Translations under genes and position numbers: made by a program | From: Siphonodentalium dalli | Lineage: Eukaryota > Mollusca > Scaphopoda > Gadilida > Siphonodentaliidae | Direction of reading: 5' to 3' | Assembly: GCA_032622095.1 (NCBI GenBank) | Contig: CP136063.1 | Location: 76,301,980-76,365,979, forward strand | Length of the DNA: 64,000 nt | Part shown: positions 1 to 64,000 of the stretch, in pieces | Layout of the letters: every line of letters starts with the position of its first letter | Position numbering within the stretch: the first letter of the stretch is position 1 | Notes under the pieces: model-generated | The model's database searches: none | What the model was told of the DNA's origin: nothing | What the model saw: only the letters and a program-made list of their open reading frames with translations

Positions 1-100
1 TTGGATTGTTCTGAAATGTAGTATCGGATTTAGGGGTCCTTAATATATTTTTCAGACAAGCTGATGCCCCAATGAAGCCACATTTGCTGAAATAGTATCC
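1..100. repeat. Dispersed repeat fragment at the window edge
   Basis: Its reverse complement is seen at about 30250-30350 (shared word TAGTATCGGATTTAGGG and GATGCCCCAATGAAGCCAC). The element family is not known to me. Confidence 0.6.
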
Positions 101-1289
101 AAAACATCAACATATCAAGAGCCATTAGACTGAATTAGATAAAAATATATCACTTGGGTCTGTTTAAGCTGGAAAATACTCAAAATTTGTATAATTTTCT
201 GCTATTATATCTGCATACTAGCCTTTTTGCTGAATCGTGAATGCCGGTTATATTGCCGTGTGAAATCCTAGTACCAGATAACATTGGGTATGTATATAGC
301 ATACCACCTGAAAATGGCTTGAATATCACATAGCAAAGCGGGTGGGGGTGTGTGTGACACCCTCCTTGATAATAGTCTATATTCTACAGGGTATGTTAAC
401 TTTTTCGAGTTGGTGCAATTAATGTGATTGTTTAATCTCTACCATCTGAAATCTATTTTTAGCATATTTTGCTATCTGATCAATTGCTACTGATATAAAA
501 AAAAGGATAAAGATGGTGTGTCTCTTTCCCAAATGTTCTGTTTACATGTACATTTGGGGGTTTATGAGTCAAATAATAACAGGCAACATGTCCTTCTAAC
601 ACTAAGAAATAATGTGTTCTTATGAACCAGGACAAAATATGACTATTTCTGGAGCATTACAGCACATTATTACAAATCTATATTTGTAAGCAGTAAGATA
701 ATGACAGGAAACATGTCCTCAGACTAAGAAATAATTTTTTGGTGTTTATTTCACATCACAGCTCATGTGTATACTCACATTAGTTTATGTCATTCAAAGG
801 GAGAAACCCATTTAGAAAGTTTAAATGAGACAAAACTACCTCACTGTAGATGTAGTTGCAAGGTACAACATGTACATGTACATGTATTCTGGTAAATGAC
901 ATTGGAACTAAAATAATGATTTTTGTGTCCACCGGTATGTCATGTACCGGTATACATTGCAACTACATGTACATGTAACTTGCCTAACATACCATATACA
1001 TGTATGCAGAGGGAATTTGCAAGTGTTTTTTAATCAAAATTTTAACCCAACTCTTGTTGTCAGTAAGTTTTAACCCATGCAGTTTAATGAGTTTATATAT
1101 GTATATATTACATGTGTTTCTATACATGTATTTTATCTTTAGTTAGTTTGTTGTCCTTGAATAAACTTGTATTGCTGCACAATCAGTTTCCTTAATGTTC
1201 TATTATACTAAAACAACTCCATTGATAACAATACCCCTGAATCCCATCAAAATCTACTTCATTGCCATCCTCATCATTTCACTTTGGTA

Positions 1290-1860
1290 TCCCCACCCAG
1301 GTGTACCTTGGTGTTATTCACCCAGGTGTTCCTTGGTGTTTCCTACCCATGTGTACCTTGGTGTTTCCCACCCAGGTGTACCTTGGTGTTTTCTTACCCA
1401 GGTGTACCTTGGTGTTTTCTTACCCAGGTGTACCTTGGTGTTTTCCTTCCCAGGTGTACCTTGGTGTTTCCTTACCTGGGTGTACCTTGGGGTTTTCTAA
1501 CCCAGGTGCATCTCAATGGGAAATCCACCTGGGTAAGAAACACCAAGGTACACCGGCGTTAGAAAACACCAAGGTACACCTGGGTTGGAAACATCAAGGT
1601 ACACCTGGGTGGGGAACACCCAGATAGGAAACACCAGGGTACACCTGGGTGAATAACACCAAGGTACACCTGGGTGGGAAACACCCAGGTAGGAAACACC
1701 AGGGTACACCTGGGTGAATAACACCTAGGTAACCTGGGTGGGAAACACCCAGGTAGGAAACATCAGGGTACACCTGGGTGGGAAACACCCATGTAGGGTA
1801 CACCTGGGTGTGGTCACCTGGGTAATTACACCCAGGTTTATCCATACCAGGGGTTTTATC
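1290..1860. repeat. Inverted minisatellite, ~26-bp unit
   Basis: Units of the word CCCAGGTGTACCTTGGTGTT run forward from ~1297 to ~1510. The reverse-complement word AACACCAAGGTACACCTGGG then runs to ~1855. The array is therefore head to head and can fold into one large hairpin. The long ORFs across it are an artefact of the repeat. Confidence 0.9.
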
Positions 1861-2000
1861 CAGTTTCAGGTGGGTAAATCATGGTAAAACCCAGGTTTTG
1901 CGGGGTCTTGATGGTTGGTGGATGTCTTGGTAGATAGATTTTTACCTGGGTTTCGGCCCAAAAAACCTGGGTGGATTTACCCAGGTACATTTTTATATGG

Positions 2001-2342
2001 GCACGTTATAACCGATTCGGGAAAAAAGGAGAAAGAAATAAGAGTCATAAAGCGTCAAGTATGTTTACAGGGAGTGAGATTGTTCGATTGAAGAGATTGA
2101 AGGCATCTATCGAAACTGTGAGCAATGAACTTCCGGTTCTTCCTGCGACCTGCGTTTTCTCCGGTGAAGGTCAAACCATGGCGCGTAGTTTGAAATCGTA
2201 ATTTTTTTTGTTTCAAGATCAATATTTTCTTCGCTAAATTAGGTTTATACGAAACTCATTAACACGAACACAATCTTACTTGAAAGTTGTTTCAATGGGA
2301 GTAAATAAAAAAAATCGCCTATCTCTGTGTACAGTGCCCCTT
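2001..2342. mobile_element. Truncated copy of the GGGGTAC TIR element
   Basis: From GTTATAACCGATTCGG to GTACAGTGCCCCTTTA it matches 52818-53162 closely in the same orientation. The left half and left TIR are missing; the copy begins straight after the minisatellite-derived sequence. Confidence 0.75.
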
Positions 2343-2460
2343 TAGGTGTTATTGGGTGGTGTCAATGTTTTTTCTGGTGACCTGTGTTTTTTTCGTAAAA
2401 TGAATTTCTCGCTTCTGTCACGTTCCTCTTATTCCTGTAAATTGTGAGTTTATGTGTTGT

Positions 2461-2870
2461 GGATATAGACCTAACAGTCCATGTGTTAAGATACGTGATC
2501 AGTCTGTTCCGTGTATCTCTATACACTGCTCGGGTAGTAACATTAAAGACGGATTATCTCTTTAAAGAACAAATTTGAAATAGTTGCGTGGGAATAAAAT
2601 AATAAATATGAATTGAAGACCCCTGTTTGGAAACGCTTCTATCAATTAGTATTGATTTTATTTAGAATATTTTATTTTATGAAATGAGATGATTAAATGA
2701 GTCACTTTGTTGTTCTATTTTTAGAACAGACCATTCAGGCGGTACCACATAGCGAAAGAGATCATTAGGCTGTTCTCTTAGCTACGTTCCGAACGTCAAA
2801 TGGCCAGGTTGATTGTTTGTATTGTTTTATTCCATAGGTATAATTAGTAATGAGTCTAATTAACGTTTAT
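2461..2870. repeat. Dispersed repeat, inverted partner at 24.7-25.0 kb
   Basis: Shares TCTATCAATTAGTATTGATT, GTTCTATTTTTAGAACA and ATCATTAGGCTGTT with the reverse complement of 24720-25030. Type unknown. Confidence 0.6.
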
Positions 2871-2999
2871 TTGTGACAAAATTGATTAATAAAGTTGAAA
2901 CATTGGGCACAAACACATCGAAAAAAAAAGGTATGGGTGGCATAGGAATGATTTGCGGAACATATGTCAGCATTTATAGGTTATTTCATCGCATACACG

Positions 3000-5160
3000 T
3001 ACACGTTCGCGACAGCTGGAAAATATTGATTTTATTACTAATCCAAAGGCCTCTGAGCGGACAGGGAGATTGACGACCCGATTTATTCGGTAGACTTCGC
3101 TAATTTCCGATAGGATATCTCGACTTCGATTCGTTCAATTCCGCCAAGATATAAGTCAAATGAAAAGGAATTTTATTGCCAATAAGACACACCGGAGGAT
3201 ATTTTAGCTGCAATTGTCGATTTCTAGGAATTTAGTATGATTTTGATAGTTGGCGTGGTTTTAACCAAAATCGATCATTAGAACCTTTGCACTGGTATAG
3301 TCTATACTGGTATTTTAGTAATTTTTCCCCAGGGGCCTGTGGTCTGGAGCTGTGCTATTAGCACCCGATCCGGATAGCATGATCAGATATAAATACATAT
3401 AACGACGGTCATTGTTTACCATATATGGATACTTAATTATCTGCCGTATATGTCCATAGAGCCCACCATTACGTTATAGCAACCACCAAGGGTGCTTATA
3501 CCTAAGGCAGGTGGATGACGTCATATTATATGTTCTGTATCCATCAGTGATTTTTATAGATCGTGGGTATAGATTTTGGAGAAATTGTCGCGTGACTTCC
3601 GGTTAGCAACCTTGTGGAGATTGCAAAAAAAGAACGCGGAAATGGAAATGAAGCATCGCGATAAAAATGAAAGTAACTACTTCACAACTTACGAAGAATT
3701 CACATGTGATTTAAGTCTATTAATTTCATTTAGACCAATTTCGTTGGTCAGCTTACTGAAAACGAAAAATTAAGAAGTCATGACGATAATCCAGACAAGA
3801 TTTTACAATCCACGACACGTCTTGTCAATTTGGCATGTCGTCTCCGTCGTGACCACTGCATGATGTTACATAAATTATTCTTAGCGTTATGTCATCGGAA
3901 AAGGCAATTTGAGGCACATCATGTGTGGTTGCTCCACTACGTGTCACGTACGATTCATATTATAAAACACAGTACTGAACTGACGGTCATAATATAATAT
4001 TATATTGACGATATAATGGAGATATTCAGAAATTAAACAAAATGAAAAAACGTTTCTTTTAAAATATGTTTTTTTTTTTCGAAGACTTATATATTGACTA
4101 AATAACGGAGATATTGAGAACTGAAATTGTTGTTTAAACTAAAGTGCATTTTTAAAAGTTACTGAGGGCTGATATCAGGCCTAATAACAAACCAACCAAG
4201 TATTATCCTATTTATTAATTACTATGCGATTGCCCGCCAACAACGACGATGTAAATAAATGTTTTCGGTTACTTTCTGGTGTTCGCGGCATGGTGTTCCG
4301 ATGGCATGTCTTGAATGTCATTGACAACAACACCTCATCGGATACGCATGCTATCCGTCTAAAATGTCTCGTAATGTTTATTCTGATGACAACAGTTGCG
4401 CAAGAGTATATTCTCACAATGAGAAGCTGAGGACACCAGTGCATGTTTCACGTCACAGTAACCGATGACGTCACTGGATCATCTGCGTGTTTAGCAGGTT
4501 CAAGTACACGGGCGACATTCGTATCATGAACAGTCTATAGCACTGTGTGTTAGAGGGTAAGCTCAGAGTTCAGTCCCCTGGATAGGACGATGCCATGAAA
4601 ACTGTGTTCATAACAGGTTTGTCTTTGCACATTATGACGAATAACACACCAACACATTGCCTCATGACCAGCTTCGCCACCGCCCTGTGTTCTTCTCGCA
4701 GCACGTTCACTCCATTTATTGAATAGATATACTGCTTTTTCTGAAAGAGTCACGATGAAACAAGCTTCAATTATGAGTTGGTTGATTGATTGGAAATATA
4801 AGGATGTCATCACATTAAAACAATAACATATTAATTATATAATCAGTGTTAAAGTCATATTGCACATATAAATCACTTTATTTTGGTGTTAGATGCATGG
4901 TATCACTTGCTTTTGGTGCGTAGTTGTATGGTATCACTTGTTTTGGAAACCGGAACTATACAATAAAATCATCGTCTCACACGACAAGACAACTCAGTTT
5001 TTTCGGCTTCGTAAAATAAAAGCACTCCAGAACGGGACGTACATTAATAACTACCGAGGACGGGATGTGGCACTGAACCTCATTGAAGTGATTACACATT
5101 GTGTTTATGGATACTAACCCGGAGACCAGCCGCTGCTCCTGGTCCTTGTGGGTCCACTGC
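3000..5160. other. No feature recognised
   Basis: AT-rich sequence with short random ORFs only. I see no repeat, exon pattern or domain here. Confidence 0.5.
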
Positions 5161-5166
5161 TTGAAT

Positions 5167-5400
5167 GAATGTTGGTCCCTCACCTCGTATCACAACCCCA
5201 TATCCCACAGGATCTGGCTCCACCTACAACGAAACAATGGAATGAATGTTGGTCCTTCACCTCGTATCACAACCCCATATCCCACGGGATCTGGCTCCAT
5301 CTACAACGAAACAATGGAATGAATGTTGGTCCTTCACCTCGTATCACAACCCCATATCCCACAGGATCTGGCTCCACCTACAACGAAACAATGGAATGAA
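5167..5400. repeat. Tandem repeat, 3 x 77 bp
   Basis: Copies start at 5167, 5244 and 5321 with the word GAATGTTGGTCC; they differ at only a few bases. The three-frame ORFs here come from the repeat. Confidence 0.9.
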
Positions 5401-7584
5401 TTGACTTGAAATGTGAAAAAGATTACGTTTGTATGTCTGCAGTTTGCAAGGCAAGTGACAGCATATTATTCTATTTGTATAACAATACAAGTGCAGCCCA
5501 ACTTGGAGATTGGTTAATGCCATACGTCACAGTACGGGGTGCGGAAAGTTTAAATGTTTAAGCATTACCAGAAGTCAACCCGATTGGGGTGAAGGAGAAG
5601 ATCACTCGAATTTTTCGACCATCCCGGGCGCTTTGGACCCAACTACACTCTCTTTCAGATCAACCCGAGTTGCCATATGTAATTGTGGATCGATTGTATT
5701 AAAATTTTGGCTCTGTAGGGCGGGCTAAAATATTTATGCATGCAAAGTGTCGGCAGCCATGTTTTTTTATCGAACATGCTTATGATCAACCCTAATATCG
5801 ATATGAACTTCGGTGATGAACGGATGAGAGATGTGACCCGTATGTATAGGGTGTGCTGAACGAAATTGTTGACGGATCACGCACGGGCGGATCGACACAC
5901 ACACGGACGGACGACGGATACCAACACATAGCTAAAACTCTGACCAATTGAATTAAACGGACATGGCTATTCGAGCGTCCAAATGCTGTCTACGTAAATT
6001 TGATAGGTTGGCAATTACAGGCAATATTGATATACCGGCTTCATACGCTCTGGTCACAGTTATTGTCGAGCAGTTTTCAATGTTTCGCACAGAAGTGGAA
6101 CAAAGGCTCTTTATTTCTACAATATTAGAAACAGACCCTCTTTTTCATGCCGTGCAAACGGCTGTTTTTGTTGTCCGGGAAAATGATAAATGACTGTAAA
6201 ACGACAAGAACCCCACTAGTTTTGATACAATCATTCAAACGTATCCCAAATCTCACCTACATGTTATTATAGTGGAAATTATCGTCCAAAATTCAACTCA
6301 GTCTGGATTAAAATCCCCATATATTAAAATAAGGCGCCAACGCATGGCGGACAATCGGGATCTGAGTTGAGGGACATCTCAATGTGCCATTCCATTCGAT
6401 ACATTTCGATGAGAATTGAGAATCTTTCATGCTCACTGAAACAAGCACAATTGAAGCAATGAACTCTCAAACTGAGTCCGTGTCTCCATCTGATACATGC
6501 TTGTATCTATGAGATGCATATTGTGTGCAACATGATAAGTCGCTGTGTATGTATAATAAGAAGAACTCAAATGTTTTTTACGCGTTCTACATCATACATG
6601 CAAACGTAGATTGGTTACTTGTCAAAACTCACGTATATTCTTTGCTTTATGTATTCGGAATCTTGGTCCTCGAGTTCGTCGATAGTTGGATGTTGGAAGA
6701 GAACTAAAATATACAACAAATATATATAATTCTTTGTCGGCGGCGTTTTCACTATATACAAGCACATACCCTCATTATTTGTAACTTATTGTAGACAAAA
6801 TTCGATCAAGGGCGCTATTAGCTAAACAAAATGTATCATGCACCAATGAATTTTTTTTCACCCACTGACCAACGCGCGAAGCGCGTTCAGTGGGTGTACT
6901 ATAATCGTAGGACTTATGCGTTTCTGCTGAATTGAACTAGTGCCTATGCGTTTCTGCTGGGCTACACTGACGTTTGATCGCAAAATAAAATTATAACCAT
7001 TATCAAAGCACACGTTTGGATAACACCGCCATAAACAGTGACATATTATGATGTTGAGCTCGTATCGTCAATAAAATTAGAGTTATGACTTATAAAACTA
7101 AGAATTACTGCTAAAGTATTTCTACCAATTAGGTCACTAGATTCGTGTTGAGCTGGAACTTGAGAAATTTTAATTTCAACCAATTGAAATGCCGTTGAAA
7201 ACTGAAGGGTTAAGCGATTATCGCAATAGGATATGGGAACACGTGTGCGTAACGTAACTATCACAAGTATAACGTACTCTGATAAGTTATCGCCAAATTC
7301 GTGCTTCAAACAGATTAAACATGTCATCTTCGGCTTCTTTTATTTTATTTTTTATGAAAATGAATAATAAATGGTGTGATAAATATGTATAATATGTATA
7401 TAACGACAAATAGAGTAAAATTAGACATTTCCCCTTGAAACTTAGGATTGGAAAGCCAGGTACAAAAATTGGTGAAATATGAGTACGAACGTCAAAGCGT
7501 TCCCTGTGTATCGTGATAATTGCCAACCATGCGAAGCGAAGCCTCCATTGGCGATTATTTTACGCTGGATTTTTATCATCGAAA

Positions 7585-8095
7585 CAAATCAATTTCTTCC
7601 ATCTAAAAGATAATTACGTGCTTAACCCTGCCGTTTTCGGAATATATAGGTATTCCACGCAGAAACACAGAGTCTCAGCTTAAATTTTTGAAAAATAACA
7701 GTTTTATCGACATAAATAGATTTGAATGGGACAATTCCATGTTAAAATTTATCAAATAAAAAAATTCAATTTCTTCCATCTAAAACATAATTACGCGCTG
7801 GACTCTGTCATTTTAGGAACATATATGTATCCCACGCACATGCACCAAGTCTCAGCCTAAAAGTTTGAAAAAAGACAGTTTTATCGACATAAATCGATTT
7901 TAATGGTAAATTCAATGTTAAATTTTATCATTGAAAAAAATTCATTTCTTCCATCTAAAACATAATTACGTGCTGTACTCTGTCATTTTAGGAATATGTA
8001 GGTATCCCACCCACACACTCCAAGTCTCAGCTTAAAAATTTTTTAAATGACAGTTTTATCGACATAAATCGATTTTAATGGCAAATGCAGTGTTA
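7585..8095. repeat. Tandem repeat, 3 x ~175 bp
   Basis: The word TTTCTTCCATCTAAAA recurs at about 7594, 7769 and 7945, each followed by CAGTTTTATCGACATAAAT. The copies have diverged moderately. Confidence 0.8.
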
Positions 8096-8139
8096 AATAA
8101 ATTTTAGGGCCCTGCGAATGTTTTTTGATCTGTTCTATA

Positions 8140-8950
8140 TTGGTCACTAGAGTCCATATTTGACCGGTTACACCTGATAATTATCCGACAGTACAGTCGC
8201 GTTACTTTATAGGTCAACATTGGTCATTATCACCCGACAAATTTATTTTGGTCTATCGTATCAACCCCTATTTTCTCCCGCGTAGCCTGAATAAATGTCA
8301 ACATTGGTCTCAATCGCTCCACTAATTTGTATCGTTTCATCGGTATGCATTCCATATCCAATTATCAACATATAACCAACCCAACCTCTAATCCCGGTCC
8401 AATTTATTTCTTTCATCGGTATAGTCATGTTACGTAATATTTTATCATGTGATACTTGTACTTATATGTCTATGGTATTACTATAGTATACCGTATACGT
8501 ATATCAATTGCTATTCCTTTCTATATAATCCTGGTGCCATCTATAGAGATAGATAATTTCAGACCCCCCCCCCCCCCAATTTGATATCATTGCTGCTTTA
8601 GTACAGTCGCGATGCAACATCGCTCCACTAATTTATGTCAGTTCATTGGTACAAACCACTTTTTCTCCGAGTCCATATAACCAACCCAACATCTTATAGA
8701 AGTCCATAAATGACTATTCTGGCACTATATAGAGATGACTAAGATTCTGACACCCCCCTATTTTAAAGCCTTGTTGCAACAGTAGAGTTGATCTCTGAGT
8801 TCAGATGCATAATGTGTCAACATTGGTCGTTATCGCTCTACAAATTGATATCGGTTCAACCCTTAGTTCCCTGTATCGCCCACCCCTCCCTCAATTTATT
8901 TTTTCAGTTGTATTATAGTCTCGTTACATACACATTTTATCTTTTGTAAC
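8140..8950. repeat. Diverged internal repeats around the CAACATTGGTC word
   Basis: Words such as CAACATTGGTC and CGCTCCACTAATTT recur several times with CCCCCC tracts. I see no coding signal. Confidence 0.45.
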
Positions 8951-9167
8951 TTTTGCTTCAACGCGTTGAGTTCCACTGCAGACAATATAAAACTGACGAC
9001 ATTTTGAAATGTAAGCAGGCTTCAAACTCATCTTATCCAAGAAAAACTCTGGTTACATAAGAAATTTGTGTATAAGGTGTACGCGCATTTGTCGCGTTAA
9101 AAACAAAAGGTCCCAAGTCAAGGTCCAAATCCCCAACACACTCATGTGAGGTTTAACTCCATCCTCA

Positions 9168-9299
9168 TACAGTAAGTCCAAAGTAATTGACCACTTAACC
9201 ACAGCATAATTATTGGTAATTTGTCAGGATTTAAAATGCTGAAAAAATACCCATAATTCTGCTGTGGTTAAGTGGTCAACTACTTTGGGCATTACTCTA
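9168..9299. mobile_element. CAGT/TA foldback MITE, subfamily B
   Basis: TA-flanked TIR element with the arm word AGTAATTGACCACTTAACCA and a mirrored right arm GGTTAAGTGGTCAACTACTT. TA target and CAGT termini fit Tc1/mariner-pogo type ends. Part of a tandem duplication with the copy at 9342. Confidence 0.75.
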
Positions 9300-9341
9300 A
9301 CCAATATAAGGATTTGAGGTGTAATGATAACTCAATCCTCG

Positions 9342-9474
9342 TACAGTAATGTCCAAAGTAATTGACCACTTAACCACAGCATAATTATTGGTAATTTTTC
9401 AGGATTTTAAATCCTGAAAAATTACCAATAATTCTGATGTGGTTAAGTGGTAAATTACTTTGGGCATTACTGTA
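9342..9474. mobile_element. CAGT/TA foldback MITE, subfamily B
   Basis: TACAGTAATGTCCAAAGTAA to TTACTTTGGGCATTACTGTA, a nearly perfect inverted repeat over both arms. Same family as the copies at 9168 and 23285. Confidence 0.8.
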
Positions 9475-10319
9475 ACCAATATAAGGATGTGAGGTTTAAT
9501 GAGAACTCCATCCACATAACTAATAAATATCACAACGTTAATTGTTATTACTATTTGTGTGTACTGTATATGTACATCAGTCACCAATTGAGAAACTTAA
9601 GCACAGTCTGGTTGAATATCTACCATATATGGTGGATTATTCTCACATCCAAGCTGTTTGTGTCATTCGTGTTATTTTGCATGCAAAGTGGTAGACCCCC
9701 CCCCCCCCAATAGCTTATCAATACCACTCAGGACAGTGGGTGTTTTTTCTCAATTAATTTAATTTCTTGTTGCAATATAATTATGTAATCAAATATACGT
9801 TGTTTAAATTTGACATGGTCCGATTTGACACCAAATTAGTAAAAGTAAGGGCTGCGCATCAAAGATGGCTCTGGTCTAGTTTCATAAGAGTGAATCTGTT
9901 CGACCGAGAATCAATAAAAATGGACGAACTAAAGGACCATATCTCAGAACTAAGCGACATAACTCAGGTAAAAGTTATCGGACAAACCTGATTTTTTAAC
10001 ACAATCAAGATAGTGTTGTGATAGATCCATATACACCATATGAATGAACTTGGTGGACATTTGTTCAAGTTTTCGCACTAACGGTCATAAAATTGTTAAA
10101 ATATATATACAAGCTAAGGGCGGTAGCGATCGACACATGGCCAGTTCGATAATAAATGAGATACTGTTCACACAGGTGTACATTGAACCAGCGGGTATAT
10201 ATACTCATATTGAATCAGTGCATGCCTCCATAAATATGATAGATTTGTCTAGCTCAACAGAAAACAGACAACGCATAATTAAAGATGCATAATCCGAATT
10301 AACGCTCGCAAATTACTAA

Positions 10320-10770
10320 TTCATGGCTTCGGAGGGTAAAAATTATTTGATTCGAGTCGAGGAACCCAATCATCATAGCTCAGAGTGATCAGATATCGAT
10401 GTTTGAAAAATCTATTATTTTTCACCACCGATAATTTCAGTGGCCCAGTAAACAGTTGACACGAAGACGGTCTCGGACCAAATTGCGGATGAAGATGGAT
10501 AACTCTAAAATCAAGTGACTTTTTTGTGTCAGATATTAAATTTTGACAAACCGGCAAAATTTCGTTGAACAAAATGTTGATAAATAACAGTTTTTTGACA
10601 ATTTTATACTATAGTTGACTGTGGTCAGCATTATATTTTTGGGCAATTACTCGATTCTGATAACCGAAGCGGCCTTTAAAAAAATATGATGATGTTGTTG
10701 TTGTTATTGTTGTTGTTGTTGTTGTTGAAATATGATGAAATGGGGACCATCGAATCGGATTGAGTACCTT
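10320..10770. repeat. Dispersed repeat with GTT microsatellite
   Basis: Contains GGCTTCGGAGGGTAAAAATT, GATCAGATATCGAT and a (GTT)n tract at ~10690-10727. Related copies lie at 14745-15180 and 25430-25920, and an inverted partial copy at 13975-14240. It lies just downstream of DEPTOR exon 6. Confidence 0.7.
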
Positions 10771-10787
10771 TAAATAATGTAACTAAC

Positions 10788-10985
10788 CCGGATACAGAGC
10801 ATTCTGAATATTATTGAGCCTCGATGGCACCTCATGATCGGTACCTGCGCAGCTTTCGTCTTCCTCTGCGACTGCATCATGGGTCGGATATAAGCGGACA
10901 TTAGCCGGAACAGAAACACGTCGATTCGTCATTCGGCTGCTCTTCACGTCTGGTGTGAGGTAGCTAACTTTCTTTGGTTGAATGT
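10788..10985 (-). CDS. DEPTOR: DEPTOR exon 6 (linker between DEP and PDZ)
   Basis: The acceptor CGATACAG ends at 10986 with an AT-rich pyrimidine tract upstream, and the probable donor is G|GTTAGT at 10787. The entering phase (two bases completing a Gly-Asp junction with the G of exon 5) fits exactly. The translation runs from DIQPKKVSYLTPDVKSSRM through RRVSVPANVRLYP to NIQNALYPG. There is no recognisable domain, as expected for the DEPTOR linker; the ALYPG end resembles the ELLTPGAPY segment just before the PDZ domain. The vertebrate SSGYFS phosphodegron is not seen in this exon. Exon identity rests on phase and position more than on similarity. Confidence 0.7.
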
Positions 10986-12574
10986 CTGTATCGGAAGAAT
11001 AAAAATAAAAGGTCGCTGACCAAAATTTCCCCGATGAAGGTGACATGTTTGAATTGTAGGAGGAATTGATTACACCAATATGACACAACATGGATATTCA
11101 CTATATATGTTGCACATCTTCAATGTGTCGGGAAAGGATCAATAACTCTAAAATAAAAATATATAAAACTTTTCTATGTCGAAAAATGACAATAACTCCG
11201 CCAAAATGACTCCAACTGAACTCAAAGTCGCAGGTGTGCAGGATCCCTTGCTGTTTGACATATGTGCCAAGTTTAAAAGAAATTGACTGGAAAATTGACG
11301 GAATACACGCTCGGACTAAAGATGCGTCCAATCCGACCGCAGGTGCACATGTTCCCATGCTGGTTGATATAACTGCCCAGTTTAAAACAAATTAACCAGA
11401 AAATGACAGAATACATACTCGGACAAAGTTCCGGACGGACGGACGCACCGACACACGGACGAGGGTCATTACTATAGTCCTCCGACGGAATGTCGGGGGA
11501 CAATAAGTATAAAATTTATATTTAAATTTCCAGAATCAATTATTGGAAATAATTACTGGGATACAATATTTTTCACAGTGAATATTTTCTTGTTTTATGG
11601 ACTCCATAAATATCGGGGGAGGGGCGTGCTATTGAATTATACGTGTCATACAAAATGATTGGGATAGAACTATAGCTAACAGTTCATTCAGTTCGTCTGG
11701 CAACGGTTTATAATGCTAAAACATATCCTCTGGATAAGACAACTGCATATACGGTTTAGAAACTTAATGATTATCTTATACCAGAAGCAACGTGTACATG
11801 TACGAGGGCGTTACTGAAAAGACTAATTATGAGGAGAAATGTGTTTACACATGCCGTAACTATACCAAAAGTCCGTCTGTCTGTCTGTCTCTCCGCATTT
11901 TTCTCCCAGATCCCTTGACCGATTTCAACCAAATTTGGTGTGGTGACTCGGGGTACCCTGGCGGAAGATATAACGGCGTTAGTTTTTTCAAAATTTTAAT
12001 TTAAAAAAATTAAATTAAATCAATAAAAATAAGCTCATTGTGGGCCTATTTCAGAATAGAATAAGTCCAATATGAACCTATTTTGCAGCAGATATGTATG
12101 CTCCGTATATGTGTCTTCATTGTGGTCCGCGCCATCCAACGGAATAACCGGTATAAGTCACTATGGGCTTATGCAAGAATCAAATAAGTCCAATATGAAC
12201 CAATGTCAATATTTAGGTCCAATATGAACCTATTTGCACGGGGATATAATGAAGTAGCATAATGAATATCCATATCTATAAAAAATGCAGGAACCGTCTC
12301 TCACATTACACATTTAAATGTTAGTAATCGTTATAAACTCATATTTATAACTGAAATTTACAAGGGAAATAGCAATCGATTGTGACCGGATTTTGAAAAC
12401 CAAACACACATCATCCATTTAATATGTTTGCAAAATACACATACTCCCTTTCATTCGAAAGTACAATAACTCCTGCTGTAAATATTTAGCTCACCCACTG
12501 CAATAGTTCCAAATAGCATCATCATGGCCCTGCATGATTGTGTCCGTACGAAGTAGAACTTTTGTAAAACTTAC

Positions 12575-12742
12575 CCCCGAAGTTGATTATATCTGTTTCG
12601 AGTGACGTGAGACAGTTGTCAGATTTGCACTGTGGAATGTCAGCTTTGAATCGCAGCAGCTCGGACAGTGGTCTGGGAGCTATGTAATCCAATATGAACC
12701 GGTACATGTGTTCATCGTCCCGGAAGTGAAAATCGTCAGTGA
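12575..12742 (-). CDS. DEPTOR: DEPTOR exon 5 (end of second DEP domain and start of linker)
   Basis: The acceptor TTGTTACAG ends at 12743 and the donor G|GTAAGT starts at 12574. The 168 bases run from phase 1 to phase 1. The translation begins VTDDFHFRDDEHMYRFI, with the Val codon completed by the G of exon 4, continues PRPLSELLRFKADIPQ, and ends DIINFG. This corresponds to the HPFVDSNLLYQFR...LMELLNE region closing DEP2. It then enters a poorly conserved linker. Confidence 0.88.
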
Positions 12743-12789
12743 CTGTAACAAGTCACAGATAACGATCAACGACGTGCACGTACATGTAT

Positions 12790-13010
12790 GAAGATCATGT
12801 CACGAATCTATTCTAGATACGCCCGGCGAGAACATATTCCACCCGTTCAAAACCTGGGAACTATTTGATGTTTTGACATGTTCTGATGGGGAACATTATA
12901 AAATTGAACACACAACGCAGGGAATATATTTCTTTGTTAATACTAGATTGTTATGTACTAATAATCTATGTCCCCGTATAGTTGTGGTCCTAGCTCGAGA
13001 TTGCATGATG
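12790..13010. repeat. Dispersed repeat related to 15.2-15.7 kb
   Basis: Shares GGGAATATATTTCTTTGTTA, GATCATGTCACGAATCT and ACCTGGGAACTATTTGA with the 15228-15420 sequence. Just upstream of DEPTOR exon 5, in intron 4. Confidence 0.6.
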
Positions 13011-13479
13011 TTTTATGACCCGGTAGTGCAATAAACATTGAGTTGATTTCCCGGGAGAAATTCCACGATTTTAAGTGACGAAAAGTTAAACCCCTCACAC
13101 CATGCAACGTCACCTAAATCACGCAAGCTCGAACTGGGACCAATGTCCACGTTCGAATTTCCAAGTGCACCTCCCCCTTGCAGCCAAAATTCCGAGAAAT
13201 ATAATTTGGACCCCCTTGGTTGTAACCTTATATATACCCCTATAATGGTGGGAAATTTCAAACATTTGAGACCGCCAGTAAGGGAAATATTAGACTTTCG
13301 GTCTAAAACAGCAAATATCCCACTAAATACTGGTTGAAATATTAAACTGTTAGAGCAAATTCAACCAACGTTCGGTTAGAAATTTTTAATTATACGTCAG
13401 ACATGAAAATTCCAACTGTTGAACATTTTGACCAGTATCGTGTGCGTCTCAAAAACAGTGATTAAGTGTTGTCACCCAC

Positions 13480-13647
13480 CGTGTTTAATAATATCGCTCT
13501 CTAATAAAGCTCGACAGGTTATAAGCGCCTCTGCCCTGGAACAAACATCTTGTCGCCCAACTAACCAGCTGATGAAGTCACAACCTTTAAATACGTTAGT
13601 CAGTCTCTGTCCCTTCTCTTCCCGGGTCTGTATAAGGTTGCCCGACC
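13480..13647 (-). CDS. DEPTOR: DEPTOR exon 4 (second DEP domain, main part; start approximate)
   Basis: The open frame runs from an in-frame TGA at 13666-13664 to the donor G|GTGGGT at 13479. Its product contains NLIQTREEKGQRL, then FKGCDFISWLVG, then CRALLESDIIKH, aligning without gaps to TLLQPREEEG...FLDWL...GIIQH of the second DEP domain. The 5' edge is not settled: AG dinucleotides at 13651-13650, 13648-13647 and 13629-13628 are possible acceptors, and none matches the phase left by exon 3. Either a small exon of about 8-11 bases lies between, or there is a sequence error. The exon ends in phase 1, like exon 2. Confidence 0.85.
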
Positions 13648-13974
13648 CTTCTCCAGTCGTCAATCAACATGAAATGGTATATACACATAAGCAACAAAAA
13701 CTCAAAAAACCATATAAGGCAATGTTTCCCATACGAAGCAAAGAGGTAAAGGCTAAATGTGGTGACTTGGTGGCCGACGTACATAGTTCCATATGTACCC
13801 CCTTAATCGAGTCCGAAATTCACAAGGCCAGGAATGTCCAATTTGTATGCAAACATGAACGCGGAGACGAATTCAATTTTATAATTAAGTATACTAAACT
13901 TCGCGAGTTATAAAAATTCGATACATACCCGAAGTTACATGGAAGACTGGTTCCTGCTATGCTAATTATGACCT

Positions 13975-14240
13975 ATACGTCACAATTTGCTTCGGTTATC
14001 AGAATCGATTAATTGTCCAAAAATAATGCTAACCACAGTCAACTATAGTCTAAAATTCCCCAAAACTTGTTATTTATCAACATTTTGTTCAATGAAAGCC
14101 ACTTGATTTTAGAGTTATCCATCTTCATCCGCAATTTGGTCCGAGACCGAGACTTTTTTCCAGGCCACTTAAAAGTACCGGTGGTGAAAAATATTTAAAA
14201 AATCTATATCCGTCTCCAGTCTCTATCAAAAACCTTTCCA
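13975..14240. repeat. Inverted partial copy of the GTT-associated repeat
   Basis: Reverse-complement match to 10430-10680 (words TTATCAACATTTTGTTCAA, GGTCCGAGACCG). Between DEPTOR exons 4 and 3. Confidence 0.6.
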
Positions 14241-14744
14241 TTCAAAAACTATTTAACTGAAATCTAGTGCAAAAATATTTAACCATTAATGCATTTTATG
14301 CACCTGCTCTTCGCTATTTAGTTTTTGAATTTGGTTTAAACATTTACTTCATATTAGCCCACCAAAACAGACTTGACGGGAGTGAACTTATTTTGTATTC
14401 TGACGTTAACGACTTCTTTTGACAATTAAGAGTAGTAAATGTCCCAATATTAGGATATCTCTTAATCCGATTAATCTAATTTGGTTGACTATCTTCACAT
14501 GTAACGAATATTTGATATCTTCTTGTGAACATACCTTAGATAAGTCATATATTAATAATACTCCTTTAATAGGCTACTAATACTTATCCTTTCCAACTTA
14601 AAAAAAAAACCATTTCACTCATCTATACTAAATCTTCACTGTCACTCATGTCTCTAATCAACTATATATAGCTAAATGTAATGATTATTATTACGAGCTA
14701 ATAAACAAATTAAAATTCAAAAGCTGACGATAATCTTATCAACT

Positions 14745-15180
14745 TTAAAGATGCTTAATCCGAATTAACGTTCCCAAATGACTATCTCTTTGGCTTCGGG
14801 GGTAAAAAAATATTTGATTCCACTCGAGGAACCCACCCATGAAAGCTCAGAGTGATCAGATATCGATTTCTGAAGTTTGTTATTTCTCGAGGTGTGTAAT
14901 TATATGTGGCCCAGAAACACGTCGTCAAACGGACGGTCTCGGACAAAATTGCAGATGAAGATGAATAACTCTATCAACAAGTGTTAATACAGCCAAATTT
15001 CGTGAATACTCAAGTTGAACAAAATGTTGATACCATAGTTGAAAGTGGTTAGCATTATGTTGTTGCAATTAATCGATTCTGATAACTAAAGCGTATTTTG
15101 AATAAATGTTGTTGTTGTTGTTGTTGTTGTTGTATCTTGATGATAGGGGCCCTCTGATCGGATTGAGTACATTTAAGTCT
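14745..15180. repeat. Dispersed repeat with TTG microsatellite
   Basis: Same family as 10320-10770, same orientation, with a (TTG)n tract at ~15109-15133 and the end GGATTGAGTACATTTAA. Confidence 0.65.
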
Positions 15181-15227
15181 CGGGGATTGAGATTCACTAC
15201 TGATTTCTGTATTGTTGCCTGGGGTTC

Positions 15228-15715
15228 CCTAGATCATGCCATGAATCTCTATTCTGGCTAACGCCTGTAGAGATCATATTCCATCAGTACAAAACCTTGG
15301 AACTTTTTGAAGCGTTGACAGGGAACCTTATAAAGTCGAAAACATAACGCGGGGAATATATTTCTTTGTTATTATATGTACTTGACTGTAGGTGAAGGTT
15401 CCAACTCGAAGTATCAAGATTTAAGAGGATTTGTGAGCGATTTTGCGTCGCTTACAATTATGGAATTTCTCCAGGTTAATTAATTAAATGTTTATTGCGA
15501 TATCGGCTGACCAAAGTCAGCGAAAAGCATGCACATTTGAGTTGGGACACTCACCTATAGAGTGAGTACATTACTAAGGAACAGATTATAACTAAGAAAT
15601 ATATTATGTTTTCGACTTTATAAATTCCCTGTCAACACACTGGTCAACACTTCAAAAAGTTCCCAGGTTTTGTACTGGCGTTAACCAGAGTAGAGATCCA
15701 TGCCATGATCTAGGT
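15228..15715. mobile_element. Foldback element, ~490 bp
   Basis: The left arm starts CTAGATCATGCCATGAATCT; the right arm ends GATCCATGCCATGATCTAG. Complementary arms of ~170 bp flank a ~150-bp centre. In DEPTOR intron 3. Confidence 0.65.
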
Positions 15716-17025
15716 GTTCCCATCATTTCATTGGTCATGTCTCAGACTGGGTGATATTCCATTGGTCAGTGACGCAACAGCTCATTGCAAGGCGGAATTC
15801 AAATTCCATGCAGCGCCCTCTACGTTAGCACTGCGATATAGCACTGCCACAAGGATGGTACTTTGCGGACCGATACATCTATTTTTACATATCGTCGGAA
15901 CTATATTTAGTCACCTATTATCTTATTTTGACCACCAACATTTTGCAATAATGGTAATTCTTCGGTATTGATAAGAACAATATAGACTGAGCCAGACATT
16001 TTAATACTAAAACATAGAACAGGTAAGAAAGCCTTACCAAATGTCCTTATGGCAGCGATATCTCATAATCTCAGCGGAGCGATGGGAGATAACTCTGCCT
16101 GGAGTTTGGGCGGAATATTGTAGTTTCTTTAATAAAAGCTCTGACATTGACGAACACGACTTTTTCGCACGCACCCCGAAACGACACATTTTATAACACA
16201 GACGACATCGCAATCTAGGAGTTTTTATCAGTCAATGAAGAGTATTACTGAGCATGTGTTCGCATCCGGTATAACTACTAGTGAATAATACGATTCTCAC
16301 AGACATTTACTACATCATGCGGCATGCACTCTATATTTGGAAACAGTGTATTACGTCATCTTGGGACAGCCCCGTCGTCACAGAAATAGCATCAGCATGG
16401 ATAGGAACTATATAGACGTAAATCTGATAATATTATCGTCTGCTTTTTAAATAGACTCACCCCTGGTCAAGTGGTTCCGCTAATGTGCTATGATGATGCG
16501 GTTGGGTCCTGCTGAATTGTTATGATGCTGTTAGGGCAAACTGATGCTGTTAACAAAAAGTACCGTTATATTTTTAATTTGTAATTTTTCGCGGTGTGCC
16601 GATAATTTGTAAATTTGAACATATTCAGGAAAAGCCATTATGCGTATATATCAAACATTCAAAAACATATCTACTGCGAAATGTTGTTAATACTGGTTGT
16701 ATTAGTTGAAAATCGACTATAATCAAGATGGTTATTCACGTCGTTTAGAAACACCAGCGCATGCAATTTTATTATATTTTTTCAAAAATATAAATGTTCT
16801 TGAATGTTTTCATACAAAAACTGTTTTTTCTCAAATCGCTCGAATTAGCCAAACACCGCGAACATGACAACTTTAGAAAAAATAATGGTACTTTTTCGTA
16901 TTAAACGGCATTACTGAGTTTGCCCTACCGCGTCATAGCAATACAGCAGGACCACCAGCATTATAGCATATTCAGCGGGATCACTTGACCAGGGGTGAGG
17001 CTGCACAGTTTCTGATTCGACTCAC

Positions 17026-17149
17026 TTTTGATAGAGGTCGTACCCTCTATAAAACATGTCCATGTCGACGTCATCAATATGGGTGTTGTCATCTCGACGG
17101 AACCGGTAAAACTGGCCGCTCTCGTCTTTAATACAGTGATCGTCACAAA
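17026..17149 (-). CDS. DEPTOR: DEPTOR exon 3 (end of first DEP domain)
   Basis: The acceptor TTATCCAG ends at 17150 and the donor AA|GTGAGT starts at 17025. The 124 bases enter in phase 1 and leave in phase 2. The translation starts VCDDHCIKDESGQFYRFRRD and ends MFYRGYDLYQ, closely matching the VCDEH...LFYRFRKDD...FMRGQRLYE stretch that closes DEP1 in DEPTOR. The Val codon is split between exons 2 and 3 and is restored exactly. The last two bases (AA) need a one-base start in the next exon, which exon 4 as drawn does not provide. Confidence 0.9.
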
Positions 17150-17339
17150 CTGGATAAGAATAAGGTAAACGAATATTACGACAGGTTGATGTTGATACTG
17201 GTGTGCGAATGCTGTGAGCCAGGCGAGTGCGTGCAGTAAGAAAGAGATATGTGTGAACGTGAGGAATGCCATATATGTATACACATATCAATGCCATTGA
17301 ACATTCTGTATTTGACATTCCTCAATGTGATTGTTTCTT

Positions 17340-17705
17340 CAATAAACATTTAAAAAAAAAATTAAAAAAAAATTGATGTTGATTATGACGATTATGATCG
17401 ATGATGACGATGATGATGATCACGAGCAGATGGTGATGACGATGCTGAAGACGACGATGATGGTGGTGATTATGATGATGACGACGATGGTTAGGCAACG
17501 ACGATGGCGGCGGTGACGATGGTGATGAAGATGACGTGGTGGGAATGAGGATGATGAGAGGATCGATGATGACGATGCATGGTCAGGTGACGAGGGTGGT
17601 GGCGATGCCGATGATGATGATGAAGATGACGTGATGGGGATGCGGATGGGGAGAAGGATGATGAATATGGTGATAATGAAAATCGCGATGATGAGGTCAT
17701 CGGGC
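17340..17705. repeat. GAT-rich imperfect microsatellite
   Basis: Imperfect GATGAC/GATGGT units for about 330 bp, starting roughly 240 bp before the exon 3 acceptor of DEPTOR. His-rich ORFs here are artefacts. Confidence 0.85.
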
Positions 17706-17984
17706 TGTACATGAGAAGAAAAAAAACCGGGGGTTGATGTATATATTGTATATATTTGATGTCTTCCTTTATTTTTCTGCTGTCCATCGACTCAATCGTT
17801 TGTAAAAAAAAAAAAAAAACTATATTTTTGTTTTCTCAATTTCCATATAATAATATTTTGGATCAATGAATAAAGCATATATATGTACAGAAGACCAAGA
17901 CCCATCTCCTAAAAGCCTCCACTGTGACACTGCCAATAATGTGAGCCAGCTTAGCGTTACCATTTCTATACCAAATGAATTCAC

Positions 17985-18205
17985 CCCATAGTTATAACAG
18001 TGTATATTGGAATGGTCTACTATTAATTTGGAGGGGTGTTCAGGACGAACAAGCAGACGACAGATAATAAAAGTGCAGACAGCGTTATATTTATTGTAGG
18101 CAAATGTTCAAACACATGTAATAAGTTCATTTGTTGAACTTACTATTTGAACATTTGTATATATGCACTAACCCGTCAATGAGTATTTAGTTTAGAACGG
18201 GTTAT
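17985..18205. repeat. Degenerate copy of TTAA MITE family 2
   Basis: It shares GGAATGGTCTACTATTAATT, the GGAGGGGTGTTCAGG block and the GAGTATTTAGTTTAGAACGG end with the 58.8-59.5 kb copy. It has a central palindrome (GTTCAAACACATG... / ...TTTGAACATTTG). It lies in DEPTOR intron 2. Confidence 0.5.
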
Positions 18206-18259
18206 ACAATCATTCACGATTCCAGGCTTATAAGTATCCAGGGATTCATTTTTTGGTTT

Positions 18260-18960
18260 TCACGAAACACTCTGGTAAAAGCCCGGTAAACCATGGTATA
18301 TCAGGCTCTATTCTGGTATAATATGGTAAAGCCAGATAAACAATGATATACTCTGTAAAAACATGTAAAGTCCATGTAAAAGTCCTTGTAAATTCTAACC
18401 AATGGCATGGTGTACCACACTTTACTCTCGTAAAATGCTGGTGGAACAGGATATACATGTAAATGAGAACGCACTCCAGTAAAATCCTGGTAAACAATGA
18501 TATACTATGGTAAAAGCCTGTAAATTCCATGTAAAAAGGACATATTGTAAATTCCAAGTAAAGGCATGGTGTATCCCACTTTAATGTCGCAAAATGCTGG
18601 TGAAACAGGACATACATGTGTAAAATCCATGTAAATCCATGTAAATCAGAACATACTCCAGTAAATTCTTGATGGAGTCATGGTGTTACAGATTATATTC
18701 TGATAAAACCCTGGTAAACAATGATATACTCTCGTAAAAGCCATGTAAAGCCCTTGTGAAAAAGGACATACCCTTGTAAATTCCAAGAGTAAAGGCATGG
18801 TGTACCCCACTTTACTCTCGTAAAATGCTGGTTAAACAAGACATAAACCCATGTACACCCATGCAAATCAGAACATGCATAGTAAATTATTTATGGAGTC
18901 GTGGTGTACATATTAAACTTTGGTAAGACCCAAGTGAAACGGGATATATATTACCACCTC
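18260..18960. repeat. GGTAAA-rich tandem repeat
   Basis: Words CTGGTAAA, CCATGTAAA and AAAGGCATGGTGTA repeat in ~120-210 bp blocks about four times. A related block is at 29085-29460 and a shorter one at 28015-28100. Family unknown. Confidence 0.65.
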
Positions 18961-19350
18961 TTTAAATTCACTTCTTCTAGGGAAAATACGCTTTAAAATC
19001 CCCCACAATTGAGGGTGTTACCCCTGAATAATGAATACCAATTAACGAGAGGGTGAATACGGAATACCAGTTAAGAAAATATCTGATAAAGGACATATAT
19101 TTCACACTTAAATATAATTATATACCATCTGTTTTCATCATTTGTTCAATAATAATCTGCCAAACTATACCACATTTTATAAGTGAATGCCTATTATAGA
19201 CCAACTGACGTCTCATACATTAACAGAACGAGACCCGAAAAATGATAAAATGGCATAAACAAGATGCATTCTGGCCATCAAACGCCACAATTTGTCGCCA
19301 TCAAAGTAGCGCATACCAGACTTATATTTTAATCCAGAATATCATTTAAG

Positions 19351-20297
19351 ACAGGGGTATGAATCCTGAATACCGACTAACAGTGGGGTATGAATCCTAA
19401 ATACCGACTAACAGTGGGGTATGAATCCTAAATACCGACTAACAGTGGGGTATGAATCCTAAATACCGACTAACAGCGGGGTATGAATCCTGAATACTCA
19501 CTAACAACGTGGTATGAATCCTGAATATCGATTAACAGTGGGGTATGAATTCTGAATACCGACTAACAACGTGGTATGAATCCTGAATATCGATTAACAG
19601 TGGGGTATGAATTCTGAATACCGACTAACAACGTGGTATGAATCCTGAATATCGATTAACAGTGGGGTATGAATTCTGAATACCGACTAACAACGTGGTA
19701 TGAATCCTGAATATCGATTAACAGTGGGGTATGAATTCTGAATACCGACTAACAACGTGGTATGAATCCTGAATATCGATTAACAGTGGGGTATGAATTC
19801 TGAATACCGACTAACAGCGGGAAATGAATCATGAATACCGACTAACAGCGGGGTATGAATCCTAAATACCGACTAACAGCGGGGTATGAATCCTGAATAC
19901 CGGCTAACAGCGGGGTATGAATCCTGAATACCGACTAACAGCGGAAAATGAATCATGAATACCGACTAACAGCGGGTATGAATCCTGAATACCGACTAAC
20001 AGCGGGGTATGAATCCTGAATACAGACTAACAACGGGAATGAATCCTGAATACCGACTAACAGCGGGATATAAATCCTGAATACCGACTAACAGCGGGGT
20101 ATGAATCCTGAATACAGACTAACAACGGGAATGAATCCTGAATACCGACTAACAGTGGGGTATGAATCCTAAATACCGACTAACAGCGGAAAATGAATCA
20201 TGAATACCGACTAACAGCGGGTATGAATCCTGAATACCGACTAACAGCGGGGTATGAATCCTGAATACAGACTAACAGCGGGGTATGAATCCTGAAT
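19351..20297. repeat. 31-bp minisatellite with a 62-bp higher-order block
   Basis: About 30 units of TACCGACTAACAGCGGGGTA-type sequence. From 19501 to ~19810 five 62-bp dimers (starts 19501, 19563, 19625, 19687, 19749) alternate two unit types, showing later amplification of a pair. It lies in DEPTOR intron 2 and ends 76 bp from the exon 2 donor. Single related units occur at ~19030, 33380-33430 and 40145-40180. Confidence 0.92.
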
Positions 20298-20372
20298 GGA
20301 TAGCAAAAATGGATATTATAAAGAAAAACAAACACCACATTATTACTAAAATAAACGTCTCTCATATTATAC

Positions 20373-20557
20373 CGTGATGCAGTACGCCATACTCATGCAG
20401 CGCTGACATAACCAGTAACGCCATCTGTCGGCTTTTCAGTTGCTTAGATTTTATAATCCAGTCTATAGCATCGCGCCCGTCGAAACACGTCTTGTATGTT
20501 CGGAAGTAGTACTTTCGGCCTTTGATCAGCTGTGATGGGTCAGCATGCATCCGCTGT
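20373..20557 (-). CDS. DEPTOR: DEPTOR exon 2 (first DEP domain, main part)
   Basis: The acceptor ATTTTCAG lies at 20560-20558 and the donor is G|GTATAA at 20372. The 185 bases run from phase 2 to phase 1. The translation runs from QRMHADPSQLIKGRKYYF through TCFDGRDAIDWI to MSALHEYGVLHH, the typical DEP pattern of a conserved basic strand, then FxGxxxxDWL-like core, then an LxxxGxxHH end. DEP domains in this family bind phosphatidic acid and contact mTOR. The exon ends in the first base of a Val codon completed by exon 3. The donor GTATAA is weak. A tandem repeat begins 76 bp downstream, inside intron 2. Confidence 0.92.
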
Positions 20558-20573
20558 CTGAAAATAATCACCA

Positions 20574-20862
20574 GTTAAAGGGGTACGGTACACTAAATCC
20601 GGAGCCGTGTATTAGTACTCATTTACGGTATGGGCAATGTGAAACAACATGGTAATTATATAATGAAAATGAATTTATGACTGGAGTCATCAATTAAGTT
20701 TCATTATAATTACCATGTGTTTGCGTCGTTCATATAAGCACATGAGTGTATTTTTGCACTAATCCATGGCTCAAATTCATTCATTGGTTGAATATATTAT
20801 GTTGAGTATAATAGGATATGGTCACACAAAAGGCCCGATTTAGTGTAGAGTACCCATTTAAA
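20574..20862. mobile_element. TIR element, ~290 bp (TTAAAGGGGTAC ends)
   Basis: The left end TTAAAGGGGTACGGTACACT pairs with the right end GTGTAGAGTACCCATTTAAA. A central hairpin (CATGGTAATTATA...TATAATTACCATG) is present. It starts just upstream of the DEPTOR exon 2 acceptor. Confidence 0.7.
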
Positions 20863-21103
20863 GAGAAAACAGAAGCGTGAGAATATTAAAGACATATTCT
20901 GGACTTGTTCGGTGCGTGAAATTGATAAGTTAGTACTCAGGCGCAATGCCAACCTGGGGAATGTAGCATTCTACTAACATCCCCGAAAATTTCAAAGAAA
21001 TCGACCATACAACTCCATAGAAACATCGTCTTAACTACGCCCAATTTTAAATATTTACATCTCGATTCGGGACGCAACTATCGGTGATAATCTAACATAA
21101 ATG

Positions 21104-21235
21104 ATTCTCCATCGAGTGCCATTGCATTTAAATTGAGTAATATATAAGAATGACACACCGTCATTCTTATATATTACTCAAATGCAATGACACCCGATGG
21201 CGAAATCATTTCTGTTATATTATCGCCGATAGTTT
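21104..21235. repeat. Palindromic hairpin
   Basis: Arms ATTGAGTAATATATAAGAAT and complement around ACACCG, extending outward with CATCGAGTGCCATTGCATTT-like pairs and GGTGATAATCTAACAT/ATATTATCGCC. Probably another foldback MITE. Confidence 0.7.
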
Positions 21236-21814
21236 GATTAATATTCGTAACAAATAACTACTTTGAGCAAGGTTATTCTCAATTTCTATTTGATAACCCT
21301 ACCGGAGTGTTTCACGTCACTTTAAGCCATTCGTACACAGCCATTATGACAGCAACTGATCGCTTGGTGTAAACATAAACATATAGTGTAAATAAAGGAA
21401 CTCATTAAAAACCGCGATTAAACAATAAGCCCAAGGGATATATTAAAGATACCATGTCCGAGTTCACACAATACAGCCAACATATATGTACGTATTAAAT
21501 ACCAGATAATAATTATATCGCTCCCATGAGCCCATTAATATGAGATTCTGGTTGCGAAATATTGACTTTTCAAAGGTGAAGTTTCAACACATTTTGATAT
21601 TTGATTGATCGCATTTGTTATCGTGCGGGGAACAAGATATGTCGGCAATGCATGGAATCCTTACATGCGGAATATGCATGCCTTACAAATAATGACCGAC
21701 CGTAATGAAAAATATATGTCATCCAGAAACGAAATTTGAACCCAAAAATTAATTGGGCCTTTAAAAGGGACACAATGCACTGGCAAATCCTCGAGTACAG
21801 GCTTGCACACTGTG

Positions 21815-22090
21815 TTAACCCTTTACCCAACAGAACGGCCCTGTGCCAATGCATTCTCTTATATATGCGAGTCGACCATAGGTCGCCTCGCATATATAAG
21901 AGAATGCATTGGCTTAACACATTAAAAATTATAAAATTGTTAAAGAATGTAAGAAAAAATGGTAAAAAGTGTTAAAAAAGAATTTTTTTAGGCCAATGCA
22001 TTCTCTTATATATGCGAGGCGACCTATGGTCGACTCGCATATATAAGAGAATGCATTGGCACAGGGCCGTTCTGTTGGGTAAAGGGTTAA
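21815..22090. mobile_element. piggyBac-like TTAA foldback MITE, copy 1 (symmetrical form)
   Basis: TTAA duplications flank CCCTTTACCCAACAGAACGG and its complement. Each end carries a near-perfect hairpin of the word CAATGCATTCTCTTATATAT around a CGACCATAGGTCG centre. The middle is an AT-rich spacer. Both ends are the same type, unlike copies 2 and 3. It sits in DEPTOR intron 1. Confidence 0.85.
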
Positions 22091-22099
22091 CACAGTGTG

Positions 22100-23270
22100 C
22101 AATAACAATATGTAAAATAACTATCAGAGTCTACAAGTAAAATTAGATTGACCTCGTTCATATTTTCGTTATTAGTGACTCCCCAATAATGAGATTTTGC
22201 ATGTTAAAGATGCGGATTGCCTTCGCCATTGGGTAGTGCTGTTAAAATAGTCACATCCGTTATTAACACCATAAACAGAAAACATATTAAAATATAGACA
22301 GTTGTTCTTATACCAATCATATATATATATATCATAAATAGCATCATATTGTCATTATCGAACGCAGTGTTGGTAAGCAAAAGCCATGTTATGTTACAAC
22401 ACAGAACGTAAACATTGTGCATTGTGTGAAAAGCAAAACACTGAACACCTGGGACATCCCACTGAGGGAACTTTGGTTAAAACTGACACCATGTTGTTTA
22501 CAACATACCGTTATAGCGCTCGCTAATCCTCGCCACTCAATATATCGGTGTTGAATGGATCACCGTGAATGAATCTCCCAAAAACATAACCACGGTGTTG
22601 AGTGTTTTGCCTATCGTAAACTCTTTGTGTGTTGTATATATACAAACGCTCGGCTCGCACAAGTGTGTTTTGTGGATAATAGCGTATTCATCGTGTCGTT
22701 CGTTATACTATACTATTAGTATATTCTTGAGAAAATTTTCATAATTTGGTATCTTTTATTTCTAGATTATAACATAAACAACAGAGATCATCCGTGTATT
22801 TAAACCCACTATAGCTGCTGTGTAATAATTACTATTACAGTGTAATTACCGGTAAAATTCAAATTAGTCCAATACGTACGATACCAAAGTTTATCAGAAC
22901 TTGACGGTAAACATTGGAAATGGTCAAAGTATTGAAAACTATTCTGAAACTCATATTCAGACTAAACTATATGAACTTACGATCTTCGTTGACAATCAAT
23001 GTATAGCAGTTTTGTTTACACAACAACAATTGTTTCAACACGCAAAAATTCGTTATCGGAGAACTATTCGCAATGAACATAAGAACAAAGTTTACAGCTA
23101 TATATATCCATGTTATTCTCAGTGGTGATGTTTTGCATACTTTTATCTTTTTGCGCATTAACCCACTGCGAGTGCCTTGGGTAACTTTACGTTTCAATAA
23201 TTGGCACTATTCGCCACGCCACACGCAATGGAGTGATGTCGACTGACAGGTTCCTCTATGGGTGACTCAA
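22100..23270. other. Intron sequence without recognised features
   Basis: Only a short TA run at ~22318-22331 stands out. Part of DEPTOR intron 1. Confidence 0.5.
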
Positions 23271-23284
23271 ACATTTCCCATGAT

Positions 23285-23419
23285 AACAGTAATGCCCAAA
23301 GTAATTGACCACTTAACCACAGCAGAATTATGGGTATTTTTCAGGACCGACTAAATCCTGAAAAATTACCCATAATTCTGCTGTGGTTAAGTGGTCAATT
23401 ACTTTGGGAATTACTGTAA
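23285..23419. mobile_element. CAGT/TA foldback MITE, subfamily B
   Basis: CAGTAATGCCCAAAGTAATT and the mirrored AATTACTTTGGGAATTACTG enclose arms with CACAGCAGAATTATGGGTA. The centre is the loop GACCGACTA. In DEPTOR intron 1. Confidence 0.8.
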
Positions 23420-23810
23420 CAGCTGTGGTAGAACGAAAATCAAACAGTTTACTTTTGAAAAATTCAGATGCATGATCCATAAATTCATGCCTTCGGGTAT
23501 TGAAGTTGTGTCTTTATTCGACTGCTCCAATTGTGTACACAAAAACTTCAATGCTCTGCAGTTTATGAAAGTAATAAAGTGAACAATAACCACCATTAAC
23601 GAGGAAGGATCTCGATCATATTATGTCTTGAGTTAGTTGAGTATTTATATATGAAACGCCGATCGCGTAATAAAAAGCTATGCTAATATGACCGGTGCAT
23701 AACTCTTATAGCAGTACAAATGTATATAAATTCTACACAATATGTGTTGTAACGAAAGCCGGGCGCGTTGGGTCGTATATATAGACTATATCTAATTTTG
23801 TGACGCCACC

Positions 23811-24122
23811 AATTATTATCTAATACGACACTGGTGTTTTGAATTTTGCGACCACTTAGTCGCACAGTAGATCGGTGGGCTTAAAGCATTAATGTCGTAA
23901 TCGGAAATAAACGTGTGTGTCATTTATATTTTATCTTAAACAAAATGGTGTAGAATTGACACATGACATATTATCTAATACGACACTGGTGTTTTAAATT
24001 TTGCGAAAACTTTTTTCGCACAGTAGATGGGTGGGCTTAAGGCATTAATATCGTAATCGGAAATAAACGTGTGTGTCATTCATATTTTATCTTAAACAAA
24101 ATGTGTAGAATTGACACATGAC
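23811..24122. repeat. Tandem duplication, 2 x ~157 bp
   Basis: ATTATCTAATACGACACTGG occurs at 23815 and 23972, each followed by CGCACAGTAGAT and CGTAATCGGAAATAAACG. Confidence 0.85.
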
Positions 24123-24483
24123 ATATACGCGTGATGGTGGAATTTCATCAACTTGAATATGGGTGACTATGTGAGTGTATCATAGTTATTAGATGAGGTG
24201 TGTGTTCTATTGAAGACACACATTACATAAAGGCTACCACAGAACAAAAGTTGGTAGCAGCTTTAAAATGTTTTATATACTGTGTATGTGTCAAATCTGA
24301 ACAGCACATCCTTGTGTAGCACAAAGATTTAAAACTGCTGTGGGGTTTTTAATATGGTAGCTTTTACGAGGTTCGTGTCTCAAGTACAATATATCTCATC
24401 TACTAACTATAATATACTTGCATATTCAATGTTGAGAAAATTCCACCGTCACATACAAATTATGTCATTTGTCAATTCTACAC
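24103..24483. mobile_element. Foldback element, ~380 bp
   Basis: GTAGAATTGACACATGACAT at the left mirrors ATGTCATTTGTCAATTCTAC at the right. Arms of ~130 bp can pair, with mismatches. It touches the tandem duplication at its left edge. Confidence 0.7.
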
Positions 24484-24539
24484 AATTTTTTTAAAAGATG
24501 GTCTATCTGTTTGTTAACGTGTGTTATATAGTTACCAGG

Positions 24540-25040
24540 GTATAACATATTATATATGATTCGAAGACGCCTGTCCGGAAATGCTGATATCGATTAATAT
24601 TGATTATATTTCGAATCTGCTCTGGTCTAAAAACGTGTACTTGTTTAGTTAACGAACAATAGTGGTCACTGTTAACAGAGGCCAGAATTTGTATTGTGTA
24701 ATTTTGACACAAATTAACGTTCAGTAGACTCATTGTCTATGTAATAGATCAACACAAACACTCAATCTGGGATATTTGACGTTCGGTGCATAGCTGTGGA
24801 AACAGCCTAATGATCTCTATCGTCATATGGTATCGCCTTAATGGCCTGTTCTAAAAATAGAACAATAAACTGTCACACTTAATCGTCTCATTTTATAATA
24901 AAATATTCGGAATAAAATCAATATTAATTGATAGAAGCAATTCCGGTCTTCAATTCATATTTATTATTTTATACCCACGCAACTATTTCAAAATTGTTAT
25001 ATGAAGAGATAAACCATCTTTAAAATAAAATGAATCACAT
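24540..25040. repeat. Dispersed repeat, inverted partner of 2.5-2.9 kb
   Basis: Reverse-complement match to 2461-2870 over about 300 bp. It lies in DEPTOR intron 1. Confidence 0.6.
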
Positions 25041-25429
25041 ATTGTGTAAAATTTATACACATTTGCTCTAAGAGTGTAGCCTGCACATTTTGCAGACTGT
25101 ATCATGTTTTGCAATGTACGTCTATTTTTATTGCAGGTACATGTATACATCTACACGTACATCCTCAAAAGGAAACACTTTTTAAAGCGACTCAAATATC
25201 TTCAAACATACAAACATAAAATTAAAGAGCCAGGAATTACATGTACATGTACATTACATCATAACCATGATGTATATTGCCACTTGAATAATCCAAAACA
25301 CAACAAATAATAATATGATCCGAATAGTGTTTCGTTCATTAATTTATTATTATTTATTTATTTTATTTTATTTTTTTCTTTATATGTTTGCGTGATTGTG
25401 TTTTTTTAGCTTGATATTTTCGGTGATAG

Positions 25430-25920
25430 TTTAAAGGTACTCAACCCGTAAAGAGGGTCCCCATCTCAACAGATTCCAACAACAACAATCCGATCAGAGG
25501 GTCCTATATTACTATTTCTTTGGCTTTGGGGGTAAAAAATATTTGATTCGAGTCGAGGAACCCATCAAACAAAGCTCAGAGTTATTAGATATTGATTTTT
25601 CAAATTTGTTATGTTCTCGAGATGAGTACTAATAACTGCCGTAATCTGCTCTGGATGTGTACTCCAAATCTATTCAAACAGACAAGGATGAATAACTCTA
25701 AAATCAAGTGGTAATTTTAACGCAATTTTGACTGAGTTCTGGGCCAGATAGTATTCCCGATAATGAAATATAATAGATTTCTAAAATCGATATCTAACAA
25801 ATCTGAGCTTTGATGGGTGACTTCCTCGACTCGAATCAAATATTTTTGACCCCCGAAGCCATTGAAATAGTAATTGAGAGGAGTTTTATCGGGTTGAGTA
25901 CCTTTAAACATATTTATTTG
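25430..25920. repeat. Palindromic copy of the GTT-associated repeat
   Basis: Starts TTAAAGGTACTCAACCC and ends GGGTTGAGTACCTTTAA, with GGCTTTGGGGGTAAAA and its mirror at each end. So this copy is a foldback element of about 490 bp. In DEPTOR intron 1. Confidence 0.7.
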
Positions 25921-26149
25921 TCTGATTTCAATAACACATATAGGAAATGATACATACATTTTATATAGACAATGGGATTGGAGGACAAGTGCTGACTCAC
26001 TTATGAGTACCTCATCTCCCATATTTTCGGTGATGTTAGTAGAATGATACTTTCCTCCAGTTGGCGTAGCACCTGAACAGTAACTTATCAGTTTCACGCA
26101 TCCGAACAAGTCCATAATATGTCTTTAAGTTTTGTGACAATCAGATCAT

Positions 26150-26700
26150 GGAGGCATGTAGTGTGCACATGTGCCAAATGATTTTGTCATGCGAAGATTA
26201 CAATCCAAGATGGCTGCCGGCAGCCATGCTTTTCATTGAAATTCGTAAAAACAAATGTTAGCTCCCATCGAAAGGTCACCTCGATGATCCATATGTATAT
26301 TGTTGAAGATCGGATGAGGGATGTGGCCCGTAGGGTGTGCCAACTGATTAGTCATGCAAAGAGTAAAATAGAAGATGGCTGCGGGCGGCCACCCTTTTTT
26401 TTATATATAAAATCGGTCAAATTTGATAGCTCCCGGGGGGGATCTAGACTGAGGTGCATGATCCCAATCAGGCCTGTAAAATTTCAAAACAATTCTCCAA
26501 TAAATGACGGCTGCTGGGGTGTGATTGGTGCTGGCGGTCATGTTTCAACGAATTTCAGGGGAGGAATGGTTAGCTCTGAGGATCCATATGAAGTTTGGTG
26601 ACGATTGGGTGAGGGCTGTGACCTGTATTGTGTGCTAAATGAAATCGTTGCCGGGCGGACGACGGATACCAACCCAAACTTGGACTTTGTCAAGTTGAGC
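26150..26700. repeat. AAGATGGC satellite units (dispersed)
   Basis: Two to three diverged units with CAAGATGGCTGCCGGCAGCC and ATCGGATGAGGGATGTGGCC words, ending in the GGACGACGGATACCAACCC tail common to this family. It lies just 3' of DEPTOR exon 1, in intron 1. Confidence 0.7.
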
Positions 26701-26745
26701 CAAAATTCTGACAATAATTAGACTAGAACAGATAACTTCACTAAC

Positions 26746-26819
26746 CTCAGTTGTTCTCCAATGATGAATACCTCATATTTATTCAACAATGTTTTGGCAT
26801 CTTTCTTCTTATACTCCAT
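26746..26819 (-). CDS. DEPTOR: DEPTOR exon 1 (start codon, N-terminus)
   Basis: The ATG at 26819 is the first after an in-frame TAG, so this start is the natural one. It encodes 24 residues, MEYKKKDAKTLLNKYEVF followed by IIGEQL, plus two bases (AG). The donor at 26745-26744 reads AG|GTTAGT. The two leftover bases join the first base of exon 2 to make an Arg codon, giving GEQLRQRMH, which matches GEQLRLRLH as I recall it in vertebrate DEPTOR. The vertebrate protein has a longer Ser/Gly-rich leader that is absent here. The bases just 5' (GCTATAG|TGAT) could be a splice acceptor, so an upstream non-coding exon is possible. Confidence 0.85.
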
Positions 26820-27260
26820 ATCACTATAGCAACCCTAAATCCGAAAGGTGGCGCTCAAGTCTGGTGCAAGTTGTTCTCACTTGAAATGCACTTACATCCC
26901 AAAACGCAATTCTTTGCCAGAAAATACAAATTAACAATTCACCTGTATAGCATGCAGCCCAGCTCAGAACTACCTGTAGATGCTGTATTGGTATCCGGGG
27001 TAAAGGTATCGAACTACACTTAACAAGTGTATCGGTACCCGAGTGAAAGGCGTCAGCTTACATGCATAACTAGCCATCAGCCTTCAGATGCAGCTATAGA
27101 CTTTGGCTGTCGGCTGACATATTCGTTAGGCGAACTTTGCACCGATCATTCGATAAGTTCGTATTACTACTAGACAGCAGTATCCTTTGTGTGAAAAAGA
27201 CTGAGACACCTTATCCGGTCTATTCATTCGTTAATTCGCAATGCTGTGAGAGATGTAACA
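26820..27260 (-). promoter_or_regulatory. Presumed 5' UTR/promoter side of DEPTOR
   Basis: This sequence lies upstream of the DEPTOR start codon and is largely free of the recognisable repeats that fill the surroundings. I see no clear TATA box or CpG island and cannot place a transcription start. It is assigned by position only. Confidence 0.3.
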
Positions 27261-27423
27261 ATCGTAATCGCCTGTGTGGAGTGAAGTGTATGTCTCGATC
27301 ATTCGGCTAGAAGAGGGTCGGGTGTCGCTGAATCAACGTATATACATGTATATACATTATACATTATCACGCTGGTCATGCTTTGCTTTTGCGCGCGGGC
27401 ATTTAAATATGACAATGTGCCAA

Positions 27424-27780
27424 TCTATTATATATTTTGGAACTTCTGTCTGTATGTATGTGTGTATCCCACTCAAATTTGGTATGTAATTCCAATTTGA
27501 TCCCGGGAACAATATGGGCGTGTCCAATTTCACGTGCGATCGTGTCCTTGATCTCGCCCATACGTTCATATATAGGCATGTTTCTGGACCTCGACCGATC
27601 CGACTCAAATCTGACTTGCGATCGTGTCCTTGACCTTAACCTCGCTCATATACGCTCATATAGGCATGATTCTGTGCCGATCGAACAATAGTTTGTCCAG
27701 ACACTGTATATTCTGCCCAGACGGAGGCGATCACAAACAAATCCCTCAATAGCCCGGACAAAGTCGGGCACATCAGCTAG
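27424..27780 (+). mobile_element. Non-autonomous Helitron, 357 bp
   Basis: 5' end TCTATTATATATTTTGG after an A; 3' end GCCCGGACAAAGTCGGGC hairpin, then ACATCAG and CTAG before a T. The TC start, CTAG end, hairpin ~8 bp upstream of the terminus and the A|T target are the Helitron signature. No Rep/helicase coding. Confidence 0.82.
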
Positions 27781-28324
27781 TATTTAATATATATATATAT
27801 AGAGCAATGTTATTGCGCTAATCGTAATCATGATTGCCCCTAAATGTATTATTATAACGGGAAATTCGAAACAGCTATATATATAATGCCATTCATTGAA
27901 ATATCAGCATTACAACCACCGCTGATTCACTATTTTCCAGCAATTCGAATATTCTTCAAGAGCAAAAAAATAACGCGGACGTGAATTCGAGTAACAACGA
28001 AGGCATATATAACACTCTGGTAAAATATGGTGAACACAACTCTGTTATTTTATCCTGAGTGATTGGAACAGGTAATTTTACTCTGGTAAAATCCATCTAG
28101 TGAATGGTCACCATAATATACGCACGCATGTATAGACCCACACGTGTATTTGTTACTCTAGTAACATGTTCCCACCCATGTATTTCACCAAGTTATTTAA
28201 CCGGGATGTAAGTATGTATGTGGTGATTCTACTAAAGTAATTCTTCCAGAGTAATTCTACCAGGACGCTGTCAGAAACATTACATTTGAGATAACAGATT
28301 GGAGTCTAAATGAATCACACAACT

Positions 28325-28511
28325 GTCATGTGGACTGTTTTTATGGAGATGTAACCGTGAAGTAAGTGGTCATAACTTGTGTAAAATAACTTGCGTAAAA
28401 CCCGAAGCCATTATGTTATAGCTGAGTTATGACACCCAAAGGGTTTTACATACAAGTTATGACCACTTACCTCACGGTTACATCTCCATAAAAACAGTCC
28501 ACATGACAGTT
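28325..28511. mobile_element. Foldback element, ~190 bp
   Basis: ACTGTCATGTGGACTGTTTT and AAAACAGTCCACATGACAGT enclose arms with TAAGTGGTCATAACTTGT and its complement. The loop is ~60 bp. Confidence 0.8.
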
Positions 28512-29079
28512 AATCCTTATATTTAAATACATTTAGCGAAAAAGCCACTTTTGTAAATGTATTTAAATCGAAAAGTGTATCGTGACAAAACCAGCCCAAA
28601 ATACCCCACAGCACCCTTGGCAAAGGTTAACAGAAACAATTGAAACCCGATGATTTATTAAGTCAATCCTGCGCGAATCCAATTGCGCCCAAAACATTAC
28701 GCGTTCGTCTTTCCAAACCAAAATGACGTATCGATGTTGTTATGAGCTTGCAGTTATTAGCTGTTGCGCATTCACCGAGAAATAATTGCAACTAGCCACG
28801 TGGGCGCCGACCAATCAGAATGCTGGATTTAGTGATGACAACACTTAGTGTGTAAATATAATTACATAACGACTGGTGTTAAACTCTTTTTGACGTAGTT
28901 GACTTATCTGTAACACTATTCACGACCGGCCATTCTGTTAGCTGAGTATGACACCGGGTACAATTGTTTTCAACTGACTAACTAACAAAATATAATTTTG
29001 TTCACACCCAAAATAGACAGAAAACACATCAGTTACGTATAATGTGCTGTGAAATCGAGTTATCGCTCATGTCCTTGGA

Positions 29080-29470
29080 AAATCACTATGGTAAGAGCCC
29101 GGTAAAACATGGTTTATATACCAGGGTATATTCTGATGGAATGTGGTAAAGTCGGGTTAAGAATGATATACTCTGGTAAAAAGCCACGTAAAATCCACGC
29201 AAAAAAGGACGTATATTGTCAATTCCATGTAAAGGCATGGTGCGTGTATACCCCACGTGTATTATATTCTGGTAAATCCTGGTGTATTATCATTACATAC
29301 AAACATTAACAACATGTCTTTTTACATGGGCGTACTTAGCTTTTACCAGAGTATACCATTGCTATTACCAGAGTATAACATTGTTAACCTGACTTAGCAC
29401 ATTTGAGCAGAGTAGAGCCTGGTAAACCACTTGGATTGCCGGGCTTTTACCGGAGTGTTTTATATAAGGG
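29080..29470. repeat. GGTAAA-type repeat, inverted halves
   Basis: The left half carries GAGCCCGGTAAAACATGG and CTCTGGTAAAAAGCC words, as at 18.3 kb. The right half carries the complements (GCTTTTACCAGAGTATACCA). So this is a foldback arrangement. Confidence 0.6.
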
Positions 29471-30249
29471 ACACCATGACACATGTTAAGCCCCCAGATA
29501 TTGAGAACATTATTGGTCCAAAAAAACACAACACACTAACATATATTTCAGATTTATGGAGGACTCATTGTGCTTCAAATGTACTTGATTCGCTGAGCAA
29601 TCCAAATGGCACATTGAGATGTCCCTCAACTCAGATCAAGTTTGAAAATCGGTCTGATTTTTGGCCTTGTCGGGTTTAAGTCATTTGCCCGACGTTTTTC
29701 TTGAGCACCCAGAGATAATATAAACACACCCGAGCTCGCGGTCGTCGTTACTCGCTCGCGGCCGCGTTACAGGGATGAAGTACGTTGTTGTCGGGATATG
29801 TATATATGTAGCGATAAGACCATAGTAAAGATAAAGAATATGAAGATCTTAACTATCTTGATTGTGCTTTTGACACATTTGAGCGGGATGTCGACGAACT
29901 TTGTGGACAGATGAACAAGCCAGCGACCAATCGTAAACTGGGAATTTAACCCATCGATAATGCATATCGAAATGCAAGAAATAATTTTAATCGTATCGAG
30001 CATGAATACGACTTGAACACATCTGATTGTAACAAAGCAATTTTTAAAGACGCTAGTGCAAACAATCACGTGTTTCAGATGTTGAAGAACTATGTGGACA
30101 GATAGTGTTCATGTTCATTGAAGCCAGCGGCCAATCGTACACTGGGAACCCACCGATAATGCACATCGAGATGCAAGAAATAATGTTAATCGTATCGAGT
30201 ATGAATGCGACTTGAAATAATCTGATTATAATAAAAGGCCGTCCGGCCA

Positions 30250-30365
30250 CATTGTCCCCCGAAAAAGTGGCTTCATTGGGGGCATCAGCTTTTCTGGAAA
30301 AAATAACAAGGGCCCTAAATCCGATACTATATTTCAGAACAATCCAACCAGTGTCCCCTGAAATA
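30250..30365. repeat. Dispersed repeat fragment (partner of 1-100)
   Basis: Inverted match to the first 100 bases of the window. Confidence 0.6.
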
Positions 30366-30519
30366 GTACACGGCAAACTTTAGACATTTATTTGTTAATT
30401 TTACCTTCATTAATGCTGGCTGTGTTATTTGTTACCAGATGGATCTGCAGTGAATAAACAAGAAATCATCGGAAAAAAAGTTCATATTATATTTTCATAT
30501 AAGAAATCAATATTCCATA

Positions 30520-30913
30520 TTTGAGAGCAACCAGACACAAATGGGTGGATCGTACCCATATTCGAACTTGATCTGTATTTCGAGCTGATAAACACATTAT
30601 ACCAAATTTGATTCAGATATGATCACACAAACTAAAGTTATCATCCTGAAACCAGAAATTGACAGGATTCTAAGTCGTAAAAGGGTCATAACTCTCACAA
30701 AAATGGACAGAGCAAACCCATATTCGAACCTGACCTGTATTTTGGGCTGATAAACTATCATACTAGACAAGGAGCACTCAGCCCATCTGGTGGATAGTTA
30801 TCCCAGATGGGTTAGCATATATTTTGTTGTTTTTTCTCTTTTAGTATGTATGATCTTTATTAGCTTCACTATTATTTGTGCATATTTTGTTGGAGTTGCT
30901 CTTTGTCAATAAA

Positions 30914-30995
<82 letters not shown>

Positions 30996-31280
30996 AATTT
31001 GATTCAGATATGATCACACAAACTATAAAGTTATCATCCGGAAACCAGAAATTGACATGATTCCAAGTCAAAAAAGGCCACAACTCTCGCAAAAATGGGC
31101 GGAGCAAACCCATATTCGAACTTGACCTGTATTTTGGTCTGGTAAACCCACCTATGCAATTTGCTTTTGATCTAATAACCGAAACTAAATTAATCATCCG
31201 GAACCATTTCCGGACGCACACACGGACGGACGGACGGATACCGGCTATTTGAATAGTCCCCCGAAAAAAAAAATTGGGGG
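30520..31280. repeat. Diverged repeat units around a CT microsatellite
   Basis: TTTGATTCAGATATGATCAC occurs at ~30607 and ~30997, and CCCATATTCGAAC three times. The block ends in GGACGGACGGACGGATACC and CCCCCGAAAAAA. A (CT)n tract and a 145-bp AT-rich insert separate the two copies. Confidence 0.7.
30917..30991. repeat. (CT)n microsatellite, ~37 units
   Basis: An uninterrupted dinucleotide run. It follows GTCAATAAATTA, so it may be the tail of a retroposed sequence. The Arg-Glu ORF on the other strand is an artefact. Confidence 0.95.
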
Positions 31281-31329
31281 AACAACAAGGCAATTTTTAT
31301 AGACGCCAGTGCATTTAGTATACAGAGAG

Positions 31330-31490
31330 TAATCAATTGGTTTTGATGACCACGTGACATGATTCACTCGGGAGCTATAGCCGGTCCTATTGGTAAAACG
31401 CTCGTTCGCACTGCTCACGCGGGTTTTACCAGGCCCGCGGCTCGCCTCGTGAATTATTTCACGTAATCATCGAAACCAGTTGATGACTGT
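31330..31490. repeat. Foldback repeat
   Basis: ATCAATTGGTTTTGATGACC...GTGACATGATTCAC pairs with GTGAATTATTTCACGTAATC...ACCAGTTGATGA; GGTAAAAC and GTTTTACC pair inside. Confidence 0.65.
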
Positions 31491-31624
31491 ATATATACTA
31501 CATGCATTGATAAATATATATCTTCAGAGCCGACGGAAATTATACTGTACGCTTAATGATTGATACTGTGTGGAGAGATGCAATATATACGGCTCAAACT
31601 GTTGAAATCAGATATAATGGTATA

Positions 31625-32035
31625 TTTATTCAAGGTGAAACAATGTCAGCTTTCTTATTTTCCATCTTCTTGAACGATTTACAGTGTTTTTTTTAATGAT
31701 TGTGCAATAGCAAGTCTGAATTTCCGACACGAAATATACATGTATGTTCAGCATTTATGATGTTACATCGATATATTGTGCCTATTATATTCTGATGACA
31801 CCACATGTAATTCTATCGAATTCAGAGGAAAATATGAATCGCCCACCTTCAGCGTTCGCTGATTATGCTGAAGCTTGGAATCTTGAGGTGAACATTAATA
31901 ATAAGAAACCAAAGAAATCATTATCGCGAACAAGTTACCCAAGACATTTCCCTATTTTACATACATAGTGCAGGAAATACAAATTGTAAACATATTCAGA
32001 TACCTTGGGATTATTTTTTCTATCGCATAATCGTC
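31625..32035 (+). pseudogene. LINE reverse-transcriptase relic
   Basis: Translations in broken frames give MSAFLFSIFLNDLQ, then a disrupted YADD-like stretch (YILMTPHVILSNSEENMN), FADYAEAWNLEVNIN, and finally a YLG-like segment (DTLGLFF). This order (LLFSIFLNDL, ADD, VNxxKTK, YLG) is that of non-LTR RTs of the Jockey/CR1 sort. The Asp-Asp pair is lost, and frameshifts and stops separate the parts. I see no EN domain. An old 5'-truncated insertion. Confidence 0.75.
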
Positions 32036-32049
32036 CGGTGCGCAATCGT

Positions 32050-32820
32050 GAAGCTCCTGTGCGTTTCCGGCGAGAGAAAGTCTACCATGCACAGACAATT
32101 CTGTTTCCCCTTCAATAAAAGGCCATTATATATGTATATGTAAAGCCGCTCTTGGTCCGCAAGATTCAATAAACCTGAAACTCTTTGTATTTTTTACAAC
32201 CTCATCATCATTTCCAGTGTTTTTCACTATGATAAATCCAAAAAGCATTCTGAGTGGAGCATGTGCTCAATTTTACTATAATCATCAGTGTATTGTCAGC
32301 TTGGTAATGTTTTTACCCGTAATTTTGTTAAAACATGGTTTATAAAGTATCACAAAATGATGCGTTGTCTTTGCGATAACAGCTATATACACGACGGGTG
32401 CGCATTCGGCGAAAGTGCACTAGTCCGAAATCGTCACCTCAGTGTGCTTTCACATTGATTTCGATGCTTCACGGTTTCCATGAAGCTATTTTTGTTTATA
32501 TGAAGGGACATAGCATTTGTTGGAAATTTTACACCACTTATTAGTTAAAATTGTTGGTTGATTTTTCAACACAAATTAGTGGGACATTTGTTGTTTTAGA
32601 CCAACTCCAGCAAATCTTTTCTATATTCAGTCCAAACTTTGGTGAAATTGCTATTAATTGGAAATATAAAATGAATCGATATCTTGTATATTTGACAGCC
32701 CATTTAACTAACTTCTTCCAGCCATAATGTGCCATTTGAAAGAATAGATGGACGAATAATGATTTAAATTGTGTTTTGTGCAGCGACAGCCCACGTGATG
32801 AGTATAATTTTTGCACCTAA
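32050..32820. other. No feature recognised
   Basis: AT-rich. Two AATAAA words (near 32115 and 32167) could be tails of retroposed sequences. Nothing else stands out. Confidence 0.4.
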
Positions 32821-33000
32821 TACGCACACGCTTGACTACCAAAAGTCTTAAAGAGCGTTCGTATCCGCAGTGTCGTCGATAAAGAGCGTATGCGTGTAGT
32901 GTGATTCGTATGTCTGGGGCCAGACGTGAGTGTGTCTGTATCCAGACATCAGCGTGTTGTGTGATTCTTATGTCTGTCTTCGTACTTAGGGGTTCCAAGG

Positions 33001-33312
33001 AACGGGGGAGATTTTCATCGGGTAAGTTTTTCCGCCCGAGGTGATCTTCACCTTGAAACGGGTACCCACAAACGTACCTCTTTTATGGTCGTGTACCATC
33101 ACGGGACGGGTACCATCATTCTCTTGATTAAAAAGGCAGAATTAACTCAAATTAACTTAAAATATTAACGGATTTCGACGAAATTTTATACCTAGGGATA
33201 CTTTTGTCGGGGGAGTGTTTTGGACGGGTCAAATCGTTACCCCGACCTGACCTTGACCTTCAAAGTGGTCAATCCAAGGTCAAAGCCCGGACGAAGTCGG
33301 GTCACCTGCTAG
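33001..33312 (+). mobile_element. Helitron 3' end (5' boundary unclear)
   Basis: The hairpin CCCGGACGAAGTCGGG, then TCACCTG and CTAG|T, nearly the same as the 27.8 kb terminus. The upstream sequence has CAAGGTCA words common in such elements. I cannot place the TC end. Confidence 0.7.
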
Positions 33313-33780
33313 TTCGCTATATTTCACATATTATGGGATATGGGATTATATGATACCCTACATGAGGGTATCAACCCCTCCCCCTGAATCCTGAATACCA
33401 GTTAATTGGGGGGGGGGGTGAATCCCGAATACATGTTAAGAAATAATATGCGATAAATGACATGCAAATTGACTGTTTTAATATCAGACAGATACAAGCA
33501 GAAGTTACATAGACACATTATTATCCATTATACCTGACATGATATTGGAGTAGAGTATTTGTGATACTATAATTTGACGAGATACAATGACAGGTTAATC
33601 TATTAAGGGTAGGTTATCCTTAACGGTGTGTGATTATTTTTATGTTTCTATAGATTGACAATATAAAAACTTCCTCCTTAACCCTTTCTATACTGGAACA
33701 TCATTAATTTATGAGTAGTTATCCCACAGGAAATGTTCAAAAATAAGTTCAACAAACGACCAAAGGGTCGTTTGTTGAAC

Positions 33781-33848
33781 GTCTTCCCTCCACTGAATAA
33801 ATGACGACAAAACACCTTTTGCATACTAGCCGTACGAGCTCTCTAGAA
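33781..33848 (-). repeat. Split direct repeat B2 (3' terminus)
   Basis: 68 bp, identical to B1. Its outer edge at 33781 touches the palindromic MITE sequence GTCGTTTGTTGAAC and marks the element's 3' boundary. Confidence 0.95.
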
Positions 33849-34190
33849 ATTTATTTGATCACATACATGTATCATATACAGACAAGACCTGACCACCAAC
33901 AATTTTACATATAAATCCCCAGTTGCGACAGCAGACACGCCGGACAGAAAAAACCGCCTTCCAATTTGTTTTATGTTTTTTAAGGCGGAAATCTGTGAAC
34001 CAACCCAACGGGTGCGAACTCTGTCTACAGGGAAGGCGGTGGTTCTCACCTTTTACATTACACGGTATATATTCTAGAAATGTTCTATGTCTGAACTCAA
34101 ACATTCATACTTAGACACCGATTTTCATAAATAAATTTCGAACGAAATTATAAAACCGTTATCGTGAATATATTGTAAAATATTTCGTAT
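33849..34190 (-). other. 342-bp segment between A2 and B2 of the retrotransposon
   Basis: An AT-rich stretch lying inside the element's 3' arm. Overlapping ORFs of 68 and 81 codons exist, but neither resembles the SGNH-hydrolase ORF found in some Ngaro elements. It is probably non-coding. Confidence 0.6.
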
Positions 34191-34395
34191 TTTAGAAACT
34201 TGATGACCGTACCTCGTTCGCTAGAAAGTGACGCTCTGGCATTGAACACGTGACATGCGAAATCAGAAACTCATCTCTGATTGGCCCTCACTGTCACGTG
34301 TTCAGTAAACAACTTTACTATCCCCGCCCATTTATTAACCCGTATCGTTCAAGACAAATGTTTTTCGCTATACTGCGAAACTCGAAAAACTATTA
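34191..34395 (-). repeat. Split direct repeat A2 (internal)
   Basis: Identical 205-bp copy of A1. It directly abuts B1 at 34395/34396, so the B1-A2 junction has the same sequence that would form if the two element ends were joined in a circle. Confidence 0.95.
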
Positions 34396-34463
34396 GTCTT
34401 CCCTCCACTGAATAAATGACGACAAAACACCTTTTGCATACTAGCCGTACGAGCTCTCTAGAA
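34396..34463 (-). repeat. Split direct repeat B1 (internal)
   Basis: 68 bp, identical to B2 at 33781-33848. It lies 163 bp past the stop codon of the recombinase ORF and directly next to A2. Confidence 0.95.
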
Positions 34464-34626
34464 CATGTCCAAAAGCACAGGTAGTAACTTTCATTATAAT
34501 ATGAATGTTTGAATCAGTAACCTAATGGAAAAACATCCAAAATTAAATTCCATTTGAAATTTAAATTGCCAAACTCGAATGGAAGAATTGACTATATCTT
34601 ATTAAATCAATTTGTAATGCGATGAT

Positions 34627-35640
34627 TTATAACCCCAATTTTTTAGACACTTCCAGTCTAGATTGTAGTGAATCTTCCACATAGCCATCCTTGGCTGATT
34701 CACTACGCCATCTTCCATGACGTTTGAAACATCTGTCATTGACGCCCGCGTTCGCTGCGGTCGTAGCCCCACCAGCCCTCAAAGAATGAGTACCGATATT
34801 GGCCACAGGCGAAACCTCCCTCAGTCGGGCTATTATACATTCCCTTGCCCTTGTGTAACTTATTGGTTTGTCTTTATAAACCAATTTGCACACAATTCCA
34901 GAACGAAATACACCTCGAAACAAATGAACATCACATTTTGTGGTCAGGTCTGCACTTGATAAATATTTAACCAACCATGCTACTGGACAAGCACATGTTA
35001 ACCCCTTGCTAATTACCACTTCTGCTCCTGATCTGTACTGATCAGTCTTGCTCCTTCGGATCTTTATCGATAAATAATCATTATGAATAATTATGTCATT
35101 TGCCTTTAGAGCTATGAGCTCTCCAAATCTCATGAACGCTGCATAACATACAACAATCATTGTTATATCTCTAATAACCAACAAATCTGTGCTTTCCCTG
35201 TACATTGAACAAAGTGTGATAATTTCCTCCGAAGAAATAGGATCTTTACGATTTACTGGCTTTGAAAACAGACGTTTAGACGACTCTATTAAATTGTCTA
35301 TGAAAACATTGTCAGTTGGATCGCTGAATCCGTGCAAGCCATGCATCCATTTGATTGCATATTTTACAGAAATAATCACATTATGAGAAACACCTCTGTC
35401 CATTAAATGTGTGATACACAGAGCTATATGAACTGGCTCCGCTGGCATAATTTTGCCGCCAATGTTTTTAACAAAGTCCTCCCATTTCCGAAAAGCTGAC
35501 CTGTATTTCACAGTAGTGTTGTCCGCCCTCGATTTAACCAGATAGCCTGCCATATGAGCCGAAAGTTCCTTCAATTCGCCATTCATTCCTAGACCGCTAT
35601 CCTTTACATTTTGCTCTATTGAGGCTTGAACACCTGTCAA
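34627..35640 (-). CDS. Tyrosine recombinase of the DIRS-order element
   Basis: 337 codons. The N-terminal half is a SAM-like core-binding domain (YRSAFRKWEDFV, ITHLMDRGVS). The catalytic domain shows R171 (AAFMRFGEL), a likely beta-hairpin Lys at 198 (RRSKTDQ), H285 and R288 (GTHSLRAGGATTAA), H308 (FKRHGRW) and the nucleophile Y320 (SAKDGYVED). All RHRH-Y residues are present, so the enzyme looks functional. In this order it replaces the DDE integrase of LTR elements and inserts a circular cDNA. It lies in a different frame from the pol tail. Confidence 0.95.
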   Translation of the reverse strand: MTGVQASIEQNVKDSGLGMNGELKELSAHMAGYLVKSRADNTTVKYRSAFRKWEDFVKNIGGKIMPAEPVHIALCITHLMDRGVSHNVIISVKYAIKWMHGLHGFSDPTDNVFIDNLIESSKRLFSKPVNRKDPISSEEIITLCSMYRESTDLLVIRDITMIVVCYAAFMRFGELIALKANDIIIHNDYLSIKIRRSKTDQYRSGAEVVISKGLTCACPVAWLVKYLSSADLTTKCDVHLFRGVFRSGIVCKLVYKDKPISYTRARECIIARLREVSPVANIGTHSLRAGGATTAANAGVNDRCFKRHGRWRSESAKDGYVEDSLQSRLEVSKKLGL

Positions 35641-35677
35641 AACATATAGATCTCATTAATATACAAAGCAACAATTG

Positions 35678-36097
35678 TCACAGGCTGCGATTCTTACTGA
35701 ATTTCAGTGCTCCCATTTCAAATGGAAGTGGATTGTTTAAGAAGAACCCATTGTTTCCATGGCCTTCCGATATCAATCCCCTGCACCCCAAACTAATCAA
35801 CTGTACTGCCTCCGTGGCTATCAAATTAGCTATTTTTGGCCAAAAATTGCCTGAATACCAAATAGGGAACACCAATGTTCCCTCGGCTTTGTCTGAAACC
35901 ATTTTATTGATTGTTTTTTTAATCATCTTGGGTGGTGGCACCCGCCAATTATTATCTCCCGACCAATCTTGGGAAAATGCGTCTATAGCTTCTGTCCCTG
36001 GACACCACCATTTTGAATTGAAACAGTCTAAATTCTTATTATAATCACAAGAAAATCGATCAACTGTGTAAGGACCCCCATTTCCGGTCCAACATAA
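35678..36097 (-). pseudogene. C-terminal part of the element's pol in a shifted frame
   Basis: After the T run that ends the main ORF, the +1 frame is open for about 140 codons. It carries the Trp- and Pro-rich region that follows RNase H in DIRS/Ngaro pol proteins as I recall them: FNSKWWCPGTEAIDAF, then VPPPKMIKKTI, then GTLVFPIWYSGNFWPKI. The stop is at 35678, 37 bp before the recombinase ATG. The break could be a real mutation, a programmed +1 shift, or a base-call error in the homopolymer. The tail itself looks intact. Confidence 0.8.
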
Positions 36098-38837
36098 AAA
36101 ACGTATCTTTGCAAATTTTCCAGTCGTCTGAATCTGAACATTTGCTCAACCTGTCTGCCTGAGTGTTTTCCTCTCTAGGAATCCACGTAGGCAACAGCTT
36201 GATGCCATGTGAAGAACAGACATCCGATATATCCAGCGCCACTCGCTGCAAGTGTTCCATTCTACTACCGACTTTGGCTATTTGAGCTGCCGCTTTATTA
36301 TCGGTATACCATGTTATACGCTCCCCTTGTAATGTCGAACCTTTCGATGCGCAATATCTATGCATGGCTTCCAGTTCGCGCCAAGTTGAACTCAATCCAA
36401 CTTCCGTCTCTGACCATGACCCTGTCACTTCAGAACCGAGCACCCCTTCCGAATACCCACCGTATCCGAAACTTGATGCATCGGTAAACACACTTCCAGT
36501 GTTATCTGGACTTACCAAGTCCTGACCATTCAACGACTGAATGTTTTCCCGCCAAAACCTCAACTCCGCTGAGGCCTCCTGCCCAACGGGCACCAACGCG
36601 TCCCAACTAGCTCTGTAAGCTAACGCGCCGTATATGTATCGACTCTTCAGTCTAACCACGCTATCCACCGCGCCGTGCATCGATAATAACTGGCCGCTGA
36701 TGGCCGCTAGCGCTCGCGCTTTCGCGAAACCGTTTTGTTCAATAACCAATTTCTCTATGCTGATTATTGCCCCGATGAAACGGCGAACCCTTTCCCCCGA
36801 CACAGATACTCTTCCTGAGTCCATGTCCCAATCCAAACCGAGCCACTTGATCTGCGAAATTGGAATCCAAACGCATTTCTTATAAGAAATAAGAAACCCC
36901 AAACTTATCAAATCATTCTCGACCATTCTACTCAATTCCATCGCCCTCTTGACCCCTTTGGCTCCCCCTAACCCGTCGTCCAAATACATGACAACTTTGT
37001 GACCTTGTGACCTCCAAAATTTAGTGACTACTCGCATTAATTTTGTAAAAATGTGAGCAGCTACTGAAATTCCAAACGGAAGAACATTATACACATAATA
37101 ATCTGTTCTACCTGACGAAACCGACGTCCATGCGAATCCCAGATATGTTCTGTACGATTCCCGTATCTCTATTATATGGTAAGCACTTTTCAAATCAAAA
37201 GTAAACATCAAATCTCCTTTCGAAAATAATTCCCTAGCCACCTCCCCGTTCTCCAAACGAAATTTAAACTTCGCGAGATTTGGATTTATGTGGCGGCAAT
37301 CCAGTACCAATCGCTTTTTTCCCTCCCTATTACAAGCAACCGTTAAAGGATTTACTACTTCCGGTTTTTCCGATACCCGTGCAATGCAATCTAAACTGAT
37401 CAGTTTACCGATTTCTTCCGAAACGAAATCTTTATTTTGCAAAGCCGATCTATTGTTCTTCATCTCGGAAGTCTGGGGTATACTTATAAAAGGCAGCTTG
37501 TAGCCCTCGCTAACGATTCCTTTTATGTAATCAGACGCACCTAAATGCTCCCACCGAGCGTAACATTCCTTCAAACGCCCCCTTGGGCTTTGCGAGCTAT
37601 GATACTCGACGCGATCTATTCCGATCTGCCGACCGACCTTCGCGTTACACGGCCTCTGACCAATTTCCATTTCGTCTGAATCTCTGGCCGTAAGCTCTCC
37701 GTCGAGCAAGCACCCAGTGCTTTTACTTAAACCCCTTAAACTGAGGGTTTCCGATATTAACTCGCTTTCCGCGTTGACAATAGCGCTCCGCGTTGAAGCG
37801 ACTCCTTTGTTTACACAAGCATTTGCTTTGTCGCCTGAATTACCAACGCTGTGAACATCTACAGTCACGCCTGACTGCACGCCTACCGCTTCCGATTTGC
37901 CCACGATTGATCCGCTATGCGTCTCGACCACTACCGCTTCTGGTATAATACGACAACCCGTGTTATCTGAATTACTGTCAGAATGAACAATTTTTAGCAT
38001 ATTCATTTCCTCGCCGCTGACCGACCGCCGCTCGACAATGCTATCTTTTGTCGATTCGCCTGAATTACACACCGTGTGTTTACCTTTCAACGGTCGTGCT
38101 AGCGCTGTTTTCGAACCGGTGTTATTGTTCTCGTTCGCGAACTCGCTTCGCGGTACCCCCTGCCCTAATAAACTAAGATATATTCTACTTATCTTTTGGT
38201 TTGTGGCAGCCGAGAACCGCTTGTCACATTCGTTTTTCCAGTGCCCTGGAACCCCACACGCAAAGCAAAGTCCTGGCTTCCTGCTAGGCTGTTTGACCCC
38301 TCCGCCAACCGCTGCTGGGTTATGAGACGCAGTTGTCGCCGAAGAAACTGAAGTTCTGGAAATTTTCCTCTTCTTCGCTTTCTGCTGTGCCCTCGCCTCC
38401 GCTTTGTGTATACGCTTCTCGTCTTCCGAATCAGAAGCCAGCTGATTGCCCTCGTATTCTCCTACGACTCGCCATCCCAATTCTGATGAATCTGCCAATT
38501 TAATCAGCTTCTGTCTGTGATTGAGCAAGTCCATACCTGACTTAAGTGCATCTGAAGCTGCATCGGTAGCTTCGCTCAGTTCCGCTGATGCGAGATGCTT
38601 TTGGGCCTCTCGTATCTTCCCCATGACTTTGTTATTCAGGTTATGTTGTTCTTCATGTGCCGTTTTCTTGAATTTGAACGTTTCTTGAGGCGGCACTGCT
38701 GCTTCCTCTCTTGGTGCAGCTCCAGCAACTAGCTTGCGGTCAATAAGCTTTGCTAAGCTTTTTAACAGATCGGTCTGCGATTCCCTGATGGCGTCGCTTA
38801 TTTTTGCGTCGACGTCCATTTTGTGAAAACTCAGCAA
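36060..38837 (-). CDS. Gag-like / reverse transcriptase / RNase H polyprotein of the DIRS-order element
   Basis: A 925-codon ORF. Residues ~7-160 are a charged Gag-like region with ADSSELGWRVVGEYEG and LASDSEDEKRI, typical of DIRS-like Gag as I recall it. A CCHC zinc knuckle is at C191, C194, H199 and C204. RT spans ~470-680 with the motif A Asp at 548 (FTFDLKSAYH) and YLDD at 618-621. RNase H has D786 (FTDAS), E821/E823, D846 (WYTDN) and D895 (QADRLSK). The first ATG is 3 bp inside A1; the second, at residue 7 (MDVDAK), is the more likely start. The frame ends at 36060 because of a T run (plus-strand A run near 36096); homologous coding sequence continues in another frame to 35678. Confidence 0.93.
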   Translation of the reverse strand: MLSFHKMDVDAKISDAIRESQTDLLKSLAKLIDRKLVAGAAPREEAAVPPQETFKFKKTAHEEQHNLNNKVMGKIREAQKHLASAELSEATDAASDALKSGMDLLNHRQKLIKLADSSELGWRVVGEYEGNQLASDSEDEKRIHKAEARAQQKAKKRKISRTSVSSATTASHNPAAVGGGVKQPSRKPGLCFACGVPGHWKNECDKRFSAATNQKISRIYLSLLGQGVPRSEFANENNNTGSKTALARPLKGKHTVCNSGESTKDSIVERRSVSGEEMNMLKIVHSDSNSDNTGCRIIPEAVVVETHSGSIVGKSEAVGVQSGVTVDVHSVGNSGDKANACVNKGVASTRSAIVNAESELISETLSLRGLSKSTGCLLDGELTARDSDEMEIGQRPCNAKVGRQIGIDRVEYHSSQSPRGRLKECYARWEHLGASDYIKGIVSEGYKLPFISIPQTSEMKNNRSALQNKDFVSEEIGKLISLDCIARVSEKPEVVNPLTVACNREGKKRLVLDCRHINPNLAKFKFRLENGEVARELFSKGDLMFTFDLKSAYHIIEIRESYRTYLGFAWTSVSSGRTDYYVYNVLPFGISVAAHIFTKLMRVVTKFWRSQGHKVVMYLDDGLGGAKGVKRAMELSRMVENDLISLGFLISYKKCVWIPISQIKWLGLDWDMDSGRVSVSGERVRRFIGAIISIEKLVIEQNGFAKARALAAISGQLLSMHGAVDSVVRLKSRYIYGALAYRASWDALVPVGQEASAELRFWRENIQSLNGQDLVSPDNTGSVFTDASSFGYGGYSEGVLGSEVTGSWSETEVGLSSTWRELEAMHRYCASKGSTLQGERITWYTDNKAAAQIAKVGSRMEHLQRVALDISDVCSSHGIKLLPTWIPREENTQADRLSKCSDSDDWKICKDTFFMLDRKWGSLHS

Positions 38838-38839
38838 TA

Positions 38840-39044
38840 TTTAGAAACTTGATGACCGTACCTCGTTCGCTAGAAAGTGACGCTCTGGCATTGAACACGT
38901 GACATGCGAAATCAGAAACTCATCTCTGATTGGCCCTCACTGTCACGTGTTCAGTAAACAACTTTACTATCCCCGCCCATTTATTAACCCGTATCGTTCA
39001 AGACAAATGTTTTTCGCTATACTGCGAAACTCGAAAAACTATTA
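38840..39044 (-). repeat. Split direct repeat A1 (5' terminus)
   Basis: 205 bp, identical to A2 at 34191-34395. The outer end (plus strand ...AAAACTATTA) is the element's 5' boundary. It contains a pair of CACGTG-centred words (GAACACGTGAC and GTCACGTGTTC) in inverted orientation that may act as promoter or recombinase sites; this role is inferred. Confidence 0.95.
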
Positions 39045-39360
39045 TTATTATCTGAACATTTCCCTCAATACATTTGACTCAATCTTCACTTTTAATGTTT
39101 TTCGTCTGCTTATTTTACCTGAACACCCCTCAAAATCAATGATAAGCTACTCCATTGTATACTTTTATAACTGGATGGGAGAGTTCATTTAGTTGATAAA
39201 GGGTTAAATAAAGTCCTGGTATGTCTTGTTAAATTTGACAGTTCTACCATTCCGTGTACGAGAAGTTGTGGCTGCTGATGCTGCCATTCCTATCATCACG
39301 TTGTTGACAACCGCAACCGGCATGTCTTCTTCTGAGTCATCTGAAATGTATACCTACCAC

Positions 39361-39890
39361 AAACGCCAGGATATCTTGCCCCACCTACCCATTCCCAAAC
39401 AAAATTTCACTGTTTCCTAGGTGCTTGCCGGGATATCTTGTCCCACCAGATTCACAAACAAAAATCAACACCCCCCCCCCTAGACAAAAATTGGACAGAA
39501 TTCTGTTCCCTAGGCCCCCGAAAAAAACGGACAGAATTATGTTTCCTAGGCGCTTGCCATGATATCTTGCCCCACCCGTTCCCAAACAAAATCACCCCCC
39601 CCCCCTCCCCCAGAAAAAAATGTACATAATTCTGTTTCCAAGGCGCTTGCCAGGATATCTTGCCCCACCCATTCCTTAAATTTATTCAACCCTTCCCCAC
39701 ACCTAAAAAAATGGATAGCACTCCGCTTCCCAGGATATTTTGCCCCACCCGATTCACAGAAAAAAATTCAAGCCCCCCCCCCCCCCCCACGCCAGAACAA
39801 AATCGGGGAGCATTTTGTTTCCTAGGCGCTTGCCAGAGTATCTTGCCCCACCCGTTCTCAAACAAAATCACCCCACGCGCGAAGTCGGAA
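39361..39890. repeat. Minisatellite with poly-C tracts, ~6 units
   Basis: GCGCTTGCCAGGATATCTTG-type words at ~39367, 39425, 39552, 39643, 39732 and 39827, each followed by CCCCACCC and a C run of up to 16. Unit spacing is 60-125 bp. Confidence 0.8.
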
Positions 39891-40489
39891 GTGACGACAC
39901 CGGTTAATTAAAAGTTTGGAATTGGAACACAAATCAAATATAGTTTCCGGTTAACGACCGAAGAGACGCCGGTCGCGTTATGTGCGTTATGAGGCCGTTA
40001 TGATACGATTAATGTTACTTTATAATGGCATGGTGGTCGAATATGCCCAAGAAGCTATTCTACCCACTCATTCATACAGATAACTAGCACAAAATATTAT
40101 TTTGCTCCATCAAAACCTGCGTCCAAGATGTTTTGCTTGAACCCGAATACCAGTTAATTCGGGGGTATGAATCCCGTGTAAGCTTAGCTTTAAAACACCC
40201 TGAATCCCGCGTACCGAAAGGGGTGGGGTAATACCCTCCTACATTCTGATATTCAATCGAACATCACGTGCCACCCGTGCTCGCGATTAGATGCCACTAG
40301 CCATCCAATCGTGAACCCCGATTACATATTGTTTGCTATCAAATCCTTGGCGTATTGACTGGTATATTCACGGTGACAACTACTCTAAGTCGAGTCCCCA
40401 CTTCCCGTCACCATTACTCAACAAAAAGCTTTCCATGTTAAGCGTATTCTTGATATGGTGCGAATAAAAAGCGTTTAAAACCCGGAAAT

Positions 40490-41000
40490 TGCTATTACTT
40501 TGATGGGTATATAAAGCATATATAATAATGTATAGCATTTGTAAAGCGCCTTTCCCATGAGGCCCAAAGCGCTCAAAGTTTTTTACAATTATTACCCTGA
40601 TGAGCCTGAACATTCAGTAACCATCTACTGCTCCCCGGGGACAGGGGGAGGTACAGCCGGGAGTATGCCAGGATACCATATGGCTAGCATATACTGACAA
40701 GATCTTTCACTGCTCATTATCAGGTACCCTTGTAACGCATGGGTGGTGCAAAGCAGACACAGTACGAGCGACCTTGCTCAAGGGTCACAACTTGGCGCGA
40801 GATTCAAACAGTGTACAATCCAACAATTGCACACCGCTCAAATCGGCCAAGCCACTGTTGGAAACTCACAATAGACTACCAGCCAGCCGCGAACTCGCCT
40901 CGCTGTGTTGACAGCGAAGACAAGTTCGGGCACAAGTATTTACGTGTATTTATATGTAATTATAAAATATTCACGATGGCAACTATTCTAATTCGAGTCC
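40490..41000. repeat. Dispersed repeat, possibly SINE-like
   Basis: Contains AGCATTTGTAAAGCGCCTTT, ACCTTGCTCAAGGGTCACAA and GCGAGATTCAAAC. The last resembles a tRNA B-box on the minus strand, which hints at a tRNA-derived SINE. No clear A-box or tail; tentative. Confidence 0.4.
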
Positions 41001-41429
41001 CCATTTTTCTGTACGATGACTCAATAAAGAGGTTTCCCTGTTAAACCTATTCCCGATATGGTGCGAATAAAGAGCGTTTGTATATGTGATTACTTATTGA
41101 ACCTGATTATTATCCCTCCTTCAAAAATAGTTATATATAATTGGATGTTCAAACGGCCAACGTTTATGTCTTTTATAATGCTATTGTTATGCATAATTGA
41201 CACAAAGAGGTCGATAATATATGCCCAATGCCATGTATACATAGATAAACTGGCAAACAGCAAAAGGCACTGACAAATTGGTATAAATTCAAATATGTAT
41301 AAGGAATCGAAAATCGTAGTATCTTAGGGCTATCGCTTTGTTTGATACTAACGGAAATTCCGATTTTAACCAAATTTGGTGTGGTGACTCGGGGTTCACG
41401 GCGGATGTGGTCTGTATATATTGTTAGCT

Positions 41430-43780
41430 CCCATCTAGTAGATCAATATCAAGACCAATATGAAGTTTGGTGATGATCGGATGAGGGAAGTGGACTGTAT
41501 TGTGTGCTAAGGGAGTTAGTCATGCAAAGAGTAAAATCCAAAATGGCTGCCGGTGGCATGTGTTTTAACAACATTCGGAAAAAAACTAGATTTCTCCCAC
41601 CTCGTGGTCATCCCGAAGATCCCTGTGAAGTTCTGCGACGATCGGACAAGTAGGGTGTCGTCAGAAGGGTGTACCGAAGGGTTTTTTAATACAAAGAATA
41701 AAATCCAAGATGGCCACTGGCGGCCAACTTTGATGGCTCCCATCTAGAGGTCACCCTGATAATTTATATAAAGTTTGGTGATCAGATGAGGGATGTGTTC
41801 TGTAGGTTGTGCACAAGGATTTAGTCATGTAAAGAGTAAAATCCAAGATGGCTACCATGTTTTAAGGCTGAATGACCCAAAAATGACTCGTTCCCATCTA
41901 CATGTGAATGCTAAAATTCATAATGACCATCCCAAAGGTACGACCTGTACCCCGTGCCAAAGGATTTAGTCATGCAAAGAGTAAAATCCAGGATGGCTGC
42001 CGGCAGCCATGTTTTATGACCGAATGACCCCAAAATGACTCGTTCCCATCTACATGTCAATATTTCCATGCTGATGGATTGCATTTTGAAATCGTAGATG
42101 GCCGGAGGCGGCCATGTTTATCACCGAATAACCCCAAAATGACTCGTTTCCATCTGTAATTCAAAATCAACAGCCATGACAATTTTCATAATGATCCGAC
42201 CAAAGGCACGATTTGTAGCCCTTGCCAAAGGATTTAGTCATGCAAGAATAAAATCCAAGATGGCTGCCGCGGCCATGTTTTATGCCCCCAATATGACTCG
42301 TTCCCATCTGCATGTCAATTTTAACATCCATAACAAATTTCATGATGATCCGACCAAAGGTATACGACCTTAGCAAAGGATTTAGTCAAATGTAAAATCA
42401 AAGATGGCTGCGGGTGGCCACGTTTTATGGCCGAATGACCCCCGAAAATGACTCGTTACCATCTACATGTCAATATTAACATCCATGACAAATTTCCTGA
42501 TGGTCAGACGAGCACTCCGGCATGTGCTAATGGGTTGAATTTTGAAATGAAATTGGCCGCCATGTTTTTTTTTTCGTTGCCGAATTACACCAAAATGACT
42601 CGTTCCCATCTACATGGGGGGGGGGGGGGGGTGGTCGGAAAAAGTTTTCAGGCACGTATGCTGATTTTTTCCTTTCGACCCTTGTTTGGGACCCACCCAC
42701 CCCCGCGTCCAAACATTTTTCCGTTTTCGGCAGTTTTTTCCCCGACCATTTTTGGACAGCCACCCCTTTTAACACTAAAACAGAGATTTGCGTGGGGGAA
42801 ATTCACTGTAAACAGCTGTATATGAAATTATGTGCATACTATTTGTCATGGATGTTAACATTGATATGTAAATATGAACGAGTCATTTTGGGGTCATTCG
42901 GCCAAAATAAAACATGGCTGCCAGCGGCCTTCTTGGATTTCAAAATTCAATCCATGGGCTACATCCTCTACTGTTTGTCTGATCATCATGAAATTTTTCA
43001 TTTATGTTAATATTGACATTCTAATGTGTTTTAAGCCAAACTCATTGCAAAAACAGTCAAACATACTTGCAGGAAAAAAAATTGAGTTGCGGAATTGTTT
43101 GTTGGTCCCATCGACCACCCACCCCCCAGATCTACATGCCAATATTAACATTCATGACAAATTTCATGATGATCAGACAAACAGTACGGTCTGTTGCCCG
43201 TGCTAATGAATTGAATTTTTAAATCCAAGATGGCCACCGGCGGCCATGTTTTTGTGCCGAATCACCCCAAAATGACTCGTTTCCCATCCACATGTCAATG
43301 TCAACAGCCATGACAAATTTCATAATGATCCGACCAAAGGTGCTGCCTCCAGCCCCTGATAATGAAAATTGTTGACGGACGTCTCCACACACGACACACG
43401 TCGCACGACGGATACCAACCCATGGCAATAGCGCAAACTTTACAAAGTAAAGTTGTGCTAATACAATCCAAGATGGCTGCCGGTGGCCTTGTTTTTCATC
43501 GAAAATTGTTCATTTCGATAGCTCCCATCTAGATGTGATTCTAACCATACCTCTAAATTTTCAAAACAATTGCAGGGAGTCCCGGTGGAAATACAATTTG
43601 AATTCTAAGATGGCGGCTGACATCCATCTTTTTTAACGATGGCTCCCATCTAGAGGTCACCCTGAAGATCCGTATTAAGTCTGTGGATGATCGGATGAGG
43701 GAGGTGGCCTGTATGTTGTGCCGAAGGATTTAGTCATACAAAGAGTAAAATCCAAGATGGCTGCATGCGGAGTGAAGAGG
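41430..43780. repeat. AAGATGGC satellite array, units ~140-150 bp
   Basis: About a dozen units. Each has GTCATGCAAAGAGTAAAATC, then CAAGATGGCTGCCGGCGGCC and CATGTTTT, then CCCAAAATGACTCGTTCCCA, then ATGATCCGACCAAAGGTA. One unit at ~42865-43000 is inverted. A poly-G/GC-rich insert sits at 42616-42790. A copy at 43617-43627 reads exactly AAGATGGCGGC. Confidence 0.88.
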
Positions 43781-43867
43781 ACAATAATGTGCACACCTAT
43801 GTCTGCCACCAGGCCCCGCGGCTTTTCCGCGGTTGCGGGAGGATGTGGAAGGGCATTACGTCAAATA

Positions 43868-44598
43868 TTTAAAGGCCGCCGCACACGATGCGATATATAT
43901 ATCGCACGACAAATATCGGGCACCGGTTACGGGTCAAATCGCAGCGTGTGCTGTGGAAAATCGTACGACATTTTGTCGCACGATCGGCCCAGCAAGGAAT
44001 CAAATAATTTTGATTTTCTACGATCGAGTCGTACGATTTATTCGAAGTAGCCAATCAGATTCAACTATTAATCTGATCACGCGGCGATCAATCTGATCAC
44101 GCGGCGATCACATGTTTTCTTTCACAACAACATGGCGTCCATACAGTGTCCTTCAAAGTCAGAGTAGCGGGATATTTTGGACGGCGGAATACATTCATGC
44201 CTCTAGAATACATCTAAAATTTAAACAAGTGTACTAATATCTATTTGTGAATTTGTGTGGGGAATTAAATCAGGTACATGTATAGGGCCTACTAGTCTAT
44301 AGAACTACAAACACTTGTAATATTAATATTTATTGGGAATTAGTATTTGATATCTGCGATAAATACAAATATAGACCAATATACCACGTTAATAATACGG
44401 CAACCCACTGCATTCACGAGAAAGTAAACAACCAGATCGTACGATCCGATCGCATCGTTTTCGGTGGTCTACCGTAAGTGATAAAAACAGAAGTCGCACG
44501 ACTAAAATCGTACCGTGTGCGCACACAGATCTTACGTCGCAAGGGTCTGCGACAAATATCGTGCAACAAATATCGCATCGTGTGCGGCGGGCTTAACC
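43868..44598. mobile_element. TIR DNA element, ~730 bp
   Basis: The left end GCCGCCGCACACGATGCGAT pairs with the right end ATCGCATCGTGTGCGGCGGG. The subterminal regions are rich in CGTACGA/CGCACGA words on both sides. An internal AATCTGATCACGCGGCGATC unit is duplicated at 44069-44106. No transposase; non-autonomous. Confidence 0.75.
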
Positions 44599-45029
44599 GA
44601 GACGTCCCACGTAACACTCATTATTATTTCTAACGAATGCACTTGATTGCCTCTGGCTTCATGAAACACGATAGGAAGTCTGAAATCAGTTCCAACTCCT
44701 GTCATTAATTGTGTGAATCAGAAGTAATTAACTCTGAAACATAATAACATATTTCTTCATAAGAGGAAGCACAGAAATGAAGAATTAAACAGTTGGCTTA
44801 ATTCAAGTCTTGACCATCATCCGCCATATTCTTTTAAGCCAACTTGTCACATATTCTCCTCCGAGTTGTCACATATTCTCTTTCGTGTGTGATATATTTC
44901 GATCACTTTTGGCATGTAGTGTCGCCTGTCATCTCGAGAAAAAAATTAGCTGTAGAAGACGGTCAAGGCATCAAACAGTCTCATGTAAATTTACAAAAAC
45001 AATTCTCCAATAAATGCGGGCTGCATGTG

Positions 45030-45134
45030 TGTGCCGATGAATTCAATCTTGAAATAAAAGATGGTTGCTGGCGGCCATGTTTTTTAACGAATTTCGGAAA
45101 CAAATTGATGGCTCCCATCTCGAGGTCGCCCCGA
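45030..45134. repeat. AAGATGGC satellite unit, left of the 3.6-kb insertion
   Basis: AAAGATGGTTGCTGGCGGCC and CTCCCATCTCGAGGTCGCC, continued at 48700 by GATCCATATGAATTTTAGTG and ATCGGATGAGATAG. Confidence 0.7.
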
Positions 45135-48100
45135 ATTCACTCTTAAAACGACTGTGTGGTAGAACCACACAGTTACCACACAGTTTGTGTAGCCATTTGA
45201 TCGAGGACAACATTGTGTGGTGAATTGTGTGGCAAATGACCACACATCTGTTGTGTGGTGGTGGCGAACATACTGTGTGGATCGACCAAAACAACTTGTT
45301 CTTTGTAGGCACACATTAAATGTGTGCTAAGTTGCGCACAAGATTGTGTGGATGCAGATGAACAGTTTATGTGTGGTTACTGACCTACAAAGTTGTGTAG
45401 TTGACACACACAAAGATGTTTGGGTCCAGCACATTTATTTGTTCGTTGAATGGACACAAATATGTTTGCACTAAGGAAACAATATGTTCGCCGCTACCAC
45501 ACACGTTTGTATTGTTATTGTACACAATGTTGTTGGGCGAGACTACACATATGTGTTAATCACATGCGTACACATTTGTGTGGTTGATCCAAACAATAGT
45601 GTTCACCGCCATTACACTATTTTGTATTGTTCTTGTACACAATGCTGTTGGGCAAGACAACACATATGTGTTCATTACATGTGTACAAATTTGTGTGGTC
45701 GATCCAAACAATAGGCTGCTAATCCTGCAAAAAAAAAATCATATTCAACGAAGAGTGTTTACCGATATGTATTGGCCAAACATATAGTTCGGCTATCGTT
45801 GGACCTTTTTTTCCCGCCATACATATGAAATGTTATAGTCTACTGATGCTTGACGTGCGGCGCTGGACGTTTTCGAATATTAACTTATCAAACAGCAAAC
45901 ATGCATATCCCGGGGGTCCGCGGCCTTCTTTTGTGTACACAGCAGAAATCACGAATGATATAGTATAGCTATAGTCTTTAATTTCAATAATACAAAGACA
46001 CAAAACAAACAGCCGTTTAACACATTCACGTAATATTTTGGTCATCCTTTAAACTATAAGCGTGCATGTTTCAGTTCCATCAATGGGTTTCACATCAATA
46101 ACTAGAATTTTCCTTCAACTTGAATGTATTGGAACAATTCGAAAGTCAGTCTCTACTATATATACATATATATTGCTACTGGTTGGCTGTCTTACATCAG
46201 ACTCACCCTCACGTGTGTAGAAGAACAAGCTCTAAAACTAACTGAAGCTTTCTGAGATCCCTTGAACTATACAAGAAAATTAAGGGCTCCAAAGAGGATA
46301 GTCTTTTTGAATGTAATCGCCTCTTGCACAGAAACCAAATTACAGAACATGACATCATATGTATACCAAAATCATTGATTGTGGAATTTGTGTCTAACTC
46401 ATACATTCCACCGTGGTTCTTGGTTGGTTGATTATAGTTTATCTGCGTCATTGCCAAGGCAGCCATGTCCATATCTTGTTATTCACATCGACGTTACACC
46501 GCGTGACCGCCATGATTTCACCATTGAACCTGTAAGCAGAGAAGTTATTTTGTTTATAACATGCCATTGGGAATATTATTTACAGTATACATTGTATGTA
46601 CATCTATAACAGTATTATAATTCATACATTAAAGAGCGGATTTTTCAGAAAGGAATATAGTTTTTGAAAGATACTAAATATATACATGTACTACTCATTA
46701 TAGCTTCACATAATGAATGTTCGGACAATTTATAAATATATTTTACTTTATCTATATGGCCAGATCGATGCCTCATTAAGCGCAATCTTGACACGGGAAA
46801 TTTGCAATTTTACATAAGGAATTGTAGCTATATATAACACAATACATTCATATATAAGGATTATAATATGAGAAACATGGCGAGTTTGAAAATAAGCCCC
46901 CCCCCCCCTTTTTATAGTATAAACGATAACTCTTCACCATGTACGTCACTTAGTCCAAATGCTAATAATACTTTAATGACACATCTCACTATTCTGCAGT
47001 ATTTATAATTTTAGATTATTTCTAAGTTCATTATTTGCTATGACATTTATTGAATGACATAATATTCTTCACAATTTAAAGTTTTGGACACAAACGGTGG
47101 CTACATATGTATTAGATATACGACATCACCCCCCCCCCCCCCCACCCCCGGTAACCAAATTTACGCAAGTTATACATAGCAGGGGAGCCAAAATATGCAT
47201 GTTAATTTTTCACATCGTCTTGGTAAACCACCAATATAATTGACAAATAAATACCCCACCCACCCAACAATTTGTTTCCCTTGGTACATTGATCGTCCAT
47301 TGTGGTATTTCAAGGTTTATTGCAACAGTGATGCTCATCATATTCAAATGAAATTAATTTGAAACACCAATTTCACACATTTTGTGTGATTCCGGGTGCC
47401 ACATGTCATATAGAACTTCATAGTATGCGACTAGGGCATTTCAGTGGCAGCCACAGGTCTCATTCATGGACGCGGCTCAGTGGTCGCCGTTGGTGTGGGG
47501 GGGGGGGGGGGCGGGTGTCCACATTCAAATGTCGAAGTACACCCCACCACCCCCCTTGAACCATATTTGTAGAATTATATTTGCACACCCCCCTCTCGTT
47601 CTGAATTTTCCAATTGGTACCTCAAGCTTTCCAACTATTAGAATTTCCAACCAAATGGAAGTCTTCCACCCGATGGCCATTTGAGGCCATTTTTGTTTTA
47701 CCAAAAGTAGAAAAATAGGCTACTGTTTGTCTAAAAAAAACTATAAATTTCCCACTAATTACTGGTTGAAAAATCAAACAAAGAGAATAATTTCAACCTA
47801 TTATAATGCATGTGGTGTAAAACTTGTAATTTTGCGTCAGGCATGAAATTTCCAACTGTTGGAATTTTTAGTAAATTTTACCGAGGTTTGGGATAGGGTT
47901 ATAGACACACCCTTCCCAATATCTGCCCTGTCGCCACGTCACTGGTCTCAGTATATATTTCCTCTCATCTGCATTCCATATAAACACAAAAAACGTCGTT
48001 ACTTTATCAACATGAGAACCTTACCGTGCAAAATAATAAAATTGCGGTTCTGGTTTAAAGCACGCTGTATAATATATAGTGTGTATGTGATGAACACACA

Positions 48101-48699
48101 TTTGTTCAGTAAATGTCTTCACCACACAGTTGAATTTGTCAATTTACATAAAGACAATTTTCGAGCAGGTTTTGTGCTTCGGAAAGATGTGTATCATATA
48201 GACTACAGAAACAACAGATAACCCCAGATAAACGCACAACTCTAAAATGTAAATATATGACTATGCGACAGGGAATTGTTGAATCAGAAAATCCAAATCA
48301 AGTTTATTATTTCGTTCAATCATGTTTTATACAAAATAGATACGGAAATTCTCACAAAGGTGAATATCTTGCCAATTTAAATATAATCTTACCTTAACTA
48401 TAGAAATAATCGAAGAGACCGACCAACATATCGAATTTCGAGATCCACCACAATCAACAAGACTCCATGTGTATACTTTACGGCAGCCTGTGAGCCTGTA
48501 CGAAACAACGACGCGCGCGTGACCACCACGTGAAATTTAAAAAAACCGACGTCACATACAAATATGTGTGGTGATGTACACATATATGTGTGGATATTGG
48601 GTGATACACACATATGTGTGTATTGTGTACACATTTATGTTCAGATAATGCCTTCACACAGTCATTGTGCGGAAGCTGCCACACAGTCCTTTTTACAGT
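45135..48699. mobile_element. Large TIR element (~3.6 kb) with TGTGTGG-rich ends
   Basis: The left end TTCACTCTTAAAACGACTGT and right end ACAGTCCTTTTTACAGTGAA are imperfect inverted repeats. Beyond them, ~590 bp on the left and ~160 bp on the right are full of CACACA/TGTGTGG words. The flanks (GAGGTCGCCCCGAA | GATCCATATGAA) join into one AAGATGGC satellite unit, so this is an insertion. Interior ORFs are short and I recognise no transposase. The interior at 46.2-48.2 kb may hold decayed or other inserted sequence. Confidence 0.65.
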
Positions 48700-48842
48700 G
48701 AAGATCCATATGAATTTTAGTGATGATCGGATGAGATAGATGACATGTAGAGTGTGCTAACGGAAATTGTCGAAGGATCACGGGTGCACGCATGTACGGA
48801 CGACTAGACGCACGCGCGGACGACAACCTATAGCAATAAAGG

Positions 48843-49600
48843 TTAATCCACACCGGGCGCGAGCGCGCGATTTTTACGGTCGTTTTCTGTTGTTGGTAGC
48901 AGTTCAAAACGCGCGATTTTTATATTCACACCGAAAGCGACTCGATCCCTTCGTCGCGCGCCATGTTGGGTGGATAATCGTGTGAGTGCCTCATTTACAG
49001 GCAGGTCACAAATACAATGTATATGGACATTTTAATCAGAATTTGCTAAACATATACATGTAAGAGTTTTTCAAACTCATTTAATTGTCAAATATAGTAT
49101 GTCAAGTGGAATGGTGCACGGGCTTCCTAAAATTATCATAGCAATGGTGTTTAATTGAATTTAATTCTATAATTCCAGTTTGTGAGTTATTTTTATCGGG
49201 GATGGGGAATGCAAATTGTGGGCAAAGTGACTTCACAAGCTTTGAATGGATTGGGAACAACAATTAACCAGACGATACTGTTATTAAGTCGATCTCTTGA
49301 CGGGCAATTTTATCTTCTCCTCCACCACCTTTGTTATCGCGACGACGAATGAATGTGTCGCCTTCGGATAGGATGAATACGCCCGTATAAATATTCTATT
49401 TGACAGCGACCCAATTATCCCGCTGGTTTGCCACCAATCAAGAAATCGACGAAGCATAAAATCACTGCTGTGATCGCCTCGTTGTCAGCGATTCAGTCGC
49501 TTGCGGTGTGAATATAAAAATCGCGCGCTCAGAACTGCTACGGACGACAGAAAACGGCCGTTATAATCGCGCGCTCGCGGCCGGTGTGGATTGACCTTAA
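48843..49600. mobile_element. TIR DNA element with ~110-bp CG-rich ends
   Basis: Left arm AATCCACACCGGGCGCGAGC...AAATCGCGCG-type words; right arm GCTCGCGGCCGGTGTGGATT. The arms also share TTTTTATATTCACACCG and AAGCGACT. The middle ~500 bp is AT-rich with no long ORF. Confidence 0.8.
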
Positions 49601-50219
49601 CTCAAATATGACTTCGTCAGGTTGGACAAATCCCGGAATCAGACACATCTTGTTTTGAACCAGTTCAGCCACATCAAATTAGGTGGTAATCAAGTAACCC
49701 TGGCCCTTAACTAGTTATCTGGAACCAAGAAATCCCGAGTGTCAAATACAGAACAGGTATGCAACTCTGGTTAAAATAAGCCATTCCAATGTATTATATT
49801 AAATTTTTACTTCAAAATATAAATCGTATCTCACTCTCAAAATACCGATTGACAAAAGTTGACTGTTCTGGGTAACGTACGGTTTTTTCTTCTCGGATGA
49901 GATGCTGAGGATTATTTTACGAGGTGCAATCAGAGTGAAAATAATCCTCGCATCTCACGAGAGAACAAGACAATCAATGACTGATGAGAAGTTCATCTGA
50001 CTGTAAAGACTGGGACACTGAAGACCATAGCCGTTAGTCTTGTCAAAATCACTTAAAACAAGTAGTTCTGAACAAGGGCGTAGCTAGAGGGTCTCCGTTG
50101 AGCAGTGAGTGTCCACCTTGAAATGTTCAACTGAATGCCGCCGATTACGCCACGCCACATAGGCCATAGCATGTCCCCTCCCAACTGAAGCAAACAAACT
50201 CCCAAGTTCGTATAATTTA

Positions 50220-51130
50220 TTTTGGAATTTTACAACTGATACCTCAAGCTTTCCCAGCTGTTGCAAAGTTCCAACCTGACATGCCCCCTTTTTTAATGGC
50301 CGACCCCATTCAAACATATTTAAATCCGAACTCTCCATGAACCCTACACATACCAAATGCAATTTCTTGACTGTTGGAACCCATTTAACAAATCTGTAAT
50401 CCTGCCATTCAAGGACCCTCCATACTGTAGGTAAGCAAAATAGGCCAGATGGCTCTTGAGAAGACGTTTTATGTCCCTGGTCTCATCCCTATTTGACCTG
50501 GTGACCCCAGTTGAACAAATCTGAATCCCGGTCACCCAATGACTCTCCATACAAAACATAAGCTAAATATGCCGCCAAATGGTTCTTGATGTGTTTGAAG
50601 AACAATTATTGAGGGACAGATTTGGTGTAAACAGTATTTATTTTATCAGAGATATATGTCCCTGGCTCCGCTCATATTTGACCCTGTGGTCCAATTTGAA
50701 CAAATCCGAGTCACTGTCACACAAAGACCCTCCAAACCAAATATAAGCTGAATTGGCCTGATGGTTCTTGGTGTGTTTTAAGAAATACTATCGAGGGATC
50801 AACTTGTCCTTGGCTCCACCCCTATTTGACCTGTTGACCCAATTTGAACAAATATGAACCCCATACCACATATAAGCTAAATAGCCCCCATGGTTCTTGA
50901 GATGTTTTAAGATTTACTATGGATGGAAAGAGTTAAAAGTCCCTAGCTCTGCCACTTTTTGACCCCATTTGAACAAATCTGAATCTCAGTCACCTGGGGA
51001 CCATCCATGCGAAATATGACTTAATTATGAGATTATGGGATCTGGAGATGATGCTGATGGACAGATGGATCGACGGACAAGGGGTGATGACTATAGCCCC
51101 ACTGGATACTTCGTCTCAGGTGAGCAAAAA
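50220..51130. repeat. Diverged tandem repeat, ~170-180 bp period
   Basis: TTTGACCTGGTGACCC, TTGAACAAATCTGAATC and GGTTCTTGATGTGTTT recur about five times. The block closes with GATGACTATAGCCCCACTGG and CAGGTGAGCAAAA. Apparent ORFs are repeat artefacts. Confidence 0.7.
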
Positions 51131-51269
51131 TGAAAGTGTCAATAACACTGTAGCTCAACTTGGGGAGGCATTAATAATGTTATGCTGAGCAGTCAATAGA
51201 ATGATAACGAAGGAAAGTCAAAAAGTTTTTTTAAATGGATTGTATTAATACAATTATTTTAATTTTAAA

Positions 51270-51815
51270 CATTTCTCCAATAAATGTGGGCTGCAGGCAG
51301 CATGTTTTTTTTATTTCGGAAATATTGGGACAGCTTCCATCTAGAGGTCAACCCAAAGAACCATATGGAGTTCGGATGAGGGATCTGTCATGTAGGGTGT
51401 GCAAAAGGATTTTAGTGATGAGAGGAGTAACTTAAAGATGGCTACTGGCGACGATGTTTTTTTAACGAAAATTCGGTAAATATGGTTGGCTCATACACAG
51501 AGATCACCCCGAAGATCCTTATGAAGTTTGGGTAAGATCGAATGAGGGATCATGTGACTTGTAGGTTGTGCAGAATGATTTTGTCATGGAAATAGTAAAT
51601 TCCAAGATGGCCACTGGCGGCCATGTTTTTAAACAAATTTCGGGAAAAAATCGATGGATCCCATCTAGAGGTGACCCCGAATATCTAATAAGAAGTTTGG
51701 CGATGATCGGATGAGGGATGTGGCCTGTAGTGTGAGCTAAAAGGAAATTGTTGGATGGATGCCAACCCATGACAATAGCTCAAGCTCGACTTTGTCAAGT
51801 TGAGCAAAAAAACCT
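51270..51815. repeat. AAGATGGC satellite units
   Basis: Three diverged units with CAAGATGGCCACTGGCGGCC and CCCATCTAGAGGT words, ending with the GACTTTGTCAAGTTGAGC tail. Confidence 0.75.
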
Positions 51816-52513
51816 GCCTCTCTCACCCAGTTGCCCATATGTAATTTCCTGAGAACACAGGTATTTATTTGTAATGGCCTGTCCGATTCACACTTGGGGC
51901 AACATTGGTCTCAATGAATATACCAAGATTGAGAATTTGGATTGGAACTAGTTAGTTATCTTAAGCCATTCTGGGCCATGGATAATTTATATACTAATGG
52001 CTCAAATTGTGACACAGGAATATGTGGGTTATTAGTAACATAGAGGTATAAGATATTCCACATGGCTGCCTGCCACCAATCTCTACCAGAGCGCACCAGT
52101 CATGCTTCCTTTCTGACTCTGTAACCGGTTGGGTACTGGTCTGTGTTTCTATATTTAGCATGGGAATTTCCAGCAAATATGGCGAAACCCGATCGCTTCA
52201 AAGTCAAATGTTCTATGTGCTTTGAGAACAATTTCCACACTAAAACATCACAGAATGGAAAATCAGAGCGGTAGTTTTGTTGACGATTTTTGCAGGCTAC
52301 TCGTCAAAATTGCAGCAAATTAGAACTCTTGTGTTTGACTTGCCGTTCGAGTTGTGACAATGTCGTACATGTTCGTTTATATACTTTTATGTTGATAAAA
52401 TAATCGGAGCACCGAATCACACCATTTCGAAATATAGTTCTTCAGTTTTAGTGGGACTTTTCAAACATATGGTCCAAAATTTATACAAATTTTGTTCGAT
52501 ATTTTGTGTGCTT

Positions 52514-53163
52514 AAAGGGGTACTGTACCCCAATTTCAATAAATTCCCGGTGACAATAGCGATCTAATATGAATATTATATTATAAAATAACTAATTTGA
52601 GTCGACGATGTCTACTGAAAACGTTCCGGGTAATAGGCTATCGTAAAAGTAAAATTGAATTATTTAATATAAATTCATTTATGGCTGGAGTCATAAAATG
52701 GAGAATTATGCCATTACGAGTTACCGTTCTTGAAATCGCATCTGCTGCATGTCTTTTATCGACGGCCATTCGCGAACATTATTGAGTTGCAAATAAAACA
52801 TGTTACCTGCAAAAGAAGGCCCGTTATAACCGTTTCGGAAAACAGGGAGAAAGAAACAAAGAGTCATAAAGCGTCAAGTATTTTATAGGGAGTGAGATTG
52901 TTCGATGGAAGAGATTGAATGCATCAATCGAAGCTGTGAGCAATGAACTTCCGGTTCTTCCTGCGAGCTGCGTCTTCTCCGGTGAAGGTCAAAAACATGG
53001 CGCGTAGTTTGAAATCGTAATATTTTTGTTTCCAAGATCAATATTTTCTTCGCTAAATTAGGTTTATAAGAAACTCATATAACACGAACACAATCTAACT
53101 TGAAAGTTATTTCAATGGGAGTAAATAAAAAAATCGCCTATCTTTGTGTACAGTACCCCTTTA
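52514..53163. mobile_element. GGGGTAC TIR element, ~650 bp
   Basis: The left end TTAAAGGGGTACTGTACCCC pairs with the right end TGTACAGTACCCCTTTAA. The right half is the same as 2001-2342. The ends resemble those of the 290-bp element at 20574. No transposase seen. Confidence 0.75.
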
Positions 53164-53373
53164 ACAAGGGCAGTATGTTGCTGTTCACTTAGTATATATT
53201 TTAATATATATTGTTGCTCTGTTAACTTAGTATATATTTTAGTATATATATCGCGGAAGTCCACCAAATATGGGTTAAATGTCGCCAGTAGCAGCGGTCT
53301 TACCGAGTCATCAAGGGAGGTAAACCCTGCATGGAGTTTGGTCTGCCACAATAAGCTTCTATGCATTGTTTTG

Positions 53374-53764
53374 TTAACCCTTTACCCAACAGATACGGCC
53401 CTGTGCCAATGCATTCTCTTATATATGCGAGTCGACCATAGGTCGCCTCGCATATATAAGAGAATGCATTGGCTTAACACATTAAAAATTATAAAATTGT
53501 TAAAGAATGTAAGAAAAAATGGTAAAAAAAGATTTTGTTTAGGCCAATGCATTCTCTTATATATGCGAGGCGACCTATGGTCGACTCGCATATATAAGAG
53601 AATGCATTGGCACAGGGCATAACTGTAACTATCACAATGTGGTCAATGAGCCGGTTCCAATGATATCCATATTTGTATGGTTTTATTGAGACAGACCCAA
53701 GATAATTTAGGCTGTTGCAGCTTTATTTGGCCGTTTTTGGCCGGTTTGTTGGGTAAAGGATTAA
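53374..53764. mobile_element. piggyBac-like TTAA foldback MITE, copy 2
   Basis: TTAA ends and the same paired hairpins as at 21.8 kb. The right arm carries an extra ~120 bp between the hairpin and the GTTGGGTAAAGGATTAA end. It lies within 600 bp of the GGGGTAC element at 52.5 kb. Confidence 0.85.
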
Positions 53765-54112
53765 CACGGGAGAATCATTGACATCTCAATAATTACTTTA
53801 TAATAACCTTTGGTCAGCACAGTGTGACTTCTATGCTGTTAAGTACAAATTCTGCATTCTCAGATATCTTAAGATAGCTGAGTATCTGCTGTTTACATAT
53901 GTTCATGAGTTTATACTGATTTAAATAAAATTTGATGTGGTGACTTGGGGTACTGCCGGTGATGTTATAATGAGATTGCATAAGGTAGAAAATATTTATT
54001 AAGCATCCATACACTTAAATACCTAACTATGCATATACATAGTCATATTCACAATCAGAATCATTTACATATTGGCCAAGAATTAACCAGTAAAGCCTTT
54101 TTGTAAATATCT

Positions 54113-54273
54113 ACAAGCCTTGAAATAGGGTGTCTGTCATTTGCAGAATGTGGTCCCCAGAGGGTGAATTTAGTGATGCTAGCCCGCTATGCGGGGTAGC
54201 ATCACTAAATTCACCCTCTGGGGACCTCATTCTGCAAATGACAGACACTCAATTTCAAGGCTTGAATATCTGA
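54113..54273. mobile_element. Foldback repeat, GGTCCCCAGAGGGTGAATTT family
   Basis: CAAGCCTTGAAATAGGGTGT...CATTTGCAGAATG on the left pairs with CATTCTGCAAATGACAGACA...TTTCAAGGCTTG on the right. The turn is CCCGCTATGCGGGG. Confidence 0.82.
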
Positions 54274-54411
54274 GCCTTCAGTGAATTCATTTTGCCAATA
54301 AATTTAGTGGCATTTACACCAAATCAACTCTGGACATCCTCAAATATGATAGGCTACCTTCCTGTCAACACTGAGGATGACAGAGACTGACAAAGATGAC
54401 ATTCCCTCCTG

Positions 54412-54610
54412 TACAGTAATGCCCTAAATAATCAACTCCTTGACCACAGCAGAATTATGTTAACTTTTCAGGATTTAGTCGGAAATATGACTTGTTGCCA
54501 TTCATCGGAAAGCTCTCACTGAGAGCTTTCCGATGAATGGCAACCAGCCATATTTCCGACTAAATCGTGAAAAGTTATCCATAATTCTGCTTAATTAGGG
54601 CTTTATTGTA
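54412..54610. mobile_element. CAGT/TA foldback MITE, subfamily A
   Basis: Arms of about 100 bp. The left starts TACAGTAATGCCCTAAATAA and the centre is a palindrome of CATTCATCGGAAAGCTCTCA. The right end is slightly degraded. Confidence 0.8.
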
Positions 54611-54831
54611 GTTCTCCTTGATTACATGCTTGTTACTGAAAAACACACCGTTCCTGTCTTAGCACGTGTCATATTTTTCAATTGATGACATTGATGACAC
54701 ACGACGTTACTTAATGACTTTGTACTTGACAATGGAACTGAAACTTCAAAATAAAAGCATCATCGCGCATGACAAGATCAAGAAATAGCATAGAATAATT
54801 CTTCAGAAATTATCATTAAGATACAGTAATG

Positions 54832-55039
54832 CTCTAAATAATCGACTCCTTAACCACAGCAGAATTATGGGTAACTCTTAAGGATTTAGTCGGAAATATG
54901 GCTTGTTGTCATTCATCGGAAAGCTCTCACTGAGAGCTTTCCGATGAATGGCAACAAACCATGTATTTCCTACTAAATCCTGAAAGTTACCCATATTTTT
55001 GCTGTGGTTAAGGAGTCAATTATTTAGAGCATTACTGTA
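54832..55039. mobile_element. CAGT/TA foldback MITE, subfamily A
   Basis: TACAGTAATGCTCTAAATAA to GAGCATTACTGTA with almost complete complementarity of both arms. Confidence 0.85.
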
Positions 55040-55535
55040 TGTCGGTCGGACGTGTAATAAACGCTGAAACACACAAGTGTAACTGGCCCATAATTTATGG
55101 CACTCTTGTGATCAAGCAAGGGAAACACTCAACACCAAACTGTCGTGCTATCCTTATGCCATGGCACTAGTGTCATGAACTGATGGTCAAGAATACATGT
55201 GATCGGTTGTGTGTACATGTATACGTCTATAACAAATGATATCCCATATCTTGGGTTTATTTATAAGCAATTTACAAGCAAAAACAAACCAACAAAAATG
55301 TTGATAGAGTTTTAAAGGGCAGCTTTTCCCGAGCTTTTGGCTGCTGTGGAAAATTATGTGTTGAAGGTTGATAAACTTGAGGCAGTCTTAATTTGATTAA
55401 TCATTTTTTTCGTGATTAACACTTGCAAATGAAGAGCATCTATTGAAGGAAATACATGTATACTACAGCCGCGACATGAGACCAAACTTCGTTATTGCCA
55501 GAATCTCATTCAATATCATCAAAGTGATCTTGGGC

Positions 55536-55752
55536 TACAGTAATGCCCTAAATAATCGACCCCTTAACCACAGCAGAATTATGGGTAACTTTTCAGGATT
55601 TAGTTGGAAATATGGCTTGTTGCCATTCATCGGTAAGCTCTCAGTGAGAGCTTTCCGATGAATGGCAACAAGCCATATTTCCAACTAAATCCTGAAAAGT
55701 TACCCATAATTATGCTGTGGTTAAGGAGTCGATTATTTAGGGCATTACTGTA
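55536..55752. mobile_element. CAGT/TA foldback MITE, subfamily A (near-perfect palindrome)
   Basis: TACAGTAATGCCCTAAATAA to TTATTTAGGGCATTACTGTA style ends. The arms of ~105 bp differ by only a few bases, and the centre reads CTCTCAGTGAGAG. Confidence 0.88.
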
Positions 55753-56170
55753 TAACATATTTGGTATGGCCAAAAAACTCCAATCAAATCTTACTGTCCC
55801 ATTTCAAAAAGCATAACGGTTTTATTTCGTCAAACTTAAAATAATTTCTCTTCATTTGTACAAAATAAAACTGCCAATAAACATTGGAAAATATTATTGG
55901 CAATAGAGTCACTGTATGCGACTGACTGCAGAATCAGATTATGTTTGTAAGATACTCGTATGTTAATAGTTTTGGTATAACATCATTAAAACAATCACAA
56001 TAAGCAATGCTTTTCATTTCAGAAATTCACATCTTGTAACAACCTTTGAATTTAGTATTTTTCTGCTACGGTATTGCTTTATAAAATTGCATGAAATTCT
56101 ATATTGGCTTCTATGGCTTTTTCCGTAGCTAAATGTTATAATAAATATCAAAATGTCACAAGCAAAGTAA

Positions 56171-56385
56171 TACAGTAATGCCCTAATTAATTGACTCAAT
56201 AACCAAAGCAGAATTACGGGTAATTTTTCAGGATTTAGTCGGAAATATGGTTTGTTGCCATTCATCGGAAAGCTCTCACGAGAGCTTTCCAATGAATGGC
56301 AACAAGCCATATTTCCGACTAAACCTGAAAAATTACCCGTAATTCTGCTGTGGTTATGGATACAATTAATTAGGGCATTACTGTA
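56171..56385. mobile_element. CAGT/TA foldback MITE, subfamily A
   Basis: TACAGTAATGCCCTAATTAA to TTAATTAGGGCATTACTGTA; the centre is CTCTCACGAGAG. Confidence 0.85.
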
Positions 56386-56853
56386 GGCAATGACAAAAGC
56401 TTATCAAATAGCCATGCCAAGTTGACAACATCAACATTTCACAGCTACACTCGAATTTCTCCCATAAAATTAGATAACAAAACTAAACAGAAATACTATG
56501 ATAATGCTTTTGGTTTACTGTCATACTCACTGCAAAGAAACAATTTTCAGTTGAAATCAAAATGTGAAAGAAAATAAATTCCTTGGAAATGATTAAGTAA
56601 TGAAACAATGTTGCAAATGATTGCAGAAATGGCATGTGAGAATAATCAAGAACTATTGCCCTGCGAATAATCGAGATTCGATTTGATGTCGCCGGTCGAC
56701 ACTGAATCGGATCTCCGTTACTATTTTCAAGTGAGAGTACCAAGAGCGTAGGATCTGAACAGCCACATGAAAAATAAGAATTACAACCAATACACTAATA
56801 AATATATGTGTATGTATAAAGCTTGTGTGTGAGTTTCTTACAGGATATATATA

Positions 56854-57020
56854 TACAGTAATGCTCTAATTAATCGACCTCTTAACCAAAGCAGAATTAT
56901 GGGTAACTTTTCCAGATTTAGTCGGAAATATGGCTTGTTGCCATATTTCCGACTAAATCCTGAAAAGTTACCCATAATTCTGCTTTGGTTAAGAGGTCGA
57001 TTAATTAGAGCATTACTGTA
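56854..57020. mobile_element. CAGT/TA foldback MITE, short form without the inner core
   Basis: Same outer arms (TACAGTAATGCTCTAATTAA and complement) but the CATTCATCGGAAAGC core is gone. The hairpin turns at TTGTTGCCATATTTCC. Confidence 0.85.
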
Positions 57021-57024
57021 TATA

Positions 57025-58815
57025 CCGTCATACTTATCACATCATCATATTTTCTGACATTTTTCGGACAAATATGGACCTTATCACATATACCAATTGT
57101 GAAATTTTGATTCACCAATAATTTCACGTCATTTCATTTACTTGGTAGGGACACAGTCCAACAGAGAAATATGTATCTTGGAAACATTAAATTGAATGGT
57201 CAGCAAAGATGAATCGCAAACCATCCAATAATCTACACAAATTGATAAAAACCATACCATGTACATTGTATGGCATTTGTGAGCACATGTCAGATTTATG
57301 CCAGCAAAGTTAAGACAAGAAAACCATAGTCAGAAATGGTAACGTGCTCAAGATCATATATTATATACCCATGATTGTAATTATAGAATCTTTTTCATTT
57401 CCGTTATTTGTAATTGGAATAGCATATCACAAACCAAAAATCAACATTATTGACATAATGTAAACGCCAATAAACGAAATTGAAATTCTCAACTACACCT
57501 TTTACCGGGCAAGGCCTCACAGTCGCACTACAGCTCGGCATCGGGGTCGCACTACAACTTTTAATGTGTCCCAATAATTAACATTCTATAAATGGAACCC
57601 CCATGCGCTATAGTAGCACCCAGGCGAAACAAGTATTTGCACATTAGTATACACATGGTGCACGTAATAAATGTTTAATTGCTCCAAACAATACGTTTTG
57701 TTATGCAATATATACAGCACATCAGTTCAGATAAACATCCCTACAAATGAAGAATAGATTACTCCAATGTGTACTTTTAGAAATGAATATAGATTTACTA
57801 AACTCTATCGCATGTTATGATAAGTGGGCTTGGAGTATGAATATTAAGAAGACAAATCAGATTTGGACTGAAGAGTCTTATGTCGTGTGTATTTTAAATA
57901 TTAAATACAAATTGCAACCCAGTTCACTGGTAAGAGGATCAGTTTAATTTCAAGACAAAATCTGCTCATCACAATAATATTTAAAGACATATTGTACTCT
58001 TATTTCAGTAAAGCAAACTCATAAGTGAGGAGTACCCAGGCAATTTGTCAACTGAAAGAATGTACCGGGACTAATTAACAAATATTACTGAAAATTCCAA
58101 CCACAATGATAGTACAGTTTAAAAAAAATCACAGCATTTGAACTACATTTTGAACGACAGCAGAACAATTTTACAAATAGTTATTTGTTGTCATAATTTT
58201 TTTTGGATGGTCCAAAAAACTTGTGGCAGAATTGACGATCACGAGTCCGTTTATGAGACAATCGTGCTTGCAAATCGCAGTAAGGTGATTACGGGACAAC
58301 GTGCCGTGATTATTTTGTATTTAATTATGCTGTTATCAGATCATAGCTTACGGCTTTGTATTTCACAAGTAACTCGTGCTTCATGGCGATGAATGATTTG
58401 ATTGCCACTAATAGATAAAAATTAAGGCCACATGGTATCACAATTTAGGGTCATAATCTCAGAGTCATCTCCCACATTGAGGAGCTGAGAAACGATCACA
58501 AACTTATTACTATATAATGTTGTGAGTTTTGTTAAAAATCCGAACCTGTAATCGTAACAACGAATAGAGAAACACGACAACAAATATAAAGAACACAAAT
58601 TTTAGTGACGTACTACACTATTCGTAATAAATATTTGCTGTTGTTCAAAATGCGAAAGGTCTATTAAACAAACGGCAACGAGAGTCACTTACATATACAT
58701 GTAATTCATATGTAAGAATGATGCTGCATGAGCAGCACTGCCAATCTGATATAAAATTTATGAAAATAATTAGTTTATTCTCTTTTACCATGTGCTCACG
58801 ACAGCAGGGTGGCCC
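57025..58815. other. No feature recognised
   Basis: AT-rich sequence between MITEs. Short ORFs show no domain and I see no exon-like pattern. Confidence 0.45.
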
Positions 58816-59055
58816 ATATCACTTTAACCCTTTCTGTATAGAATGGATTCTCCCATTCACTCACAAAAGTAAACACATTGGAATGGTCTATTATTCATTT
58901 GGAGGGATGTTCAGGTAAGAAAAACAAACGATAGGCAGACAAAAAGACAATACAAGTGTCGATGGATTTGTATTAATTGGCTGTTTGTTCAGGTTTGTTG
59001 AAGTTATTATCTGAAAATTGTTTAACTACTCGTCAATCAAGACTGCAAATAGTGT

Positions 59056-59148
59056 GTCTGTCATTTGCAGAATGAGGTCCCCAGAGCGTGAATTTAGTGA
59101 CGCTAGCATCACTAAATTCACCCTCTGGGAACCTCATTCTGCTTAGGC
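59056..59148. repeat. Hairpin of the GGTCCCCAGAG family (short)
   Basis: CAGAATGAGGTCCCCAGAGC and the mirrored CTCTGGGAACCTCATTCTG; the centre is GACGCTAGCATC. Nested in the 58.8-59.5 kb MITE. Confidence 0.75.
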
Positions 59149-59344
59149 CCTCAAATGATATGGCAGACCTAGGATCAGATTGAAGTTCCCCAGTTGAAGT
59201 TGGTGATGTTCACCCATTGGGCACCTCAATTATGAATTTTATCTTCTGCAAATTAGGGGATATAGAAACTTCCCAGAAGGGAAATGTAACTAAAAACAAT
59301 CTTAATTTGATACTATAGATACTTCCCAGAAGATGAAGCCTAAA

Positions 59345-59452
59345 CAGAATGAGGTCTCCAGAGGGTAAATTTGGTGATGCTAGCCCATTGTGCGGGATAG
59401 CATCACTAAATTCAACCTCTGGGGACCTCATTCTGCAAATGACAGACACGCT
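59345..59452. repeat. Hairpin of the GGTCCCCAGAG family (second copy)
   Basis: CAGAATGAGGTCTCCAGAGG pairs with CCTCTGGGGACCTCATTCTG; it ends CAAATGACAGACACG. The intervening ~200 bp is unrelated sequence. Confidence 0.75.
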
Positions 59453-60107
59453 ATTTGCTGGCTTGTCGTCAACGAGTATTTAGTATAGAAAGGATTAAAC
59501 CTATAGATATTTTCCATGTGTATGTTTTGACGCAAGCAGTAAAATCAACACATCGTTACAAAATATGAATTTGAATTCTTCATTTGCTATGACTACACAA
59601 CTTGATTGACCGAGAAACACTATATTGATTCCCATTCACTCATTTCTTTAGATGTGTGGATGAGTTCAAAAACAGACTAAGGCCATTTACTGAAGTTAGT
59701 AGCTCCACATCCATACATATGAATTATTAGGAATCAACTAAAATACAGTAGCTGTCAGTATTATCGAGGGATAAATGCCTTTAACCCATCAATAACTGAA
59801 TACCAGTACACAAATAGTTTCTCGATCCTCATTAATGTTTTTTTAGGGATGTTCGCAGTTTGTATACATGCACTCCCAGTCATACTGAAATACAGATTTT
59901 ATCGTAGTCTCATCGAAATGTAATTTCCTGGAATTGTGCAAATTACACGACATCGCATTAGATTATTGATTGTACACATTGATCTTGGGGATACTAACAG
60001 TGAGTTCTGATTGGCACCGCTGACAAGGAATCCCACGGTTGGAGAAATAGAAATTCTATGACAAGTGATCAGACCTACTATTTACATGATGATCTGTAGT
60101 TAACTTA

Positions 60108-60290
60108 GACTGGGATGTTCGCTAATATGTTGACGAGATAGCATAAGGCTGTTTGAAGTTATCAGAGACTGGGATATTCGCTAATATGTTGACGAGACAG
60201 CATAAGACTGTTTGAAGTCATCAGAGACTGGGATATTCGCTAATATGTTGACAAGATAGCATCAGACTTTTCGAAGTTATCAGCTAACCA
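60108..60290. repeat. Tandem repeat, 3 x ~60 bp
   Basis: GACTGGGATATTCGCTAATA occurs at about 60108, 60167 and 60227, each followed by TGTTGACGAGA and AAGTTATCAG. Confidence 0.88.
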
Positions 60291-60348
60291 TTACTACAAA
60301 TGAATCCTGCTCATCTTCCAAAACAATGAAGAATGGATTGATCCAATG

Positions 60349-60554
60349 TACAATAATGCCCTAAATAATCGACTCCTTAACCACAGCAGATTTATGGGTA
60401 ATTTTTCAGGATTTAGTCGGAAATATGGCTTGTTGCCATTCATCAGAAAGCTCTTTCCAATGAATGGCAACAAGCCATATTTCCGACTAAATCCTGAAAA
60501 ATTACCCATAATTCTGCTGTGGTTAAGGAGTCGATTATTTAGGGTATTACTCTA
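60349..60554. mobile_element. CAGT/TA foldback MITE, subfamily A (mutated ends)
   Basis: The left end is TACAATAATGCCC and the right end GGGTATTACTCTA; the arms otherwise match the family. The centre lost the CTCTCACTGAGAG bases. Confidence 0.8.
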
Positions 60555-60763
60555 TACCTTTAGAAATGAATGGGAAGAATCGATTCAGAAAAAGAGTTAA
60601 GATGATGTTCAGACATATTTCTAGTTGTGATTCATCTGAGCTGAGTCTGACATATTGTTATTTACAGCCAATTAGCTCCTGTAAATGTTTCAAACATATG
60701 GTGATGGTAACTCTAAAACAATCTTACATAGATGAAATTATATACAAACAGAAAACAAAATCA

Positions 60764-60931
<168 letters not shown>

Positions 60932-60960
60932 TTATAAATTATTACTGTCACTGTTATGAA

Positions 60961-61342
60961 TTAACCCTTTACCCAACAAACCGGCCAAATAAAGCTTCAA
61001 CAGCCTAAAATATCTTCGGTCTGTCTCAATAGAACCATACAAATATGGATATCATTGGAACCGGCTCCTTGACCACATTGTGATAGTTACAGTTATGCCC
61101 TGTGCCAATGCATTCTCTTATATATGCGAGTCGACCATAGGTCGCCTCGCATATATAAGAGAATGCATTGGCCTAAAAAAAATCTTTTTTTAACACTTTT
61201 TCTTACATTCTTTAACAATTTTATAATTTTTAATGTGTTAAGCCAATGCATTCTCTTATATATATGCGAGGCGACCTATGGTCGACTCGCATATATAAGA
61301 GAATGCATTGGCACAGGGCCCTTCTGTTGGGTAAAGGGTTAA
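60961..61342. mobile_element. piggyBac-like TTAA foldback MITE, copy 3 (inverted relative to copy 2)
   Basis: TTAACCCTTTACCCAAC at the left and GTTGGGTAAAGGGTTAA at the right. The ~120-bp extra segment (CGGCCAAATAAAGCTTCAAC...) is on the left here, so this copy is the reverse orientation of the 53.4 kb one. Both hairpins are present. Confidence 0.85.
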
Positions 61343-61392
61343 TAGATTTCACAATCAAAACTAGAGGTGAGACTGTCCTAGTGGGATTAAGA

Positions 61393-61558
61393 TACAGTAA
61401 TGCTCTAAGTAATCGACTTCTTAACCATAGCAGAATTATGGGTAACTCCCCGAGAGCTTTCCGATGAAAGGCAACAAGCCATATTTCCGACTAAATCCTG
61501 AAAAGCTACTCATAATTCTGCTGTGGTTAAGAAGTCGATTACTTAGAGCATTACTGTA
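61393..61558. mobile_element. CAGT/TA foldback MITE with a deleted left arm
   Basis: The left arm jumps from TATGGGTAACTC to CCGAGAGCTTTCCGATGA, losing about 50 bp. The right arm is complete to GAGCATTACTGTA. Confidence 0.8.
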
Positions 61559-61854
61559 CTAAAATGCAATAGGGCTACATTAAGTGTAGCAATATTAACT
61601 ACATGTGTATATTCAAATGATTTTGACTAACCACATACACGTACATGTAATTACAGATCCTCAAGTTCCCAAGTTGGAACTCTTGTGTGCCAAATAAAGT
61701 TACCTGCACATGTAATTTTATTAATTTTCTGAGAAAAATCCACTCGGCATGATGCTCATTCGGGTCTGCGCGTTTAAAATGAAAGAGTCAATGACACCGT
61801 AACTGAACTTGGGAATGAGTGCATTTTTTGATGATCACTCTGGTCTCTAGCCCA

Positions 61855-63000
61855 TAATAATGGATTGAATTTTGAAATGAAAGATGGCCGTTGGCGGCCA
61901 ATTTTTTCTGCCGAACGACCCCAAAATGACTCGTTTCCCAGCTACATGTCAATGTCAACAGCCATTACAAATTTCATAATGATCTGACCAAAGGTACGAC
62001 CTGTAGCCCGTGCCAAAGGATTTAGTCATGCAAATTGTAAAATCCAAAATGACTGCCGGTGGCCATGTTTTTTTGCCGAATGACATTTATTAATTTCATG
62101 AGAAAAATCCAACCCTGCACGATGCTTATTCGGATCTGCATGTTTAAAATGGAAGTGTCAATAACTCTGTAGCTCAACTTGGGAAGGAGTTTATTTATTG
62201 GCTGAGCATTGAATAGAATGATAAAGAAGAAGGAAAGCCAAAAAGTTACCTTACAGTGAAGGTCTTGTATTGTGAGTCATTCCCATCTACATATCAACAT
62301 TAACATCCATGATAAATTTCATGATGATCCGACCAAAGGCAGGACCTGTAGCCCGTGCTACTAATGTGAAGAGTAAAATCCAAGATGGCTGCCAGCGGCC
62401 ATGTTTTATGGCTGAATTACCCCAAAATGACTCATACCCATCTGCAGTACATGTCAATATTAACATCCGTGACATTTCATGATGATCACTCCTGTCTGTA
62501 GCCCGTGCAAATGGATTTAATTTTGAAATCCAAAATGGCTGCCAGCAGCCATGTTTTTTTGCCAAATGACCCCAAAATGACTCATTCCCATCTACATGTC
62601 AATGTCAACAGCCATGACAAATTTTATAATTATCCGACAAAAGGTACAACTTGTAGCCCATGCCAAAGGATTTAATCACGCAAAGAGTACAATCCAAGAT
62701 GGCTGCCGGCAACCATGTTTTATGGCCGAATGACCCCAAAATGACTCTTTTCCATCTACAAGTCAATGTTAGCATCCAATCTGTAGCCCGTGCCAAAGGA
62801 TTTAGTCATGCAAAGCTGTGCAAAGAGTAAAATTCAAGATGGCTGCCGGCGGCCTTGTTTTATGGCCCCAAAATGACTCCTTCCCATCTGCATGACAATG
62901 GTAACATCCATAACAGATTTCATGATGATCCGACCAAAGGTATACGACTTGTAGCTCGTGCCAAAGGATTTAGTCAAATGTAAAATGGGATCTGCCCATT
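61855..63000. repeat. AAGATGGC satellite array, second block
   Basis: About seven units with CCAAGATGGCTGCCGGC, CCCCAAAATGACTC and ATGATCCGACCAAAGG. Same family and orientation as 41.4-43.8 kb. Confidence 0.85.
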
Positions 63001-64000
63001 TCATGTTGGAATGCATCATTATAAATTTATTAAAACATGCATACATGTACATGTATTTATCGATGTTGACAGCCTAATAACAGGTAAGTATCATGAACAT
63101 CAATTATCTCATATAATATGGGGGTGAACTTCAGCGTTGAAGTAATATTCGAGGCAGTTCGCGATGAAGAGACGGTCATAAATAAACATTTGGAGAGACT
63201 TTGAAATAGCTGAATGTTGCGAGCTTCCTAACTTCCAGCACATGCACAGTCTATTTTGCGCCCAATGATATCACACCTGCGCATATACCGGTATAGGCAG
63301 GTCTATGTGTTACAGGTGTAACTTTTACGTTAATCTTCAGGTAGCTGTTCCGCTATGCCTTGTAACCATTGGTTCACTTTAGGGCTTTGTGGGTCATATG
63401 ACAATGATTCAATGACTTGCTTACAAACCTAACTGATATACATGTATTAGTATAATCCAGCGCAATATTAACATATGCCAACACCAATTCAGGAGTGAAC
63501 ACGTGGTCATGTCGCAATTGGTTTAACCTTGTATCAGTCAACACGTTGTCAAAACAATCGTAACATTAATGTTGCAATGTTTGACATAGAATGTCTCTAA
63601 TGTCGTAGATCAAAACCATGTGTTCCGTACATGTACCTTATAACTTCTGATGATGCGAGATAGCTGAACAATGACGGGTAGATAATTCCAATGAGAAAGT
63701 GTCTGGCGGATAACAGGAGCTGCCCTCACGTGATGACTCAATGTACATAGATCATCCACATAGTTCGACAATACCGTAACCGCGACCAGGCAGTCAAATT
63801 TGGAGTCCAACGTGATCGCCTGTGCACAGGCAACGATAAATATGGATTTACAGGTACATTGAATGCAGCAATGATTGTGACTAATGAAACTATTATCTAT
63901 ACCTTTCTGAGAATATGGCGCTTAATCGACTAAGAGATTGCGAATCAATTATAGTCAAAATTCTAGTCAATGTCGACTAGTCGACTAATCAATCTAACTT
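63001..64000. other. No feature recognised
   Basis: Unique-looking AT-rich sequence at the right edge; no exon, repeat or RNA gene seen. Confidence 0.45.

Follow-up and report, generated by a model that had tools for sequence, protein, structure and literature searches.

The window, a stretch of 64,000 nucleotides from the scaphopod Siphonodentalium dalli, carries at positions 33781-39044 on the minus strand what is very probably a young copy, not fully intact, of a PAT-like retrotransposon. Its unspliced RNA would be both genome and polyprotein mRNA, its spliced RNA would yield a fusion of Gag with a tyrosine recombinase (YR), and its insertion would occur by recombination at a repeat junction. 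The first-pass annotation passed over the main point, namely that the YR lies behind a splice acceptor and, as far as the sequence can tell, seems to be produced as a fusion with Gag. We ascribe this fusion to splicing because the donor and the acceptor are conserved and a spliced copy of a sister family is present in the genome.

Structure of the element

The bounds of the element are exact, since its flanks, when joined, equal uninterrupted copies of a repeated palindrome. The parts, all read on the minus strand, follow each other in the order A1, gag/RT/RNase H/Dam-like domain, YR, B1A2, spacer, B2. The left terminal repeat A1 (38840..39044, 205 bp) begins with TAATAG, its end being set by the empty-site match. 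The internal repeats B1 (34396..34463, 68 bp) and A2 (34191..34395, 205 bp) adjoin each other and are followed by a 342-bp spacer (33849..34190), found in short derivatives too, and by the right terminal repeat B2 (33781..33848, 68 bp), which ends in GGGAAGAC. The repeats are perfect, as had been claimed: A1 and A2 agree at 205/205 positions, B1 and B2 at 68/68. Together with the empty-site match, this identity gives good support to the view that a DIRS-order element bearing split direct repeats inserted here recently. Its terminal repeats run in direct orientation, unlike the inverted ones, with an internal complementary region, of DIRS1-like elements; four inverted pairs were listed, none of which joins the ends of the element. 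A scan of the window against Rfam at the gathering score gave no match.

The gag-RT-RNase H frame (36060..38840) measures 926 aa from stop to stop, with its first Met at 38819, and contains a CCHC zinc knuckle in Gag (zf-CCHC, 4.4e-5), a reverse transcriptase with the YLDD motif noted earlier (RVT_1, 7.2e-16) and a weakly matched RNase H (RVT_3, 0.12). This frame stops at 36060, and the Dam-methyltransferase-like domain that follows (35681..36085, delimited by an alignment of 11 members) is in a different, overlapping frame (36145-35678). The ORF listing and comparison with another copy, L001, place the break of the pol frame at 36060..36145, where the two frames overlap; L001 is open across this region, but its YR is broken. 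The earlier description of the window copy as complete and almost intact therefore holds only in part; in addition, the YR ORF has no ATG where its conserved part begins. With its pol frame broken, the window element could not be active on its own.

Putative exon 2 (34627..35633, stop codon included) encodes a tyrosine recombinase (Pfam Phage_integrase, 9e-8) instead of a DDE integrase, no family of which appeared in the Pfam scan. All five catalytic residues reported earlier are present, although their numbering in the ORF is shifted by four (R175, H289, R292, H312 and Y324 instead of R171, H285, R288, H308 and Y320), and the R, H, R, H, Y set is invariant across 13 aligned YR sequences. The structural model has a mean pLDDT of 85 and matches Cre (PDB 1ma7) in Foldseek with 1.5e-11; exon 2 is predicted from it to encode the whole Cre-like fold. 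When viral contigs were searched with the YR alignment, 24 pattern matches and no relative were obtained.

Splice signals and spliced genomic copies

Putative exon 1 (38537..38819) comprises Gag residues 1-94 and the first base of the Gly-95 codon. The putative intron (35634..38536, 2,903 nt), which reads G|GTATGG ... TTTTGACAG|GTG, contains the remaining part of gag, RT, RNase H and the Dam-like domain. In an alignment of 50 loci, the donor codon is GGT in 46 of 47 cases where glycine is encoded; L065 has GGC, and L086 has no Gly codon. The next invariant Gly column (n = 50) is divided among GGA (21), GGT (15), GGC (8) and GGG (6). The same was seen after clustering at 80% identity, which left 21 clusters: GGT occurs in 18 of the 19 Gly clusters at the donor codon, and the next invariant Gly column shows GGA 7, GGT 6, GGG 4 and GGC 4. 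The donors depart from the usual GTRAGT. The alignment omits the near-duplicates L025 and L030 (both GGT), L036, where the homologous region was not found and a different phase-1 donor is present, L026, L028, L034, L035, L038 and L039, with gag decayed or not found, and L087, which was read separately.

At the YR start, the acceptor is a pyrimidine-rich YAG, in phase 1 in 37 of 39 loci after correction by eye. The script had given 32/39; in several rows its choice of AG was wrong or its frame was off, and those sequences were read by eye, whereby six rows scripted as phase 2 proved to be phase 1 beside the site, with a more distant indel in three of the six. The two exceptions are L096, with a 1-nt shift (scripted as phase 1 at a wrong AG), and L039, in phase 0. 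The latter belongs to a divergent family (L039, L047 and L087) in which the acceptor is in phase 0 and no donor stands out, and TGT is found at the donor codon in L047 and, read apart from the alignment, in L087.

In L048, a member of a sister family, the donor of that family is joined to the acceptor to the base; 2,651 nt, homologous to the putative intron of the window copy, are absent and the A and B repeats are kept. Among the 116 matches listed, the junction is spanned at three places on C5. L108 and L109 are further spliced copies with shared flanks; they are likely local duplicates and, because the flanks are shared, may stem from one event. Spliced copies were seen at one place and in one family only. 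Matches at other loci also run past the junction, at 69-76% identity; among them are L021, L050 and L051, the sequence of which is unspliced. Splice-junction patterns for three families (the window family and those of L029 and L022) revealed no spliced copy: two of the searches had no match at all, and the remaining one gave 3-mismatch matches only. Of these there were 11, six of them the unspliced acceptor, and the reversed control gave 10.

Insertion site, integration targets and other copies

The element interrupts a common palindromic host repeat. Its 5' flank (39045..39063) comprises the outer portion of the palindrome's left arm, and its 3' flank (33729..33780), recognised from the inverted repeat listing and the joined-flank matches, is the rest of it (GTTCAACAAACGACC-CTTT-GGTCGTTTGTTGAAC and beyond). 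The joined flanks were matched by 40 scored sequences among 1,487 candidates. In all seven uninterrupted target repeats that were fetched, the sequence continues across the insertion point without an added or missing base, hence there is no target-site duplication, as is usual in the DIRS order. When the targets of 17 insertions were compared with the B|A junction of the element, 108 of 221 positions matched, a score raised by A+T-rich flanks, as against a mean of 62 (sd 6.7, maximum 75) at 49 other offsets; the window insertion itself matches at 4 of 13 positions. Judged by these counts, the sites of integration are similar to the B|A junction of the element itself, which is what one would expect of a site-specific recombinase.

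The genome search proposed earlier returned further copies, several of them little decayed, and so neither a lone copy nor a wholly decayed family. L001 (C7), the closest uninterrupted copy among those fetched, differs from the window element by 19 mismatches and 11 gap columns over 5,263 ungapped positions of a pairwise alignment. Elements of this order had been called rare, which does not apply to this genome: at least 120 YR matches were obtained, 118 of 1,310 first-look candidates having been scored. The genome also holds many sister families and short A-spacer-B derivatives, 12 of which were found in 11 of 20 loci. These could come from the recombinase or from ordinary recombination between A1 and A2, in the manner of solo LTRs, and we favour the ordinary route.

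Discussion

From these results, the following mechanism may be proposed. Unspliced RNA would be the genome and the mRNA for a single Gag-RT-RNase H-Dam-like polyprotein, while a fraction of the RNA would be spliced from a presumably weak donor in gag, after residue 94, to the acceptor at the YR start, giving the Gag N-terminus fused to the complete Cre-like recombinase. Following reverse transcription, its two ends would come together in a circle, the B|A junction of which would equal the internal B1|A2 junction, and the recombinase would join this junction (AAGAC|TAATAG|TT) with loosely similar genomic sites, producing an insertion without target duplication. We give an even chance to the broader claim that, in most of the lineage, a spliced subgenomic RNA encodes the integrase as a fusion of Gag with the recombinase, and that the Gag N-terminus, common to Gag-Pol, carries the recombinase into the particle: a retrovirus-like plan of independent origin for a Cre-type integrase.

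One alternative for the expression of YR is that a small nearby intron, which would measure 64 nt in the window copy (TTCA|GTAAGA to TTTTGACAG|), fuses it to the pol end. The window family does have a GTAAGA donor 64 nt upstream of the acceptor and, as counted by eye, the frames would be joined in phase 1. However, this intron is not kept in sister families, GTAAGA being in the wrong phase in L022 and L036 and missing from the stretch inspected in L024 and L037, and it is the gag donor, not the local one, that is used in the spliced copy L048; we prefer the gag donor and consider the local intron very improbable. It is more improbable still that splicing plays no part, with internal initiation, readthrough or frameshifting giving access to YR and L048 being a plain deletion. 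Such an account would agree with the rarity of genomic spliced copies and with the Met found about 28 residues into the YR exon in many families, but the coding similarity of YR begins at the acceptor, upstream of that Met, and the frame relation between the pol end and YR varies between families whereas the acceptor phase hardly does. Moreover, the ends of a plain deletion would need to coincide exactly with the two splice sites, and the freezing of GGT at the donor codon would be left without explanation.

As to classification, the element looks PAT-like rather than Ngaro-like, as judged by its features. It has the split direct repeats and the Pat1-like zinc finger in Gag, along with the DIRS-order features of RT with (weakly matched) RNase H, a tyrosine recombinase and no target-site duplication. 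An Ngaro-like element, with split direct repeats and no methyltransferase, is an unlikely alternative: at a threshold of E 10 the domain of the window member matches neither Pfam Dam nor PHROG_111, a phage DNA methyltransferase family, as this alternative would have it, yet at the same threshold 6 of the 11 aligned domains match Dam (best 3.2e-4) and 4 of 11 match PHROG_111 (best 8.7e-6). The model of the domain is of low confidence (pLDDT 64), and its fold matches, mostly to SAM methyltransferases, are weak (E 0.02 or worse); a PDB profile search gave no sequence match. All 11 aligned sequences carry VPPP at the motif site, where active Dam-type methyltransferases have an NPPY-type motif.

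The type of element is known, and the new point would be the way in which YR is expressed. Introns have been mentioned for some DIRS-group elements. In the portions of the DIRS-order literature that were available, the recombinase is placed in separate or overlapping ORFs. Literature searches, mostly at listing level and without the papers of Goodwin and Poulter, found no description of splicing in YR retrotransposons, including in the available parts of PMC4157794, PMC9210276, PMC8547959, PMC3266345, PMC3212892, PMC6681497, PMC5633606 and PMC2685390. To the question of recombinase production and delivery in DIRS-order elements, a conserved splice pair with an intron-less genomic copy offers a concrete, testable answer. 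If it is true, splicing would govern how much RNA serves as genome and polyprotein message relative to how much encodes the recombinase, and would attach the recombinase to Gag. The integration specificity of such enzymes can likewise be tested directly, given the clean empty site and a target motif that resembles the junction.

The echinoderm-form, Pat1-like PAT elements, as described in the available part of PMC4157794, share with this lineage the split direct repeats, the Gag zinc knuckle, RT, RNase H and what may be a methyltransferase-like domain before YR, with no internal repeats between the last two. The lineage differs from them in its degenerate methyltransferase motif (11 of 11 aligned sequences), in gag and pol sharing one frame where open, and in the conserved gag-to-YR splice sites; no mention of such sites was seen in PMC4157794, where a text search gave two hits on splicing, both unrelated, and none on introns. 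Ngaro-like elements (PMC9210276 and PMC8547959, in part) have in common with it the A1-[ORFs]-B1A2B2 repeats, RT/RH and YR, but the present lineage has a putative Dam-related domain separating RNase H from YR. Nor does the window copy have room for the SGNH hydrolase ORF known from amphibian Ngaro elements, because no ORF of at least 90 aa follows YR inside it on its strand.

The proposed plan also has a counterpart among LTR retroelements, with the difference that here the spliced product would join the N-terminal part of Gag to the enzyme of integration. In LTR retroelements, spliced subgenomic mRNAs such as that for retroviral env likewise use a donor in gag or the leader, the unspliced RNA being kept as genome and gag-pol mRNA; spliced RNA is also reported for BARE. 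With Cre the recombinase appears to share the two-domain fold, and its catalytic set, R-H-R-H-Y, is that of Cre; whereas Cre acts on loxP sites, the enzyme of the element appears to use loosely similar genomic sites.

Structure and copies of the element

The element occupies 5,264 bp of the minus strand (39044 to 33781) and consists, in this order, of A1, gag, RT and RNase H in one frame, a Dam-like domain, the tyrosine recombinase (YR), B1, A2, a 342-bp spacer and B2. In the window copy A1 does not differ from A2, nor B1 from B2, and B1 directly abuts A2. These are split direct repeats, the internal B1/A2 junction being the product of joining the two ends of the element. In the genome (2.23 Gb, 9 contigs) each of these parts has at least 40 matches, 40 being the number scored among 226 candidates for A, 82 for B and 102 for the spacer. 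Among the 20 loci fetched for the copy survey, A was found at both ends of the element in six (L001, L002, L003, L005, L006 and L007), two (L004 and L008) held partial elements, and L020 held B only. Aligned with the window copy, that in L001 shows 19 mismatches and 11 gap columns. The window copy has a broken gag-pol frame and an open YR, and the reverse is true of L001 (gag-pol open, 1,085 aa; YR broken). The remaining eleven loci (L009-L019) carry twelve short A-spacer-B elements, about 615 bp long if undeleted, that share both ends with the full element and are the split-repeat counterpart of solo LTRs. Two of these, near-identical and in inverted orientation, lie 659 bp apart in L010:378-2266, with distinct inner flanks.

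The YR query gave at least 120 genome matches of 100% to 39% identity (118 of 1,310 candidates scored), and several groups with near-equal scores were seen among the matches listed. Nineteen loci of such sister families, some closely related to each other, were fetched. The family of L029 and L030, whose gag-pol frames are 1,164 aa long, has nine YR matches of near-equal score among the matches listed, at 52% identity to the window YR, and is apparently a recent expansion. Beside a sister element, a short tandem repeat of WSMDGEHLVYGRRTLGLWTENT (L047:4114-5017) has three open frames, which extend over 253 to 273 codons.

Probable splicing between gag and the recombinase

A sister-family locus, L048 (C5:229687300-229690500), reads ...GGATACAAGAAG|GCTTACGATCGG..., while L021, an unspliced member of the same family, reads GGATACAAGAAG|GTATCGAA on the donor side and TTTTTGACAG|GCTTACGATCGG on the acceptor side. 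In L048 the two sides of the family are joined to the base, with 2,651 nt absent, and the A and B repeats are retained, A1 partly. Its sequence is strong evidence that an RNA was spliced from the gag donor to the YR acceptor and then reverse transcribed. Two further spliced copies, L108 and L109, lie within 34 kb of L048; since L108 and L109 have flanks in common, the cautious view is that a single event was later duplicated locally.

The putative donor lies in a Gly codon, GGT, at Gag residue 95 (window protein numbering), which would be cut as G|GT in phase 1. The alignment of this position covers 50 gag loci: L047, 11 taken from the element loci, and 38 windows picked from 150 gag-match rows. 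The residue is present in 49, is Gly in 47, and is encoded by GGT in 46 of these 47. An invariant Gly 20 alignment columns downstream in the same loci is encoded by 21 GGA, 15 GGT, 8 GGC and 6 GGG. When clustered at 80% identity (21 clusters), 18 of the 19 Gly clusters have GGT at the donor, and the top codon share at seven other conserved four-fold columns, counted once per cluster, is 0.31 to 0.59. With GGT making up 97 of 310 Gly codons in the aligned gag pieces, a simple binomial estimate, which ignores kinship between clusters, puts the chance of such a share at the donor at about one in 10^8. The exceptions are L065 (GGC), L086 (CTT), and L047 with its relative L087 (TGT). As the donors are mostly GTAT or GTTT and not GTAAGT, we infer that splicing is inefficient and, as in retroviruses, leaves unspliced genomic RNA.

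On the acceptor side, the conserved YR coding of the sister families starts at a pyrimidine-rich YAG, without a start codon; the pol frame, where open, stops shortly upstream, in a frame that varies. The 39 loci compared comprise 19 with elements, the window among them, and 20 windows picked from 120 YR-match rows. By script 32 of the 39 are in phase 1, and 37 once the doubtful ones had been read by eye; the exceptions are L096, shifted by 1 nt at the acceptor, and L039, in phase 0.

The same sites in the window family give a predicted intron of 2,903 nt (38536-35634, minus strand) between putative exons 1 (38537-38819) and 2 (34627-35633). From the splice site onward, exon 2 yields a structure model (mean pLDDT 85) matching Cre over both domains (E 1.5e-11), and as modelled it codes for the whole recombinase. 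Predicted exon 1 contributes 94 Gag residues and one split codon, and such a common Gag N-terminus would bring the recombinase and Gag-Pol into one particle. No description of gag-to-YR splicing was found in the open-access literature searched.

Integration sites

Both ends were read for 17 insertions, and their joined targets were compared with the element junction AAGAC|TAATAG|TT over 13 positions each, with 49 other offsets as control. Matches were found at 108 of 221 positions (other offsets: mean 62, sd 6.7, maximum 75); for the 6-nt core at 21 right ends, 51 of 126 match (other offsets: 37, sd 4.7, maximum 47). These counts fit an enzyme that recombines the junction of the circle with genomic sites loosely resembling it. 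The window insertion is among the poorer junction matches (4/13).

Its joined flanks (112 nt) match a repeated palindromic host sequence (at least 40 copies; 40 scored of 1,487 candidates). All seven copies fetched (L040-L046) run through the insertion point without gain or loss of a base, the sole indel falling elsewhere in the repeat; the element thus inserted within a long palindrome without target duplication. The host repeat (window 33729-33780 and 39045-39063) is of high copy number and contains a long, near-perfect palindrome with arms of 33-34 nt, read by eye, and a 4-nt loop. Adjoining the element, 39365-39883 holds six diverged copies of a unit with GCCAGGATATCTTGCCCCACC at a spacing of 62 to 129 bp; elsewhere in the window, a 31-bp unit forms a tandem array of 30.6 copies (19354-20297).

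Classification

The element adds a new member to an already known order. At the family level we label it PAT-like by features alone, tentatively, because the methyltransferase evidence is that of sister copies, of which, at a threshold of E 10, 6 of 11 match Pfam Dam and 4 of 11 PHROG_111, and because the methyltransferase-like motif is VPPP in all 11 aligned sequences. By its repeats, zinc knuckle and Dam-related domain, the element is closest to the echinoderm form of the PAT-like group.
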